Origin: Candidatus Zixiibacteriota bacterium
Lineage (GTDB): Bacteria; Zixibacteria; MSB-5A5; GN15; FEB-12
NCBI GenBank assembly: GCA_019038695.1
Contig: JAHOYZ010000055.1
Coordinates: 1 to 39,378 of the forward strand
Direction of reading: 5' to 3'
Length of the DNA stretch: 39,378 bases
The position numbers were made by a program, and so were the translations under genes. This document shows, one piece after another, positions 1 to 39,378 of the stretch; positions within the stretch are counted from its first letter, which is position 1, and each line of letters opens with the position of its first letter. The notes beneath the pieces are model-generated. The model saw nothing but the letters and a program-made list of their open reading frames with translations. It had not been told where the DNA came from and searched no databases.

Positions 1-205
1 AAAGCAGCATGAATAATATGGATACACACTTTTACACACAACTCTTGACATTACCCTGGCTGATACCTCTTGCGGATTTGACTTGTGTTGGTTTGACCCA
101 CGATGTAGATTGAAGTGCAGTCAATACTGACTCGCGGTACTCGCATCCCGGCCAAAGCCCCGGTTCGGTCAGTTGCATATAAAGAATCAAGGATCGGAGG
201 ATCAT

Positions 206-1267
206 ATGAACAGGTTCTACGCCATTCTCTTACTGGGGCTGATACTGACCTTGACCGGATGCAGCCAGAACACGGGTTCGTCTGTTATTTCACAGGACAC
301 GACGGTTGACCCGGAATCAATGCCGCCGACCGTCCACAAGCTTATGGACGACTATGATCTACCCACGGATAGTTCCGAGTATGAGTTGATCGCAGACATT
401 GTGGCCAATGATCCTGATCTGAATACGTGCGACTACGATATCTATGCCGTCACTTTCCTGTGGGGACATCTGTTCAACCTTTCCGCCTTGGACATCGTCC
501 CTACGGATTGGTCGGGTTCACTGTGGGTGAATGGCGAGGCCATTGTAACCCCACGTATCACCATTGATTTCGAACCGGGCGAAGATTCCCTCGTGACTGA
601 CAACCTGCCATACACAGCTGAATGGGTTTCCCATACGACCGGAGACTTCGACGGCATCAGCTTTCTGGTTTTCCTCAAGCGTGGTGTCGTGTATATCGTT
701 CCACCGACTTTGCATTATGATACTTCCCCTTTGGCGCTCGAGTTTGCCTTCGATGAGTTGGAGCACCTTTTCGCGTTCTATCCAGTCGATAACATCAACG
801 CCGTTGCGGTTCACTCGCGCAAGATCTGGCCGCAGGATTGTCCCCAGGGATTGATCTCCGGCGAATGGGTCAAAGAACAACTCTGGAGCACCGACGGCTA
901 TTTCTACGCTCTGTGGCTGGATGACAACTCCACTCCGCTCGGTTATCTTAGTGGCATCTGGAGGACCGAGAACGATGGACAACAGCTCTTCTCCGGGTCG
1001 CTCTCCGGTTATGTTACTGACGAAGTAATCGCCGAAGTCAGGGGTATTTGGTATTACGACGACCTTCGGATGTGCCCTGTGTGTGGTGTCAGTCACGGTG
1101 TCTTCCGTGGACGGTTCCAGTATCTGGTCGACGGTCGCCAGGGAACGTTAAAGGGTGTATTCGGGGACTACTCTCTGTCACCGGAGGATGTAGTGTTGCC
1201 GATGACGGGAACGTGGCAGAACGACTGTATCCAGTATTCCATCGGCGATCTTGACGAAGCTAAATAG
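206..1267 (+). CDS. Putative secreted lipoprotein, function unknown
   Basis: The protein has 353 aa. I chose the ATG at 206 because GGAGG at 196-200 sits five bases upstream and the protein then opens with a clean lipoprotein signal peptide (MNRFYAILLLGLILTLTGC), with the lipobox Cys at residue 19. An upstream in-frame ATG at 173 would put charged residues in front of the signal. The mature part is acidic and rich in Trp, Tyr and Asp. Its second half contains repeated G-x-(L/I)-S-G-x-W and G-x-W-x-x-D stretches (about residues 215-345), which suggests a beta-rich fold. A Cys-Pro-x-Cys motif (MCPVCG, near residue 292) could bind metal or form a disulfide. I do not recognise a family. It stands alone, with a 300-base repeat-bearing gap behind it. 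That it is an exported lipoprotein is well supported; its role is unknown. Confidence 0.8.
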   Translation: MNRFYAILLLGLILTLTGCSQNTGSSVISQDTTVDPESMPPTVHKLMDDYDLPTDSSEYELIADIVANDPDLNTCDYDIYAVTFLWGHLFNLSALDIVPTDWSGSLWVNGEAIVTPRITIDFEPGEDSLVTDNLPYTAEWVSHTTGDFDGISFLVFLKRGVVYIVPPTLHYDTSPLALEFAFDELEHLFAFYPVDNINAVAVHSRKIWPQDCPQGLISGEWVKEQLWSTDGYFYALWLDDNSTPLGYLSGIWRTENDGQQLFSGSLSGYVTDEVIAEVRGIWYYDDLRMCPVCGVSHGVFRGRFQYLVDGRQGTLKGVFGDYSLSPEDVVLPMTGTWQNDCIQYSIGDLDEAK

Positions 1268-1314
1268 GCGCCAGGTTTGGCGATCGTAGCTTAGATTCAC
1301 AGGTTCCCTATAGT

Positions 1315-1337
1315 CTTGCTATGGGATGTGTAAACTT
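1315..1337 (+). repeat. Dispersed repeat, copy 1 (CTTGCTATGGGAT...)
   Basis: This 23-bp segment matches 33655-33677 at 21 of 23 positions. In both places it is followed within about 20-25 bases by a GTCAG...TAGGTCG segment, so the repeated unit is probably nearer 60 bp. The copies lie 32 kb apart in unrelated gaps. Confidence 0.7.
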
Positions 1338-1352
1338 ATATACCCCAGGTCA

Positions 1353-1372
1353 GTAGGTCGGACCCGACCTAC
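1353..1372. repeat. Palindrome, 9-bp perfect stem
   Basis: GTAGGTCGG, a 2-base loop, then CCGACCTAC. The first seven bases match the start of the GTAGGTCRAAACTG repeat family seen at 33687 and 35321 (reverse strand), so it may be a related or shortened member. No U-tract follows, so an intrinsic terminator is unlikely. Confidence 0.6.
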
Positions 1373-1388
1373 GAGACTACAGGACTGG

Positions 1389-1409
1389 ATGCCGGATCAA
1401 GTCCGGCAT
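1389..1409. repeat. REP-like palindrome ATGCCGGA-TCAAG-TCCGGCAT
   Basis: The stem is 8 bp and perfect, with a 5-base loop, embedded in a GGAT...CCGGATCAAGTCCGG...ATGACA context. From general knowledge, intergenic palindromes of this form occur in many unrelated bacterial genomes. The palindrome itself is seen directly; the family assignment is from memory. Confidence 0.6.
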
Positions 1410-1585
1410 GACAAATTTATTTCTGGTACCTATAAAAGGACAGGCAAGGCCTGCTTTGACTCCGCTCATGGTAACGCTAATCAACATTTCTTGCCTGGGT
1501 GAGAGACTCATTGTAAGCAGATATTACCTCTGCAACTTTCGTCAGCGTTTGTCCGTCTAATTCAGTGAGGCAAACCAGTGAAAGG

Positions 1586-1717
1586 ATGGATCAGATGGAT
1601 CAGCAGACAAGCTCTCAAGGAACCGGGCGCGTGGCTTGGGGTGTGATCGGCGTAGTGGCCCTGGTAGCAATGGTACTCGCGGCATATTTTACAGATATTG
1701 GATCTAAAGTATTCTAA
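1586..1717 (+). CDS. Small single-span membrane protein (40-43 aa)
   Basis: This short frame encodes MDQMDQQTSSQGTGRVAW followed by a 17-residue hydrophobic helix (GVIGVVALVAMVLAAYF) and the tail TDIGSKVF, 43 aa in all. A second ATG at 1595 gives 40 aa and is spaced about 8 bases after AAAGGA (1581-1586), so it may be the true start. The polar Gln/Ser/Thr N-terminus, single transmembrane helix and short polar tail look like a genuine small membrane protein rather than chance. The helix and the IGSKVF end faintly resemble Flp-type pilins, but no prepilin cleavage motif is visible. It lies alone, 185 bases before the VOC gene. The existence of the gene is likely; its function is unknown. Confidence 0.55.
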   Translation: MDQMDQQTSSQGTGRVAWGVIGVVALVAMVLAAYFTDIGSKVF

Positions 1718-1902
1718 GAGATGACCTCTTGGCTCGGTGACTGGTTGGTAGAACTATCGAAGTTTAAGTTGAGGGGGTATGATCTCCCCAGAATGTGATG
1801 GACATCGGCGGTCCAGTTTCGTATTAAGTACATAATTAGATATCCTGGCGTGCGTTCGGGGCGGCCTCGCCGAAAACTAATTCATGTTAAAGGAGATTTG
1901 GT

Positions 1903-2289
1903 ATGTCCGATGAAAAATCCACCCACGGAACTTTCTGCTGGAACGAACTGGTGACTCGTGATGACGAAGGTGCCGCGAAATTTTACACCGAGCTGCTCGG
2001 CTGGAAAATCGTCGATAGCGGTATGCCCGGCATGAAATATTCTATGCTAAATGCAGGGGACAAGAACGCCGGCGGAATGATGGCAATGCCACCTGACGTT
2101 CCCGCCGAGGTTCCGTCGCATTGGCTGGCCTACATAACGGTAGATGATGTCGATGCGGCAGCCGCGAAAGCCAAGGAACTCGGTGGTACAATCCTCCAGG
2201 TTCCGACGGATATCCCGACTATAGGACGCTTCTGTATCATTCAGGATCCCACCAGTGCCGTTGTAGCCCTGATTACTCTGACTGGATAA
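1903..2289 (+). CDS. VOC-family protein (glyoxalase/bleomycin resistance fold)
   Basis: 128 aa, with AAAGGAGAT about eight bases before the ATG. The opening GTFCWNELVTRDDEGAAKFYTELLGWKI and the later WLAYITVDDVDAAAAKAKELGG and GRFCIIQDPTSAVVALI segments are the two beta-alpha-beta-beta-beta halves of one vicinal oxygen chelate domain. The pattern is that of the small stand-alone VOC proteins that share a framework with glyoxalases and extradiol dioxygenases. Candidate metal ligands would come from the strand ends (for example Glu near residue 14 and His near residue 68), but the substrate cannot be told from sequence. It heads a run of small plus-strand genes with 70-180 bp gaps. The fold is confident; the reaction is unknown. 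Confidence 0.85.
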   Translation: MSDEKSTHGTFCWNELVTRDDEGAAKFYTELLGWKIVDSGMPGMKYSMLNAGDKNAGGMMAMPPDVPAEVPSHWLAYITVDDVDAAAAKAKELGGTILQVPTDIPTIGRFCIIQDPTSAVVALITLTG

Positions 2290-2309
2290 TTGGTTGCTTG
2301 TGTATTGTA

Positions 2310-2335
2310 CACGGCAGACATTGTCGTCTGCCGTG
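2310..2335. repeat. GGCAGAC-N6-GTCTGCC palindrome, copy 1
   Basis: The 10-bp perfect stem CACGGCAGAC / GTCTGCCGTG has a six-base loop and lies just after the VOC stop codon. The core (2313-2332) has the same arms and loop length as the palindromes at 32626-32645 and 34804-34823. It may terminate or stabilise the VOC transcript, but no U-run follows directly. Confidence 0.7.
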
Positions 2336-2357
2336 ATCTTAACGAGAGGAAACCAAA

Positions 2358-2780
2358 ATGCCATGTCTTGAAGTAACAATGCCCGCAGTCGATGTCGCCA
2401 TCAAACAAACTCTGGCTACCAATCTTACCGATGCTTTTGACGAAGCCACAAGCTTTGGCCGTGACATCTTTGGCATTCGGTTCTGTGAGTACGAGGTCGG
2501 AAACGCGGCCACTGCTGGTCAAGTCTGGGATGGCAAAGCAGGTCGGCCTTATCTCCATCTACTGCTTTACTGTCCGCGCGTGACGAGGAAAACCAAGCAA
2601 GCACTGGTGGCCGGTCTGACGTCGGCGTTCACTGAGAGCCTAATCAAGCCCGATTGGAAACCAGTGATCCACATCAGTGAACATCCTTACGACAATGTCG
2701 GCGTCGAGGGTGAGTTGTTATCTGATGCCTACGAACAATGTACTGCAGCTAAGTTTTATTACGAACTTCCGCGAGATTGA
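2358..2780 (+). CDS. Tautomerase-superfamily protein with two fused repeats
   Basis: 140 aa. Met is followed by Pro (MPCLEVTMP), giving the N-terminal catalytic proline expected of 4-oxalocrotonate tautomerase-like enzymes after Met removal. Residues 1-60 form one beta-alpha-beta unit. Residues about 63-130 form a second (RPYLHLLLYCPRVTRKTKQ...VIHISEHPYDNVGVEGE), whose end matches the conserved FGIGGE turn of 4-OT. The second unit does not begin with a usable Pro1, so only the first can carry the normal active site, as in fused members such as CHMI, MSAD and cis-CaaD subunits. The start at 2358 is fixed by GAGAGGAA upstream. Natural substrate unknown. The superfamily call is good; the fused arrangement is seen by eye. 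Confidence 0.75.
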   Translation: MPCLEVTMPAVDVAIKQTLATNLTDAFDEATSFGRDIFGIRFCEYEVGNAATAGQVWDGKAGRPYLHLLLYCPRVTRKTKQALVAGLTSAFTESLIKPDWKPVIHISEHPYDNVGVEGELLSDAYEQCTAAKFYYELPRD

Positions 2781-2912
2781 CCAGACTCTTTCGGTGCTAT
2801 TTATTTTTGTCGACAGACAAGCCCTGTGTGTGTTAGGTAATATTTATGTACGGTTGGCGGGCAGGGAGGTCTGCCTTCCGTCGCGAAGGCACGCAATCAT
2901 ATTGGGAGGAAA

Positions 2913-3272
2913 ATGATCATGGAAGAGAAAGAATTGGTCCAACAGTTGAGCCTGCCCATTTACGAGGCCAAAGGGTGGATGAAGCTACTCGGAGTAGTCC
3001 TGATTCTCAATGGTGTGGTGGCAATCTTTACGATTGTCGGTATTCTGATCTGCTGGTTGCCGATCTGGTTAGGCATTCTACTATTCAAGTCGGCCAGCTT
3101 AGTGGAGGCTGCTCAAATCAGTGGTGATAAGATGGTGCTGCTGGAATCGCTACGGAAGATCAAAACCTACTTTACCATCAACGGCATTCTTATGCTCATC
3201 GTGTTGGCCGTTGTAGGCCTCTCCGTCTTGATGGCTGGCGGCGCTATGTTTGCTATGTTGGATCAGTTCTGA
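2913..3272 (+). CDS. DUF5362-family membrane protein
   Basis: 119 aa, preceded by TTGGGAGGAAAATG. Two in-frame ATGs (2913 and 2919) are both possible. The N-terminal segment LSLPIYEAKGWMKLLGVV followed by IFTIVGILICWLPIWLGILLFKSA is the pattern I associate with the DUF5362 family. Two hydrophobic blocks (about residues 23-57 and 92-116) flank an amphipathic middle, SLVEAAQISGDKMVLLESLRKIKTYF. The protein is therefore a small integral membrane protein with at least three spans. No catalytic residues stand out and the role of the family is unknown. A GC-rich imperfect palindrome (GGCAG...CTGCC near 2862-2876) lies in front of it. Confidence 0.75.
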   Translation: MIMEEKELVQQLSLPIYEAKGWMKLLGVVLILNGVVAIFTIVGILICWLPIWLGILLFKSASLVEAAQISGDKMVLLESLRKIKTYFTINGILMLIVLAVVGLSVLMAGGAMFAMLDQF

Positions 3273-3455
3273 GGGGTCATATTCGTAGCTCAGCAGCATG
3301 CTGTGTGTGGTAGACTGCGTTACCTTCACCCCAACTTTGTGATTGCGCAGCAGAACCACCAGGCATTACCTTTACAAAGAGCATAAATCTGTAGCGCGAG
3401 GGACTCCCGCCGGTGTTCCTCGACGAATCTGCTTTTCAATGAGGAGGAATGAGGA

Positions 3456-4025
3456 ATGCGAAAACTTATCACACTAAGTATCGCGGCGGTGCTTCTCTTT
3501 GCCGGAGCGATGTTGATGGCCGGGGAAGAAGCCCCATGGCTGGATCTTCACAATTGTGACCTGTGCAAACCGATCACCCAGCACGAAGGCTTTATGGAAA
3601 ATGTTCACTGGGAAATGCAACCAATTGCCAATGGCAGTATCTCAATTAGTACCTATGCGGAGGGTTTTGAGGAGGTTTACAATGCCTGCAACGCCGACAT
3701 GATGGCCCAGTGGGAGGCCATGAAGGCGGGTGAAGAGATGAAGCTATGCGGCCTGTGTCAGGCTAGTGTGGCGGTCATGGACGAGACAGTTAAGATGGAG
3801 AGCATCAAGCTCTCCAACGGTCAGGTTACCCTTATGACTTCCGACAACCCTGAAACCGTTGTCAAGCTGCAGGAAATTGCCAAGCGGACTGTCAAGGAGA
3901 TGGCGGTCATGATGGAGGTCGTAGAAGAGACCGTGGAAGAGACCAAGGAAGAGGTCGTGGAAGAGACCAAGGAAGAGGCCGTGGAAGGTGACAAGGGCGA
4001 TCACACCGGTCACGACCATAAGTAG
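3456..4025 (+). CDS. Secreted protein with CxxC motifs, Glu repeat and His tail
   Basis: 189 aa, with AGGAGGAATGAGG just upstream of the start. Residues 1-22 are a signal peptide (MRKLITLSIAAVLLFAGAMLMAG). The mature part has CDLC at 34-37, a single Cys at 78 and CGLC at 98-101, which suggests metal binding or redox-active dithiols. Met is unusually frequent. Residues about 155-177 are a Glu-rich tandem repeat (VEETKEE units, visible as a roughly 24-bp DNA repeat at 3924-3988), and the chain ends in DHTGHDHK. The Cys pairs, Met richness and His tail would suit a periplasmic metal handler (copper or zinc), but this is inference. I do not recognise the family. Confidence 0.75.
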   Translation: MRKLITLSIAAVLLFAGAMLMAGEEAPWLDLHNCDLCKPITQHEGFMENVHWEMQPIANGSISISTYAEGFEEVYNACNADMMAQWEAMKAGEEMKLCGLCQASVAVMDETVKMESIKLSNGQVTLMTSDNPETVVKLQEIAKRTVKEMAVMMEVVEETVEETKEEVVEETKEEAVEGDKGDHTGHDHK

Positions 4026-4049
4026 TCTATAAGATTCTTATTTTTACGT

Positions 4050-4076
4050 AGCGGCGGGCCTTGCGTCCGCCGCTAT
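4050..4076. repeat. Stem-loop after the CxxC gene
   Basis: TAGCGGCGG, a nine-base loop, then CCGCCGCTA, about 25 bases after the stop at 4025. The T-run lies before the stem on this strand, so it is not a standard plus-strand intrinsic terminator. It may mark the transcript end or be another palindromic repeat. Confidence 0.5.
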
Positions 4077-4309
4077 GCCATCTGGTGATAATATCTATCC
4101 AATCCATAGATTGATTCCGTTTTAACCGGTTCGACTGATCGATTACGTCCCTCTACAACAACCTTGCGACCCTGGTTGCAAAAGAATATTATCCATGTTA
4201 AGTGAGGGAGATGGCCGTTGAGTGAACACCTGTTAATAAGCTTGGCCGGGGGAGACGCATGTCAGTATCGTCGACGACTCGGACATAACCTATCAACATA
4301 AAGGATAGC

Positions 4310-4897
4310 ATGGCTCCCATGGATCGAAACAAGAAATCACCGCGTATTCGTCGGCACACACATTCCGATTACAAGGCTGACCTCAAAGCCCTGAATGAGA
4401 ATGATCTGTTTGGAATCATTGAGGGACTTTCTGATGATACTTTCTTGCTGATTCTGGACAATGTTCAGGACCCTCACAATTTGGGAGCCTGTCTTCGTAC
4501 TGCCGATGCGGCCGGAGTTCATGCCGTCATCGTCCCCAAAGATCGTGCCGTGGGACTAACCGACACCGTCGTACACATCGCTTGCGGAGGGGCCGAGACG
4601 GTTCCTTTTGTGCAAGTAACGAATCTGGCCCGAGTGCTCAAACAATTGCAAAAGCTTGGGGTCTGGCTGGTGGGAACCTCGGATCAGGGCACTCAGACAC
4701 TCTACGAAACGGACCTGAAAGGGCCGATCGCTCTGGTCATGGGTGCCGAAGGCAAAGGTCTGCGTCGTCTGACTGCGGAACGCTGTGATTTTCTGGTAAG
4801 ATTGCCAATGGCGGGTAAAGTCGAATGTCTTAATGTATCAGTAGCCACTGGAGTGTGCTTGTTTGAGGCTGTTCGCCAGCGATCAAAGGGACGATAA
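4310..4897 (+). CDS. rlmB: TrmH/RlmB-type SPOUT RNA 2'-O-methyltransferase, short form
   Basis: 195 aa; AAAGGA lies four bases before the ATG. The SPOUT catalytic domain is complete: [23 protein letters not shown] (motif 1, with the Asn and Arg typical of the family), [14 protein letters not shown] (motif 2) and [22 protein letters not shown] (motif 3), which together form the S-adenosylmethionine trefoil knot. The near-identity of these stretches to RlmB suggests methylation of 23S rRNA G2251. Normal RlmB has about 245 aa, with an L30-like RNA-binding domain of some 70 residues in front. Here only about 45 basic residues ([12 protein letters not shown]...) precede the catalytic domain, so the usual domain is missing. 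It converges with lexA. Confidence 0.85.
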
Positions 4898-4931
4898 CTT
4901 GATCAAGGTTCCATAGCGGGCAGAGTGCGAT

Positions 4932-5546
4932 TCAGTCCACTTTCCTTAGGAGTCCCACAACCTTTCCTGCAATTCGGAAATCACCCGAGCGCTTGGTTAC
5001 AATAATTGGGTCGAAATCCTTGTTCTCAGGTTGCAGACGAATGCGATGACCTTCCGGGAAATAGCGTTTAACTGTCGCCTCACCACCTATGATAGCGACC
5101 ACAATGTCCCCCTTCTGAGCGACAGCTTGTTTCTTCACTAGTACCAGATCACCATCCAAAATGCCGGCATCTCTCATCGAGTCTCCAATAACTCTCAGCG
5201 AGAACGAGTCCCCCTTTGGCAGAAATGAAAGATCCAGGGCTATCTCACCCTCGGTATTCTCAATGGCGTCGATAGGAACACCGGCCGGAACCGTTCCCAC
5301 CACAGGTATCCGACCGACCTCAGACATCACCGGCTGAACCAATTCAAGTCCCCTGGAGATGAAACTATTCTTCCTAAGGTAGCCTTTTCTGATCAGCGCA
5401 CTAAGGTGTGTCCGGACTCCGTTGGTCGAAGTGATGCCGAACTTCGCTCCTATCTCACGCACCGTTGGAGGGTGACCGTGAGCCGTTATCACCTGCTTGA
5501 TGAATTCGAGGATCGCTCGCTGGCGATCGGTCAGCGACTTTTTCAT
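4932..5546 (-). CDS. lexA: LexA repressor, SOS response regulator
   Basis: 204 aa, the normal length. Residues 1-65 are the winged-helix DNA-binding domain, with recognition region GITSTNGVRTHLSALIRKGY. The self-cleavage site is Ala88-Gly89 (VPAGVP). The catalytic dyad is Ser123 (GDSMRDAGI) and Lys160 (GGEATVKRY). RecA filaments on single-stranded DNA would trigger autocleavage and derepress SOS genes. The ATG at 5546 has AGGGAGTCAGGA just upstream. The promoter region carries an inverted repeat, CATAC-N5-GTATG, which suggests autoregulation. No other SOS gene is next to it. Upstream lies the EF-G-like gene with a terminator between; downstream it converges with the methyltransferase. Confidence 0.97.
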   Translation of the reverse strand: MKKSLTDRQRAILEFIKQVITAHGHPPTVREIGAKFGITSTNGVRTHLSALIRKGYLRKNSFISRGLELVQPVMSEVGRIPVVGTVPAGVPIDAIENTEGEIALDLSFLPKGDSFSLRVIGDSMRDAGILDGDLVLVKKQAVAQKGDIVVAIIGGEATVKRYFPEGHRIRLQPENKDFDPIIVTKRSGDFRIAGKVVGLLRKVD

Positions 5547-5611
5547 TCCTGACTCCCTGGTGTTCCTTGCGGTGTCATCGGTCTATTTATCATCCGCGCT
5601 TCCATACTATA

Positions 5612-5640
5612 CACATACTGCTCGTATGGGCAGTTGTCAA
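5612..5640 (-). promoter_or_regulatory. lexA promoter with candidate LexA operator
   Basis: On the minus strand TTGACA (5635-5640) is followed after 17 bases by TATGTG (5612-5617), an acceptable -35 and weak -10. The perfect inverted repeat CATAC-N5-GTATG (5614-5628) covers the downstream half of the spacer and part of the -10. A second pair, CCATAC (5602-5607) and GTATGG (5624-5629), overlaps it. The position is what one expects for a self-repressing LexA; binding is an inference. Confidence 0.6.
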
Positions 5641-5682
5641 TAACAAATTGACGGGAGGATAGCACCTGATTTCGTGCCGGCA

Positions 5683-5717
5683 ATAAAACGGCCCGCAAAC
5701 CGATAGGCTGCGGGCCG
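5683..5717 (-). terminator. Rho-independent terminator of the EF-G-like gene
   Basis: On the minus strand the 9-bp perfect stem CGGCCCGCA/TGCGGGCCG (arms 5709-5717 and 5689-5697) has an 11-base loop and is followed by TTTTATT. It lies 25 bases after the stop codon at 5742 and separates that gene from the lexA promoter. Confidence 0.85.
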
Positions 5718-5741
5718 CAATTGAATTCGTTTTCTTGTGAT

Positions 5742-7826
5742 TTAGTCGTTAGCTTCCGCCAGCGCTTTGGCCTCATCGATTACCTTCTGAGCAGCCTCGT
5801 GGGGAACGTCTTCATAGTGGGAGAACTCCATTGTGTATACACCTTGTCCCTGAGTCATCGAACGCAGATCCACCGAGTACTGATACAATTCCGCCTGCGG
5901 AACTGTAACTCTGATACGTTGATAACTGCCATCGGGATCCATACCCACAATTTTACCTCGACGAGATGACATGTCGCCCATTACATCGCCGGCATATTCT
6001 GACGGAACCAGGACTTCCACTTTGTAAACTGGCTCCAGCAGGACCGGTTTGGCTTCCATGAAGCCCTGTTTGAAGGCCATCAGGCCGGCAATCTTGAAAG
6101 CCATGTCCGATGAATCGACTTCATGGTAGGAACCATAAAAAAGAGTTACTTTTACATCTACTACCTGCGATCCAGCCAGGCCTCCGTTTGTCATCTGTTC
6201 AACAATCCCCTTCTCAACGGCAGGGATAAACTTGGAAGGGATGACACCGCCTTTGATGGCATCAATAAACTCGAATCCGCCACTACGCGTATTGGGTTCC
6301 AAGCGAATATGCACGTCGCCGAACTGACCTCGTCCGCCTGATTGTTTTTTGTGACGGTACTTGGTCTCGCACTTGCCCTTGATCGTCTCACGGTAGGGAA
6401 TCCTCGGCTTGGCCATCGCAATTTCCACACCAAATCGAGTCTTTAGCTTCTCATGAAGCACCTCTATGTGGGTGGAACCCTGACCCCACAGGACCAACTG
6501 CTTGAGGGCCGGATCAGCTATCAGACGGAACGTCGGGTCCTCGTCATTTAGCTTGTGCAACCCACTGGCCACCTTGTCGTCGTCACCTTTGGATTTGGCA
6601 CATACTGCTACATCCATAACCGGGTTGGGGTATTCTACCGGAGGTACGAACAGGTCCATCTTACCGCCGACCAGCGTATTGGTCGGATGCGAGTCTTTGA
6701 GCTTGGCCAGAACACCGATGTCTCCGCAGGCTACAGAACTCAGATCGGAGCGATTCTTCCCCTGCATGGTGTAGATCTGCGTCGCCCGTTCGGTCGAGCC
6801 GGTCTGTACATTTGAAAGCTCAGTTCCGGCCGAAAGTGAGCCGGAGAACAGGCGAAAATATGCAAGTTCACCAAGGTGTCCCTCTGAAGCCATCTTGAAA
6901 ATATAAGCCATCGGCTGCCCATTGGGATCACAGGACATCTCCTCGACTTCCCCATCATCATCCTTGCCAGCCTTGAAAGTGGATGTGATATCAGGAGATG
7001 GCAGATAAGACGTCACAAAATCAAGCAATGTGACAATCCCGATATTCTGTGCGGCAGAACCAAACAGGATAGGGAACATCGTTCCCTGCTGAATGCCAAG
7101 ACTTAGTCCACTCAGGAAATCGGCATCGCTGAGGGTGTCATCTTCGAGGTATTTCTCAGTTAGAGAGTCATTGGCTTCGGCAGCTACTTCGAGGAGATTC
7201 TTGCGGGCTGTCTCAGCGGCATCCTTCATGTCGTCAGGAATATCAATTTCTTTGGCTTTGCCGTCGTCACCAAATTCGTAAGCCTTTGCGGAAACGACAT
7301 CGACAATCCCCTTGAAGGAATCACCCTGCCCAATTGGTAGCTGGATCGGTACGGCTTGCTGTCCAAAAGCTGTCTGGATTGAGGTTACGGTCGCAGGCCA
7401 ATCGATATTCTCCATGTCCATCTTATTGACAAAAAAGAAGCGAGTTATCCGGAAGGGAGTCAGAGCTTTCCATTGTAGCTGGGTGCCTACCTCAACCTTG
7501 GCAGGAGCATTAATAACAAAACCAACAGCATCTGTAACTTTCGCAGTACTGACTAACTCGCCAATGAAATCTGAGTGCCCGGGGCAATCAAAGAAGTTGA
7601 ACTTTATGTCTTTCCACGGACAAGCCATCAGCTTTGTCGTGATTGACGTCCTTCGGGACATCTCCATATCCGTGTAGTCGAGGAAAGAGGAACCGGTGTC
7701 AACCGATCCGACACGATTGTTAAGACCGGTCACAAAGGCGACCGCATCAGCCACGCTGGTCTTACCACAGCCGCGCTGGCCCGCCAGGCAAAGATTGCGA
7801 ATCTTGTCAGTTGAATAATCCTTCAC
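5742..7826 (-). CDS. EF-G-like translational GTPase (EF-G2 type)
   Basis: 694 aa from a GTG at 7826, chosen because TCGGAGG lies seven bases upstream. A longer reading to 7934 would run through the promoter. All five EF-G domains are recognisable, ending in domain V (VYKVEVLVPSEYAGDVMGDMSSRRGKI). The G motifs are unusual: G1 is AGQRGCGKT (residues 15-23) instead of AHIDAGKTT, the switch I RGITI is replaced by RRTSITT (58-64), G3 is DCPGH (80-84), and G4 NKMD (134-137) is normal. This fits the EF-G-like subfamily (PRK12740-type; mycobacterial EF-G2), known for GTPase activity without proven translocation. It is probably not the main EF-G, which would normally sit with rpsL, rpsG and tuf. Its precise role is open. 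Confidence 0.88.
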   Translation of the reverse strand: MKDYSTDKIRNLCLAGQRGCGKTSVADAVAFVTGLNNRVGSVDTGSSFLDYTDMEMSRRTSITTKLMACPWKDIKFNFFDCPGHSDFIGELVSTAKVTDAVGFVINAPAKVEVGTQLQWKALTPFRITRFFFVNKMDMENIDWPATVTSIQTAFGQQAVPIQLPIGQGDSFKGIVDVVSAKAYEFGDDGKAKEIDIPDDMKDAAETARKNLLEVAAEANDSLTEKYLEDDTLSDADFLSGLSLGIQQGTMFPILFGSAAQNIGIVTLLDFVTSYLPSPDITSTFKAGKDDDGEVEEMSCDPNGQPMAYIFKMASEGHLGELAYFRLFSGSLSAGTELSNVQTGSTERATQIYTMQGKNRSDLSSVACGDIGVLAKLKDSHPTNTLVGGKMDLFVPPVEYPNPVMDVAVCAKSKGDDDKVASGLHKLNDEDPTFRLIADPALKQLVLWGQGSTHIEVLHEKLKTRFGVEIAMAKPRIPYRETIKGKCETKYRHKKQSGGRGQFGDVHIRLEPNTRSGGFEFIDAIKGGVIPSKFIPAVEKGIVEQMTNGGLAGSQVVDVKVTLFYGSYHEVDSSDMAFKIAGLMAFKQGFMEAKPVLLEPVYKVEVLVPSEYAGDVMGDMSSRRGKIVGMDPDGSYQRIRVTVPQAELYQYSVDLRSMTQGQGVYTMEFSHYEDVPHEAAQKVIDEAKALAEAND

Positions 7827-8220
7827 CGAATGTCCTCCGAAATCGTTAACTTTTCCAAGCTGCATGGCCGAGGACGGCGATGCTACTCTGTAAATCAGAA
7901 CCTGCAATCTATGCCAATCCGTCTTTATTGTCAATCGGTTTGAGACGGTTGGTGAGGCGTTTTTCGTAGTGTGGGTTCAGCCATTATTCTCGCCGACGCC
8001 TAAGCTCTCATTCCACGTGTATAGTGGTGCCTTGAGTCGCATTAATCCGAGACTTGGTCCACTTTCGCAGGATTGATTCAAAGGCACGAGGTTCAAATTG
8101 CCACTCAGTATGATTGAAGAGGCATAATGCACTATCAGGTATCCCTATAGTGCTGGTTTTTCTTCTGGGGCAGATGTGTTGCTAATTCTGGTGGTGGAAA
8201 GTATGAGTCAGCACTGATCT
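7827..8220. other. Intergenic gap between two minus-strand genes
   Basis: It holds the EF-G-like promoter (7906-7934) and a stem-loop, GCACTAT-11 bases-ATAGTGC, at 8129-8153, about 68 bases after the end of the SBBP gene. The loop's U-rich side (TGGTTTTTCTT) is on the plus strand, so it is a poor minus-strand terminator. From 7935 to 8128 I see nothing. Confidence 0.5.
7906..7934 (-). promoter_or_regulatory. Promoter of the EF-G-like gene
   Basis: TTGACA (7929-7934), 17 bases, TAGATT (7906-7911) on the minus strand. The predicted start of transcription, near 7899, leaves a leader of about 73 bases before the GTG at 7826. This also argues against the upstream in-frame start at 7934. Confidence 0.65.
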
Positions 8221-11200
8221 TTATGGGCAGGCTGCCGGGTCCGGGCCACTGGTGAACAGGTAGGAGACCAGATACGTAAGATCGGAAATGACTATGACCT
8301 CGGACAAGTCGCCGTCGACATTGCCTTCCTCTGGACACAATGGAGGTGGTCCTCCGGTGAAGAGGTAGGCGACAAGGAGGGTCAGATCTGCAATATTGAC
8401 ATCCTCGTTTTCGTCGCCATCCAGATTCCCACGGATCGGAGCCACGCAGCAACCGGAATCACAGAGATCACCGATCCCGTTGCTGTCAGAATCGACCTGG
8501 AGCGGATTGTGGGCAAAGGGGCAGTTATCATCCTCACAGGTGTTGGCCGGGAAGCCTGGATTGCCAAATCCGTCCCCATCAATATCGGTACAGGTATCAC
8601 AGGAATCCCCCACACCATCGAAGTCGAAATCCTCCTGGCTGGGGTTGTATACTGAGGGACAGTTTTCACAGGCGTCGCCCAGTCCGTCGCCATCGGAATC
8701 AGCCTGGGAGGGATTAGCGGAATCGGGGCAGTTGTCTAAACTACAGGTATTGAATGGGAATCCTGGGTCGCCAAACCCGTCCCCATCAAGATCGGTACAG
8801 ACGTCGCAGCTATCCCCAACTCCATCGCTGTCGGTATCTTCCTGATTGGAATTGAAAATTGACGGACAATTATCCTCGGGACAGGTATTGTACGGAAATC
8901 CAGGGTCACCATACCCATCACCGTCAGTATCAGTACATACGTCGCAACTGTCACCAATACCGTCAGCGTCGGCATCTTCCTGATCCGAATTGGCGAGTTC
9001 AGGGCAATTGTCGCAGCTATCCCCAACGCCGTCCAAGTCGGTGTCGATCTGCTCCGGATTATAAACAGTTGGGCAATTATCGTCTGGACATTCATTCTCA
9101 GGGTGACCGGGATCGCCATATCCGTCATCATCAGAGTCCTGGCAGATATATTCGCTGATAGCCATTCTCAGGAGCAGGACATCAAATTCCCCTTGTATCA
9201 TCGCCTGAATAGGATTGACCGTAGGAAATTGTGGTGAGCTGGTATAGCCTCCGACAAAGGCGTTTTCTGAGGTATCCACAACTATGCCGTACCCGAATTC
9301 GAACAAGGAAGCACCAACGAAGGTGCTGTACACCAGGGAATCTCCAGGTTCGGATAAGCAGGTTATGAAGACATCGGCGTAGCCATTATATGAGCCGTCG
9401 TACGGCTCAGCTGTGGGGAAATCCTCCGATTCGGTATTGCCGGTTATATAGGCCTTGCCATACTGATCAACACTGATTCCGGTTGCCAGTTCGTCGCTTG
9501 CACCGCCGACGTAAGTGCTGTAGAACAGAGTAGCACCGGATGAATCAAGCTTGAAAACAAAGGCATCAAGGTTGCCGTTGTAAGTATCATCGTCAGCATT
9601 TAGAGTTGGGAAATCGTCCGAAAATGTATAACCGGTTACAAAGGCGTTGTTGGCAGAATCGAGCGCTATAGAGAGACCGGATTCTTCACTCAAACCACCC
9701 ACATAGGAGTTGTAAATGATGGTGTCTCCGGCCGAATCAAGGCGAGCTACAAAGCAATCGCCTATGTAGCTCCCGCCGTTATAGCTCGTGTCGTAGCTAG
9801 TGCTAACCGGAAAATCATCAGAGAGGGTATAGCCGGTGATATAAGCGTCCCCGTCGGATCCTACCGCCACTGCAAGACCGGCATCGGCATCGGTCCCACC
9901 GAGATAAGTCGAAAACTCAAGGACATCACCATCGCCTCCCAAACGCGCCACGAAAATATCTTTGGTACCATCCAGGCCGTTGTCATACGGATCAACTGTC
10001 GGGAAATCGGAGGACGAAGTCTTGCCGGTTACATAGACAGTGCCGCCAGCACCGATATCCAATCCGGAAGCCACATCGTTTTCAGAACCGCCCAGGTAGG
10101 TGCCAAATAGAATGGTGTCGCCGGTGGGGCAAAGCTTGAATACCACGGCGTCTTCGCCGCCAGCATTAGCTGCCTGGAAAGCACCAGGAGTAGGAAAATC
10201 GGTGGACCCTGATACGCCGGCGATATAGGCATTGCCGAGCTCATCCACGCGAATACCGAAGCCACGTTCGTCTCCTGTCGTGCCCCCAACATAAGTGCTA
10301 TACAGAATCGAATCACCTGAGGACGATATCCGGGTGACAAATATATCATACCCGGACGGAGCACCACCGTTATAGGTGCTGTCATAGGCATTTTCCAGTG
10401 GGAAATCCGGTGATGAGAGATACCCGGTCGCGAAGAGGCTGCCGTCCTCAAGAACAGTAACGCTCCGGCAGTAATCGTTAGAGGCTCCACCGAGAAAAGT
10501 GCTATATTCTACTACCGGGTCGATAATAAGAGGCAGGTCCGTGTCAAACCCATCGGCAAGAGCGAAGCCGAAAGTATGTTCATCAAGAGCGACAAACTCT
10601 GCTCTGACGGGCTGATTGATACCGTCTACAGTTTGATAGGCGACTGGGCGACTCTCGCTAATACTACCCAACGGAGTGGAGATTACGAGATTGTTGTCTT
10701 CATCAAGGTATGTATGATCGGCCCCGCCAATCACAATCTTGATATTTGCTGGATTAGCCCCGACGGCTACTTCAAAATCGTATTCCAGATTGCCACCGGT
10801 ACCTCGATAAACAAGATCGATTCCGTCATACATATTCTCAAAAACCACCTCCCGGTACGTCGGAACACGCTGGTACCAGTAATCCGGGTTGCTTCCCAGG
10901 AAGTAGTTCAAGTTGGCATCTGTAGAATTGCGGCCGAAGACAGTCGGGTTTTCATTCGCCTCGGCGAATGTTACCCGGACTAATTGGTAGGTAAGGCTAT
11001 CAATTCCCGCAGGCCAGTCGTACCCGTAACGATGAAGCGTGGTCTCGGAAGTTGAGACCGGAACCTGTTGGATGAAGTGATAGAAAACTTCGTTCTGAGT
11101 GAACCAGACAACGGCCTCATTGACATCAGCCCGAAACCTGACAAGGTCGGAGAACTGTCCCATGTTAGGTATGAAGGTTAGTCCTATGTCACCGACCAGA

Positions 11201-11361
11201 CCATCCATATCAGACACCGTCCATGGCTGCGATTGATGGCCAAGAGATTCAGATTCCCCTGATCGGGCATCGGCGGTATTCGTATATACTGATGAGGAAG
11301 CGGCTCCTAACGCAATGATAACTACAACTGCGCCAAGCCATAAGCTATGGTACTTCAACAA
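8221..11361 (-). CDS. Secreted SBBP beta-propeller protein with TSP3 and dockerin-like module
   Basis: 1046 aa, read from TTG-TTG codons at 11361/11358 behind CTGGAG. Order of parts: signal peptide (1 to about 32); an N-terminal domain starting FIPNMGQFSDLVRFRA (about 62-285), the DUF7948-like front end common to such proteins; about eight SBBP repeats (YSTFLGGxxxD...VxxDSxGNAYVTGYTxSxDFP, about 285-735), expected to form a beta-propeller; TSP3 calcium repeats (DxDxDGxGDxCDxC, about 735-970); then CCVAPIRGNLDGDE and two dockerin-like Asp-rich segments ending LLVAYLFTGG and YLVSYLFTSG. It is probably exported and held at the surface through calcium-stabilised repeats. Partner and ligand are unknown. 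It is transcribed alone from a good promoter. Confidence 0.88.
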   Translation of the reverse strand: MLKYHSLWLGAVVVIIALGAASSSVYTNTADARSGESESLGHQSQPWTVSDMDGLVGDIGLTFIPNMGQFSDLVRFRADVNEAVVWFTQNEVFYHFIQQVPVSTSETTLHRYGYDWPAGIDSLTYQLVRVTFAEANENPTVFGRNSTDANLNYFLGSNPDYWYQRVPTYREVVFENMYDGIDLVYRGTGGNLEYDFEVAVGANPANIKIVIGGADHTYLDEDNNLVISTPLGSISESRPVAYQTVDGINQPVRAEFVALDEHTFGFALADGFDTDLPLIIDPVVEYSTFLGGASNDYCRSVTVLEDGSLFATGYLSSPDFPLENAYDSTYNGGAPSGYDIFVTRISSSGDSILYSTYVGGTTGDERGFGIRVDELGNAYIAGVSGSTDFPTPGAFQAANAGGEDAVVFKLCPTGDTILFGTYLGGSENDVASGLDIGAGGTVYVTGKTSSSDFPTVDPYDNGLDGTKDIFVARLGGDGDVLEFSTYLGGTDADAGLAVAVGSDGDAYITGYTLSDDFPVSTSYDTSYNGGSYIGDCFVARLDSAGDTIIYNSYVGGLSEESGLSIALDSANNAFVTGYTFSDDFPTLNADDDTYNGNLDAFVFKLDSSGATLFYSTYVGGASDELATGISVDQYGKAYITGNTESEDFPTAEPYDGSYNGYADVFITCLSEPGDSLVYSTFVGASLFEFGYGIVVDTSENAFVGGYTSSPQFPTVNPIQAMIQGEFDVLLLRMAISEYICQDSDDDGYGDPGHPENECPDDNCPTVYNPEQIDTDLDGVGDSCDNCPELANSDQEDADADGIGDSCDVCTDTDGDGYGDPGFPYNTCPEDNCPSIFNSNQEDTDSDGVGDSCDVCTDLDGDGFGDPGFPFNTCSLDNCPDSANPSQADSDGDGLGDACENCPSVYNPSQEDFDFDGVGDSCDTCTDIDGDGFGNPGFPANTCEDDNCPFAHNPLQVDSDSNGIGDLCDSGCCVAPIRGNLDGDENEDVNIADLTLLVAYLFTGGPPPLCPEEGNVDGDLSEVIVISDLTYLVSYLFTSGPDPAACP

Positions 11362-11420
11362 TTACTCCAGGTGTCGTTCATAGGCGACAGGGTAATGGTA
11401 TTCCTAACACGTGACGTTCT

Positions 11421-11449
11421 AAGATAGTCACCTTCTCCCTTGCTGTCAA
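11421..11449 (-). promoter_or_regulatory. Promoter of the SBBP/dockerin gene
   Basis: TTGACA (11444-11449), 17 bases, TATCTT (11421-11426) on the minus strand, about 50 bases of leader before the TTG start. Confidence 0.65.
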
Positions 11450-11582
11450 GTCAGATCTCCAACCCATCACCACAAGTTCACATGTAGTGTCTTTTTCGAC
11501 ACATTCCCGAATTTCTACACTCTCTGATATTTGACTGCTGGTTCGTCTGTCTTAGCAGACTGGGTTGAGGTTCCACCTGATC

Positions 11583-11610
11583 TTGTTTTTTGGTTGTAAT
11601 ATTGGATAAT
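11583..11610 (+). promoter_or_regulatory. Possible promoter of the DASS transporter
   Basis: TTGTTT (11583-11588), 16 bases, GATAAT (11605-11610). The -10 is good and the -35 weak. The start codon is about 56 bases downstream of the -10. Confidence 0.4.
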
Positions 11611-11665
11611 CACAGCTTGATTCTACTACAACTGAAGCGAACGCATCGGATAGGAGCATCTCTCA

Positions 11666-13180
11666 ATGTCCACCAGTCGCAAACAGAAGCTTGGACTATT
11701 TCTGGGTCCATTAGCGGCGCTGCTTCTGTGTCTCTTTGCCGATCTCCAACCGGGTGAACCGGTTGTCACACTCACGGCAGCGGTCGTTTTGCTGATGGCC
11801 ATCTGGTGGATTACCGAGGCCATCCCGATTCCGGCGACGGCTCTTCTGCCGGTGGCTTTGTTTCCACTATTAGGTATCATGAAGGGGAAGACTGTAGCAG
11901 CACTATATTTCAATAACATTATTTTCCTGTTCATTGGTGGTTTCATTATGGCCCTGGCGATGGAAAAATGGGGCCTTCATCGCCGGATTGCGCTTCGTGT
12001 CATCCTGCTGATAGGGGCTTCTCCGCGCCGGATTATCCTCGGTTTCATGGTTGCCACGTTTTTTCTATCGATGTGGATATCCAATACAGCTACTACAATG
12101 ATGATGGTCCCGATTGCCCTGGCAATCATCTTCAAACTCAAGGAGATGTACGAAGGCCCCGATGTAGCTCGCTTCTCTGTAGGACTACTCATCGGGATCG
12201 CCTACGCCGCTTCCATAGGTGGGACGGCTACTCTGATCGGAACGCCACCCAATCTTTCCTTTGCGCGGATTTTCCAGATCTACTTTCCTCAGGCTCCCGA
12301 AATTTCCTTTGCGGCATGGTTTGCTTTTGCTTTGCCAATGGCACTCTTGTTTCTGATTATCGCCTGGCTTGTGCTTACCCACCTGTCGGTGTCGCGTAAT
12401 TTGGGTATGGGGGCGACTCGGCAAGTGTTTAAGGATGAACAGGCACGGCTGGGTAGAATATCCTACGAAGAGACAGTCGTGCTCATCGGGTTCTGCCTCA
12501 TGGCCCTGCTATGGCTGTTCCGTCGCGATATTACCATTGGCTCGTTTGTCTTCCCAGGCTGGACCGGATTAATGCCGGAGCCGGGTATGATCGATGACGG
12601 TACTATTGCCATAGCCATAGCTGCTCTCTTATTTGTTATTCCAGCCAGGATTAAGGAGGGGGGGAGGCTGATGAACTGGAAAACAGCCTCAAAGCTGAAC
12701 TGGGGAATTGTGTTGCTCTTTGGGGGAGGTTTCGCTCTGGCCAGTGGTTTCAAAGAGTCGGGACTATCACTCTGGATTGGCGATGCTCTGGCTGGGCTGG
12801 AGCAGTTTCCAACACCGTTGATCGTCGGGGCCATCTGTACCTCAATAACTTTTCTTACCGAGTTGACGTCAAACACGGCCACCACCGAAATCATCCTGCC
12901 CATTCTTGGTTCGCTTAGTGTCGCTATGAATGTGAATCCTTTGTTACTGATGATCCCCGCTACTCTGTCTGCCTCATGCGCTTTCATGTTACCCGTCGCC
13001 ACGCCACCTAACGCGATTGTTTTTGGCACTGGGCAGATTCGTATGGCCGATATGATTCGCTGTGGGATAATTCTCAACCTGGTCGGCATTGTCCTTATCA
13101 CGACCTACATGTTCATAGTTGGAATGATCGCCTTCGACATAAGTCTCGCCGAAATGCCCGGCTGGGCTATTACTCCATAA
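11666..13180 (+). CDS. DASS-family (SLC13) sodium/anion symporter
   Basis: 504 aa and strongly hydrophobic along its length. Both signature SNT motifs that bind sodium and the substrate carboxylates are present: MWISNTATT (Ser139-Asn140-Thr141) and LTSNTATTE (Ser402-Asn403-Thr404). The partner loops IGGTATLIGTPPN (184-196) and LPVATPPNAIVFGTG near the C-terminus are also intact, as is the inverted-repeat layout of the family. Members carry dicarboxylates (succinate, malate), citrate or sulfate with sodium across the inner membrane; the anion here cannot be told from sequence. The next gene, a peptidase, lies 97 bases away with its own promoter-like sequence, so co-transcription is possible but not required. 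Confidence 0.9.
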   Translation: MSTSRKQKLGLFLGPLAALLLCLFADLQPGEPVVTLTAAVVLLMAIWWITEAIPIPATALLPVALFPLLGIMKGKTVAALYFNNIIFLFIGGFIMALAMEKWGLHRRIALRVILLIGASPRRIILGFMVATFFLSMWISNTATTMMMVPIALAIIFKLKEMYEGPDVARFSVGLLIGIAYAASIGGTATLIGTPPNLSFARIFQIYFPQAPEISFAAWFAFALPMALLFLIIAWLVLTHLSVSRNLGMGATRQVFKDEQARLGRISYEETVVLIGFCLMALLWLFRRDITIGSFVFPGWTGLMPEPGMIDDGTIAIAIAALLFVIPARIKEGGRLMNWKTASKLNWGIVLLFGGGFALASGFKESGLSLWIGDALAGLEQFPTPLIVGAICTSITFLTELTSNTATTEIILPILGSLSVAMNVNPLLLMIPATLSASCAFMLPVATPPNAIVFGTGQIRMADMIRCGIILNLVGIVLITTYMFIVGMIAFDISLAEMPGWAITP

Positions 13181-13193
13181 CCCATACAATTTG

Positions 13194-13222
13194 CTGACAA
13201 AGCACCGAAGGCGCCCTATTTT
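13194..13222 (+). promoter_or_regulatory. Promoter of the prolyl oligopeptidase gene
   Basis: CTGACA (13194-13199), 17 bases, TATTTT (13217-13222), with about 50 bases of leader before the ATG at 13278. Confidence 0.5.
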
Positions 13223-13277
13223 GTATGTCAAACAACTAAGCACTGGGAAGACTCCCATTCGTATGGAGACATAGACA

Positions 13278-15404
13278 ATGAAGTTCTATCGAATCCCTCT
13301 TTCCGCATTTCTTATCCTGATCGTTATTGTGTCATTCGTATCCTGTGGCCAGAAGACGGACAGGATCCTCACACCTCCTGTGGCTGATATCCAACCCAAG
13401 ACGGACACGATCCACGGCGATATTCTTGTGGATAACTATTTCTGGTTGCGAGATCGGGGCGATTCGGCAGTTCTGGCTTATCTCGAAGCTGAAAACGCGT
13501 ACACCGATGCTGTCATGTCCTCGACAAGCGAATTGCAAACAACGCTGTACAACGAGATGGTGAGTCGAATCAAGGAAACCGATCTGAGCGTGCCGGTACT
13601 GGATGACGGCTACTACTACTACTATCGTACCGAGGAAGGAAAACAGTACCGGACCTACTGTCGCAAAAAGGGGTCTCTTGATGCTGTCGAAGAAGTTCTG
13701 TTGGACCTTAATGCGATGGCCGAAGGGAAAGCGTTTCTTGACCTTGGCATATACGAAATCAGCCCCAACCATGACCGGCTGGCATATTCAATTGACACGA
13801 CAGGGAATGAACAGTATGTGCTGTTCTTCAAGAATCTGACTACCGGCGAAACGTACCCAGAAGCGATTCCCAATACCAGCGAGGCAGTCTGGGCCAACAA
13901 CAACCACACCGTCTTCTATTCTGTCGAGGACAGCACTCATCGTTCCTACAAGCTTCTTCGGCACGAAGTGGGTACTCACCCCGACCGCGATGCACTTGCG
14001 TTCCATGAACAGGACCCGGCCTACTATCTGGGGGTCAGCAAAACAAAAAGCGAGAAGTACATTCTCTTGACCCTCGGAAGCCAGGTCACCAGCGAGATAC
14101 ACTTCTATGACGCCGACAAGCCGGTAGGTCACCTTAGACTTGTACATCCTCGCCAGCAAGGCATGGAATACAACATGGCCCATCACGGCGATTGGTTTTA
14201 CATCGTGACCAACGATAATGCCAGGAATTTCAAACTCGTCAAAACACCAGTAATGAAGCCCGGAAAGCGCCACTGGAGGACTGTCATTGCCGTCAGCGAT
14301 ACGGTCAAAATTGATCGGGTAGAGGTCTTCGAGAATCACCTGGCAATTTACGGCCGAATCAATGGACTTAAACAGATAATGGTTCGTGATCTGAAAACAG
14401 GGGAGACGCATGCTATTGAACACCCGGAGCCGGTATACGTTGTCTATGGCGAGGATAATCCTGATTTCAGTTCAAGCGTACTGAGGTATTCCTATCAGTC
14501 TCTGATTACGCCGGAATCGATCATTGATTATGACATGACCACGCGCGACAAAGTCCTCAAGAAGCAGGAAGAAGTCCTCGGTGGATACGATCCAAACGAC
14601 TACCGAACGGGGCGTGTTTTTGCTACTGCCGAAGACGGGACCCGGATTCCAATCTCTCTGGTTTATCGTTCGGGGATCAAACGTGATGGCAGCGATCCTC
14701 TGTTGCTGTATGGCTACGGTTCTTATGGCTTCAGTACGGAACCCGCTTTTCGGTCTCGGCGATTGAGCCTGCTCGACCGTGGTTTTGTCTTTGCCAAAGC
14801 TCATGTTCGTGGTGGCGGCGAAATGGGGCGTCAATGGTACGAGGACGGTAAACTGCTCAACAAAAAAAACACCTTCACCGACTTCATTGCGTGTGCTGAT
14901 TATCTGGTGGCCGAAAAATTTACTTCCCATGAAAGGATGGGCATGCAGGGAGGAAGCGCCGGTGGCCTGCTGATCGGGGCTGTCATTAACATGCGTCCTG
15001 ATCTGGTCGCAACCGCGATTGCCGATGTACCGTTTGTGGATGTCATCAATACTATGCTCGATCCGACCATTCCCCTGACTGTGATAGAATACGAAGAATG
15101 GGGCAATCCGAATGATGCTGAATACTACCAGTATATGAAGTCATATTCCCCGTATGACAACGTAGTTGCCGGAGAGTATCCGCATGTACTGATCCAGGCC
15201 GGGTTAAATGATGCCCGCGTTCAATACTGGGAACCGGCCAAATGGACAGCGAAACTCAGAGCCACCAAGACCGATGACAAAATGCTGCTATTGAAAACCA
15301 ACATGGGGGCAGGTCATGGGGGGGCATCGGGTCGATACGACTATCTCAAAGAGATCGCCTTTGACTACGCCTTCTTGCTCAAGAGTCTGGGTATGACTAA
15401 ATAG
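13278..15404 (+). CDS. Prolyl oligopeptidase (S9A), lipoprotein-anchored
   Basis: 708 aa. The N-terminus is a lipoprotein signal (ILIVIVSFVSC, Cys at residue 23), so the enzyme should be exported and lipid-anchored. Residues about 30-100 open the S9A N-terminal domain (HGDILVDNYFWLRDRGDSAVLAYLEAEN). A seven-bladed propeller follows to about 430, then the alpha/beta hydrolase domain. The catalytic triad is complete: Ser560 in GGSAGG, Asp645 in NDARV and His680 in GHGG. The YGYGSYG and AHVRGGGEMGRQWYEDGK segments are diagnostic of S9A. It cleaves short peptides after proline or, if of the oligopeptidase B type, after basic residues. It may supply peptide nutrients together with the transporter upstream, but that link is inference. 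A stem-loop follows at 15444-15483. Confidence 0.93.
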   Translation: MKFYRIPLSAFLILIVIVSFVSCGQKTDRILTPPVADIQPKTDTIHGDILVDNYFWLRDRGDSAVLAYLEAENAYTDAVMSSTSELQTTLYNEMVSRIKETDLSVPVLDDGYYYYYRTEEGKQYRTYCRKKGSLDAVEEVLLDLNAMAEGKAFLDLGIYEISPNHDRLAYSIDTTGNEQYVLFFKNLTTGETYPEAIPNTSEAVWANNNHTVFYSVEDSTHRSYKLLRHEVGTHPDRDALAFHEQDPAYYLGVSKTKSEKYILLTLGSQVTSEIHFYDADKPVGHLRLVHPRQQGMEYNMAHHGDWFYIVTNDNARNFKLVKTPVMKPGKRHWRTVIAVSDTVKIDRVEVFENHLAIYGRINGLKQIMVRDLKTGETHAIEHPEPVYVVYGEDNPDFSSSVLRYSYQSLITPESIIDYDMTTRDKVLKKQEEVLGGYDPNDYRTGRVFATAEDGTRIPISLVYRSGIKRDGSDPLLLYGYGSYGFSTEPAFRSRRLSLLDRGFVFAKAHVRGGGEMGRQWYEDGKLLNKKNTFTDFIACADYLVAEKFTSHERMGMQGGSAGGLLIGAVINMRPDLVATAIADVPFVDVINTMLDPTIPLTVIEYEEWGNPNDAEYYQYMKSYSPYDNVVAGEYPHVLIQAGLNDARVQYWEPAKWTAKLRATKTDDKMLLLKTNMGAGHGGASGRYDYLKEIAFDYAFLLKSLGMTK

Positions 15405-15796
15405 CCAGACCGAAGTGGGTAAAAACCTGAAGTGGGTAATAAAGAGCCTGCCATACGATCAAATATGACCGGCAAGCAGGCTCGACCAGGGGGAGGTCAC
15501 ATGAAACATTATATATATACAATACATCATGGACCATGTCAATCTTTATTTGACGTGGAAACATGTTTCCCTTAGGTAAGAAAAGATCGAAATGTACCCG
15601 ACGAAACGACCGGGTTGGTGGCTCAGGCTGGCTGGTCAAGTGAAAGGTCGTTTGATTTATAGGGATAATGTAATACTTGAGACGTGACGTGTTATATGCT
15701 ATGGGGTCGCATGTTGCGATAACAAACTATAGAATTGTCAAAGAGAAGCCCCGCCTGAATGGCAGGGCTTTCTGATTTCTGGTAGTGGTCAGAAGG
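15405..15796. other. Convergent intergenic gap with two stem-loops
   Basis: It lies between the peptidase (plus) and the DUF6249-like gene (minus). It contains GAGCCTGC/GCAGGCTC (15444-15451 and 15476-15483, 24-base loop) and the terminator at 15746-15770. The AT-rich middle (15500-15740) shows no ORF, RNA gene or repeat that I recognise. Confidence 0.5.
15746..15770 (-). terminator. Terminator of the DUF6249-like gene
   Basis: On the minus strand AAGCCC-T-GCC, a five-base loop, GGC-G-GGGCTT forms a nine-pair stem with one internal mismatch, followed by CTCTTTG. It lies 26 bases after the stop at 15797. Confidence 0.6.
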
Positions 15797-16150
15797 TTAC
15801 CCGTCTGATCTCTGGTTGGGTCCCCCGAATTCTTTCTGGGATATGGCAAAGTAGATCAGAAACGCTATTCCAGCGAATAGGAACATCAATCCAATAGTAC
15901 CGCCATCGCTGAACAAGTCCGGCCAGACGTAGCTGATGAGCAATGATATCCCCACGCTGACCAGCACCATGCCCCATTTCAACGACGATAAGCGTTGCAA
16001 TTGAGCCTGTCGCGCGAAGAGATGCTTGACCTTCTCATCAACCATACCCTTATCAATCAACTTGTTGCGGGTCCTGGAGTCGGTGACGATCTTAATAATC
16101 GCCACTATGGCGGAGAAAATCACAATCGGTATCAGGATTTCTTCAGACAT
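15797..16150 (-). CDS. DUF6249-like small inner-membrane protein
   Basis: 117 aa, with AAAGGAGA upstream of the ATG. An N-terminal hydrophobic helix (about 5-22) is followed by a charged linker with KLIDKGMVDEKV. Two close transmembrane helices follow (about 58-75, SLKWGMVLVSVGISLLISYV, and 83-103, GGTIGLMFLFAGIAFLIYF). The linker plus paired-helix pattern is that of DUF6249 proteins, which are often encoded beside ECF sigma/anti-sigma pairs. Here it is divergent from such a pair, starting 148 bases away. A role in envelope stress linked to the sigma factor is a guess from position only. Confidence 0.7.
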   Translation of the reverse strand: MSEEILIPIVIFSAIVAIIKIVTDSRTRNKLIDKGMVDEKVKHLFARQAQLQRLSSLKWGMVLVSVGISLLISYVWPDLFSDGGTIGLMFLFAGIAFLIYFAISQKEFGGPNQRSDG

Positions 16151-16297
16151 AACATAGTCTCCTTTCAGAGTTTGTCTTTTCTTTCATCTGCCTCATTCGA
16201 CAGCCTTCCCCCGAAAAGGTTGCACCAGATCAAAACCGACCAGAATCTGCAACTTCCGGCTCTGTGATCCGTCAAATGATATTAATGAGGCGATGCA

Positions 16298-16876
16298 ATG
16301 ACAAATGACCGAGTACTGATAGCTGAGATTCTTGCCGGCAACCAGGCTGCTTTCCAGACTTTCGTGTCTGCCTATCAGAAGCTGGTGGCTCATGTTGTCT
16401 TTCGGATGGTCAAAAACGATTGCGATCGTGAGGATCTATGCCAGGATGTATTTCTCAAAGCGTATCGGAATCTGGATGGCTTTCAGTTTGCCTGCAAGGT
16501 GTCAACGTGGCTGGCTCGTATAGCCCACAACACTTGCATGAACTATATCGAGAAGAAGAAAGTGCCTTTGCTCAGTGACCTGCGTCCGGATACAGGTCGA
16601 GACCCGATAGATGAAATCCCCCGACAAGGCCGGTCGCCCGAACAATTTGCGGAAGGCCGGGACCTTGATCAGCGTATAAGGGACGAGGTCGATCTGTTGC
16701 CGCCTCAGTACGGGATATTGGTTGTTCTCTATCACCTGGAGCAGATGTCCTATGAGGAGATCGCCGACATAACCAGCCAGCCGCTCGGAACGGTCAAGAG
16801 CTACCTGTATAGGGCGCGGAAAATGCTCAAAGAGAGCCTGCTTGAAAAGTACGAATTGGAGGATATTCTGCAATGA
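16298..16876 (+). CDS. ECF sigma factor (RpoE/SigW-like)
   Basis: 192 aa. Region 2 is clear: FQTFVSAYQKLVAHVVFRM, then DREDLCQDVFLKAYRNLDGF, where the DxEDLxQDVFxKAY core binds RNA polymerase. KVSTWLARIAHNTCMNYI is the -10 recognition helix. Region 4 (about residues 135-180, LPPQYGILVVLYHLEQMSYEEIADIT...GTVKSYLYRARKML) is the -35-reading helix-turn-helix. Region 3 is absent, as normal for ECF factors. GAGG lies nine bases before the ATG. The stop overlaps the start of the next gene (ATGA at 16873), which encodes a ZAS-type protein, the usual sigma/anti-sigma arrangement. Its regulon cannot be read here. Confidence 0.93.
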   Translation: MTNDRVLIAEILAGNQAAFQTFVSAYQKLVAHVVFRMVKNDCDREDLCQDVFLKAYRNLDGFQFACKVSTWLARIAHNTCMNYIEKKKVPLLSDLRPDTGRDPIDEIPRQGRSPEQFAEGRDLDQRIRDEVDLLPPQYGILVVLYHLEQMSYEEIADITSQPLGTVKSYLYRARKMLKESLLEKYELEDILQ

Positions 16877-17382
16877 AGCACCTGACTGACGACCAACTGC
16901 AAGACCGATTGGACCAAGGCAAAACTTTCGGGAGTGGCCTTCAGGATGCCCATCTGCGGTCATGTCGGACCTGTCGGGAGCGACTCATTACCTATGAGCG
17001 GCTCTATGCCGGGTTAAGGCAGGATCAAGGCTACGAACTCATAGCCGGTTTTTCTGATTCCGTCATGACACGTCTGGCCGCTGCTGCACCGGCTCCGGCT
17101 TCAAGAAGATCGTGGGAATCGGTGTGGATCGGAGTGGGACTGGCTGCCATAATCTATCTTGTCGCATATTTCGTGGACCTGAATTCTCTTGCAGCGATTC
17201 TGGTTCGACCGTTTGCGCCTTTGGTTCAGACATCTCATACCTGGCTGACTACGGCTCGTGATTCTCTTTCCTCTGTCAGTGGTTATACCGGGCCGCTCTT
17301 GGTTTCCAGTCTTATCCTACTGACGGTGATGATCGCCGACAATTTGCTACTATATCTGAAGGACAAAAGGTTCTGTCTGTAG
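16873..17382 (+). CDS. Putative zinc-finger (ZAS-type) anti-sigma factor
   Basis: 169 aa, overlapping the sigma gene by four bases, which implies translational coupling. Residues 27-34 read HLRSCRTC, the HxxxCxxC motif of zinc-binding anti-sigma domains, set in a helical N-terminus (LTDDQLQDRLDQG...RERLITYERLYAGL). A Pro/Ala-rich linker (about 70-78) leads to a transmembrane helix (about 86-102, WIGVGLAAIIYLVAYFV) and a second near the C-terminus (about 140-162). It should hold the sigma factor at the membrane until a signal releases it. Two membrane spans with a roughly 40-residue external loop are more than the single span of typical anti-sigma factors. Confidence 0.8.
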   Translation: MKHLTDDQLQDRLDQGKTFGSGLQDAHLRSCRTCRERLITYERLYAGLRQDQGYELIAGFSDSVMTRLAAAAPAPASRRSWESVWIGVGLAAIIYLVAYFVDLNSLAAILVRPFAPLVQTSHTWLTTARDSLSSVSGYTGPLLVSSLILLTVMIADNLLLYLKDKRFCL

Positions 17383-17471
17383 CTATCGCTCTCGTTTAAT
17401 CTGGTCTTTCCGGTCACCGGATTCTATCTTGTCATTACGAAAATAAACGTTCGTCTGAGACAGGAGGAATT

Positions 17472-17939
17472 ATGGAAGACAAGCAGGTTCAAATTCGACT
17501 AAAACATCTCGAAGGGTTGCAGTTCCTGGTCGAGTTCGGAGGGGATGATGTCGAACTTCTCATGGATGAACCGGAACCTATCGGCAGTGACAAAGGTCCC
17601 AATGCGGCCAAGGTACTATCGGCGGCTATCGGGAATTGTCTTACCGCCAGTCTACTTTTCTGTTTACGCCGTGCTCACGCCGAGCCTAAGAGTATCGAAG
17701 CGACCGTTAGTACTGCCATTACCCGCACCGACAAAGGACGGATGCGGATTGGAGGCAGCAAAGTGGAAATTACGCTCGATATGCCGGAGGATGCCGCCAA
17801 TCGGATGGGTCGCTGTATGGATTTGTTCGAGGATTTCTGTATTGTCACCGAATCGGTTCGCAAGGGTATTGATGTAGCCGCGGTGGTGAAATCACCGGAT
17901 GGCGACGTCATCTACGACTCAACCGACAATCACCGGTAG
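17472..17939 (+). CDS. OsmC/Ohr-family protein
   Basis: 155 aa, with CAGGAGGAATT before the ATG. The two conserved cysteines of the fold are in place: Cys56 in IGNCLTASL and Cys123 in FEDFCIVTESVRKGI, the pair used for thiol-dependent peroxide reduction. The start (KHLEGLQFLVEFG) and the SIEATVSTAITRTDKGRMRIG strand pattern match the shorter YhfA-like branch better than true Ohr. Likely cytosolic reduction of organic hydroperoxides. It follows the sigma/anti-sigma pair by 90 bases and could belong to its regulon, but no shared promoter motif was checked. A small GGTTGC-CTT-GCAACC hairpin lies behind it (17953-17967). Confidence 0.88.
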   Translation: MEDKQVQIRLKHLEGLQFLVEFGGDDVELLMDEPEPIGSDKGPNAAKVLSAAIGNCLTASLLFCLRRAHAEPKSIEATVSTAITRTDKGRMRIGGSKVEITLDMPEDAANRMGRCMDLFEDFCIVTESVRKGIDVAAVVKSPDGDVIYDSTDNHR

Positions 17940-18107
17940 ACTCTCAATAGCGGGTTGCCTTGCAACCAGCACGCGACTTAACCCCGATTCACTGGAGTAC
18001 CAATTCACGCGGGATATTTTCGGGCGATAAGATAGGCAAACAAACACCAAAGGGCAAGTGCTTTCGGTTACTTTTTATAATGATGCTCATTAATGTACGA
18101 AAAACGC

Positions 18108-18136
18108 TTGCATTAGTCGTATTGGGCCTGTATTAT
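18108..18136 (+). promoter_or_regulatory. Promoter of the HD-STAND-AraC gene
   Basis: TTGCAT (18108-18113), 17 bases, TATTAT (18131-18136). Transcription would start near 18143, giving a very short leader with AAAGGTGG (18148-18155) just before the ATG at 18160. The flanking 17.97-18.14 kb stretch is noticeably AT-rich. Confidence 0.6.
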
Positions 18137-18159
18137 TATGCAAATGCAAAGGTGGAACA

Positions 18160-20475
18160 ATGGCTCATGACGAGATATTTGTCGAACTCTCGCACGAAGC
18201 GAGAAAACTTAGGGTTTCTGATGCGGAATTGGCGAACAAGATAGAACGAATATACTCTTTCGCCAAAGATAATCTATACCCGCATATGACCCTGCCCGGA
18301 TTCCCAGACCATGGAGAAAAGCACGTCAAGCATGTTCTTCAACTCGCTGATGATCTGTTAGCTGGCATGAAGAACTGGGATCACATGGAGCCAGGCGAGA
18401 GTTTTCTGCTAGTCGCCGCTATCCTACTTCACGACACTGGTCAGCTCAGGCAGGATGTCTGGTATCGCTCTCCCGCCGAGACTCACGCCAAACATGCTGA
18501 GGAATCAAGAAGGATAGTACTTGAGAATGCAGATGCGTTCAATTTGTCGCGGCCAGAGGCAGAGATAGTTTCGCAAATCTGCTATTCGCACGGAGTCGGC
18601 GATTATAAGACACTATTGGATGAGAGTTGGTCAGTGCAGGGGCTTGGAGAGTGTCGACTTCATTGTATCATGGCGATTCTACGGATTGCAGACTTGCTAG
18701 ATTTGGCACACTCACGAGCTCCGTCATTTGTCTACGGGCTTGTCAGGATGCCGATTTCAAGCAAGAAGCACTGGGAGAGGCACGCCATCATAGATGATGT
18801 GAGGGTTATCCAGAGGGACAGGACGATTAGGTTGTATGCCAAGCCGAAGACCATCCATCAGGAGGACGCCCTGCATCGCTTCATGATCTGGTTGAACTCC
18901 GAACTGGATATTGCAAAGCCTGACCTGCGTCGCCTGGGTCTGCAATACACTAAGATCGAATCACGCATTGATACTCGTGCATTTTGTAAGCCGCTGGTAC
19001 CAACACCGGCCAACAACCCTTTCCCCGGTCTCAAGCCATTCGGTTCTGCTGATGCAGACTCCTTCTTCGGCAGAGAGGACCAAATAGCGGAAGTAATCGA
19101 TCGCATGCGGATAAAAGATTTGCTTGTAATCGTTGGGGAATCGGGTGCAGGGAAGACCTCCCTCGTCGACGCCGGTGTATTTGCAGAACTCAAGCGAATG
19201 GGGCATACGACTTCCAAGTACCGCTTCACCAGGTCAATCGGCAGATCGTTTCAGAGGAACCTCGCCGGGGCGCTTGACCTGGACATCAAGAGTAAACTTC
19301 CAAGAATCAGTAGTCTATTGGAACGGAGAGCCAAGCGCGGCGCATTTCACTGTGTGCATATTGATCAGTTTGAAGAGTTGTTCACCTTGGACACCTTTGC
19401 TCCCGAAGTTACATCGGGCTTCAAGGCAATAGTCTCTCTACTGGAGAAAATGCCCGGTCTCAAGATACTTATCTCTATGAGGAGTGACTTTCTTGTAAAG
19501 CTGTTGTCACTGTCGAAGAGGATTCCTCTTAAAATGTCAAACGAGGACATTTGGGAGCTTGGCCTTATGAGCAAGGAAGAGGCTCGCCAGGCGGCTGAGA
19601 AGCCAATGAGGCTATTCGAGAATTTGGACTGGGAAGGCGGCCTTGTCCAAGCCCTCTTGAGCGATCTAGCCGGTTCTGGACCTGGTGTGTACCCTCCCTA
19701 CCTGTCCTTAGTGTGCAGACACCTGGTGGATAGGCAATTCCGGCTGCTAATGCCACTCTATCGGTCGGGAACGACTGGCCGATACAGTCTAGGGCTGAAT
19801 TTGTATGAAGATTTGGGAAAGGCTGATTCTATTATAAACGATCACTTTCAGAGTATTTTGGACGGTTTTTCGAGAAAAGAAAGAGTAGTCATTGACCAGA
19901 TATTGTCCAAGATGATCTTGGAATCTAATTGGAAAAAACCAATACTTGAAGAGGAAGTCGAGAAGATCAATGCCGACATGATCGAGCAGGACAGGATTGA
20001 CGTCGCAAAGGCGATGAGCAAGCTGGTCGCTGCGCGTGTTGTGAAGCGAATCTACTGTGGCTATGAATTGTTACATGACATTCTGGCCAGGAAGTTGGTC
20101 AAGATCCTGCAGCGCCCAGTTCCTACATCTTCGGTTGTCCAGAAGGTGATAGAACACATTGAAAGTAACAAATCCCAGCCCTTGTCTACCGATGATCTGG
20201 CCAAGGTCGCTGGGTTGAGTCCATCCCAACTGCGACGGAAGTTCCAGAAAGAACTCGATTATTCCCCTCAGCAATATCGTCATATCCTTGTGCTCAAGGA
20301 CGCAAAGTATCTTCTGCAAACAACAGAGAACAATCTCACGAGCATAGCTAAGGCATGTGGCTTCAGCAGTCTCACGGTCTTTTCACGTGTGTTCAAGAAG
20401 TACAACAAGCAAAAGTCTCCAAGTGAATTCAGGAGAGACTCACGCTTACAAGGTGTTGCTTCACTGAACACGTGA
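18160..20475 (+). CDS. HD-domain / nSTAND1 NTPase / AraC-HTH fusion protein
   Basis: 771 aa, no signal peptide or membrane span, so cytosolic. Residues about 20-260 are an HD metal-dependent phosphohydrolase-like domain with His51, His55, HD at 91-92, His112, His144 and Asp178, resembling the HD-CE type seen in conflict proteins. Residues about 285-655 are an nSTAND1-type P-loop NTPase: entry motif NPFPGLKPF...DSFFGRE, Walker A GESGAGKTS (326-334), Walker B HIDQFEELF (400-408), sensor-like ISMRSDF (438-444) and the C-terminal YELLHDILAR element. Residues about 656-760 are a complete AraC-type double helix-turn-helix. STAND proteins are ATP-driven switches, and MalT shows they can carry a DNA-binding end. 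Here that end is AraC, and an HD enzyme sits where effectors or sensors usually sit. No WD40 or TPR sensor is visible. It stands alone between osmC and glnA. Confidence 0.85.
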   Translation: MAHDEIFVELSHEARKLRVSDAELANKIERIYSFAKDNLYPHMTLPGFPDHGEKHVKHVLQLADDLLAGMKNWDHMEPGESFLLVAAILLHDTGQLRQDVWYRSPAETHAKHAEESRRIVLENADAFNLSRPEAEIVSQICYSHGVGDYKTLLDESWSVQGLGECRLHCIMAILRIADLLDLAHSRAPSFVYGLVRMPISSKKHWERHAIIDDVRVIQRDRTIRLYAKPKTIHQEDALHRFMIWLNSELDIAKPDLRRLGLQYTKIESRIDTRAFCKPLVPTPANNPFPGLKPFGSADADSFFGREDQIAEVIDRMRIKDLLVIVGESGAGKTSLVDAGVFAELKRMGHTTSKYRFTRSIGRSFQRNLAGALDLDIKSKLPRISSLLERRAKRGAFHCVHIDQFEELFTLDTFAPEVTSGFKAIVSLLEKMPGLKILISMRSDFLVKLLSLSKRIPLKMSNEDIWELGLMSKEEARQAAEKPMRLFENLDWEGGLVQALLSDLAGSGPGVYPPYLSLVCRHLVDRQFRLLMPLYRSGTTGRYSLGLNLYEDLGKADSIINDHFQSILDGFSRKERVVIDQILSKMILESNWKKPILEEEVEKINADMIEQDRIDVAKAMSKLVAARVVKRIYCGYELLHDILARKLVKILQRPVPTSSVVQKVIEHIESNKSQPLSTDDLAKVAGLSPSQLRRKFQKELDYSPQQYRHILVLKDAKYLLQTTENNLTSIAKACGFSSLTVFSRVFKKYNKQKSPSEFRRDSRLQGVASLNT

Positions 20476-20517
20476 GCTGTCCGTGTCGGCCTAGCGGCTT
20501 CGGATAAATGGGACGGT

Positions 20518-21930
20518 TCAAGTATTATAGTACATCTCAAACTCGAAGGGCGTAGGTCTGACGCGGATTTCGCTGACTTCCTTGCGCTTTAACTTGATCC
20601 AATTCTCCACCAGATCCTCAGTGAAAACTCCGCCTTCCATCAGATAGTCATGGTCATGTTCAAGCGAGTCGAGCGCTTTCGTGAGCGATGTTGGTAACTG
20701 GTGTATTTTGGCCAGTTCCTCTGGGTCAAGTGTGTCGAGGTTCTTGTCCAGTGGGATACCCGGGTCTATCTTGTTCTTGATGCCGTCCAGGCCAGCCATT
20801 AGCATGGCTGAATAAGCCAGGTATGGATTCATCGTGCCGTCCGGTGGACGGAATTCCAGACGCATCGTCTTGGGGTCACGTTGGTAGCCAGGGATCCTGA
20901 TGCATGCTGTCCGATTACCAACAGCGTAGGTGCCTGCTACAGGAGCCTCAAAGCCGGGGATGAGGCGTTTATATGAGTTGGTCGAGGGATTAGTGAAACC
21001 GAGGACCGAATCGGCGTGCTTGAGCAAGCCACCAATGTAGTGGCGTCCCATATCCGAGAAGAGAGCGGGTCCTTTCTTGTCGTAGAATAGTGATCCGTTC
21101 TTGTTGGCAAGATACTGGTGAACATGCAATCCTGATCCGGGTTCGTTAAAGAGCGGTTTAGGCATAAACGTGGCGGACTTGGCATTGCGGAAACAGTGGT
21201 TCTTCACAATATACTTAACCATCATAGACATGTCGGCCATCTTGAACATGGAGGCAAACTGAACCTCAATTTCATGCTGACCGCCACCGCCGACCTCGTG
21301 GTGATGATATTTCAATCCGACGCCAACATCGTCCAAAAGGGAGGAAATCTGGGAACGTAGATTGAAGGTGCGATCAAGAGGTGGAGCTACATGGTAGCCT
21401 TTCTTATACGGAATCTTGTAACCAAGGCTCTCGTCATCCTCGGCAGCATTCCATTCCGCTTCAGCGGAATCAAGGTAGTAGAACGCACTATCAGGCCCCT
21501 GGAAAAAATTGACTCGATCAAAAACATAGAACTCAAATTCCGGACCCAGAATAGCTTGGACACCCTTCAGAAGCTGCGAGAGGTACTGTTCGGCAGCATT
21601 AGCGATGCGTCTTGGATCACGGGAATAGGGGACAATGCTGTTGCCAGATTCCATAAAGTTACAGAGGAACGACATCGTGGGGTGCTCAAAGAACGGATCC
21701 ATAAAAGCTGTTGTGGGATCCGGTAGCAGGATCATATCACCGCTTTCTATGGAAGAAAAGCCGGGCAACGACGAACCGTCCACTCCAACCCCCGAGCGGA
21801 ACAGTTCCTGTTTCAATGCCGAGAGAGGGATCGTAATATGGTGCCAGGTTCCAGGTAGATCACAGAACTTGAGGTCGATGAACTCGACCTTATTTTTCTT
21901 GGCCAGCTGGGAGAGCTCGGTCAGTTTCAT
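20518..21930 (-). CDS. glnA: Glutamine synthetase, type I
   Basis: 470 aa, the normal type I length, joining ammonia to glutamate with ATP in a cytosolic dodecamer. Motifs are intact: GVGVDGSSLPGF (48-58), GPEFEFYVFD (129-138, metal ligand Glu), FNEPGSGLHVHQ (261-272), NRTACIRIPG (339-348) and LEFRPPDGTMNPYLAY (358-373). At the loop where enterobacterial GS carries the adenylylated Tyr397 (KNLYDLPPEE), this protein reads KNLDTLDPEE, with Asp399 in place of Tyr. Classical GlnE adenylylation is therefore impossible at that site. AAAGGAA precedes the ATG. It has its own promoter at 21974-22001 and converges with the HD-STAND-AraC gene (42-base gap). Confidence 0.97.
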   Translation of the reverse strand: MKLTELSQLAKKNKVEFIDLKFCDLPGTWHHITIPLSALKQELFRSGVGVDGSSLPGFSSIESGDMILLPDPTTAFMDPFFEHPTMSFLCNFMESGNSIVPYSRDPRRIANAAEQYLSQLLKGVQAILGPEFEFYVFDRVNFFQGPDSAFYYLDSAEAEWNAAEDDESLGYKIPYKKGYHVAPPLDRTFNLRSQISSLLDDVGVGLKYHHHEVGGGGQHEIEVQFASMFKMADMSMMVKYIVKNHCFRNAKSATFMPKPLFNEPGSGLHVHQYLANKNGSLFYDKKGPALFSDMGRHYIGGLLKHADSVLGFTNPSTNSYKRLIPGFEAPVAGTYAVGNRTACIRIPGYQRDPKTMRLEFRPPDGTMNPYLAYSAMLMAGLDGIKNKIDPGIPLDKNLDTLDPEELAKIHQLPTSLTKALDSLEHDHDYLMEGGVFTEDLVENWIKLKRKEVSEIRVRPTPFEFEMYYNT

Positions 21931-21973
21931 TTAGATTTCCTTTCATGCCGTATCATACATTCATGGCCTGACT

Positions 21974-22001
21974 AATATAGAATATCTGTATCTAAAGACA
22001 A
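21974..22001 (-). promoter_or_regulatory. glnA promoter
   Basis: TTGTCT (21996-22001), 16 bases, TATATT (21974-21979) on the minus strand; leader about 37 bases. This is a sigma70 form; no sigma54 GG-N10-GC element was seen. Confidence 0.55.
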
Positions 22002-22035
22002 GTGAGTTGCTCCGACAGTCGTTTTGGTTTGATGG

Positions 22036-22076
22036 AAAAAAAGACCGGTGGATGCCAAAACAGGCACCCATCGGTC
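22036..22076 (-). terminator. Strong intrinsic terminator of the 869 aa secreted protein gene
   Basis: On the minus strand a 14-bp stem (arms 22063-22076 and 22043-22056, two G-T wobbles) with loop TGTTTT is followed by seven T residues. It lies 31 bases after the stop at 22107. Confidence 0.9.
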
Positions 22077-22106
22077 GTCAAAATCCAAATGAATATTTGA
22101 TAGCGT

Positions 22107-24716
22107 CTACATGATGATTGCCAGTTTGCCGACCTGGACCTCTCCATCCTCGCCTTCGACTGTCCAGAAGTAAATACCCGACACAATCAACTGAGTGTTG
22201 CGTGTAATCAAGTCCCAACGATCATGCGATGCCTTGGGATCGGAGGGATCGAAATCGTGATCAATTACCTGTATCAAGTCACCATCGAGTGAGAAAATGC
22301 TGATAGTACATTTGGACGGAAGGTTAGCGAAATGTACGGCTCGCACGCGGTCATCGGGAGTGGAGGCAGATTGGTTCGACTCACGCCCTTCCAGTCCCAG
22401 TGCCCTATATCCTCCGTCGACACGGTAAGGATTGGGGTAGACAAACACTTCCTCGTTGTTCTTAGACGCGTCCTGAGCATTGTAGAGTGCATATGCGCTT
22501 TTGTGTCCAACGGTACGGCTAGTCTCCAGGGCTTCAAGCCCTTTACCAGGCGAGCCATAGTCAAAGGCTGTTATATTCACCCAGTAGAGGAGATTTGGGA
22601 GGAGGTTATCAATTGTATATTCGTATTCATAGTACTTCAGATACCCATCCTCAGTGAGTTCCTCTGGCTTCACAAAATCCGGGTGCGCAATAAGGGGCCG
22701 TGGCTGGTCAGGATAAATCTTGCGAATGCCACCGACTATACCCAATTCGGAACTGTTGAAGTCCTGTGCCTCAAAATAGTAAAGTTCCGACCCGTCGACA
22801 AACGGTTGCGTCCGAGTATATTGGAGAGGATCAGTAATGCCATATTCACTTAGTAGTTGCTCCAGGGTATATGGCACGTCTCTGAGAACCCATCCGTCGC
22901 CCTCATAGATAAACTTGTTGTAATCCTCACGATCGTACGATGTAACCATACTGTAACTCTCGGATCGTTCGTCGCGTCCCAAATAGATGCGATAACCCTC
23001 AAAGTCAAGGTCTCCAGAGAAAACATCCTTCGCATTTTCCGATCGGTACCCATTGAAGCGGAGAAGGAGCTTGCCGGGTGAGGGATATATCCAGAAGTCA
23101 GGAGCTGGCGGTGGATTCGCACCCTTGAAGTCCGGTACATCGTCTCCTTTGGTGAAAAATGTTTCAGTGGTAAAATCCCATACGAGTTCAAAGGGCGGTT
23201 CTCCCGGAGTGCCTAGCCACACCGTCTCTAAAAAAGTAGATTCAGTAACGCACGTTACGGAATCACCGGCATATCCGTCGCCGTCGGTGTCAACTCCGGG
23301 GTTGTCGTAAATCCAGGAAGCCCAGCGGGCATTGTCGGCAAGGTCATCAAAGTCCAGACCTTCCTCGAACGCCTTCGGATTGTATGATTCCTCTGCAAGA
23401 TTGTCGAGATTGTCATTCACAGTATGAAAGTCTTCGCCAGCCAGGTATGAAAGTGAAAGTGGCAGGGTCTGGCCCGGCGAAATGTCAAAAGGACCAAAGG
23501 ATAGAAGATACCTGGTGTCGTAGCCGTCCGAAAAGTTTACTGCCAAGCTCTGATTGGGGTAAACCCAAATGTCATCGGTGGCCTGGATATTGGCTGTGTA
23601 AATCTGGTTGTAGTCAAACTCACCATTCGATAAAACGTAATACTTATTGTCGTCTCTCCATGGTGTGCCGACGCCACCGTGACCGAAGTCTCGCCAGGGA
23701 TCGTCTTCAGTTTCTTTCATTCTTGGACCGAAGTCAAGAACGGAAGTAGCGTTGGAAACCCACCAGTTGAACGAAACATCAAGTTTCTTTGACGGGGTGC
23801 GAACAATTCGAGTAGCAGTGACGTGTGGAACAGGGGTTACAGCCGGATCGAGGCTGCCTATATCACCGTCGTTGTCCGCGATCCAGGCAATGAACGGATT
23901 GTCCTCATATGAACACATATCTTTTGGGCCATAGAAGTATTCGTAGTAGGGAAGAAAACCGCAGATATCATCTACGGCTCCAGACACACCATCACAGTTG
24001 AAGCATACGTCGGCATCGACGTAAACACCCATATAGACATTCTCAAGATTCCGTATCCCGATGTTCTTGATTTTGTAATCAAACAAGACCAGGTCTTCGG
24101 CATATGAATAAGACCATGCATACGATGACTGTGTAACTTCTATATTCAGAGGTCGGTGGACCCGTCCGCCGTCTTCAGCGTCAGCTCCGGCCAGAGCGAT
24201 GAAAGTATCCATATATACAGCGATGTAATCTTCCTCGGAGACAGCGTCCTCGTACATATCCAGATCGGTAGGATCCAGGATCGAGCGTTTTATCATGTCT
24301 CCAAAAGGAGTTTCATCGGGAAAGAATTCCGTGGTGCCTATCCAACCGTCATGTCCGACTGAAACAAGTGTGTCCCGACCAACAACGGCGCCAATCCAGA
24401 ACGAGGCTCCAAACAGGTATGTGGCGCCCGAGTTCTTTGGGTATTCACAACCACCACCTGGTATGGGCTGCCCTGTGAAACAGTCCGCGTCGGAGCCACG
24501 TCCATACGCGGTCCCAAAACTACCGTTATTACCTACAGAGAGAACTAACTCGCCAACTCTGTGCATGGCCTGACAATCAGACGGTGCCTGTGTAGAAAAC
24601 CAGCGGCCATCGTCCTTTTTTTCAGCACCCAGAGCCATACGCCCCAGCACGCTCGATGAAAACATTAGAACACACGCCAATGCTACAACTAAAGCAACGA
24701 AACAATTCCTCGACAT
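22107..24716 (-). CDS. Large secreted protein with FlgD/type IX-like C-terminal tail
   Basis: 869 aa. Residues 1-25 are a signal peptide (MSRNCFVALVVALACVLMFSSSVLG). The body is rich in aromatic and acidic residues, with several Cys (CFTGQPIPGGGC near 80, CFNCDG near 230) and no enzymatic motif I can name. Around 575-600 it reads GDLDFEGYRIYLGRDE, and around 690-725 LPNLLYWVNITAFDYGSPG, both typical of fibronectin type III-like segments in such proteins. The last 100 residues (VYPNPYRVDGG...TISIFSLDGDLIQVI...VSGIYFWTVE...VGKLAIIM) are a FlgD-like or type IX sorting-domain-like fold. It is probably exported and kept at the surface. Function unknown. It lacks the dockerin end of its neighbours. 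Confidence 0.8.
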   Translation of the reverse strand: MSRNCFVALVVALACVLMFSSSVLGRMALGAEKKDDGRWFSTQAPSDCQAMHRVGELVLSVGNNGSFGTAYGRGSDADCFTGQPIPGGGCEYPKNSGATYLFGASFWIGAVVGRDTLVSVGHDGWIGTTEFFPDETPFGDMIKRSILDPTDLDMYEDAVSEEDYIAVYMDTFIALAGADAEDGGRVHRPLNIEVTQSSYAWSYSYAEDLVLFDYKIKNIGIRNLENVYMGVYVDADVCFNCDGVSGAVDDICGFLPYYEYFYGPKDMCSYEDNPFIAWIADNDGDIGSLDPAVTPVPHVTATRIVRTPSKKLDVSFNWWVSNATSVLDFGPRMKETEDDPWRDFGHGGVGTPWRDDNKYYVLSNGEFDYNQIYTANIQATDDIWVYPNQSLAVNFSDGYDTRYLLSFGPFDISPGQTLPLSLSYLAGEDFHTVNDNLDNLAEESYNPKAFEEGLDFDDLADNARWASWIYDNPGVDTDGDGYAGDSVTCVTESTFLETVWLGTPGEPPFELVWDFTTETFFTKGDDVPDFKGANPPPAPDFWIYPSPGKLLLRFNGYRSENAKDVFSGDLDFEGYRIYLGRDERSESYSMVTSYDREDYNKFIYEGDGWVLRDVPYTLEQLLSEYGITDPLQYTRTQPFVDGSELYYFEAQDFNSSELGIVGGIRKIYPDQPRPLIAHPDFVKPEELTEDGYLKYYEYEYTIDNLLPNLLYWVNITAFDYGSPGKGLEALETSRTVGHKSAYALYNAQDASKNNEEVFVYPNPYRVDGGYRALGLEGRESNQSASTPDDRVRAVHFANLPSKCTISIFSLDGDLIQVIDHDFDPSDPKASHDRWDLITRNTQLIVSGIYFWTVEGEDGEVQVGKLAIIM

Positions 24717-24808
24717 ATTCTATCCCAATCGGTTTTGGAAGTTTACTTTACTAACGAACGAAGCGCCATGAGCGTTTAGTCGATAGTTAGTCTTCTTACT
24801 CCGGCCAA

Positions 24809-24836
24809 TCTATAACAACTTTGGGCTGTTCCGCAA
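24809..24836 (-). promoter_or_regulatory. Possible promoter of the 869 aa secreted protein gene
   Basis: TTGCGG (24831-24836), 16 bases, TATAGA (24809-24814) on the minus strand, leaving a leader of about 85-90 bases. Both boxes are only partial matches. Confidence 0.35.
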
Positions 24837-24850
24837 GGATTTTCGTGGGA

Positions 24851-24889
24851 AAAATGGGTGCCTGATAGATTTTAAAAACAAGTCAGGCA
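24851..24889 (-). terminator. Terminator of the serpin gene
   Basis: On the minus strand TGCCTGA, a 17-base loop, TCAGGCA, then CCCATTTTT. It lies about 58 bases after the serpin stop. Confidence 0.6.
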
Positions 24890-24946
24890 TTGATCCTTAA
24901 CTATTAGTCCGGCAGTAGGATGAGGCGCCTTTGGTTGGGCCCTCTA

Positions 24947-26185
24947 TCAATTTGGATGAGTCACACGCCCGACGAAAAGAAGAGTTCCCGAATGGCGCTC
25001 GTAAATAGCAAAAAGAAACGGCCGGTCGATCCGCATTACGAAATTGTCCGGAGGTTCACTTGTAGTCCCAATCCCTATTGCTGTCACCGCTGCCGCCTCG
25101 GTACCTTCCTCATCGACTCTGATATACACTTTGTGTATTACTTGCGTGATATACAACTCAATCTGCTCTGAGATGTTGCTGAAATCAGCTTGACTAGGAT
25201 CAAACGCCTCAACCATACCAAGGACCGAGAGAGCATTGTTGAGCAGGAAGCCGACCTCGAGTTCGAACTTCGGTAAATAGAGCATACCCTCTCGTTGGCC
25301 GACCGCACCTTGCCAGTGATCCCAGCTATTTGATGTCATCTCGTACAAAGCGGAATCCACATGGACGCCAGGCCTGGGTAGAATGACCATCATACTAAAC
25401 AACTCCCGGCCGTAGGACAGATCCACTACCTGGACAAGATCGCTCTCATAATAGGGGAGTTCTTCGTTGATCATCATTAGCTGACAAGAAGTTACGCTAC
25501 CCGTCGGACCATAGAACGGTTGGCCGGTAGTCAGCTCCGGGTTAAACGGTCTGGTCCAGTCTCCCTTGAAATACAGTGCGTTAATGAGAAACAGCAGCGT
25601 CAGGGGATCAATCGGTGGGTCGATTATCTGCTCAATAAGGCCATTGGTATTGTCGCTGACCCACTGATTCATGATGCCGGCCGAGGAAGGGTTGCTGAAG
25701 TCGAGCGAAGTTACGTCAGCATTGAGGTATTGTTGATTGGTTTCAATGAATGGTTGTCTGACCTGAAACCCTTCGCGTAACCAGATGGAGTTCGCGATCG
25801 TCATGGTGACATCATTGTCGAGACCAGTCAGGAGACTGATGAGACCTTGAAAAGCCTCGTTCACTTCCAGTGGTGAGAGTCCATCAAGAGCAATCGTTGA
25901 CTGTATCGCTTCCCGCGTCGTACCGTCAGCGCCATTATAAGCCATAGCAAGAGCCATAGCCACTGACACGGGCGAGACCACAACGTTGGTGTCGGGATTC
26001 TCTGCTGCCACCTGGGAGAAGAAATCTAAACCGAAATTCTCACCTGACTGGACCACCTGTTGTTCAGCGGCGGTCAACGCTCGAGGTGGTTCGGGATCGG
26101 GCGGTGCTGTAGAGTGTGAGCAGGAGCAATACAACACGCCCACTATAGCCAGAACCAAAACGACTACGAACTTCCACTTGTTCAT
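24947..26185 (-). CDS. Inhibitory serpin, probable lipoprotein
   Basis: 412 aa from the ATG at 26185, chosen over the upstream in-frame ATG at 26215 because GGAAAG precedes it and a lipoprotein signal then starts at once (MNKWKFVVVLVLAIVGVLYCSCSHS). A proline-rich linker (TAPPDPEPP) leads to a full serpin fold: NVVVSPVSVAMALAMAYNGADGTT, TIANSIWLREGF, LFLINALYFKGDWTRPF, VDLSYGRELFSMMVILPRPG and the closing FLFAIYERHSGTLLFVGRV. The hinge EEGTEAAAVTAIGI follows the small-residue P17-P8 rule of inhibitory serpins. Counting from it puts P1-P1' near Thr-Ser in GTTSEPP, which points to elastase- or subtilisin-like targets; that is an inference. It probably traps serine proteases at the cell surface. 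Confidence 0.93.
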   Translation of the reverse strand: MNKWKFVVVLVLAIVGVLYCSCSHSTAPPDPEPPRALTAAEQQVVQSGENFGLDFFSQVAAENPDTNVVVSPVSVAMALAMAYNGADGTTREAIQSTIALDGLSPLEVNEAFQGLISLLTGLDNDVTMTIANSIWLREGFQVRQPFIETNQQYLNADVTSLDFSNPSSAGIMNQWVSDNTNGLIEQIIDPPIDPLTLLFLINALYFKGDWTRPFNPELTTGQPFYGPTGSVTSCQLMMINEELPYYESDLVQVVDLSYGRELFSMMVILPRPGVHVDSALYEMTSNSWDHWQGAVGQREGMLYLPKFELEVGFLLNNALSVLGMVEAFDPSQADFSNISEQIELYITQVIHKVYIRVDEEGTEAAAVTAIGIGTTSEPPDNFVMRIDRPFLFAIYERHSGTLLFVGRVTHPN

Positions 26186-26225
26186 ATTCACTTTCCTTAT
26201 GTCCAACTCTTGCATCCTATTATAA

Positions 26226-26250
26226 CTATGTAACGCCGGCGGTTACATAG
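26226..26250. promoter_or_regulatory. 25-bp palindrome upstream of the serpin
   Basis: CTATGTAAC, seven central bases, GTTACATAG: a perfect 9-bp stem. On the minus strand it lies eight bases after the stop of the sortilin/dockerin gene and directly abuts TTATAAT (TATAAT at 26219-26224), a consensus -10 about 34 bases before the serpin ATG. It could be the terminator of the gene behind, an operator over the serpin promoter, or both. Confidence 0.55.
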
Positions 26251-26257
26251 TGTCAAA

Positions 26258-29131
26258 CTAACATTCGGATGGTGCAGGACCACCCGTGAACAGGTATGCC
26301 ACCAGATATGTTAAGTCGGCTATATTGATCTCGTCATTACCGTCAACGTCACTTTCTTCTATGCACGGTGGTTCTGCACCTCCGGTGAATAGATAGGCTA
26401 CTATGTAGGTCAGATCAGCAATGTTGATTTCATCGGGTAATTCGTAGTTGACATTGCCGCGGATTGGGGGAACACAGCAACCTTCACAGACATCACCAAT
26501 ACCGTCGCTGTCGGCATCCTCCTGACCGGGGTTGAAATCATCGGGACAATTGTCACATACATCTCCGACACCGTCGCTATCACCATCTAACTGATCGGAA
26601 TTCGTATCTTCCGGGCAATTGTCGCAGGCATCACCGAAGCCGTCAGTATCCTGGTCAAGTTGAAGAGGGTCATGGTGGTCCGGGCAGATATCGCAGACGT
26701 TTCCAAGACCGTCATTATCCGTGTCCGCTTGGGACACATTTGAAAGGTCGGGGCAATTATCACAGGCGTCGTTGATGCCGTCAGTGTCGGTATCCGATAC
26801 GTCTGGACAGTCAAGAATAGTCTTGAACATCGACCGACCATGCGTTCCGGCTACGAGTGTACGAGTACGACTGTCGAAAGCCAAATCATGAACCGGAACG
26901 ATCGGCATACCGGTGCCAAGTGGTGACCAGGTCTGCCCAAGATTCTCGGTGTAGGATACGCCGTGGTCAGTGCCTATATACAGCGTTGATTCAGCGTGCG
27001 GATCGACAATTACGTCACTAATGGGAGCATCGGGCAAGTTACCCTGAATGTCCACCCATGCTTGACCATAGTTTGTAGAACGATGAATATGTGGGTAATA
27101 TTCCCCGGCTGAGTAGCCCGAGTGCGTGACATATACTGTTCCCGCATTATAGGGATCCGCCGTTACACGGGTTATATATCGATCCGGCAGGGTGCCGGTA
27201 ATGTCTTGCCAATCATCGCCACCGTTGGTGGTTACCCAGACGTTAGCGTCATCGGTACCGACATAGATCACCTGATTATTGGTAGATGCGACGTCAATGG
27301 TAGTAATAGTACCAAATACGAGATTGCCGGGATCGTCGCCATCGGTTAGATCATTGCTAATGGGATTCCAGTAGTCGCCCTGGTTTGTGGTCTTGTACAG
27401 CCGGTGTGAACCGTAGTAAAGAACATTGTGATTGGAAGGATCCATGACAAAGGGAGTGTTCCAGTTGTGGCGGTCACCGTAATAGTCAATGCCGTCCATG
27501 ACGCTGTAGAAACTTGAGCCGCCATTGGTCGAGCGCCGGACCCATCCCCACTGATATTCGGCAAAGATGACGTCCGGGTTTTGGTGATCGACGACGACAT
27601 AGAATCCATCGCCGCCGTTTATCCGTTGCCAGTCATTAACGTTGCCGGTGAGAGTGCGTAACGTTCCGTTGTCCTGGGTACCGCCGTAGAGTCTTTGTGG
27701 GTTGTTACGATCAATAGTAATGGCATAGAATTGCGTGTTGGCCATATCAACAAGTTGACTCCAGTTCGAGCCGAAGTTAGCAGAATGGTTGACGCCGCCA
27801 TCGCAGCCGGAATAGAGCTGATCATATTGAGTAGGATGAATGTAGAGGGCGTGGTGATCGACGTGCGATTCGTTAGTAATATCGATCCAGCTGTTGCCGC
27901 CGTCATCTGATCGGTGGGGGTAAACTCCCAGCGCGTAAACAATACTGGGAATGTTGGGTGTTACTCTGATCTGACCGAAATACCACCCAAATCCGCCCAA
28001 CATGCCTTCCAACGCGCCGTCGTTAGTCTGTGACCAGTTGTCTCCGAGATCGTTACTTTTCCAAACGCCCATAATATTGCCGGGATGATTGCAGATCATG
28101 GTGTACACCGTGCCATATGCAGGATCAACGGTCACACCGATACGGCCGAGTGTGTCCGACTGTGGCGGCAAGCCGTTAGACTGCAACGCCCACGTGTCAC
28201 CATAGTCGGTCGATCGATACAATCCACTTGTCAGGCCGCCCACTCTGCGTACGGCCGCGTTGCGAAAACGATGCCACATGGCTGCGAACACGGTTCCGGT
28301 AGTATGATCATAGGCAATGTCTATGCAGGAGGTCGTGTCACTGACAAACAGTTTCTGCACCCAGCTGCCTCCTCCGTCGGTCGAACGATAAACGCCGCGA
28401 CTGGAGTTGGTTCCGAACAGCTTGCCGGCCGCCGCCACGAATACGGTCTCGGGACGATCCGGATCAATTACGATACGCCCGATATGGAAGACATCGCTCA
28501 GACCCGAGTAGTCCCAGGTCAAACCGGCATTAGTACTCTTATAGATACCGGTACCTTCGTAAGAGTCACCGGAACTGTTGGCTTCGCCTGTTCCAGCGTA
28601 GATGATGTCGGGATTGTCAGGATGAATGGCGATGGCTCCCATTGATTGCACGCCGACGCTATCGAATATCGCTGTCCAACTTACGCCGTAGTCGCTTGAT
28701 TTGTAAATACCCCCGGCTGCGGATGCGGCATACACGACGTTCATCTCATCGGGATGAACCGCGATGTCGGTGATACGCCCCGGTATGTTGCTCGGTCCTG
28801 CCTGCGACCAGGTAGCTGCTCGCTGGCTTTTCTGTGCCGATACAGCGATCAATTCACGTGCATCCGAGAGGGCAGTCAGACGGGCCTCCACGGGGACCTC
28901 TGTTGAGGGATACGCTCGCTGGACATAGAACCAGTCGTTAGGGCGCTTTTGAACCTTAGGAATCTTGCCGTTGTTGTGCTCAGCATAGTGGGCGATTTTC
29001 TCATAGTCGGGCAACGGGTTGACGATTGCGTTAGCTTCGTCCAACGAAGTAGAATTGATGCCCAGCCAAAGCGCACCGCTGATTAACAGAGCTGTTGATG
29101 TCAGTGCAGTAACTACAGTCTTGAATTGCAT
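26258..29131 (-). CDS. Secreted sortilin/BNR-type propeller protein with TSP3 and dockerin-like module
   Basis: 957 aa from the ATG at 29131 (GGAGACCAGAT upstream); a longer reading from 29158 adds nine charged residues before the signal peptide. After the signal (1 to about 22) and a short leader, residues about 105-710 are repeated blades with Asp-box-like motifs (GIYKSxDxGxSW, GVYRSTDGGGSW, GLYRSTDYGDTW), as in VPS10/sortilin and GH74-type ten-bladed propellers. Many such proteins are annotated as glycosyl hydrolases, but no catalytic Asp pair can be assigned by eye. TSP3 repeats (about 725-870) follow, then CCVPPIRGN and two dockerin-like segments (INIADLTYIVAYLFTGG and INIADLTYLVAYLFTGG). 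A good promoter lies at 29264-29292. Confidence 0.87.
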   Translation of the reverse strand: MQFKTVVTALTSTALLISGALWLGINSTSLDEANAIVNPLPDYEKIAHYAEHNNGKIPKVQKRPNDWFYVQRAYPSTEVPVEARLTALSDARELIAVSAQKSQRAATWSQAGPSNIPGRITDIAVHPDEMNVVYAASAAGGIYKSSDYGVSWTAIFDSVGVQSMGAIAIHPDNPDIIYAGTGEANSSGDSYEGTGIYKSTNAGLTWDYSGLSDVFHIGRIVIDPDRPETVFVAAAGKLFGTNSSRGVYRSTDGGGSWVQKLFVSDTTSCIDIAYDHTTGTVFAAMWHRFRNAAVRRVGGLTSGLYRSTDYGDTWALQSNGLPPQSDTLGRIGVTVDPAYGTVYTMICNHPGNIMGVWKSNDLGDNWSQTNDGALEGMLGGFGWYFGQIRVTPNIPSIVYALGVYPHRSDDGGNSWIDITNESHVDHHALYIHPTQYDQLYSGCDGGVNHSANFGSNWSQLVDMANTQFYAITIDRNNPQRLYGGTQDNGTLRTLTGNVNDWQRINGGDGFYVVVDHQNPDVIFAEYQWGWVRRSTNGGSSFYSVMDGIDYYGDRHNWNTPFVMDPSNHNVLYYGSHRLYKTTNQGDYWNPISNDLTDGDDPGNLVFGTITTIDVASTNNQVIYVGTDDANVWVTTNGGDDWQDITGTLPDRYITRVTADPYNAGTVYVTHSGYSAGEYYPHIHRSTNYGQAWVDIQGNLPDAPISDVIVDPHAESTLYIGTDHGVSYTENLGQTWSPLGTGMPIVPVHDLAFDSRTRTLVAGTHGRSMFKTILDCPDVSDTDTDGINDACDNCPDLSNVSQADTDNDGLGNVCDICPDHHDPLQLDQDTDGFGDACDNCPEDTNSDQLDGDSDGVGDVCDNCPDDFNPGQEDADSDGIGDVCEGCCVPPIRGNVNYELPDEINIADLTYIVAYLFTGGAEPPCIEESDVDGNDEINIADLTYLVAYLFTGGPAPSEC

Positions 29132-29263
29132 ATCTGGTCTCCAATTGCGGCCACACATTGGCCTTAGGGATGTAATTCTTGATGTCGGCTTCGGGTTGGC
29201 TTCGCATTACCCCGCGGCGATTAGTATAGCGTCTATCCGAGTTGTTCTGCCAACCACACGAGC

Positions 29264-29292
29264 AATATAGATATGACTCAATACTCAGACAA
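29264..29292 (-). promoter_or_regulatory. Promoter of the sortilin/dockerin gene
   Basis: TTGTCT (29287-29292), 17 bases, TATATT (29264-29269) on the minus strand; leader about 125 bases. Confidence 0.6.
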
Positions 29293-29309
29293 GGATTGGT
29301 TCGGTGTTT

Positions 29310-30842
29310 CTACTTGATCCTTGCCTCTATTACTGGCAGCAATTCCTCGGCTATCAAGAGATGTCCTTGGGGTGTCGGGTGGCAGTGGTCGATGAATAGC
29401 TTCTCACCCCCGTTGGCGGTAAACAGTCCGGGCAGATCAATGACTGTTACCACATCGTCATCCGACATTGCGTCAATCATCTGTGTGTAGTCACGTTTGA
29501 TTCTCAGTGAGAAGAAATCAGCCTGAAGGGCGGAGTCGAGGTAGATCCATGGTAGCGAAGTGTCCTTGTGAGGCAGCGAAGGGGTCTGTCCCTCGGAAAT
29601 CGCGTTGATACCAATGTTGAAAAGTATCGCCGAACCTGCCGCTGCGACAGCCTTGCTAATGTCGCCGGAATGTTCACTCAAATACACATCCCGAGCGGAA
29701 TGAAGCACACTGTCGGCAACATCATATTGTTCCATGCGCCACCGGGAAACGCCCAGGTTGTTCAGATATAGCGGTGCCGGAGACTCGGTCCGGATACGAT
29801 GTGTCCAATAATCGACAGCATCGGATGGATCAAGGCCGTCATTGAATGCAGATGCGTAGACAGCTTTGGTGAACAAATCCCCATCGCTGTACAATGTTCG
29901 GAACAAAGTCGTGTCGAGACAGTACTTGAGCTCACGTCCGAGGATACGGATCATCTCCGGCGGAAGAATCAGCTCACCGTCATCGCCGGTAGTATGTGCA
30001 AACGTCTTGAACTGCAATCCAGCCGGCCAAAGGAGGGGGACGGGCGGTTTGAGGATTATCAGTTCGCAATCGTGTTGTCGACAACCATCGGCCAGCCTGC
30101 CAAGATTTTCACCGAACTCTTCCGGTGAGACACGTACAACTAACTCCGAATCGGTCGTCTTTGACCGGGGACGAATGCTCTGGATAACACTTCTCAGAGT
30201 GCGATAGGTTGCCAGATGATTCAGCGTTCGCCGCAAGCCCCTCAATGACTGCCGGTCCAGCAGCGTCCGATCTGAGAAATACCCAGAAATCGAAGCGTCG
30301 TTATTACCACAGTAGAGGAGCACCAGGTCAGGCTCGTAGTCCCAGCCTTCGAGGTTCATAAAACGCACAATCTGTTCACTGGTGTATCCGGAAACCGCAG
30401 CGTTGATCATTTCGATCCGCACTTCAGGCGGAGTTTTCATAGACAGGCGTCGCTTGAGAATTTCGGCAAATGTGGCAGCTCGGGAACTCAAACCAAGACC
30501 GACCGGTGATGAATCCCCCAGCAGGAGAATACGGTAAGTGTTGTCCGGTTTGTCGGTTACTACTTCATCACCGATAAAGCCACGCGAGTTTGTTTTGATA
30601 AGGCGATTGTTGAGGTTGGGTTTGAACCGCCATAGTAGATTCGGGTCACTTTCATGCCAATCAAAATGTGAGCGAAAAAAAGTAGTCTGCCATCCTGACT
30701 CCATTGGGGCTTCTCTGGTTACCGTCGAGAACATCCGCTCCACGAGATAACAACCTCCTTCGATCAATCCCAGAAAAACGAGAATCAGGATTGTTGCGAA
30801 CATCCATTTGCGTCGTACAGAATACGGTATGTTATGTTCCAT
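29310..30842 (-). CDS. Membrane-anchored SGNH/GDSL hydrolase-like protein
   Basis: 510 aa from the ATG at 30842 (30848 is equally possible); an open frame runs further upstream but would overlap the divergent gene's leader and bury the membrane anchor. A basic N-terminus precedes one transmembrane helix (about 15-33, MFATILILVFLGLIEGGCYL). The SGNH blocks are ordered correctly: block I LLLGDSSPVG (Ser111), block III LLYCGNND with its Asn, and block V FIDHCHPTPQGH with Asp and His of the triad. Between blocks III and V a TPR-like stretch appears (LYLNNLGVSRWRMEQYDVADSVLHSA). Such proteins are O-acyl esterases or acyltransferase partners acting on envelope polysaccharides; the substrate is unknown. 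Confidence 0.82.
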   Translation of the reverse strand: MEHNIPYSVRRKWMFATILILVFLGLIEGGCYLVERMFSTVTREAPMESGWQTTFFRSHFDWHESDPNLLWRFKPNLNNRLIKTNSRGFIGDEVVTDKPDNTYRILLLGDSSPVGLGLSSRAATFAEILKRRLSMKTPPEVRIEMINAAVSGYTSEQIVRFMNLEGWDYEPDLVLLYCGNNDASISGYFSDRTLLDRQSLRGLRRTLNHLATYRTLRSVIQSIRPRSKTTDSELVVRVSPEEFGENLGRLADGCRQHDCELIILKPPVPLLWPAGLQFKTFAHTTGDDGELILPPEMIRILGRELKYCLDTTLFRTLYSDGDLFTKAVYASAFNDGLDPSDAVDYWTHRIRTESPAPLYLNNLGVSRWRMEQYDVADSVLHSARDVYLSEHSGDISKAVAAAGSAILFNIGINAISEGQTPSLPHKDTSLPWIYLDSALQADFFSLRIKRDYTQMIDAMSDDDVVTVIDLPGLFTANGGEKLFIDHCHPTPQGHLLIAEELLPVIEARIK

Positions 30843-30971
30843 AGTCATATCAGACCAAGAATAGCTGCCTGCGGGTCGAAAGTCAAAGATGATACGGCAG
30901 TGATACTGCAAACTTGACAATTTCCTGCCCTCATGCGTCATTAGACTACTCTTATGAACGGGGAGAGGACT

Positions 30972-31721
30972 ATGAAGATTAGACAAGGGTTGATTGTTTT
31001 CAGTATAGCTGTTCTATTTACTGTGTACAGTGCTTGGTCTGACGATACGCCGATGCCAAACGTTCCTGAACATTACTCTTTACAGACGGCGGAGGAGGCT
31101 GTTGACCTGGCCCTGAAATACACGGGGTTTGACAAGCAACCCGGCTATGACCGAGCGACGAGCATTGCAGGGGTGCGGTTGGGGACAGTACGGGATAGCA
31201 CTACACCATTTCTCAGTGATAGCATAGATGGCCGGACGGCGTGGGTGATAGAATTCAAGGATGTTGTCTTTGAGCTTGGTCCTGAAGGTGGGAAGAAAGT
31301 GCTAACGGCTCCCTTCACATTTAGAGTGAACATGGACGCAGAGACAGGCCGTTTTCTTGGCGCGCGCTTTACATCGATCGATGACGAATCAGCATCAAAG
31401 CTCCAGCCGTCGGCCGACAACGCCTCCAGGGAACTCGAAATGTATGACTTGGCGAAGTATCACGGCATTCCGGGAAGTTGTCCTTCCAGAAGCATGGCGG
31501 AAGCATTGAGTACGTGGAAACACGCGGCACCTGGAAGCGCGAGACTCATAGTTATACACTACGTCCAATACACCCGTGGCTCTTCTGGCGACGACGAACC
31601 TTGTCCTGCCTGGGCAGTGAATCTGTACGGCCTTGGAGGGGGGACAGCCGGAAAGCGCTGGGCAATGAATGCGGAAACGGGCGAGTTTCTCTGGGTTGTG
31701 AACTGGCGGCCGGATAATTAA
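30972..31721 (+). CDS. Secreted PepSY-like protein, tandem paralogue 1
   Basis: 249 aa from the ATG at 30972, behind GGGGAGAGGA; an earlier ATG at 30954 would put the ribosome site inside the gene. Signal peptide about 1-22. The core LQTAEEAVDLALKYTGF, PGYDRAT...VRLGTV.DS...FLSDSIDGR and AWVIEFKDVVFEL recurs in the next two genes. Each half ends in a strand reading (N/D)AETGxFLxxx (MDAETGRFLGARF and MNAETGEFLWVVN), as at the end of PepSY domains, so the protein may be two PepSY-like units. This fold is my inference. Two Cys (near 170 and 218) are shared with paralogue 2. Function unknown. Its 5' leader resembles that of paralogue 2 and the relic at 33541. Confidence 0.8.
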   Translation: MKIRQGLIVFSIAVLFTVYSAWSDDTPMPNVPEHYSLQTAEEAVDLALKYTGFDKQPGYDRATSIAGVRLGTVRDSTTPFLSDSIDGRTAWVIEFKDVVFELGPEGGKKVLTAPFTFRVNMDAETGRFLGARFTSIDDESASKLQPSADNASRELEMYDLAKYHGIPGSCPSRSMAEALSTWKHAAPGSARLIVIHYVQYTRGSSGDDEPCPAWAVNLYGLGGGTAGKRWAMNAETGEFLWVVNWRPDN

Positions 31722-31804
31722 ATGGCTGACCAGTGTCACGCGCGTGACTTGACACATTGCATCCCCTGAGCGTTGTTGTCTTAGACGAACGTTAGGAGGA
31801 AATC

Positions 31805-32602
31805 GTGAAAAGGCTGCAAGGACTCTTTGTGACTGTCGTTGTCATATGCTTGTGCGCTGCATTTGCAGCGGCCGACGATACACTCACGCCGGACGTCCCG
31901 GAGCACTATGCGTTACAGACGGCAGATGAGGCAATTGACCTGACACTCAAATACACCGGCTTTGAAAAGTGCCCTGGCTACGACCGGGCTACTACTATCA
32001 GAGATGTGCGACTGGAGACGGTAAACGATACTGCGACACAGTTTCTTCGTGATAACATAAATGGTCGAGAGGCGTGGATAATTGAATTTAAGGACGTTGT
32101 TCTCAAGTTAGAACTGGCCGGTTATGGAGAGTCCCAAACACTTCCAATGCTATTCCGAATAGTTATTGATGCAGAGACAGGTTGCCTCCTCTGGGCACAA
32201 ACCAATCCGGGCAAGCAGGCCACGAATGGTGCTGATTGTGGTTTCGGACAGCCAGTGATTCCTGAGTTTCAGGAGTTCTCTGGCGAAAGTAACCACGGTT
32301 TGCCGACGGAGCTTCCATTCCAGAGTCTTGCTGAGGTATTGGGAACTTGGAGACGTACAATTCCTGAGGCATCGACCCCAATCGTTGTGAACTACCTGAT
32401 GTACACTAGACCGGGTTCAGTCTGCGACACCGTACCCTGTCCAGTATGGGTCAAATACCATTACAAGGCGGGAGGAACTCTGATACGCGAGGTTGTGCAT
32501 GCTATGACAGGTGAGATGCTGTACAATGTCACATGTAGGCCCTCATCGGAACATGAAGGTCTTCCAGACCTCAGACAGATGGACCTGAAGGGGAGTGATT
32601 AA
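31805..32602 (+). CDS. Secreted PepSY-like protein, tandem paralogue 2
   Basis: 265 aa starting with GTG at 31805 behind TTAGGAGGAAATC. Signal peptide about 1-23 (MKRLQGLFVTVVVICLCAAFAAA). It is the closest relative of paralogue 1: PDVPEHYALQTADEAIDLTLKYTGF, PGYDRATTIRDVRLETVNDT and NGREAWIIEFKDVVLKL align almost without gaps. The first-half terminal strand is DAETGCLLWAQ, the second AMTGEMLYNV. It has more Cys than its siblings (PGYD preceded by KC, DCGFG, VCDTVPCP). TTGACA lies 50 bases before the start codon, as in paralogue 1, so each gene may have its own promoter. A double hairpin (32604-32645) follows the stop. Function unknown. Confidence 0.8.
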   Translation: MKRLQGLFVTVVVICLCAAFAAADDTLTPDVPEHYALQTADEAIDLTLKYTGFEKCPGYDRATTIRDVRLETVNDTATQFLRDNINGREAWIIEFKDVVLKLELAGYGESQTLPMLFRIVIDAETGCLLWAQTNPGKQATNGADCGFGQPVIPEFQEFSGESNHGLPTELPFQSLAEVLGTWRRTIPEASTPIVVNYLMYTRPGSVCDTVPCPVWVKYHYKAGGTLIREVVHAMTGEMLYNVTCRPSSEHEGLPDLRQMDLKGSD

Positions 32603-32603
32603 A

Positions 32604-32645
32604 CGCCCACTTTGTTTCAGTGGGCGGTAGACGCCCTCGTCTACC
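32604..32645. repeat. Double hairpin with GGYAGAC palindrome, copy 2
   Basis: CGCCCAC-9 bases-GTGGGCG (32604-32626) overlaps by one base GGTAGAC-GCCCTC-GTCTACC (32626-32645). It begins two bases after the stop of paralogue 2. Read on the minus strand, the second hairpin plus its CCGCCCAC flank matches 34802-34829 inside the TauE gene at all but two positions. Confidence 0.75.
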
Positions 32646-32783
32646 CCATGAGTGACTTGACATCATATGTGTGGATGTTATCTCGGACTGAACCCACAGC
32701 AAGCTGTGGAGCACCGATGGAGATTTGGGACGTGAACCCGTTGCCGTAAGTTTGTGACTTAACAAATATGGAAGGTGGACGTC

Positions 32784-33536
32784 GTGAGAAATATGTATGG
32801 TTCTTTAGTGATCATTATGGTCGTTATGACCGCAGCAACATCACTCATTGCACAGGAAACTGACGGTCGGGAAGTGGCTGATTCCGCTCAGGCGCTGGAG
32901 CTGGCATTGGCCTACACAGGTTTTGAGGAATATCCGGATTTCGACCTTAAGGATGCTCTGAGTCGGGTGGAAGAGGTGAAGTTCTGTGATTCTACAATGC
33001 CATTTCTTGCCGACAGCCTCGACGGGCTGCCCGCATGGGAAGTTGAGTTTCACGATATCATTTTGTATAGGTCGGCTTCGAGTCCAGGTTTGGGCAAGAA
33101 ACACCCCAAAAAAGTCACCGTATCGCTTGATAGAAAAACCGGCAAGCTGCTACGTATGACTGTTATAGAGATGGGTTTGCCTCGCGGCAGTCTCTATCCG
33201 AAGGTAGATTCTAAGACTGCAGAATCCAGACTGCAGTCGGTCAGTCTGCAGAGATTCCACGGATTGCCGTCAGAGCGACCAAAGGTGTCTCTTGCACGGG
33301 CCTTAAATAATGTGCGTGGAGGTAGTCCGCTCCTGTCCAAAGAAATCGTGGTCTACTATGTGTTGGAGTCTCGGCTTGAGAAAGAACCGTGGCAAGTGTG
33401 GGACATACACCTGTATCACGTTCCACCTCGACCGGACCGTCCAGAATTCCGTACTTCGATAAGGAGCAGAGATCACTACAGATGTGTGATTGATGCCGTA
33501 ACGGGAAAATTGCTCTGGGGAAATAATGTGCCTTAG
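32784..33536 (+). CDS. Secreted PepSY-like protein, tandem paralogue 3 (divergent)
   Basis: 250 aa, start taken as GTG at 32784, five bases after AAGGTGG; GTG at 32775 and ATG at 32793 are alternatives. Signal peptide about 1-24 (ending SLIAQE). The shared core is present but drifted: DSAQALELALAYTGFEEYPDFDLKDALSRVEEV, STMPFLADSLDGLPAWEVEFHDIIL. It ends in VIDAVTGKLLWGNN. It has lost the Cys pair seen in the C-terminal half of paralogues 1 and 2 and has a basic Lys/Gly stretch in the middle (GLGKKHPKKVTV). TTGACA lies at 32657-32662, 121 bases before the start. Function unknown. Confidence 0.78.
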   Translation: MRNMYGSLVIIMVVMTAATSLIAQETDGREVADSAQALELALAYTGFEEYPDFDLKDALSRVEEVKFCDSTMPFLADSLDGLPAWEVEFHDIILYRSASSPGLGKKHPKKVTVSLDRKTGKLLRMTVIEMGLPRGSLYPKVDSKTAESRLQSVSLQRFHGLPSERPKVSLARALNNVRGGSPLLSKEIVVYYVLESRLEKEPWQVWDIHLYHVPPRPDRPEFRTSIRSRDHYRCVIDAVTGKLLWGNNVP

Positions 33537-33540
33537 CCTG

Positions 33541-33630
33541 GCATGCGTCGTTAGATTACTCTGATGAGCGGGGGAAAGGATTATGAAGATTCGATAAGGG
33601 TTGCTGGCTGCTCTCAGCCCGGTGCCCCAT
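33541..33630 (+). pseudogene. Relic of a fourth paralogue: leader and first codons
   Basis: 33541-33605 aligns with 30931-30990, the leader, ribosome site and first codons of paralogue 1 (for example GCATGCGTCGTTAGATTACT against TCATGCGTCATTAGACTACT, then ATGAAGATT in both). The reading frame opens at 33583 but meets TAA at codon 5 where paralogue 1 has CAA, and similarity fades after about 33620. It starts four bases after the stop of paralogue 3. It is best read as the stub of a deleted or decayed fourth copy. Confidence 0.7.
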
Positions 33631-33654
33631 AGCTTGGGATTCTTCAACAAAACC

Positions 33655-33677
33655 CTTGCTATGGGATTTGTGAACTT
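33655..33677 (+). repeat. Dispersed repeat, copy 2 (CTTGCTATGGGAT...)
   Basis: It matches 1315-1337 at 21 of 23 positions. It runs directly into the C-terminal codons of the DUF454 gene and the palindrome at 33687-33714. Confidence 0.7.
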
Positions 33678-33678
33678 G

Positions 33679-34137
33679 TCAGTTAGGTAGGTCGAAACTG
33701 TCTTCAGTTTCAACAGGTTTTGCTGGTTCCGCCAGCCTTACTGACTGTGCCATCATCTCCGCCGTTAGTGTTTTCAAATGCAATAGGTGTACAGTAACGC
33801 CGACCGCAACGATCCCTAAAAATCCACGAAGCCACCACGAAGATGCCACATATGTTGCGGAGTAGCCAATGACCAGCCACAGACTCGCCAATGAGATGGT
33901 TTTTGCCTGGAGGGTAATAGCCTTGTGTTCACGATAATTCCTGATGTACGCCCCCAGCCATTTGTGATTGATCAACCATTGGTAGTAGCTGTCGGATCCG
34001 CGAATAAAACAGGCGGCGGCCAGAAGCAAAAACGGAGTGGTGGGTAGCAACGGTACGAATACACCCACGGCTCCCAGCCCGACTGAGACAAATCCGGCGG
34101 TCATCAAAAACCATTTGGGCAGCGATGTCTTTTTCAA
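33679..34137 (-). CDS. DUF454 (YbaN-like) inner-membrane protein
   Basis: 152 aa, starting at TTG (34135-34137), with GGGAG seven bases upstream. The signature GAVGVFVPLLPTTPFLLLAAACFIRGSDSYYQWLINHKWLGAYIRNYREHKAI is the full DUF454 motif. Two further hydrophobic helices follow (about 80-98 and 102-120). The family (YbaN in E. coli) is a small inner-membrane protein of unknown function. The last ten or so codons (KPVETEDSFDLPN) coincide with the palindrome at 33687-33714, so the natural C-terminus may have been replaced by a repeat. It is divergent from TauE. Confidence 0.87.
   Translation of the reverse strand: MKKTSLPKWFLMTAGFVSVGLGAVGVFVPLLPTTPFLLLAAACFIRGSDSYYQWLINHKWLGAYIRNYREHKAITLQAKTISLASLWLVIGYSATYVASSWWLRGFLGIVAVGVTVHLLHLKTLTAEMMAQSVRLAEPAKPVETEDSFDLPN
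33687..33714. repeat. GTAGGTCRAAACTG palindrome, copy 1 (inside DUF454 end)
   Basis: GTCGAAACTG-TCTT-CAGTTTCAAC (33691-33714) with GTAG in front. The reverse complement of 35321-35348 agrees with it at about 25 of 28 positions. The element lies within the last codons of the DUF454 gene. Confidence 0.7.
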
Positions 34138-34288
34138 TGCTTATCTCCCGAGCCGTCCATCAATCGATCCGTTCTGTTCATCACTCACTTTCAATATTGA
34201 CTATACTTCCAACCGCCCTATCATGGGGTAAGTCGCTCCATTTGGCAAGCTCGGACTTCACTTTCGGTCAGTCGATAGACGATTAATG

Positions 34289-34318
34289 TTGCGTCGAACC
34301 GAATCGATCGGCTATCAT
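34289..34318 (+). promoter_or_regulatory. Possible promoter of the TauE gene
   Basis: TTGCGT (34289-34294), 18 bases, TATCAT (34313-34318), with about 35 bases of leader. No ribosome site is obvious in front of the ATG at 34359. Confidence 0.4.
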
Positions 34319-34358
34319 TCGATATGATTACAGTTCCCAATAAAAGAATGCCTCAGAC

Positions 34359-35309
34359 ATGATAGAGCTCCCGATCAGTGGAGTCGAGACATATTGGTGG
34401 CTGCCATCGCTGGTGGCGTTTCTTATCTCCTGTATGACCGTGACCGCTGGAATATCCGGCGCATTCCTGTTGTTGCCATTCCAGATGAGCGTGCTGGGTT
34501 ACACTGCGCCCGGAGTCAGTTCGACCAATCTTTTCTACAACATCGTTAGCATTCCGTCCGGTGTCTATCGCTACTCACGCGAGAAACGGATGATCTGGCC
34601 GCTGGCCTGGGCAATTGTAATCGGGATTGTACCCGGCATGTTTCTCGGAGCGTTGATTCGGGTTCACTGGTTGCCAGATCCCGTTCATTTCAAACCATTC
34701 GCCGGATTGGTGCTGGGCGTGATTGGCATTCGGCTGCTGCTCGATGTGATAAAGGGGAGTCGGGTAAAAGTGGCATCTTCGGGTGGTAATAACAGTTTGA
34801 AGGGGCAGACGAGGGCGTCTGCCGCCCACGAGAACGACAAAGGTTCAACCGAAGCAACCGATGTGCGATTTATTCTCTCCAAAATCAGCTATCGGTTTCG
34901 GGGGGAATCGTTTTCAGTCAATACGCCCGGACTAATTCTGTTGAGCCTGGTCGTCGGTATTGCTGGCGGAGCTTATGGTATTGGCGGGGGAGCGGTGGTC
35001 GCGCCGTTTCTGGTGGCGATGATTGGACTGCCGATATACACCATCGCTGGAGCAACGCTATTTAGTACACTCGTAGGCTCCATCGGCGGGGTCGTGTCCT
35101 ACTATGCGATAAGCCTTGCTTCGACGGGAGCTTCAGGTCCGGCTTCTCCCGACTGGCTACTTGGGGGGTTGTTGGGAGTGGGGGGGATGGCCGGAATGTA
35201 TGTCGGTGCACGTTTGCAGCGTTATCTCCCGGCGCGACTCATCAAAAGCGTACTAACTGTTTGCTTACTTGCCATCGCCACGAAGTACATCGCGGTGTTG
35301 TTTGGTTAA
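34359..35309 (+). CDS. TauE/SafE-family anion exporter with a repeat-derived loop
   Basis: 316 aa. Two halves of four hydrophobic helices each carry the family's repeated glycine-rich motif (ISGAFLLLPFQMSVLGY near 30-46; GIAGGAYGIGGGAVVAPFLVAMIGLP near 200-225). Members export sulfite, sulfoacetate or related organosulfur anions across the inner membrane. Between the halves, residues about 140-170 form a hydrophilic loop (VASSGGNNSLKGQTRASAAHENDKGST). Its DNA (34802-34829) is a palindromic repeat also found at 32618-32645, so the loop seems to have gained a REP-like insertion that kept the frame. The helices are intact, so the protein may still work. The substrate is unknown. Confidence 0.85.
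   Translation: MIELPISGVETYWWLPSLVAFLISCMTVTAGISGAFLLLPFQMSVLGYTAPGVSSTNLFYNIVSIPSGVYRYSREKRMIWPLAWAIVIGIVPGMFLGALIRVHWLPDPVHFKPFAGLVLGVIGIRLLLDVIKGSRVKVASSGGNNSLKGQTRASAAHENDKGSTEATDVRFILSKISYRFRGESFSVNTPGLILLSLVVGIAGGAYGIGGGAVVAPFLVAMIGLPIYTIAGATLFSTLVGSIGGVVSYYAISLASTGASGPASPDWLLGGLLGVGGMAGMYVGARLQRYLPARLIKSVLTVCLLAIATKYIAVLFG
34804..34823. repeat. GGYAGAC-N6-GTCTRCC palindrome, copy 3 (inside TauE)
   Basis: GGCAGAC-GAGGGC-GTCTGCC within codons 149-156 of the transporter. With its flanks GG and GCCCAC it matches the reverse complement of 32618-32647 over about 28 bases with two changes, which are complementary to each other across the stem. Confidence 0.8.
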
Positions 35310-35320
35310 GTGTTGATATT

Positions 35321-35348
35321 GTCGAAACTGAAGCCAGTTTTGACCTAC
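35321..35348. repeat. GTAGGTCRAAACTG palindrome, copy 2
   Basis: GTCGAAACTG-AAGC-CAGTTTTGAC then CTAC, between the convergent TauE and FG-GAP genes, in opposite orientation to the copy at 33687. It may serve as a transcript end for both genes, although no U-run follows. Confidence 0.7.
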
Positions 35349-35377
35349 GCCATTGACTAACTACCGCTCAATATTGT

Positions 35378-37636
35378 TCACCAACCCTGCGGCTCACAAT
35401 CCGGGGCTGGTCCGCCAGTGAAAAGATATGCTACTAGATGGGTCAGGTCTGTTACGATCACACCATCGCCATTTCCGTCCATGTCCGCCACTAATTCCAC
35501 CGCTGGAAATGGTCCCCCAAGGAACATGTAGGCCACAAGAAATGTCAGGTCCTCAATATTCGGGCCAGCCAGGTCGAGGTTGACATCACCACATTTCCAT
35601 ATACTAACCGATCCTATAGGAGCCTGTGGTTCATACGATAGATAGACGGCATCACACTCAAGAATATTCGAGCTGTAAGAAGCGATAGTGATATCAGACG
35701 TCTCCATTTCGCTCGTTGTCTGAAGAACCAGGTTGAGTACCGGGCCGGTCCCCGGTTCGAGGGGCATGTTGGAACTACCAGAGTTGGCAGTCAGAGTAAC
35801 AGTCAATCGCATGCCCCAGGGGTCTTCATGGGATATTTGCACCAAGTCGAAATAGTCCGTTCGGCAGTCATCAGTATTGATACCTACAAACGACAGATCA
35901 GCATCCCCAGCGTAGCTGATCGGTAATACGAAGCTCTTAAGCGGTTGCGTATTGGTAAGGATTATCGGGATAGTGATGGTCTTGTTCATGATCGCATTTA
36001 CATACGGAGTGCCGACTGTGTCCGCCAGAACTACAATCATCTTGCGTTGAGTACGATTATGCGGTCCATCAGAAAGCTCATTCTGCAAGGCTACATCAAA
36101 CGCTCCGCCAATGTAGTACGTATGCGCTGGGTTTGGTAGCGTGGAATTACCGCCGTCACCAAATTGCCAGTATTGATCGGATGCTCCACTCGAATTATCG
36201 GAGAAGGTCACGGTCAAGGGTGCCCAGCCATCAGTGACATCAGCATCGAAATCAACATCCGGCGTATTAGTGTTGGCGTAGGCGTAGTTGTAGGTATCCC
36301 AATTTGATATGGCGAGGTCACATTTATTGGAGAAACGATAATAGATCACAATTTGCGACGACGGCGCAGATCCCAGTGATACCCAACCGGCAACCAGGTC
36401 GTAGCAGTAGTCGGTTAGATCAAGGACCGAGCCATCAACCGTAACCGAATCAACTTCCTGAAGCGGATGGCGCGTAGTGTAGAACACTTTGTGTCCGCCA
36501 GAGTGAGAGATCGTGTCGGCATATTGTTCTTCGCCGTCACCGTCGATGTCGATCCAGGCCATCGTTTCGGCGACGGTACTGTTATCCGCTCGCCACACGG
36601 GGGTTAGTGTGAAAGTTGTCCCAAGATTTTCATATATGCGAGGACGGTCGAACCATCTTCCCGCCGCAAGGTCATCGTCACCGTCGTTGTCATAATCATA
36701 CATGGCCAGCGCAGAACCGTAACCACCAGTCGATGACTGCCAACCGGGACTACTGTTGATCGACCCGGTGCCATCATTGAAATAGGCTCGAAACTGACCA
36801 CCACCACCGAGTTGGTTGTTAAACGCTACTACAATGTCGAGCCAGCTATCGCCATTTACATCGCCAACGATAACCGTGTTGGCCGGTTCCGGGTTGTCAC
36901 ACTGCCAGGAAGGGGAAGTCGGCATGGTCCCGGCGTTATTGTAGTATGCTGTTGCCCCGATGTCGTCCCCGCAGAATACAATGTCAAGATCACCGTCGTT
37001 ATCCAGATCACCAAAGTACACATCCATAGCCATCGTTGTTGATGAAGATGTCCAGCCGGGATAGGCGTCGAGGCCACCGTTATTGAAATAGATTTGATCT
37101 GTCTGGTAGACACTATTGTAGGCATCACCAGTGGCCAGAGCGAAGTCCAAATCGCCATCACCGTCCACATCACCCATGGCGCATGAGAAGGAATTAATCG
37201 CCGTTCCGCCATGCCAGTCCGCCACGCAACTTGGCAGTCCGTTCGTATTATAGTAACCATCCGGCCTATTGAGCGTCCCAAATCCTCCCTGGCCAAGGTA
37301 GTCAGCGACCACAAGGTCTGGGCGTCCATTGTCGTCAAAATCACCAACAGCACAATGGCCGCTGTAGTCGGCGTTATCCGAGTGCCAGGTCGGAGATGAG
37401 GGAAGAACGCCTCGTTGATTGATGTATATCGTGTTTCTGGCTAGAACGATATCGTTTCCGTTTGAGAAAAAAACATCAATCAGCCCGTCACTGTTACAGT
37501 CACGCCAGATCATACCGGTGCTGTAATTTCCTGAATTACCCGACTGCCAGAAAGGTGAAGGCTCAATTGGTTGCGCATCAACCGCTATTGGTAATACAGT
37601 TATGATCGCAACGAGAATACAGATGGAGCCACGCAT
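35378..37636 (-). CDS. Secreted FG-GAP propeller protein with PKD, cohesin-like and dockerin-like domains
   Basis: 752 aa; TTGGAGGACAAGT precedes the ATG. Signal peptide about 1-21. Residues about 35-395 are FG-GAP/VCBS repeats with calcium-binding DxDxDGDxD loops (GDVDGDGDLDFALATGD, GDLDNDGDLDIVFCGDD), forming an integrin-like propeller. Residues about 467-545 are a PKD domain (VTFSDNSSGASDQYWQFGDGG...HTYY). Residues about 550-670 (TITIPIILTNTQPLKSFVLPISY...GMRLTVTLTANSG...GPVLNLVLQT) read like a cohesin-type beta-sandwich. The end (CGDVNLDLAGPNIEDLTFLV...MDGNGDGVIVTDLTHLVAYLFTGG) is the dockerin-like pair. If both assignments hold, one protein carries both halves of a cohesin-dockerin contact. 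Ligand unknown. Confidence 0.85.
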   Translation of the reverse strand: MRGSICILVAIITVLPIAVDAQPIEPSPFWQSGNSGNYSTGMIWRDCNSDGLIDVFFSNGNDIVLARNTIYINQRGVLPSSPTWHSDNADYSGHCAVGDFDDNGRPDLVVADYLGQGGFGTLNRPDGYYNTNGLPSCVADWHGGTAINSFSCAMGDVDGDGDLDFALATGDAYNSVYQTDQIYFNNGGLDAYPGWTSSSTTMAMDVYFGDLDNDGDLDIVFCGDDIGATAYYNNAGTMPTSPSWQCDNPEPANTVIVGDVNGDSWLDIVVAFNNQLGGGGQFRAYFNDGTGSINSSPGWQSSTGGYGSALAMYDYDNDGDDDLAAGRWFDRPRIYENLGTTFTLTPVWRADNSTVAETMAWIDIDGDGEEQYADTISHSGGHKVFYTTRHPLQEVDSVTVDGSVLDLTDYCYDLVAGWVSLGSAPSSQIVIYYRFSNKCDLAISNWDTYNYAYANTNTPDVDFDADVTDGWAPLTVTFSDNSSGASDQYWQFGDGGNSTLPNPAHTYYIGGAFDVALQNELSDGPHNRTQRKMIVVLADTVGTPYVNAIMNKTITIPIILTNTQPLKSFVLPISYAGDADLSFVGINTDDCRTDYFDLVQISHEDPWGMRLTVTLTANSGSSNMPLEPGTGPVLNLVLQTTSEMETSDITIASYSSNILECDAVYLSYEPQAPIGSVSIWKCGDVNLDLAGPNIEDLTFLVAYMFLGGPFPAVELVADMDGNGDGVIVTDLTHLVAYLFTGGPAPDCEPQGW

Positions 37637-37753
37637 ACTTGTCCTCCAAGCGTTCGAAGTGATGTCGTCGATTTGAATATCGACGATGGTTCGTCTACTT
37701 CATGGACGAGCCACTATTGTGTTCTGTGCAGCCCGGAGCCTGGTTCTGACTCG

Positions 37754-39115
37754 TCAGGGGCACGGCTCAGGAGGAGGGCCACCGGTAAACAGGTAATTTA
37801 CAAGGTAAGTAAGGTCAGCGATGTTGATTTCACCGTCAGCATTCACATCCGTCTCCAGCAACGACGGTGGGGGAGGACCACCGACGAATAAATAGGCGAC
37901 CAGGTAGGTAAGGTCTGCAATATTTATCTCGTCGTTCTGGATGCCGTCAATGTTGCCGCGTATCCCAACACAGGAAGTCACTACCTCACACGAATCCCCA
38001 ACGCCGTCAAAATCACTGTCTTCCTGCAGTGGATTGTACACAGTTGGGCAGTTGTCGTCACTGGCGCAGAAACCGTCGTTGTCGTTGTCGTTGAGTGGAT
38101 CGTCGGGGCACGCATCGCAGGCGTCCCCGATACCATCAGTATCAGCATCGTCCTGAGACGGGTTGGAGATATCGGGGCAGTTGTCACAGGCATCTCCGAT
38201 TGTATCCCCGTCGGTATCGGTCTGGACGTAATTGCCGACCGTCAAACAATTATCGCATGAGTCGCCAATATTGTCACTATCGATGTCGGCTTGGTCAGGA
38301 TTTATAATCTCAATGCAATTATCGCACATATCACCCACGCCGTCCGCATCGGTATCCAACTGGTCTATATTGGGGACATCGGGACAGTTATCTTCCCACG
38401 AGCACAATTCGTCGCCATCGGAATCGTCACAGCAGTTCATAGAGTGTGTCTCGCCATTGACCCAGTAGAATGGATAGCCGGGGTTGTCCACCCAATATGC
38501 ATAAGACCCGTACCATTCCGAACAGCAAATCCAGTAGAAAATGTCACAGGTGTCGGGCGCGGTGTTGACATCGAACACAACAGATGGCAATCTGGCAGAA
38601 TCAGGTTCAGTATATTCAATGCCGAGGAAAAACGGACCCTCCAGGCAACAGGGCTCCGGGAAGACAATTGTCCCCACATCCGGAAATCCAAACGTGGTCT
38701 CGTCGCATACAGCCGACACGCGACACAACTCATCACCGGGGCCATAACATGAATCTCCGGGCACAGCCAGATCAAAAACAACAATGTCTATTTCCACCGG
38801 CCAAACGAAACCGCCTGCTGAGGAGCCATACAGAATGAGATCCACTGTAGAGATTTCAAAGGGGTAAGTAGGAGTGCCGCATTCTGCCGGCTCATGGTAT
38901 GAAACAATCCGATCCCCCTGTACCCATCCGGATGAAAAGCCGTACAATGTGTCCTGATCAACATGCCGATAGAGAGTGCACTCAGCCCGATCCTGGCTGT
39001 GCTGGATTGTTGTCTTGTCAATTACGAACTCGGGTGTTTTTCTGGTAATGTTCGATCCAAGGGCAGTAGGTACAATCCACGCCAGTACTAGCACAATCAA
39101 TAGGGTTCGACGCAT
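37754..39115 (-). CDS. Secreted TSP3-repeat protein with dockerin-like module
   Basis: 453 aa from the ATG at 39115, directly behind AAGGAGGAAGTC; an in-frame ATG at 39139 lies upstream of that ribosome site. Signal peptide about 1-21 (MRRTLLIVLVLAWIVPTALGS). Residues about 25-215 form an unrecognised beta-rich domain with CCLEGPFFLGIEYTEPD and YWICCSEWYGSYAYWVDNPGYPFYW, typical of secreted proteins of this group. Residues about 220-375 are TSP3 repeats (DxDxDGxGDxCDNC). The end, CVGIRGNIDG, then INIADLTYLVAYLFVGG and INIADLTYLVNYLFTGG, is the dockerin-like pair. It has a strong promoter at 39225-39253. Function unknown. Confidence 0.85.
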   Translation of the reverse strand: MRRTLLIVLVLAWIVPTALGSNITRKTPEFVIDKTTIQHSQDRAECTLYRHVDQDTLYGFSSGWVQGDRIVSYHEPAECGTPTYPFEISTVDLILYGSSAGGFVWPVEIDIVVFDLAVPGDSCYGPGDELCRVSAVCDETTFGFPDVGTIVFPEPCCLEGPFFLGIEYTEPDSARLPSVVFDVNTAPDTCDIFYWICCSEWYGSYAYWVDNPGYPFYWVNGETHSMNCCDDSDGDELCSWEDNCPDVPNIDQLDTDADGVGDMCDNCIEIINPDQADIDSDNIGDSCDNCLTVGNYVQTDTDGDTIGDACDNCPDISNPSQDDADTDGIGDACDACPDDPLNDNDNDGFCASDDNCPTVYNPLQEDSDFDGVGDSCEVVTSCVGIRGNIDGIQNDEINIADLTYLVAYLFVGGPPPPSLLETDVNADGEINIADLTYLVNYLFTGGPPPEPCP

Positions 39116-39224
39116 GACTTCCTCCTTAGATATGAACACATTCCATATGCTGCTCTGGTCTGTCGTTTATTCATTTTGCAGCCAGCTAACGGCCGTATAA
39201 TTTTCGGCGATTGGTTCTCTATGA

Positions 39225-39253
39225 TATATAGCAAATGAGAACCTGCTTGTCAA
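39225..39253 (-). promoter_or_regulatory. Promoter of the TSP3/dockerin gene
   Basis: TTGACA (39248-39253), 17 bases, TATATA (39225-39230) on the minus strand; leader about 100 bases. The remaining sequence to 39378 shows no gene. Confidence 0.7.
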
Positions 39254-39378
39254 GAATGTGCAACTGGCATCGAGTCAGAAGCACGAAACGTCATTCACCC
39301 CTGGGTCAGAGAAGGAATATCAAAATATCATCATCTGATCAATTCACACTACTCAGTGGCAGATCGGAGGTGGTCCTC

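Follow-up and report, generated by a model that had tools for sequence, protein, structure and literature searches.

The window, the whole 39,378-nucleotide stretch of DNA analysed here, comes from a Candidatus Zixiibacteriota genome (G000; 58 contigs, 3.28 Mb) and carries a lexA gene on its minus strand (Table 1). The encoded protein was matched by TIGR00498 (cut-off 110.95) over residues 3-203 of 204 and is thus full-length. The cleavage dipeptide Ala-Gly and the catalytic Ser and Lys were found at E. coli positions 84, 85, 119 and 156. The nearest named relatives found are the LexA proteins of four Candidatus Zixiibacteriota MAGs (59-75% identity); the lexA upstream region of one of these is identical to that of G036, a genome of the same family as G000. 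The only other match to the LexA model in G000 spans residues 83-198 and adjoins a Y-family polymerase gene. Given its partial extent and this neighbour, we regard it as umuD-like.

Table 1. Sequence features at the lexA locus of the window, with the recA palindrome found elsewhere in the same genome
Feature	Coordinates	Strand	Basis or remark
lexA, 204 aa	4932..5546	minus	TIGR00498, 217.6 bits; aligns to E. coli LexA structures
-10 element TATGTG, 17-bp spacing, weak consensus match	5612..5617	minus	shares the operator's last base
CATAC-N5-GTATG repeat, CATACTGCTCGTATG	5614..5628	none	operator centre and -10 overlapping by coincidence
LexA operator (predicted), ACTGCCCATACGAGCAGT	5617..5634	minus	box conserved in orthologous lexA upstreams; 22.4 bits
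-35 element TTGACA, directly abutting the operator	5635..5640	minus	sequence and orthologue alignment
Terminator-like hairpin upstream of the lexA promoter	5689..5702	minus	consensus scan only
recA palindrome	G000:C42:7804-7820 (L211)		in relatives, upstream of recA in L150-L179

Read on the minus strand, the lexA promoter has the order TTGACA-ACTGCCCATACGAGCAGT-ATGTG. Its 18-bp centre is an ACTG-N10-CAGT inverted repeat, symmetric at seven of nine base pairs, with CTGC-N8-GCAG arms and a TGCNC-N4-GNGCA core. The hexamer TATAGT (5611-5606) is a better -10 match than TATGTG, but lies 23 bp from the -35 element. The terminator-like hairpin is consistent with a separate lexA transcription unit, as judged from a consensus scan that gave two sites against 1.3 expected in the scanned region.

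To score the box we used a weight matrix trained on lexA sites only. With the own genus excluded (91 sites), the box reached 22.4 bits; no equally high site was found in 3 Mb of random sequence matched in GC content, and a single one reached 20 bits or more. The second-best site of the window had only 14.3 bits with the full matrix. This match (at 38035) and one of 12.0 bits (at 20463) were dropped, as they lie inside or at the end of open reading frames.

An earlier note on this DNA had picked out a different symmetry of the same promoter, CATAC-N5-GTATG. The perfect 5+5 repeat CATACTGCTCGTATG is indeed present, as are the wider pair CCATAC (5602-5607)/GTATGG (5624-5629) and the consensus TTGACA on the minus strand (5640-5635). 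It was misplaced in being put between TTGACA and the -10 element: its left arm CATAC (5614-5618) sits on TATGTG itself (5617-5612, 17-bp spacer). The note saw no E. coli-type box, and exact CTGT-N8-ACAG is absent, but the CTG-N10-CAG arms of the overlapping repeat at 5617-5634 had been overlooked. We likewise found no Gram-positive GAAC-N4-GTTC arms in the window's box. Allowing one mismatch, the window holds two matches to the CATAC motif where 1.15 are expected (two or more also turned up in 32 of 100 shuffles), and the whole genome holds two exact sites against one for a reversed control. Such counts lie near expectation, so the repeat alone carries little weight.

Conservation of the box at lexA promoters

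Upstream regions of the main lexA gene were collected from 100 of the 105 LexA-bearing genomes of the phylum, with 400 bp taken where available (six were shorter). Copies that were fragments or lay at contig ends (G047, G060, G078, G091, G094) were left out, as were several weak second copies. The LexA search covered 132 genomes; the searches for the box pattern, imuA and the recA palindrome covered 129. Families are denoted by the labels f1-f19, as assigned by the search tool.

The shared layout was found to be TTGACA followed directly by ACTGNNCANNTGNGCAGT, with a -10 element starting at the last T of the box. At least 10 of the 13 positions of ACTGNNCANNTGNGCAGT were matched in 93 of the 100 upstreams, whereas 20 dinucleotide shuffles of the same set averaged 3.75 such upstreams and never exceeded 7. 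TTGA was present within 8 bases 5' of the box in 86 of these 93; in one of the other seven (G129) the match does not lie at the promoter. The seven upstreams below 10/13 comprise three with 9/13 and TTGACA (G014, G015, G122), three of a GTTC type (G123, G124, G131) and G103, which has its box beyond the 400 bp, where pattern search alone recovered it (L263). In the alignment of the 100 orthologues, the TTGACA base at each of the six positions 5' of the box was kept in 74-99, and the -10 positions began with T in 100, A in 94 and T in 66, and ended with T in 70. An unbiased count of dyads in the last 260 bp of the 100 upstreams gave CTGC-N8-GCAG and ACTG-N10-CAGT as the top palindromic 4-mers, with 30 upstreams each; ATAC-N5-GTAT occurred in one.

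Ala84-Gly85 and Ser119 were kept in 100 of 100 aligned main LexA proteins and Lys156 in 99 (one gap), and the recognition helix starts STNGVR in 90 of 100 (SPNAAE in E. coli). We infer that LexA is the protein that binds the box. This is supported by the co-occurrence of the two: among near-complete genomes (at least 90% complete, at most 5% contaminated), a pattern match was found in 52 of 70 with a LexA match and in 2 of 8 without (one-sided Fisher p = 0.009, a comparison confounded by ancestry, as five of the eight LexA-less genomes come from f7 and f16, and for which seven genome handles were deduced by elimination). Second LexA-like proteins with different helices and no upstream box were also observed (L125-L132, L134).

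Predicted targets beyond lexA

The pattern TGNMCANNTGNGCAGTA was searched in 129 genomes and gave 132 matches in 88 of them, against 9 for the reversed control. Of these, 39 lie at lexA, 69 at a helicase operon, 7 at imuA and 4 at dinB-like genes, together 119 of 132. Three more are second readings, i.e. the opposite strand of palindromic sites already counted, and ten were unassigned, about the number given by the control. The 93 non-lexA matches were retrieved and sorted into these classes by tblastn and inspection: 66 of the helicase class by a helicase match within 1 kb and three by a Zn-ribbon, and six of the imuA class by tblastn, plus L218, an opposite-strand reading of the G024 imuA box. 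The box thus recurs at predicted SOS-type genes beyond lexA.

With the weight matrix, a box of 18 bits or more was found in 17 of 20 imuA upstreams (600 bp); one of the three without had only 300 bp of sequence. TTGACA was absent from the 10 bases 5' of the box at all 17 imuA sites, and the box is therefore not merely a conserved promoter. The ImuA protein is RecA-like (51.8 bits to Pfam PF00154), and in the one locus tested a PF00817 (IMS) protein follows it. A dinB-like Y-family polymerase gene carries the box in four genomes, with 179.6 bits to PF00817 for one. The names imuA and dinB were given from sequence features, without an equivalog model above cut-off.

The most frequent target of the pattern, with 69 matches, is the helicase operon with Lon downstream. 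It is made up of a short ORF for a Cys-rich Zn-ribbon and a gene for an SF2 helicase, although the search expression did not recognise the Zn-ribbon ORF in every one of the 69. In the window's genome its box is ACTGCACAAATGTGCAGT at C21:23775 (28.5 bits). The first ORF there encodes 152 residues ending in CPDCGSGMVRLGSCFSCPACGWGSCC and resembles, though weakly (E 1.6e-4), the C-terminal tail of B12-dependent ribonucleotide reductase; the L203 miniprotein matched this tail at E 1.3e-7. A 921-residue DEAD-box helicase follows, with the archaeal-type PRK02362 (268 bits, cut-off 887) and Hel308 (208 bits, cut-off 1200) as best NCBIfam models. As both scores are below their cut-offs, we call it only 'Hel308-like'. 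Lon protease comes next (TIGR00763, 696.6 bits). Operon layout was read in 20 fetched loci with long enough contigs (L304-L323) and in the window's genome (L210:1-6211, G000:C21). All 21 of these loci, drawn from the 69, have a same-strand Lon match downstream; its distance from the helicase match is at most 300 bp in 16 and 1.0-3.2 kb in five. Co-transcription of the helicase operon with Lon is inferred.

In the window's genome, lexA and the helicase operon were the only targets found. No imuA match was obtained there at E 1e-15, and the sole Y-family polymerase match adjoins the umuD-like gene. This umuD/umuC-like locus (L002, G000:C7:175159-178506) has no LexA box, the best score in the locus being 1.8 bits. 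A symmetric pattern with one mismatch gave 23 sites in the genome, the same number as in the reversed control, and for this reason its weak sites were set aside. Of the 15 read in context, only those at lexA and the helicase operon stand out, and a site at C8:40304 (15.3 bits) was discarded because it probably arose by chance. In a different genome, a pattern box lies 5' of an ORF that by eye resembles an HD-domain dNTP hydrolase (L227, G050:C21). This gene is a possible extra LexA target in that one genome.

The recA gene is a core SOS target elsewhere. Here, no LexA box was found in 31 recA upstreams (the 30 best-scoring loci among 118 genomes with a match, none of them from f19, plus the window's genome), over 0.34 to 1.5 kb in the relatives and 2.9 kb in G000. 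The best score was 10.3 bits; a half-matching site, ACTGAACAAATGTTTTAT, lies 64 bp upstream in G113 (9.0 bits). Box presence at imuA and at recA differed with a Fisher p of 8e-11, calculated on related and hence not independent genomes. By these counts recA appears to be excluded from the targets of the box.

A different symmetry, TGAC(A/G)-N5-TGTCA, was found in 20 of the 31 recA upstreams, mostly as ACTGACA-N5-TGTCAGT. It lies 137-198 bp 5' of the start of the RecA match (in G000 the distance was taken from a point near the start codon), and GTGATATATT follows at a similar distance in 16 of the 20. Its presence suggests that recA may have a separate regulator. CTGACA-N5-TGTCAG gave 264 sites in the 129 genomes, present in 83 of them, against 8 in the reversed control. 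Among 26 of these loci that were read, comM/yifB lies downstream in four (L328, L338, L345, L349) and dnaE in one (L347). One copy in the window's genome lies 5' of a REP-associated tyrosine transposase gene (L336). This copy, together with closely spaced pairs in G018, indicates that some copies may be dispersed repeats. The palindrome is not a feature of LexA-box promoters, as a match of at least 11/12 was found upstream of only 1 of 102 LexA-box readings. At one locus (L333, G007), however, what looks by eye like one and the same helicase gene has upstream of it both the recA palindrome and a LexA-like box, ACCGCACATCTGTGCAGT, preceded by TTGACA.

The palindrome may resemble the actinobacterial RecA-NDp/PafBC promoter motif. 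The window's genome encodes two WYL-domain proteins, which is no proof of a role at the palindrome. Identity with the RecA-NDp/PafBC motif was not claimed, since that motif is called non-palindromic in PMC6789036.

Alternative readings of the box

The earlier note had proposed CATAC-N5-GTATG itself as a candidate for the local LexA operator. The repeat lies in the right promoter, is perfect over 5+5 bases and has 12 of its 15 bases inside the 18-bp box. Conservation at orthologous lexA promoters had been set beforehand as the test able to refute it. The exact motif was found in 1 of 100 upstreams, the window's own, with not even a 9/10 match in the other 99; it was also absent from 20 imuA and 30 recA upstreams, and its genome-wide count hardly differed from the control. 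We therefore rejected the motif, and that it is nevertheless the operator seems exceedingly improbable. The centre of the box (CATACG) and its right arm running into the -10 element (GTATG) mirror each other by chance, which accounts for the symmetry. What held of the proposal was a lineage-specific operator at this promoter; the bases assigned to it were wrong, and the true box lies at 5617-5634. Could the conserved block then be a strong promoter only, TTGACA-17-TATNNT, with no operator in it? In favour of this, the box at lexA is flanked by conserved -35 and -10 positions, and most helicase-operon sites also have TTGACA before the box. Against it, the spacer of 17 bp shows conservation and palindromic symmetry of its own, and none of the 17 imuA sites has TTGACA within the 10 bases 5' of the box. 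We consider a promoter alone very unlikely.

The box might also be real and be bound by another repressor, for example the second S24/LexA-like protein of some genomes. Additional LexA-like copies do occur in several genomes; most LexA-bearing ones gave a single match (E 1e-20). Ten second copies or fragments had no box upstream (best 7-9/13, within the range of the shuffles), and nine of them have recognition helices other than the STNGVR type (SPATV.EH and others); the tenth (G022) is a fragment of the main type. There is thus little probability that another repressor is the one acting here.

These comparisons give good support to the idea that the lexA promoter holds an autoregulatory LexA operator specific to this lineage. 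From the sequence evidence, the 18-bp imperfect palindrome is very probably the LexA operator, at which LexA would occlude RNA polymerase until released through RecA, and the CATAC repeat a by-product of it. Binding as a dimer, occlusion of the polymerase and RecA-stimulated self-cleavage are established LexA biology. At this promoter a LexA dimer would sit on ACTGCCCATACGAGCAGT between the -35 TTGACA and the -10 element, and bound LexA would sterically exclude RNA polymerase and so repress its own gene. Activated RecA would then trigger LexA self-cleavage and release. The operator is ordinary in kind. Notable are the range of the motif within one phylum, the helicase-Lon operon and a set of predicted targets that lacks recA.

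Relation to known LexA boxes

Mazon et al. (2004) reportedly described the LexA box of Fibrobacter succinogenes as TGCNC-N4-GNGCA and are said to have proposed a stepwise evolution of LexA motifs between the Gram-positive, Fibrobacter and E. coli types. The window's box contains TGCCCATACGAGCA, an exact match to this Fibrobacter motif. Unlike that motif, zixibacterial boxes add flanking AC...GT, and their first arm is often TGAAC. The F. succinogenes LexA has been characterised (PMC3091678).

For E. coli, the box is given as TACTG(TA)5CAGTA or CTGT-N8-ACAG (PMC9578287, PMC8565304). The window's box shares with it the outer arms ACTG...CAGT, the CTG-N10-CAG spacing and its site in the lexA promoter. 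It differs in the fourth arm base, which is C/G (CTGC-N8-GCAG), i.e. in one base per arm; the interior is alternating TA in E. coli, whereas that of the window type tends to CA-N2-TG. The LexA/DinR box of Bacillus subtilis reads CGAAC-N4-GTTCG (PMC3091678). It is approached by a GTTC right arm in f18, f19 and G010, but boxes of the window and most of the phylum end in GNGCA, with CAGT next in nearly all. Another little-studied phylum, the Balneolaeota, also had its LexA motif found from lexA promoters and then confirmed by EMSA (PMC7739468). That motif, TTACACATATTTTWTACATA, is by contrast a direct repeat of other sequence, and its regulon includes recA.

The aligned lexA sites of f18, f19 and G010 (a member of f8) have the GTTC right arm followed by CAGTA. 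G010 carries exact GAACATCCGTTC, and GAAC-N4-GTTC is approached in f18 and f19. On the LexA tree, the ten rows with the GTTC form require two changes, also forced by the well-supported branches (the bootstrap being not fully settled), so that this form arose or was lost at least twice. The transition from CTGC-N8-GCAG to GAAC-N4-GTTC at the same place of the lexA promoter provides natural intermediates and makes stepwise evolution of the motif testable.

Our literature search returned no work on the SOS response or LexA of Zixibacteria. For this phylum, which is almost uncultured, the results provide a candidate LexA box and a regulon core that can be tested. A broader proposition, which we hold to be evenly balanced, is that its DNA-damage response is rewired. 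Within the phylum the box would range over the E. coli, Fibrobacter and Gram-positive types, and through it LexA would control its own gene, translesion polymerases and a widespread operon for a Zn-ribbon miniprotein resembling the tail of class II ribonucleotide reductase, a Hel308-like helicase and Lon. The recA gene would stand outside LexA control and be driven via ACTGACA-N5-TGTCAGT, also found 5' of comM/yifB and dnaE in some genomes.

Finally, a cause of the GTTC boxes was sought in the recognition helix. In f18, and in most members of f19, the residue at E. coli position 45 is Glu or Asp. This explanation was not adopted and is suggestive only, because Asp is also found in f3, f5, f6, f11 and f17, which have the other box type.

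Follow-up and report, generated by a model that had tools for sequence, protein, structure and literature searches.

REPtrons combine REP elements with RAYT (TnpA-REP) transposases (PMC2817692, PMC3733652, PMC6006769, PMC8266576). In a published survey, canonical REPs were defined by a GT[AG]G foot (PMC6006769). Intragenic REPs which keep the reading frame have been reported from several phyla (PMC3733652), and tnpA-REP genes are also known to carry inserted REPs (PMC6006769). In view of these reports the preliminary description of the DNA studied here, which took such elements to be rare outside systems such as that of Rickettsia, was too strong. Published intragenic REPs include one same-site example, recB of two Xanthomonas species. 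Among the Rickettsia palindromic elements (RPE), RPE-4 and RPE-6 are CGTC-tagged repeats; CGTC repeats occur without a RAYT (PMC3733652).

Here we examined a palindromic repeat, family A, which lies in frame in a TauE/SafE family transporter gene of a Zixibacteriota genome (3.28 Mb in 58 contigs). The window, i.e. the whole stretch of 39,378 nucleotides that was analysed, is contig C55 of this genome, which has Candidatus Zixiibacteriota MAGs as its nearest named relatives. As in REPtrons, the repeat forms a hairpin whose foot, GTGG, conforms to GT[AG]G, is present in many copies and brackets a RAYT gene with inverted copies; likewise, several repeat families with RAYTs of their own share one genome. 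It departs from REPtrons in its low copy number (about 40), in the foot of family A, which is GTGG and not GTAG, and in its host phylum, Zixibacteriota. With the known intragenic REPs (PMC3733652) and the insertions in tnpA-REP genes (PMC6006769) it shares the in-frame position and the addition of about 10–12 residues to an otherwise normal protein; unlike in those intragenic REPs, the host is a TauE/SafE transporter. Similar to the RPE, palindromic repeats are found in frame in unrelated protein genes at tolerated sites. In contrast to RPE-4 and RPE-6, family A has a GTGG foot, carries no CGTC tag and brackets a RAYT gene. It resembles the RPE at the protein level only.

The TauE/SafE gene and its repeat

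The host gene and the family A copies of the window are as follows (the strand of a repeat is the orientation of its GTGG foot):

34359..35309, + strand, transporter gene of the TauE/SafE family, 316 aa, which hosts the in-frame REP (PF01925, 124.3 bits, cut-off 32.6; homologues can be aligned to either side of the loop)
34802..34829, − strand, REP family A core in TauE (28/28 identity with five other copies in the genome; 46 blastn matches)
34799..34835, − strand, REP unit in its probable full extent, with the weakly conserved borders (column conservation in 38 copies; alignment)
32620..32647, + strand, second copy of REP family A in the window, located between genes (inverted pair; one compensating stem pair)

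The core in TauE, GGGGCAGACGAGGGCGTCTGCCGCCCAC, begins at the third base of codon 148 and ends with codon 157 (K-GQTRASAAH). Direct reading showed the core to be free of stop codons in all six frames; thus, an insertion keeps the gene open if its length is a multiple of three. The element had initially been placed at 34796–34835. Its in-frame position in TauE holds; the core, 34802–34829, is slightly narrower. The two copies in the window form an inverted pair of 28 nt with 93% complementarity, in agreement with the pair of about 28 bases and compensating stem differences that had been reported. They differ by C->T and G->A. Because both changes fall on the two sides of one stem pair they compensate each other (stem arms GGCAGACG/CGTCTGCC versus GGTAGACG/CGTCTACC). 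The intergenic copy is located 18 nt past the stop codon of gene 31805–32602. This gene and gene 30954–31721 are tandem paralogues (31041–31267 and 31874–32100 are 72% identical at the DNA level over 227 nt); the gene which follows them, 32775–33536, has a weak PepSY match.

Is the repeat part of the conserved transporter? The REP-encoded peptide was absent from 29 homologues of relatives and from 34 homologues of named genomes (63 rows; the sets overlap and some rows are duplicates). The loop (query residues 128–172) comprises 45 residues here as opposed to 25–32 in Zixibacteriota, i.e. all loops in this phylum are shorter, as would be expected from the proposed insertion. The nearest orthologue, from the same genus and with 64% identity, has 17 residues fewer. 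About 12 of these 17 can be ascribed to a REP unit of about 36 nt; a unit of 28–36 nt thus leaves part of the excess unexplained. Some homologues from Desulfobacterota have a loop of equal or greater length, unrelated in sequence and slightly displaced; therefore, the loop region tolerates changes in length. A scan of genome contigs returned no TauE relative above 57% identity and no empty site to read. In the AlphaFold model of the TauE protein (mean pLDDT 86.5), residues 139–157 had pLDDT values below 50. This segment sits between the helix 112–132 and a short beta stretch and is predicted to be disordered. Orthologues sharing the loop in genomes without other copies of the repeat would have marked it as conserved coding sequence; no such case occurred. 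In view of the orthologues without the peptide and the identical copies genome-wide, we rejected the reading of the repeat as conserved TauE sequence. It is in frame inside a conserved gene and missing from the orthologues examined, which classes it as an intragenic REP.

Family A and the RAYT transposases of the genome

In the window alone, a loose palindrome pattern matched eight times (up to three mismatches) compared with 4.2 expected, which was not significant; the significance of the repeat thus rests on the genome-wide search. One stretch at 2313–2332, GGCAGACATTGTCGTCTGCC, just past gene 1903–2289, fits the loose pattern, not the family A loop, and is perhaps a terminator hairpin or a decayed REP copy. 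Genome-wide, the strict core YAGACGNNNNCGTCTR occurred 33 times compared with six occurrences of the reversed control. A blastn search with the TauE copy gave the 46 matches listed above, the best other one with E = 1.2e-10 and 33 identical bases beside a transposase gene. Altogether, the genome contains about 40 copies of family A, six of which are identical over 28/28 nt. A longer family A pattern was present in 39 of 79 relatives, the reversed control in none of the 79.

The conserved span in 38 copies consists of the 28-nt core, preceded by a weak A/T and followed by a weak GGAA. Beyond about −2 to +31 of the core, conservation is at background and the copies have unrelated flanks. On the minus strand of TauE the unit reads GTGGGC GGCAGACG CCCT CGTCTGCC CC. 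The folded unit has a GTGG foot and a 4-nt loop on a stem of 8 bp, beneath which one base bulges out. The foot is GTGG in most copies (fourth base G in 29 of 38, C in 8) and falls under the GT[AG]G rule. The REP strand folded better than its own shuffles, as RNA or as DNA (z about −3 to −4); for the RNA hairpin of the TauE REP −17.4 kcal/mol was calculated (z −3.5).

The hairpin is mainly intergenic. Only two of 38 copies are well inside supported genes, and in this family A differs from the RPE. Bacterial genomes are mostly coding. The scarcity of such copies despite a mostly coding genome argues that genic insertions were mostly purged or avoided. The ORFs over the other copies were examined and were mostly short or antisense. 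Three candidates for intragenic copies were rejected, an Asp/Glu-racemase ORF (C36), a DUF58 ORF (C22:74347) and a 345-aa ORF (C32). In each the REP is ahead of the conserved protein or at codon 0–6, probably upstream of the real start codon. A sigma-70 ORF of a relative (G016, L077) with the REP at codon 35 is a similarly doubtful N-terminal case.

Five Y1 transposase genes were identified in the genome, all above the NCBIfam REP_Tyr_transpos cut-off. The RAYT on C27 (7228–7740, 170 aa; 120.5 bits, cut-off 80) resembles the solved TnpA-REP structure 4ER8 (E = 2.8e-8) and has the HIH motif as well as the tyrosine in YIHNNPVKAGL. It is bracketed by inverted family A copies at 7152–7179, 48 nt before the start, and at 7745–7772, 4 nt after the stop codon. 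The RAYTs on C13 and C2 likewise have family A copies at a distance of no more than about 1 kb. In total, five copies are this close to a RAYT compared with about 0.15 expected (our own estimate for 40 copies and five RAYTs). RAYTs were present in 55 of 61 relatives, and among the REP matches listed some are near RAYTs in relatives as well (G005 C464, G022 C214, G006 C10). The C27 RAYT is likely the cognate transposase of family A. The genome-wide pattern and the RAYT association, both proposed as checks in the preliminary description, were borne out. Our literature search found no study of RAYTs in Zixibacteria.

Other RAYTs of the genome have repeat families of their own, with copies around TauE:

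33678..33715, + strand, REP family B copy, GTAG GTCGAAACTG TCTT CAGTTTCAAC (inverted pair; 42 genome matches)
35320..35357, − strand, REP family B copy in inverted orientation, 10 nt past the stop codon of TauE (inverted pair)
32690..32716, + strand, palindromic repeat family C copy, CCCACAGCAAGCTGTGG (26 genome matches)

Family B, also written GTAG GTCGAAACTG TCTT CAGTTTCGAC, has a plain GTAG foot. Its inverted copies bracket a RAYT (C15:85809–86213, within C15:85759–86339) and, in the window, the gene pair DUF454-TauE; the copy at 33678–33715 encodes the last residues of the DUF454 gene (33679–34137). Family C copies adjoin two RAYTs, that on C40 and that on C2. Another repeat, CTTGCTATGGGATTTGTGAACTT (33655–33677 and 1315–1337 of the window), is also found just upstream of the C40 RAYT.

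The DUF7948/SBBP loop

The second intragenic family A copy of the genome is at C23:20148–20175 (L012). It matches 28/28 and lies within the reading frame of a DUF7948/SBBP protein. Family A occurs in this loop in seven genera, always with that strand and frame. In relatives, identities of the REP were 28/28 in G033 and G006, 27 in G023, 26 in G021 and G003 and 25 in G022. Besides L012, the host entries with the in-frame REP in this loop are:

L147
L149/L075
L154
L162/L084
L169
L177

Degraded REPs were present in the loop of G024 and in a second gene of G022 (L164, L165). The loop of L182 (G006 C87) has two REP-derived peptides, NGRQTPSSVPDIRHQSD ... SGRQTPSSAPDMRHQPD, by all appearances a REP duplicated together with its flanking sequence. 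Other repeat-like peptides occur in the loops of L148, L149, L152, L162 and L181 (QPDLQT, TLSAVEG, TPSGVEG, VTLSLSKGG). This suggests that several repeat families land in the DUF7948 loop.

Does the shared position reflect a single old insertion? In six genes with a REP, the coding DNA past the loop is 66–83% identical, as opposed to 25–28 of 28 nt in the REP, and silent differences affect between one third and two thirds of the shared codons. In a tree calculated without the loop the seven REP hosts require six changes and cluster no more than shuffled labels do; a single-clade origin was rejected (p-AU 4.8e-6), in a tree with a short row for one host (G022) and with many weak branches. In G021 a sister paralogue of the DUF7948 gene lacks the REP (support 100/98). 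As judged from these sequence comparisons the pattern favours repeated insertion, or exchange of the loop between genes, over one old insertion. One gain followed by many losses, or conversion between genes, is a possible source of the pattern. The constant strand and frame would be accounted for by peptide selection, by directed insertion or by exchange between genes, each of which would suffice. We tentatively propose, at somewhat less than even odds, that a REP was inserted repeatedly in this one loop in seven Zixibacteriota genera in the same strand and frame (GRQTPSSAPD/GRQTSPSAPD), and that the TauE copy is a further product in another frame. The recurrence in one loop across many genera exceeds the published same-site case of recB in two Xanthomonas species.

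Probable origin of the repeat in TauE

With a probability of roughly 90%, the element in TauE is a REP, i.e. a short non-autonomous palindrome mobilised by a RAYT/TnpA-REP transposase, which was inserted in frame at a tolerant loop. This is what had been proposed from the window, and the genome-wide family and the RAYT bracketed by its copies substantiate it. In this process a family A copy would have entered the loop between the two halves of the transporter after the lineage had split from the sampled relatives. The insert of about 36 nt may have been mobilised by a RAYT, putatively that on C27, with single-strand cleavage guided by the GTGG foot. The frame would have been kept, leaving the gene open and adding about 12 residues to an unstructured loop. 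The REP in TauE is probably a nearly neutral passenger.

Alternatively, a further REP copy could have brought the repeat into TauE, through recombination or gene conversion and not by RAYT action. The borders of the insert are approximate, the REP units are short and the loop sequences of DUF7948 look exchangeable between genes, all of which would suit such an exchange. Yet, a second REP flanking the TauE site, which might have served as a partner, is absent at the locus, the flanks of the copies are unrelated and the association with RAYTs is strong; we regard this route as improbable. The 58 contigs of the genome and the several copies near contig ends (C42, C43, C53) bring up an assembly artefact, i.e. 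two metagenome fragments joined at a shared repeat. However, full-length orthologues match the two halves of TauE collinearly and in a single frame. A false join would therefore need two complementary halves of one gene, and this explanation is hardly credible.

The REP may also have been selected in TauE, either for its peptide or for an mRNA hairpin through which expression is tuned. This can be reconciled with the insertion of a REP. The stability of the RNA hairpin and the recurrence of an in-frame REP in one DUF7948 loop in seven genera speak in its favor. Nevertheless, TauE is a single case, the segment is predicted to be disordered, other TauE proteins do without the REP and most copies of the hairpin are intergenic. 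A selected role in TauE thus appears unlikely, and insertion of a REP at a tolerant loop is the preferred explanation.

The TauE case is a well-supported further instance of a known phenomenon; the DUF7948 pattern is the more interesting lead. RAYT-linked REP families act inside genes in the little-studied Zixibacteriota, and a likely cognate transposase has been identified. The recurrence in DUF7948 is a natural data set for the question of targeted REP insertion versus selection of in-frame REP peptides, a question that isolated intragenic REPs could not answer. If repeated insertion in one frame of the DUF7948 loop is true, it would mean either sequence-directed targeting or selection for the peptide.
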